NCBI GenBank assembly: GCA_030698575.1
Contig: JAUYMQ010000518.1
Location: 1 to 8,302 of the forward strand
Direction of reading: 5' to 3'
Length of the DNA: 8,302 nt
DNA from: Deltaproteobacteria bacterium
GTDB lineage: Bacteria; JAUYMQ01
The notes under the pieces were generated by a model that was given only the letters and a program-made list of their open reading frames with translations, did no database searches and was not told where the DNA came from. How positions within the stretch are numbered: position 1 is the stretch's first letter; each line of letters opens with the position of its first letter. Below, in pieces: positions 1 to 8,302 of this stretch. The position numbers and the translations under genes were made by a program.

Positions 1-339
1 GGCCATCTCCCGAAGGAAGGAATGCTCGGGGAATGCCGCTTTCACACCGGAAGCGTAGGCAAAAGGCTGTCCAGCGATGACGTTTTCGAGGGGAGAACCC
101 TCGATCGGGTAGCAAAGATTTCCGCTGAGTTTTCCCTGAAGGCTCGCGGCTACCGCCCCGAGCGAGGTGTCGTAGGGGCCCTGGAGTTCCCCGACGAGCG
201 CGCAGGAGACCCGGAGCGACCGGGCCAGGTGATGAACCAGGAGGGGAAAGAACTCGGATCCCGAAGCGGGCGCGATACCGAGGGCAATCTCCCCGAGGAT
301 TTCCTCGCGGGACCTCGCTGCATTTCTGGGATGCTCCAT
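1..339 (-). CDS. GAF-domain sensor protein, N-terminal part (runs off the left edge)
   Basis: The reading frame runs leftward from an ATG at 339-337 and is still open at base 1, giving 113 residues with no stop. A purine-rich ribosome binding site (GGGAAGG) lies 4 bases upstream of the ATG. Codon third positions are strongly G/C, as in the other real genes here. A short helical lead (about residues 1-20) is followed by a pattern typical of the start of GAF domains in sensor kinases and PAS/GAF regulators: a helix with HHLARSLRV, a strand with CALVGEL, then GNLCYPIEGSPLENVIAG and a following FAYASGVKAAFPEH segment. GAF domains bind small ligands or mediate dimerisation. The output domain (histidine kinase, diguanylate cyclase, sigma-54 activator or other) is outside the window, so the overall role is unknown. 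The GAF call is a motif-level judgement. Confidence 0.72.
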   Translation of the reverse strand, partial: MEHPRNAARSREEILGEIALGIAPASGSEFFPLLVHHLARSLRVSCALVGELQGPYDTSLGAVAASLQGKLSGNLCYPIEGSPLENVIAGQPFAYASGVKAAFPEHSFLREMA

Positions 340-583
340 CAAACCTTCCCTTGCAACCCCACGGCGTGGATGGGGAATGCGGGGGTTAGGGAAACAGGAA
401 ACTGCTTCGATCTATCGGTGAAAGGCGGGCTCTGGTTGAGAGCGGGTGCGATAGGCGAGGGGGCCGGAGACCGTCCCGCCGGGGAAGGCGGGCCGACTCG
501 CGGGTCCCGGAGATTCAAGTTATTATGATGAAAGCACCTGGCTGGCGGGTCCGCGTCTTGCGGTCAAGTGGCCAGAAATAAAG

Positions 584-613
584 GTGTTTTCAGAGGGGAG
601 TGTTTTTCAAGAG
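584..613. repeat. Imperfect direct repeat in the leader of the acyl-CoA dehydrogenase gene
   Basis: GTGTTTTCAGAG (584-595) recurs as GTGTTTTTCAAGAG (600-613), differing by two inserted bases, with starts 16 bases apart. The pair lies 50-79 bases upstream of the ATG at 663. Spacing of about one and a half helical turns could fit a regulator site, but it may be chance in a T/A-richer patch. Function is unproven. Confidence 0.3.
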
Positions 614-650
614 AAGTATCTTCCAAGAAGGGTCCGCGACAGGGACCGAA

Positions 651-655
651 GGAGG
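651..655 (+). promoter_or_regulatory. Ribosome binding site that fixes the acyl-CoA dehydrogenase start
   Basis: GGAGG lies 7 bases before the ATG at 663. The same frame is open from a GTG at 600, but that codon has no comparable Shine-Dalgarno sequence, so 663 is the better start. Confidence 0.75.
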
Positions 656-662
656 GGGCGCC

Positions 663-2576
663 ATGGCCGAGGATCATCTCAAGGGACAGGTCACCGAAGA
701 GGAGGCCCGCGAGGTCGCCGAGGACGCGCGCGAGGAGAAGTGGGAGAACCCGAGCTTCACCAAGGAGCTCTTCATGGGGAACTTCCGGCTTGACCTCCTC
801 CATCCGTTCCCCGAGGAGACCCCGGAGCAGCGGGCGAAGGGGGACGCCTATCTCGATAAGCTCGGTCCCTTCATTCGTGATCACATCGATGCCGACGAGA
901 TCGACGCCACCGGTGACATGCCCCCTGCTGTTCTCGAGGGGCTGCGACAGCTTGGCGCCTTCGGAATGAAAATACCGGAAACCTACGGCGGGCTCGGTCT
1001 TTCGCAGACTTCCTACAGCCGCGCCGTCGAGATGGTGACCTCGCACTGCGGCTCGACGGCCGCCTGGCTTTCAGCGCACCAGTCCATCGGTGTTCCGCAG
1101 CCCCTGAAGCTTTTCGGAACCGATGAGCAGAAGAAGAAGTACTTCCCACGGCTCGCTGCCGGAGCGATATCTGCCTTCGCGCTGACGGAGCCCGAGGTCG
1201 GCTCCGACCCGGCGAACATGCGCACGACGGCCGAGCCGGTGGAGGGAGGGAAATTCTTCGAGATCACGGGCGAAAAACTCTGGTGCACGAACGGCGCCGT
1301 CGCCGACGTCCTGGTCGTGATGGCCCGGACGCCCTCGAAGATGGTGAACGGGCGGGAGAGGAAGCAGATCACGGCTTTCATCGTCGAGAAGGGCATGCCC
1401 GGCTTCGAGGTCATTCACCGCTGCCGCTTCATGGGAATGAACGGCATCCAGAACGGGCTCCTGCGGTTCAACAAGGTGCGCGTTCCGCGAGAGAACATCC
1501 TCTGGGGCGAGGGGCTGGGATTGAAGCTTGCGCTCATCACGCTGAATACCGGCAGGCTGACGCTGCCCGCTTCCTGCGTGGGGACGACGAAGCGCTGCAT
1601 CGAGATCCTGCGCGACTGGGCGAATGAACGAATCCAGTGGGGCACCGCCATCGGCAAGCACGAGGCAGTGGCGACAAGAATCGCAGACATGACTTCCATG
1701 ACGTTCGCCATGGAAGCGCTCACTTACCTGACCTGCGGCATGGTCGATCGCGGGGGATACGACATCCGGATCGAAGCGGCGGCTGCGAAGCTCTACAACA
1801 CCGAAGCAACCTGGGCGATCCTCCACGACACGCTTCAGATCCGCGGCGGCCGTGGCTACGAGACCGCTCCCTCGCTGCGGGCCCGGGGCGAGAAGCCCAT
1901 TCCCGTCGAGCGGATGGTTCGTGATTTCCGCGTGAACCTGATTCTCGAAGGCTCCACCGAGATCATGCACCTGTTCCTGGCGCGAGAGGCCGTGGATGCG
2001 CACTTTCAGCTCGCCGGGGTGCTCCTGGACCCGCGCGCCCCGGTTTCCGCCAAGGTTAAAGCGTTCGGAAAGGCCGCCGCTTTCTACGCGCGCTGGTATC
2101 CCACGCGCTGGCTCGCCGGGCTCCGGAGTCTTCGGTCCTACGACGAGTTCGGGGATCTGGCGAGGCACGTTCGCTACGTCGACCGGACCGCTGGTCGGCT
2201 GGCCCGCGGCGTCTTCCACTGCATGATGCTGTATCAGGCGAAGTTGGAGAAGAGGCAGCTGCTGCTGGCGCGTCTCGTGGACGTCGGCGCGGAACTTCTC
2301 GTGATGACCGCCGCCTGCGCCCGTGCCCAGGCAATGCGCAAGCGCGGGGAGAACGGAGAGAAGGCCGTCGCACTCGCCGATCACTTTTGCCGCGGCGCGC
2401 GCCGGCGCATCGACGATCTGTTCCGTAGGCTCTGGCGGAACGAGGACGTCCGATCCTACCGGCTCGCCCAGCGGGTTCTCGCCGGCGAGCACACCTGGCT
2501 CGAGGAGGGCCTGGCGCCGACCTACCCTGGGGTTCCCGCCGAGGCCCCGCGAGCGGCGGCCGGCGGCGCGCGCTGA
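663..2576 (+). CDS. Acyl-CoA dehydrogenase family protein (long, VLCAD-like form)
   Basis: This 637-residue flavoprotein most likely oxidises an acyl-CoA to the trans-2-enoyl-CoA in beta-oxidation, passing electrons to electron-transfer flavoprotein. A charged N-terminal stretch (residues 1-30) precedes the alpha-helical N domain. FALTEPEVGSD (about 172-182) and GEKLWCTNG (about 203-211) form the middle beta domain that contacts FAD and substrate. QIRGGRGYE begins at 392 and leads into the C-terminal helical domain. Glu429 in LEGSTEIM matches the catalytic base position used by VLCAD-type enzymes. Usual acyl-CoA dehydrogenases are about 380-400 residues. The extra 190 or so C-terminal residues are mostly helical and match the longer VLCAD/ACAD9-like layout; it is shorter than E. 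coli FadE. The start at ATG 663 is backed by GGAGG. No etf, thiolase or hydratase gene is adjacent, so substrate length is open. The family call is firm; the chain-length class is inference. Confidence 0.93.
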   Translation: MAEDHLKGQVTEEEAREVAEDAREEKWENPSFTKELFMGNFRLDLLHPFPEETPEQRAKGDAYLDKLGPFIRDHIDADEIDATGDMPPAVLEGLRQLGAFGMKIPETYGGLGLSQTSYSRAVEMVTSHCGSTAAWLSAHQSIGVPQPLKLFGTDEQKKKYFPRLAAGAISAFALTEPEVGSDPANMRTTAEPVEGGKFFEITGEKLWCTNGAVADVLVVMARTPSKMVNGRERKQITAFIVEKGMPGFEVIHRCRFMGMNGIQNGLLRFNKVRVPRENILWGEGLGLKLALITLNTGRLTLPASCVGTTKRCIEILRDWANERIQWGTAIGKHEAVATRIADMTSMTFAMEALTYLTCGMVDRGGYDIRIEAAAAKLYNTEATWAILHDTLQIRGGRGYETAPSLRARGEKPIPVERMVRDFRVNLILEGSTEIMHLFLAREAVDAHFQLAGVLLDPRAPVSAKVKAFGKAAAFYARWYPTRWLAGLRSLRSYDEFGDLARHVRYVDRTAGRLARGVFHCMMLYQAKLEKRQLLLARLVDVGAELLVMTAACARAQAMRKRGENGEKAVALADHFCRGARRRIDDLFRRLWRNEDVRSYRLAQRVLAGEHTWLEEGLAPTYPGVPAEAPRAAAGGAR

Positions 2577-2614
2577 CCGGTTCCGCCGGAGTTTCTTCGG
2601 GCGCTGAATGTCGA

Positions 2615-2662
2615 GACCCCGCTCTCCCATCCGCGGCACGGACGGGAGGGGCGGGGTCTTCT
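2615..2662 (+). terminator. Rho-independent-like terminator between convergent genes
   Basis: GACCCCGC (2615-2622) pairs perfectly with GCGGGGTC (2651-2658). The stem extends through TC and TCCC against GGGAGGG with one bulged G. A short T-rich run (TTCTT) follows on the plus strand. It lies 38 bases after the acyl-CoA dehydrogenase stop and just past the stop of the minus-strand gene ending at 2671, so it could serve both. The minus-strand side lacks a T tract, so termination is more likely for the plus strand. Confidence 0.7.
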
Positions 2663-2670
2663 TGCTCCGA

Positions 2671-3105
2671 CTACTCCGAAATGATGATGATCCCGGTCTC
2701 GCGAAGTTCGCGGAAGAAGTACTCGCGCGCCTTGCGCTGGGCCCCTTCGCGGATTCCCCGCTCGTCCGACGTCGCGATTGCCTCTACGCGATAGTTGTTC
2801 CCCTCCAGGTGAATCACCTTGATCGAGAGGCGAATTTCATGAAAAGCGAGTCCGCCCTCCACGCGCCCCTCGGCTACCAGGATCTGATGGGAACGATCGA
2901 TGGCCTTGACGTCGAAGTGCATTCCCTCGGCGGCCTGCGCGCATCGTTCGAGGACCGCGCCCAGATCGTCATCGCGAACAATCGCCGAGCGCTGACCTGG
3001 AAGCGCGCAGTTCATCCCCGCCAGGAACAGGAGGGCGATGAGGGCCCCGAGCAGTCCGGAGCGCATGAGGCTTCGCGCCGCAGGGTGGATCGAAGCAGGT
3101 TTCAA
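2671..3105 (-). CDS. Small exported protein of unknown function, possible lipoprotein
   Basis: The product is 144 residues. The longest start is TTG at 3105, with GGAGAG 8 bases upstream; an ATG at 3066 (residue 14) is an alternative with a weak binding site. Either start leaves a signal sequence: basic residues, then a hydrophobic run LLGALIALLFLAG (about 18-30), then Cys33. The residues before that Cys are G-M-N rather than the usual L-A/S-G/A, so lipidation is doubtful and ordinary cleavage or membrane anchoring is possible. The mature part is a compact mixed alpha/beta domain of about 105 residues with a helix (LGAVLERCAQAAEG), several strands (FDVKAID, ILVAEGRV, EIRLSIKVIHL, YRVEAIA) and a C-terminal helix. 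I do not recognise the family. Strong third-position G/C and the signal sequence support this strand over the open antisense frame. It diverges from the lipoprotein gene at 3230, hinting at a shared envelope role. Confidence 0.72.
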   Translation of the reverse strand: MKPASIHPAARSLMRSGLLGALIALLFLAGMNCALPGQRSAIVRDDDLGAVLERCAQAAEGMHFDVKAIDRSHQILVAEGRVEGGLAFHEIRLSIKVIHLEGNNYRVEAIATSDERGIREGAQRKAREYFFRELRETGIIIISE

Positions 3106-3229
3106 GGGAAGTACTCTCCGGGAAGAGGGGCAGCTCGCGAGCCTATCCGCGCGGGGGAATCATATAACAGGCGCCGGGGCGAAAGGGAAGTTTGCAGGCG
3201 GCCCGCGCATTGCATAGGATGAACGCCTC
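3106..3229. promoter_or_regulatory. Divergent promoter region between two exported-protein genes
   Basis: The 124 bases between outward-facing genes must carry both promoters. The only AT-rich spot is ATCATATAACA (about 3159-3169). TATAAC at 3163-3168 matches five of six -10 consensus bases on the plus strand, and the site also reads as a TATA-like box on the minus strand. No good -35 hexamer is visible on either side. Confidence 0.35.
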
Positions 3230-3949
3230 ATGCCAGAAACGCGCCGCGGCTTTCCGAAAGTCGAGCACCTTCCTCACTGGAAAAGAAGGCTGGCGCTCGG
3301 CGCCGCTCTGGCGCTTCTCATTGCCTGCGGGAAACCCCTCACCGGAAGCGGATACCTCGGCGCCTACGCGGACATGAAGGCCAACCGGTACCTCGAGGCC
3401 GAGAGCCACCTTCCCTGGCTCCGGATCGATCGGGACGCGGTGCTTCTCATCCAGCCGGTTCAGGCCTACTTCTACAGGGGGCGACGCCCGGTCGCCTTTC
3501 CGCGCCTGGCCCAGGCCTTCCAGGAGGCGCTGGCGCGGGAGATCGGAAAGACGCAGCTCTTCGCCCGCGTCGAAGAGGGAAGCTCGCTGATGATTCCCGC
3601 ATACGCCGACTGGGGGCTGCACGCGGTCCTCACCGAAGTTGATCTGGGCCTTCCGGAGTCGAACCTTGAACCGGGCGTATCCTACCGTGGAGCGAGGAGA
3701 ATCGGCGTGGAAGGGAAGATCTCGGACCTTCGCGGCGAGAGGACGCTCTTCAAATTCAAGGACGCGCGGGTGGCGCCTCCACCGAGGGGGCTCAATCCGA
3801 CCGAAGCCGAAGTGGAAGCGGAACTCGTGCGGGATCTGAACGCCATCGCGCGGGGCGTGGCCGACACAATGCGCCAGATCCACGCGGAATCGAATCAGGT
3901 CAAGCCGCCTGAGGCCCCGCCACCCGCGGACGCGACCCCGGCGCCGTAG
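3230..3949 (+). CDS. Outer-membrane-type lipoprotein, resembles DUF3313
   Basis: The product is 239 residues. The N terminus has a basic segment (WKRR, 17-20), a hydrophobic core (LALGAALALL) and a good lipobox L-I-A-C with Cys33 as the lipidated residue. The mature protein begins GKPLTGSGYLGAYADMK, then IDRDAVLLIQPVQAYF (about 66-81), a helix (FPRLAQAFQEALAREIGK), a strand pair containing WGLHAVLTEVDLG, an Arg/Lys-rich stretch to about 180, and a helix (about 189-219). The order 'GYL-x-x-Y', then a short loop, then '-PVQ-Y-', recalls the uncharacterised DUF3313 lipoproteins, but the match is from memory of the pattern. The tail after 222 is Pro/Ala-rich and probably disordered; its last 55 bases overlap the opposing gene. 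The start ATG has AGGA about 10 bases upstream. No enzymatic motif is visible. Confidence 0.8.
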   Translation: MPETRRGFPKVEHLPHWKRRLALGAALALLIACGKPLTGSGYLGAYADMKANRYLEAESHLPWLRIDRDAVLLIQPVQAYFYRGRRPVAFPRLAQAFQEALAREIGKTQLFARVEEGSSLMIPAYADWGLHAVLTEVDLGLPESNLEPGVSYRGARRIGVEGKISDLRGERTLFKFKDARVAPPPRGLNPTEAEVEAELVRDLNAIARGVADTMRQIHAESNQVKPPEAPPPADATPAP

Positions 3950-5007
3950 AAGGGCAGCTCGGCGACCGTGGCTGCCCCGGCCGGGGTAGTCTTGACCTCG
4001 ACACGCGTGCCCGGTGCCCTTGCGTCGCGGTCGAGATAGCCCAGCGCAAGGGGCCGCTTGAGGGTGGGGGAAAGGGCAGCGCTCGTGATCCAGCCGATCT
4101 CCGTTCCGTTCCGCTCGAGCTTCGTGCCGTGCGGGGGGAGTACCGCCCCGCCGTCATCGAGCAGGAGCCCCATCAGCAAGTGTTTGACCTGCCCCTTCGT
4201 GTGGACGCGCAGCACGATCTCCTGTCCCCGGTAGCATCCCTTCTTGTGATCGAGCGCCTTTTCGAGCCCGGCGGTCTGCGGGAGGGTGTCTTCGCCGAAA
4301 TCGACGCCCCCGCGGGGATAGCCGGCCTCGATGCGAAGGGTGTCGAGGGCCGCCCCCCCGACCGCGCGACCGCCCTCGGCCGCGATCCGCTCCAGAAGGG
4401 ATCCCCAGAGGCCCGGGAGTGTGGCCGCCGGGGCGATGATCTCGAACCCTTTTTCGCCGGTCCAGGAAGCGCCCGCGAGGAGCACGGTGGCGCCCGCGAA
4501 GGGCCGCTCGACGAAGTGGTGGTCGGGGAGTTCGGCAACGGCTCCGCCCAGGACCCCGGCGGCAACGAGAGGGGCGGCCGGCCCGAACAGGCCCAGCATC
4601 CCGAGCGCCTCGCCCTCGTTCGTCAGCGCGGCGTCATCCCCGACGAGATACCGGTCGAGGGAGGCGAAGCCCGCCTCACGCGTCTCGGCAGGCGCGTGCA
4701 TCAGGAAATCGCTCGAACGCCTGAGCACGATCACCTCCGAAACGATCTTCCCCCTCCCCGTGAGGCTCAGCGCATAGCAACCCTGGCCCTGCCGGAGGGA
4801 GGCGATGTCGTTCGTCAAAATCCCCTGGAGAAATCGCTCTGCGTCGGGCCCGGAGAGCCGCCACAGGCCCCGGTGCGAGAGATCCGCGACGCCGGCATGG
4901 TTCCGAACGGCGAGATGTTCGGCAACGGGGTCGCCGTAGTGGAGCGGAGCCTCGACGGGCCCAAGGCGTTCCATGGTGGCGCCGAGACGCTCATGCTCGT
5001 TTCTCAT
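3895..5007 (-). CDS. ygfZ: YgfZ/GcvT-like folate-binding protein
   Basis: The 370-residue product belongs to the folate-binding family that includes YgfZ and the glycine-cleavage T protein. YgfZ proteins support assembly or repair of certain iron-sulfur enzymes in a tetrahydrofolate-dependent way, in the cytoplasm. The N-terminal part has the family pattern HAGVADLSHRGLWRLSG then DAERFLQGILTNDI (about 37-68) and GRGKIVSEVIV (84-94). The hallmark KGCYRGQE occupies 256-263, with Cys258 as the conserved YgfZ cysteine; this separates it from GcvT itself. A C-terminal barrel follows (about 272-352), and a Gly/Ala-rich tail ends it. YgfZ homologues are commonly 300-350 residues, so the length is slightly long. 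The start at ATG 5007 has only a weak ribosome binding site; Met12 (ATG at 4974) is an alternative. No glycine-cleavage genes are adjacent. Its 3' end overlaps the convergent lipoprotein gene by 55 bases. Confidence 0.9.
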   Translation of the reverse strand: MRNEHERLGATMERLGPVEAPLHYGDPVAEHLAVRNHAGVADLSHRGLWRLSGPDAERFLQGILTNDIASLRQGQGCYALSLTGRGKIVSEVIVLRRSSDFLMHAPAETREAGFASLDRYLVGDDAALTNEGEALGMLGLFGPAAPLVAAGVLGGAVAELPDHHFVERPFAGATVLLAGASWTGEKGFEIIAPAATLPGLWGSLLERIAAEGGRAVGGAALDTLRIEAGYPRGGVDFGEDTLPQTAGLEKALDHKKGCYRGQEIVLRVHTKGQVKHLLMGLLLDDGGAVLPPHGTKLERNGTEIGWITSAALSPTLKRPLALGYLDRDARAPGTRVEVKTTPAGAATVAELPFYGAGVASAGGGASGGLT

Positions 5008-5107
5008 GGAGCCACTCTAGCATCGTTCCCGGCGCTTCGCGCAGTGCGGCATCATAACCTGCGCCCGGTCCCGGCTCCTCCGGGCCATGGTGCTTTCGCG
5101 GTGCGTC

Positions 5108-5113
5108 ACTATA
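5108..5113 (-). promoter_or_regulatory. Possible -10 box for the ygfZ-like gene
   Basis: Read on the minus strand, these bases are TATAGT, five of six matches to the -10 consensus, about 100 bases upstream of the ATG at 5007. The -35 position at 5131-5136 reads GCCACA, a poor match, so this is a weak call. Confidence 0.25.
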
Positions 5114-5145
5114 CGGTTAGTCCGGGCTTCTGTGGCGTACCTCCG

Positions 5146-5174
5146 TTGATAATTTTTGAAAACTTCTGATAGAG
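5146..5174 (+). promoter_or_regulatory. Candidate sigma-70-type promoter for the PilZ/hydrolase gene
   Basis: TTGATA (5146-5151) matches five of six -35 consensus bases. After 17 bases, ATAGAG (5169-5174), or GATAGA one base earlier, takes the -10 position but is a poor match. The patch from 5145 to 5183 is the most AT-rich in this intergenic region. A transcript would start near 5181, leaving a leader of about 80 bases before the ATG at 5263. Confidence 0.4.
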
Positions 5175-5262
5175 TTGAATCTCTTTTCGCCGTCGGTGGC
5201 TTCACACTGCCGCGCGGCTTGTGATCCGTCGGACGGCACCCTTAAACGCTCCGGGGGTGAGA

Positions 5263-6177
5263 ATGCAGTGGGCTGAGCGTGTCGCCGCAAGCCTCGGGCT
5301 CGATCTGGGCTCGGGCGTGGCGTCGCTGCAGCGCGTGGAGTCCGCCGAACGGGTACGGGGGTTGTTGCTGAAGGTCATTGCGGACGGCGCCGACGTTTAC
5401 GGCGACTTCGTGAGCCCCTTCGAGCGGCAGCACCTTGCGCCCCTCCATCTCCGCGCCGATGAACTCGAACTGGCGGTCCTTCGCGCTCCGGCCGGATTCC
5501 GCCCGCAGCTCAGGCTGTTCTTCGGCCTGGGAACCCTTACCTATTCCTTCGAGGCCGAGGTCACCCGCCAGAGCGAATCCGAGATTGCAGTCCGCTTGCC
5601 GCGCGTCCTCGATTTCGGCGAGCAACGCCATGCGCGCCGCTGGGATTTGCATCACGAATCGGACGCGGCCCCGCACATCCAGCTGAACGGACAGGGCTCC
5701 CCTCGCTACCCCCTTCAGGATCTCTCGCTCACGGGATTCTCGCTCCACGTGCCGGACGGAGACCTGCCCTTCGAATCGGGGCGCCGTATTTCGGGTCTCA
5801 AGGTGCGCGTGAAGGGCAATCCGGTTGATCTCCCGAGCGTCGAGATACGCCACATCACGACACTGGATGGCTCGAGGGGTTGGCGGGTGGGCGTCGAGGT
5901 CGGCCTTCTGCGCCGCCCCATTCGGGCACGGCATCTCGATTTCCCGCTCGACGAAGGGGCCCGGAAACGGCGCCATGCGCGCACGCCGGCGGGACGGCAA
6001 GGCGAGGGTGCAGTTGACGTCGTGCGCTTCTTCAACCGCCGGGGAGAGAGAATCGTGGGGATCCTCGATTCGACGTTCGGCGATGCGGCGAAGGATCCGG
6101 TGCCGGTCGTGATTCTTCCGCCGGCCACCGGCCGGCGCAAAGAAACGCTCAGCGCCCTTGCGCTTACGATCGTCTAA
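5263..6177 (+). CDS. YcgR-like PilZ-domain protein fused to the first part of a LuxD-like hydrolase (ends at in-frame TAA)
   Basis: The product is 304 residues up to the TAA. Residues 30-118 form a beta-rich domain (QLRLFFGLGTLTYSFEAEV, then EIAVRLPRVLDF) resembling the N-terminal barrel of YcgR. The PilZ domain follows: RHARR (122-126) fits the RxxxR motif and DLSLTG (153-158) fits [D/N]xSxxG, which together bind cyclic di-GMP. It ends near 215. A basic linker (about 218-248) leads into VVRFFNRRGERIVGILDS, VVILPPATGRRKETLSALALTIV (253-304), which is the start of an alpha/beta hydrolase: first strands plus a probable oxyanion-hole segment. The fold is cut there. The same frame resumes right after the stop, so this is probably the front of a longer protein. 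The frame is open from a GTG at 5221, but that extension has TTA and AGA codons, unlike its neighbours, and no ribosome binding site. ATG 5263 has GGGGG five bases upstream. Confidence 0.8.
   Translation: MQWAERVAASLGLDLGSGVASLQRVESAERVRGLLLKVIADGADVYGDFVSPFERQHLAPLHLRADELELAVLRAPAGFRPQLRLFFGLGTLTYSFEAEVTRQSESEIAVRLPRVLDFGEQRHARRWDLHHESDAAPHIQLNGQGSPRYPLQDLSLTGFSLHVPDGDLPFESGRRISGLKVRVKGNPVDLPSVEIRHITTLDGSRGWRVGVEVGLLRRPIRARHLDFPLDEGARKRRHARTPAGRQGEGAVDVVRFFNRRGERIVGILDSTFGDAAKDPVPVVILPPATGRRKETLSALALTIV
6175..6177 (+). other. In-frame TAA inside the hydrolase fold
   Basis: The TAA follows GTC and is followed by AAT TTT CGG. It is the only stop between 5263 and 8110 in this frame. It lies between the first hydrolase helix and the second core strand, a position that is not a domain boundary. 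Confidence 0.9.
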
Positions 6178-6198
6178 AATTTTCGGCGACGGGGGCGC

Positions 6199-6210
6199 GA
6201 GGTCGCGGTG
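6199..6210 (+). promoter_or_regulatory. Possible internal ribosome binding site and GTG restart
   Basis: GAGG (6199-6202) lies 5 bases before GTG 6208-6210, in the same frame and 30 bases past the TAA. That spacing would allow termination-reinitiation and independent synthesis of the downstream part. Such short matches are common in GC-rich coding DNA, so this is suggestive only. Confidence 0.35.
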
Positions 6211-8112
6211 CTCCGGTTCGACGGCATCCGGCGGCACGGAGAAAGCGCCAACGATCCGGAGGCCCGCAAGCCCGGGATGGAGATGGTTCACTCGACGATG
6301 GGGCAGGCCGTCGCCGACATTCATGCGACCCTCGACTATCTCTACGACAACGAGCGCTTCGAGCCCTCCCGCGTGGCCGTCATCTCCATGAGTTCAGCGT
6401 CGATCGAGGCAAGGTGCGCCATCGTCGAGGACAACGGCGCGCGCATCCACTACTGGATAAGCCTCGCGGGCGCGCCCGACTTCCACGACACACTGAAGAA
6501 CATCTGCGGCGGGCTCGATCTGCTGGGATCCCACAGGAACGGCGTTCCCTTGGGGATCCTGCCCGTCCTGGGAAACCCCGTTGACCTCGATCATTTCTTC
6601 GCCGACGCCTTCGAGCGGCGGCTGGTGTATCTGCGCGACGCCCTCGAGGAGATGCCCAAGGTCGAGATCCCCGTCACCTGGATCTACGGACGGTACGACG
6701 ACTGGGTGCATCCCGATCGCGTACAGAATCTCATGAGCGTCAGGAGCCCGGCGCCGCGGGAACTGTTCTCGATACCAACGGGCCACCAGATGCGCACCAG
6801 CGAGGAAGCCATGGAGGCCTTCAAGCTGGTGACCGGCTGCCTCTGGAAGTTCTTCAACGGCAGCACGATCCGCGCCTCCGCCCCTGATCTCGGCAAGCTC
6901 GCGGCGGTTCGGGAGGCCGAGAAGGTCCGCCTTGCGAAGTCTGGCGAGCCCGACCACAGGGGTTTCTGGCGGGAATATCTCGAGCGCAAGGATCGCTACC
7001 TCGGATTCGACATCATTCGCGAGACGGACGCCTACACGGATCTCATGGCGACGCAGATGGCGCATCTCGATCTCCGGGGAGGGGAGCGTATCCTTGACGC
7101 CGGATGCGGAACGGGAAACTTCGCCGAACTGCTCATCGAGAAAGCTTCTTCCGGCGAGGCGCCGATGCCTTCGGAGATCATGCTCGCGGACTACGTGCCG
7201 GAGGCGCTCGAAACGGCCCGTCGCAAGCTCGGCGAGATGGCCCGCCGCGCCCCGATCGCCTTCCCGGAGATCGGCTATCGGACCGCCGACTTCGAAATGT
7301 CACGGCTGGGGCCCGTGGCGGAAGCGCTCGCGGCGGACGCGTTCGACTGGCGGGCGCTGGAGGGGCAGGTGGAAGGTCTTCCGGCACGGCTCATCGCGCA
7401 ACTCGGCGAAGGCCGCGATCCGGAGGCGCTCCGCATGGCGCGCGGGGACGATCCCCGGTCAGAGCTCGGCGACTCGCTCGCCGCTGCCTACGGCCCCGAG
7501 GGCGCTGAGGTTCTGGAGGATCTCGGAAGAGCGGCGAGGTTTCTGCGACGCGCGCTGGTCCGCGAGGATCTTGTCGACCCCGACCGCCATGATCCATCCG
7601 CGCCGTCCGCGTATGACGTCCTGACCGCGGCGGCCTTGCGCTGGAAACGTCTCTCCTTCGGAAACGCCGGACTCGCTATGCACCTGCCCTTCGAGGAACG
7701 CTCCTACAATCGCATCCTTTCGAGCCTGGTCGTCTGCTACCTCTACCGGCCCGAAGCCACCATCGGGGAATTTCACCGGCTTCTCGCACCGGGCGGTTCG
7801 CTCGTGCTGTCGAGCATGAAGCCGGATGCCGACGTCTCGCGCATCTACATGCGGCTCATCGAACGGCTCCGGCGCTCCCCGGATCTCGAGATTCCCGAAG
7901 GCCTCACGCGGGACGATCTCCTGAACTCCGCTCGCACCTTCCTGAACAAGGCGGCCGGGATTCTGAACCTCGAGGAATCCGGCGCCTTCGAGTTCCTCCC
8001 GCGTGAGCGCCTCGTTAAGATTTTCCGTGACGCAGGATTCCGTGACGTTCACGTGACCGACTCCTTCGGAGACCCGCCACAGGCCTATGTGCTCTCGGGC
8101 CGCCGCGCCTGA
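6208..8112 (+). CDS. LuxD-like alpha/beta hydrolase fused to a SAM-dependent methyltransferase (N terminus cut off by upstream stop)
   Basis: The frame from GTG 6208 gives 634 residues. Residues 1-215 complete a hydrolase of the LuxD acyltransferase type: LRFDGIRRHGES (2-13), nucleophile elbow SMSSA with Ser62, YDDWV with Asp164 aligned to the LuxD acid, and TGH with His193. LuxD takes acyl groups from acyl-ACP and releases fatty acid; whether this enzyme does so is unknown. After a charged linker (about 219-285), a class I methyltransferase begins: ERILDAGCGTGNF (293-305) is SAM-binding motif I, and MLADYVPEALETA (325-337) carries an acidic residue, Asp328, for the SAM ribose. A mostly helical insertion (about 365-480) separates the third strand from LPFEERSYNRILSSLVVCYL (493-512). 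HRLLAPGGSLVLSSMKPD (523-540) is the usual late motif, and YVLSGRRA ends the last strand. The first hydrolase strands lie before the TAA, so this part alone lacks a full fold; the methyltransferase should be complete. Confidence 0.85.
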   Translation: MLRFDGIRRHGESANDPEARKPGMEMVHSTMGQAVADIHATLDYLYDNERFEPSRVAVISMSSASIEARCAIVEDNGARIHYWISLAGAPDFHDTLKNICGGLDLLGSHRNGVPLGILPVLGNPVDLDHFFADAFERRLVYLRDALEEMPKVEIPVTWIYGRYDDWVHPDRVQNLMSVRSPAPRELFSIPTGHQMRTSEEAMEAFKLVTGCLWKFFNGSTIRASAPDLGKLAAVREAEKVRLAKSGEPDHRGFWREYLERKDRYLGFDIIRETDAYTDLMATQMAHLDLRGGERILDAGCGTGNFAELLIEKASSGEAPMPSEIMLADYVPEALETARRKLGEMARRAPIAFPEIGYRTADFEMSRLGPVAEALAADAFDWRALEGQVEGLPARLIAQLGEGRDPEALRMARGDDPRSELGDSLAAAYGPEGAEVLEDLGRAARFLRRALVREDLVDPDRHDPSAPSAYDVLTAAALRWKRLSFGNAGLAMHLPFEERSYNRILSSLVVCYLYRPEATIGEFHRLLAPGGSLVLSSMKPDADVSRIYMRLIERLRRSPDLEIPEGLTRDDLLNSARTFLNKAAGILNLEESGAFEFLPRERLVKIFRDAGFRDVHVTDSFGDPPQAYVLSGRRA

Positions 8113-8302
8113 CCCCGCGGCCGCCCTGAGCCCCGCACGAACAGACCATCCATCTCCCGAAACCGCCCGATCCGCCCGAAGCGATCTCATTACAGTGCTG
8201 GTTCAGCGCAATCCTTAAAGCCAGGCGCTCCGACACCCGATGAGAATCCGGGCCCCGCCCTATCCGGGCGTGCGCCCGAAAGGGCGCCATGCGTCCGGCA
8301 CG
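8113..8302. other. Non-coding tail after the methyltransferase, no gene seen
   Basis: No convincing gene is visible to the end of the window and no T-tract terminator follows the stop at 8112. An ATG at 8289 on the plus strand leaves only five codons before the edge; a purine run AAAGGG lies just upstream, so a new gene could start there, but this cannot be judged. Confidence 0.45.
8265..8287. other. Two overlapping hairpins, one with a GAAA tetraloop
   Basis: CGGGC (8265-8269) pairs with GCCCG (8274-8278) around a 4-base loop. GCGCCC (8272-8277) pairs perfectly with GGGCGC (8282-8287) around GAAA, a stable tetraloop of the GNRA class. The two share 8272-8278 and cannot form together. No T tract follows, so a classic terminator is not indicated. 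Confidence 0.4.

Follow-up and report, generated by a model that had tools for sequence, protein, structure and literature searches.

The DNA analysed here, an 8302-base stretch that constitutes a whole contig (C163) of a 653-contig assembly and that we call the window, led us to a putative c-di-GMP-linked pair of signal synthase and receptor that occurs in at least four phylum-level groups. The synthase would be specified by a single forward-strand frame in which a PilZ domain, a LuxD-like hydrolase and a methyltransferase follow one another (Table 1). We give roughly even chances to the reading that this protein, in response to c-di-GMP, makes a signal derived from a fatty acid, probably the methyl ester of a hydroxy- or plain fatty acid, and that it works with a cognate receptor. 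The features that can be read directly from the sequences are the domain order, the catalytic triad, the PilZ motifs, the neighbouring receptor gene, the c-di-GMP enzymes of four relatives and the homology of the receptor to those of Phc-like operons.

Table 1. Features of the synthase frame and its downstream neighbour (window positions).
Feature	Position	Strand	Remarks
Three-domain synthase frame	5263-8112	+	ATG 5263 to TGA 8110-8112
N-terminal part of the frame	5263-6177	+	304 aa from ATG 5263; 318 aa from GTG 5221; ends at TAA
YcgR-N-like barrel	about 5440-5625	+	precedes the PilZ domain
PilZ domain	5626-5898	+	Pfam PilZ, E 0.0021; motifs kept in relatives; fold search
RHARR motif	5626-5640
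DLSLTG motif	5719-5736
LuxD-like alpha/beta hydrolase	6010-6897	+	interrupted by the TAA; Pfam, 1THT and triad alignments
In-frame TAA	6175-6177	+	in a hydrolase helix after the first core strands; relatives have an amino acid there
Triad Ser codon	6391-6393
Triad Asp codon	6697-6699
Triad His codon	6784-6786
Class I SAM-dependent methyltransferase	6952-8112	+	Pfam Methyltransf_31/23/11, well over cut-offs; DAGCGTG motif at 7096-7116
Receptor kinase frame, first 21 codons	8240-8302	+	63 bases, cut by the contig end; continued on contig C51 of the window's genome (G000)

The earlier note on this DNA had placed the three domains in one frame. Their order and common frame are indeed present, but the frame is not open, as a TAA lies inside the hydrolase. 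Intact homologues with the same domain order (855-1151 aa) were found in four other genomes: G035 (1074 aa) and G102 (1102 aa), both in one phylum, G583 (1151 aa, which also has a REC domain at its N-terminus) and G148 (855 aa, with an SRPBCC lipid-binding-like domain). The homologues of G035, G102 and G583 have a second PilZ domain. Together with the protein of the window's genome (G000), these make up the family as found in this analysis, five members of which four are uninterrupted, and the domain order is more than chance because five genomes in four phylum-level groups share it. The three domains therefore do occur together outside the window, and the suspicion that homologues might never combine them was not borne out.

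The architecture nevertheless appears to be rare. Within a panel of 386 genomes spread over the domain Bacteria, the three-domain protein was present in three (G000, G035 and G148). Searches within individual phyla gave true members in 2 of 7 genomes (the phylum of G035 and G102), 1 of 3 (that of G148) and 1 of 195 (that of G583), while two more phylum searches, of 4 and 95 genomes, gave none, the lone match among the 95 being to PilZ only. Our literature search found no paper that treats PilZ, LuxD and a methyltransferase together.

The predicted fold places the N-terminal part among the YcgR-type PilZ modules. The Pfam PilZ match of the window is weak (18.8 bits, under the 22.5 cut-off), and yet the PilZ assignment of the earlier note holds, on the evidence of the fold matches and of the two motifs, which are correctly placed and conserved in the relatives. 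All four relatives score above the Pfam threshold, and a complete RxxxR and D/NxSxxG set is found in at least one PilZ domain of every family member. An AF2 model of residues 1-231, although of low confidence (pLDDT 48), supports the assignment: its best 28 PDB matches were all PilZ proteins, led by PP4397 and MrkH, with MotI, YcgR and VCA0042 within the first twelve. The PilZ domain is predicted to be of the canonical c-di-GMP-binding type, and c-di-GMP is likely to be available, since the window's genome has 15 GGDEF matches. The module thus resembles the YcgR-type receptors (YcgR, PP4397, VCA0042, MrkH), its top fold matches, in combining a YcgR-N barrel with a PilZ domain that carries RxxxR and DxSxxG; however, whereas those receptors act on flagella or DNA, the PilZ of the window is fused to two catalytic domains.

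The middle part appears to be a divergent LuxD. It passed the cut-off of the Acyl_transf_2 family (LuxD, PF02273) narrowly, with 21.2 bits against 20.3, and matched PDB entry 1THT with an E value of 3e-4. In the printed 1THT alignment, S377, D479 and H508 of the window (numbered from ATG 5263) stand opposite Ser114, Asp211 and His241, which we take to be the catalytic residues of LuxD (1THT), and the Ser-Asp-His triad is invariant in all five family proteins. On these grounds we retain the LuxD-like assignment, with its Ser, Asp and His positions, that had been proposed before.

The strength of this resemblance varies within the family. The G148 hydrolase matched the LuxD Pfam family at 8e-35 (120.9 bits) and 1THT at 5e-28, the C-terminal extension included, and it was the only LuxD-family match at 1e-6 in the 386-genome panel. 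The same Pfam family gave 13 bits for G583, did not list G035 or G102, and is borderline for the subgroup of the window; the hydrolases of the window, G035 and G102 are divergent, with 17-21% identity to a LuxD. A model of the full read-through protein was of low confidence (pLDDT 49), and we read from it the hydrolase fold alone, whose top matches include 1THT and feruloyl/cinnamoyl esterases. Compared with LuxD itself, the myristoyl-ACP thioesterase of bioluminescence, the triad and the C-terminal tail align and the G148 match is strong, but here the hydrolase shares one polypeptide with PilZ and a methyltransferase, and the window's subgroup has much diverged. No luxC, luxE, luxA or luxB neighbours were present in the synthase loci read.

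The C-terminal part is, as the earlier note had it, a class I methyltransferase with a GCGTG-type SAM motif. A PxxDxS motif is conserved across the family, and a helical insertion of about 150 aa is found in all members but that of G148. The methyltransferase of the window matches many families weakly. Membership in the PhcB family was considered and rejected: hhalign scores were 64.9 against a PhcB-like family (here the neighbours of the 6TM sensor described below plus the Paraburkholderia graminis protein, Ralstonia PhcB not among them), 57.8 against UbiE and 68.7 against another generic methyltransferase. Because the domain is not specifically PhcB-like, the proposal that it methylates a fatty acid rests on the context and on the LuxD-like domain. 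A plasmid search with the C-terminal part of the window returned generic methyltransferases only, and the one locus obtained by scanning contigs for close homologues proved to be an ordinary UbiE-type methyltransferase beside a TypA-like GTPase gene.

Directly downstream of the synthase, all five members have a membrane receptor gene. That of the window runs off the contig, but contig C51 of the same assembly shares 96% DNA identity with window positions 7695-8302 (608 bases), and the receptor encoded there has 933 aa and the layout 6TM - HisKA-HATPase - REC - HisKA-HATPase. A 6TM kinase follows the synthase in G000 (via C51), G035, G102 and G583, and an alignment of their four 6TM domains shows invariant residues; in G148, the place is taken by a 7TM-GGDEF gene that starts 4 bases past the synthase stop codon. 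In the relatives the two genes overlap (G583 and G035) or lie a few bases apart. The receptor gene is followed by a REC-HD-GYP gene in G035 and G102, and in G583 an HD-GYP domain is fused to the receptor kinase. At the level of sequence, these data establish both the architecture and the pairing of synthase and receptor.

The synthase frame of the window, preceded immediately 5' of ATG 5263 by an RBS-like GGGGGTGAG, is interrupted by the lone TAA and runs for 2.85 kb without other disruption. The ORFs on either side of the stop (5221-6177 and 6208-8112) do not match the domain boundaries, because the TAA sits in a helix between hydrolase core strands. Two separate working proteins split at this point are unlikely: the stop is inside the hydrolase fold, so that the downstream fragment would be devoid of the first core strands. 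Readthrough through stop-codon reassignment is unsupported, as the 15 GGDEF matches in the same genome have no internal stop. The TAA is either the mark of a mutated copy or an assembly or sequencing error.

That the TAA is a real nonsense mutation in a decayed gene, leaving the system non-functional in the window's lineage, is a serious possibility, to which we give somewhat less than even odds. It would fit with a stop placed within a hydrolase helix, where two working proteins are improbable and reassignment is not apparent, but several observations speak against it. There is no second disruption, the codon-position GC is similar on either side of the TAA, and the 3' end on C51 is intact and under protein-level selection, as indicated by 7 synonymous and 5 non-synonymous changes in the overlap (P 0.014 against a 3:1 expectation). 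An error is also possible because the genome is fragmented (653 contigs, with 4.6% contamination). The single lesion, the even codon-position composition and the selection on C51 together lean towards an error, or else towards a gene lost only very recently. Nothing beyond the stop itself favours a real break. Decay would concern the state of the window copy and is compatible with the functional readings for the family; the synthase reading is that the frame encodes, or encoded, such an enzyme, the window copy being interrupted by the TAA.

A profile of the 6TM domain found matches in 20 of the 386 panel genomes; setting G000 and G035 aside, we compared the neighbourhoods of the matches in the remaining 18. 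The sensor directly adjoins a methyltransferase of 458-521 aa, from one family, in 7 of these 18, a count that is descriptive because the counting profile was built from those same genes. At most other panel loci the 6TM sensor is found without any such synthase, and consequently it need not bind a methyl ester. The methyltransferase of G210 shares 39.6% identity, across 97% of its length, with one encoded on a P. graminis plasmid, where the operon continues with the genes of a 6TM kinase (445 aa) and of two response regulators; this kinase has a phosphorylatable His at position 233. PhcS, for its part, is phosphorylated at His230 (PMC11960443), PhcB makes methyl 3-hydroxymyristate, which PhcS senses (PMC8578825), and PhcR has a C-terminal kinase output (PMC9102662). 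The layout of the P. graminis operon is that of phcBSRQ. Against the sensors of PhcB-like operons the 6TM profile scored 40-86 bits (62 for P. graminis), and against controls, namely unrelated membrane proteins and shuffles, at most 2.4 bits. The 6TM domain is thus homologous to the sensor of Phc-like operons, in which a methyltransferase is accompanied by a 6TM kinase and response regulators.

The likeness to Phc (PhcB-PhcS-PhcR/PhcQ, in Ralstonia and relatives) extends to the arrangement, in which a membrane sensor kinase and receiver/kinase modules come after a methyltransferase, and to the 6TM sensor, homologous to that of the P. graminis operon; the HK-REC-HK receptor of the window's family resembles a fusion of PhcS and PhcR. 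Unlike in Phc, the methyltransferase is not specifically PhcB-like and is fused to a LuxD-like hydrolase and a canonical-type PilZ, and the window's relatives have HD-GYP as the output. Near the synthase we saw no PhcA-type regulator. Because the receptor is common to both systems and the synthase is not, we infer by analogy that the system may work like Phc without being a PhcB member.

Rpf loci have a synthase gene beside those of a hybrid membrane kinase and a REC-HD-GYP protein. The Rpf/DSF system (RpfF-RpfC-RpfG) shares with ours the idea of a fatty-acid signal and, in G035 and G102, a locus in which a hybrid membrane kinase and REC-HD-GYP accompany the synthase. It differs in that our synthase has no RpfF-type crotonase, its parts being unrelated, and in that our kinase has a second kinase module.

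In the scheme we favour, the LuxD-like domain would take an acyl group from acyl-ACP or acyl-CoA, forming an acyl-enzyme on its Ser, and free the fatty acid, whose carboxyl group would be methylated by the methyltransferase with SAM as the donor. The YcgR-type PilZ module would switch the synthase with c-di-GMP, and the diffusible product would be detected by the 6TM kinase whose gene directly follows. This kinase would, in relatives, feed an HD-GYP c-di-GMP phosphodiesterase, either fused to it or encoded one gene further on, and the neighbouring gene of G148 encodes a diguanylate-cyclase-like protein. With HD-GYP or GGDEF outputs next to the synthase, the making and the sensing of the signal would be joined in a c-di-GMP loop. 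The earlier note had guessed that the enzyme frees an acyl group which then becomes methylated, and that the product may be a signal. This guess has gained support from the context, that is, the downstream receptor gene, the c-di-GMP enzymes in or next to the relatives' operons and the receptor domain common to Phc-like operons; the chemistry, on the other hand, we infer in every step, as we do the ligand and the direction in which c-di-GMP would act.

The main alternatives assign the protein to lipid modification or give the hydrolase a role in turnover. PilZ proteins often control envelope processes, and c-di-GMP might here govern a membrane or lipid modification, with an acyl lipid trimmed by the hydrolase and a head group or another lipid altered by the methyltransferase, the kinase controlling c-di-GMP and sensing no product. 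The SRPBCC lipid-binding-like domain of the G148 member, the weak matches of the methyltransferase to many families and the occurrence of the 6TM sensor without a synthase would all suit such a role. We nonetheless regard it as unlikely, because a molecule that is made and sensed better explains a receptor gene adjoining the synthase in 5/5 members, with a sensor domain common to Phc-like operons. Even less probable is that the methyltransferase makes an ester which the hydrolase, with its full serine-hydrolase triad, removes (or that it removes a competing ester), c-di-GMP setting the balance. Breakdown of 3-OH PAME by a hydrolase has a precedent in Ideonella (PMC10349395), and feruloyl/cinnamoyl esterases are among the proteins that the low-confidence fold model resembles. 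By sequence, however, the hydrolase is nearest to LuxD, C-terminal tail included, and LuxD is an acyl-ACP thioesterase; moreover, a chain that both made and destroyed an ester would work to no purpose without strict gating.

Returning to the proposed signal synthase, its pairing with a receptor in four deeply separated groups points to an unrecognised way to make and sense a fatty-acid signal. The literature that we found on fatty-acid methyl-ester signalling describes Ralstonia, and our search of it revealed no link of PilZ or c-di-GMP binding with PhcB-type synthesis; the two papers in which both PhcB and PilZ occur draw no connection between them. If the proposal is true, a synthase that carries its own substrate-releasing domain and its own c-di-GMP switch would come with its cognate receptor, the shared 6TM sensor domain would let more synthase-receptor pairs be predicted, and a testable question would be raised, namely whether c-di-GMP, by acting on the synthase directly, controls the output of a diffusible lipid signal. 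More tentatively, cell-cell signalling may include a phylogenetically scattered class whose signal synthases double as c-di-GMP receptors, built either as PilZ plus LuxD-like hydrolase plus methyltransferase or as PilZ plus PhcB-like methyltransferase, each with a 6TM or 7TM receptor that often has a c-di-GMP enzyme as its output, closing the loop. Candidates for the second form were seen among the seven sensor-adjacent PhcB-like methyltransferases, two of which (G021 and G174) have an N-terminal PilZ domain over the Pfam cut-off.

Direct fusions of PilZ to a PhcB-like methyltransferase, the family that adjoins 6TM sensors in other genomes, constitute a second type of PilZ-synthase, served by the same class of receptor as the window-type synthase. 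A two-PilZ protein of 819 residues is possibly a third type. By eye, the C-terminal region of this protein resembles an acyltransferase; downstream of it lie a 6TM-HK-REC-HK gene and a REC-kinase gene.

The fusions of the 6TM domain to a class III nucleotide cyclase, each paired with a PhcB-like methyltransferase, suggest that the same sensor can have a cyclic-nucleotide output. The plasmid that carries the Phc-like operon of Paraburkholderia graminis was typed as conjugative.

Features in the window and in related loci
Locus (genome)	Position	Strand	Feature	Remark
L029 (G148)	7901-10468		Synthase member	PilZ and LuxD separated by a lipid-binding-like domain, SRPBCC (Polyketide_cyc)
L064 (G021)	5539-6954		PilZ-PhcB-like methyltransferase direct fusion	Adjoins 6TM kinase
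L068 (G174)	3754-5160		PilZ-PhcB-like methyltransferase direct fusion	Adjoins 6TM kinase
L063 (G379)	7195-9654		819-aa protein	Two PilZ stretches
L067 (G273)	4266-7151		PhcB-like methyltransferase; 6TM-class III cyclase fusion	Cyclase confirmed by Pfam
L075 (G221)	3926-6738		PhcB-like methyltransferase; 6TM-class III cyclase fusion	Cyclase by eye
L082 (P. graminis plasmid pPHS1_P)	6980-11355		Phc-like operon	Genes for a methyltransferase, a 6TM kinase and a pair of response regulators
Window	600-2576		Acyl-CoA dehydrogenase	C-terminal domain of ACAD9/ACADV type
Window	2671-3105	-	Small protein	Lipoprotein-like N-terminus
Window	3230-3949	+	Small protein	Lipoprotein-like N-terminus
Window	3895-5007	-	GcvT/YgfZ-like folate-binding protein	Oriented divergently to the synthase gene

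Within the window, the acyl-CoA dehydrogenase is an ordinary one and stands outside the synthase operon, and Pfam gave no confident match for either small protein. The window contig and a second contig of the same genome (C51) overlap by 608 bases at 96% DNA identity, implying that the assembly mixes strain variants or that two copies are present.
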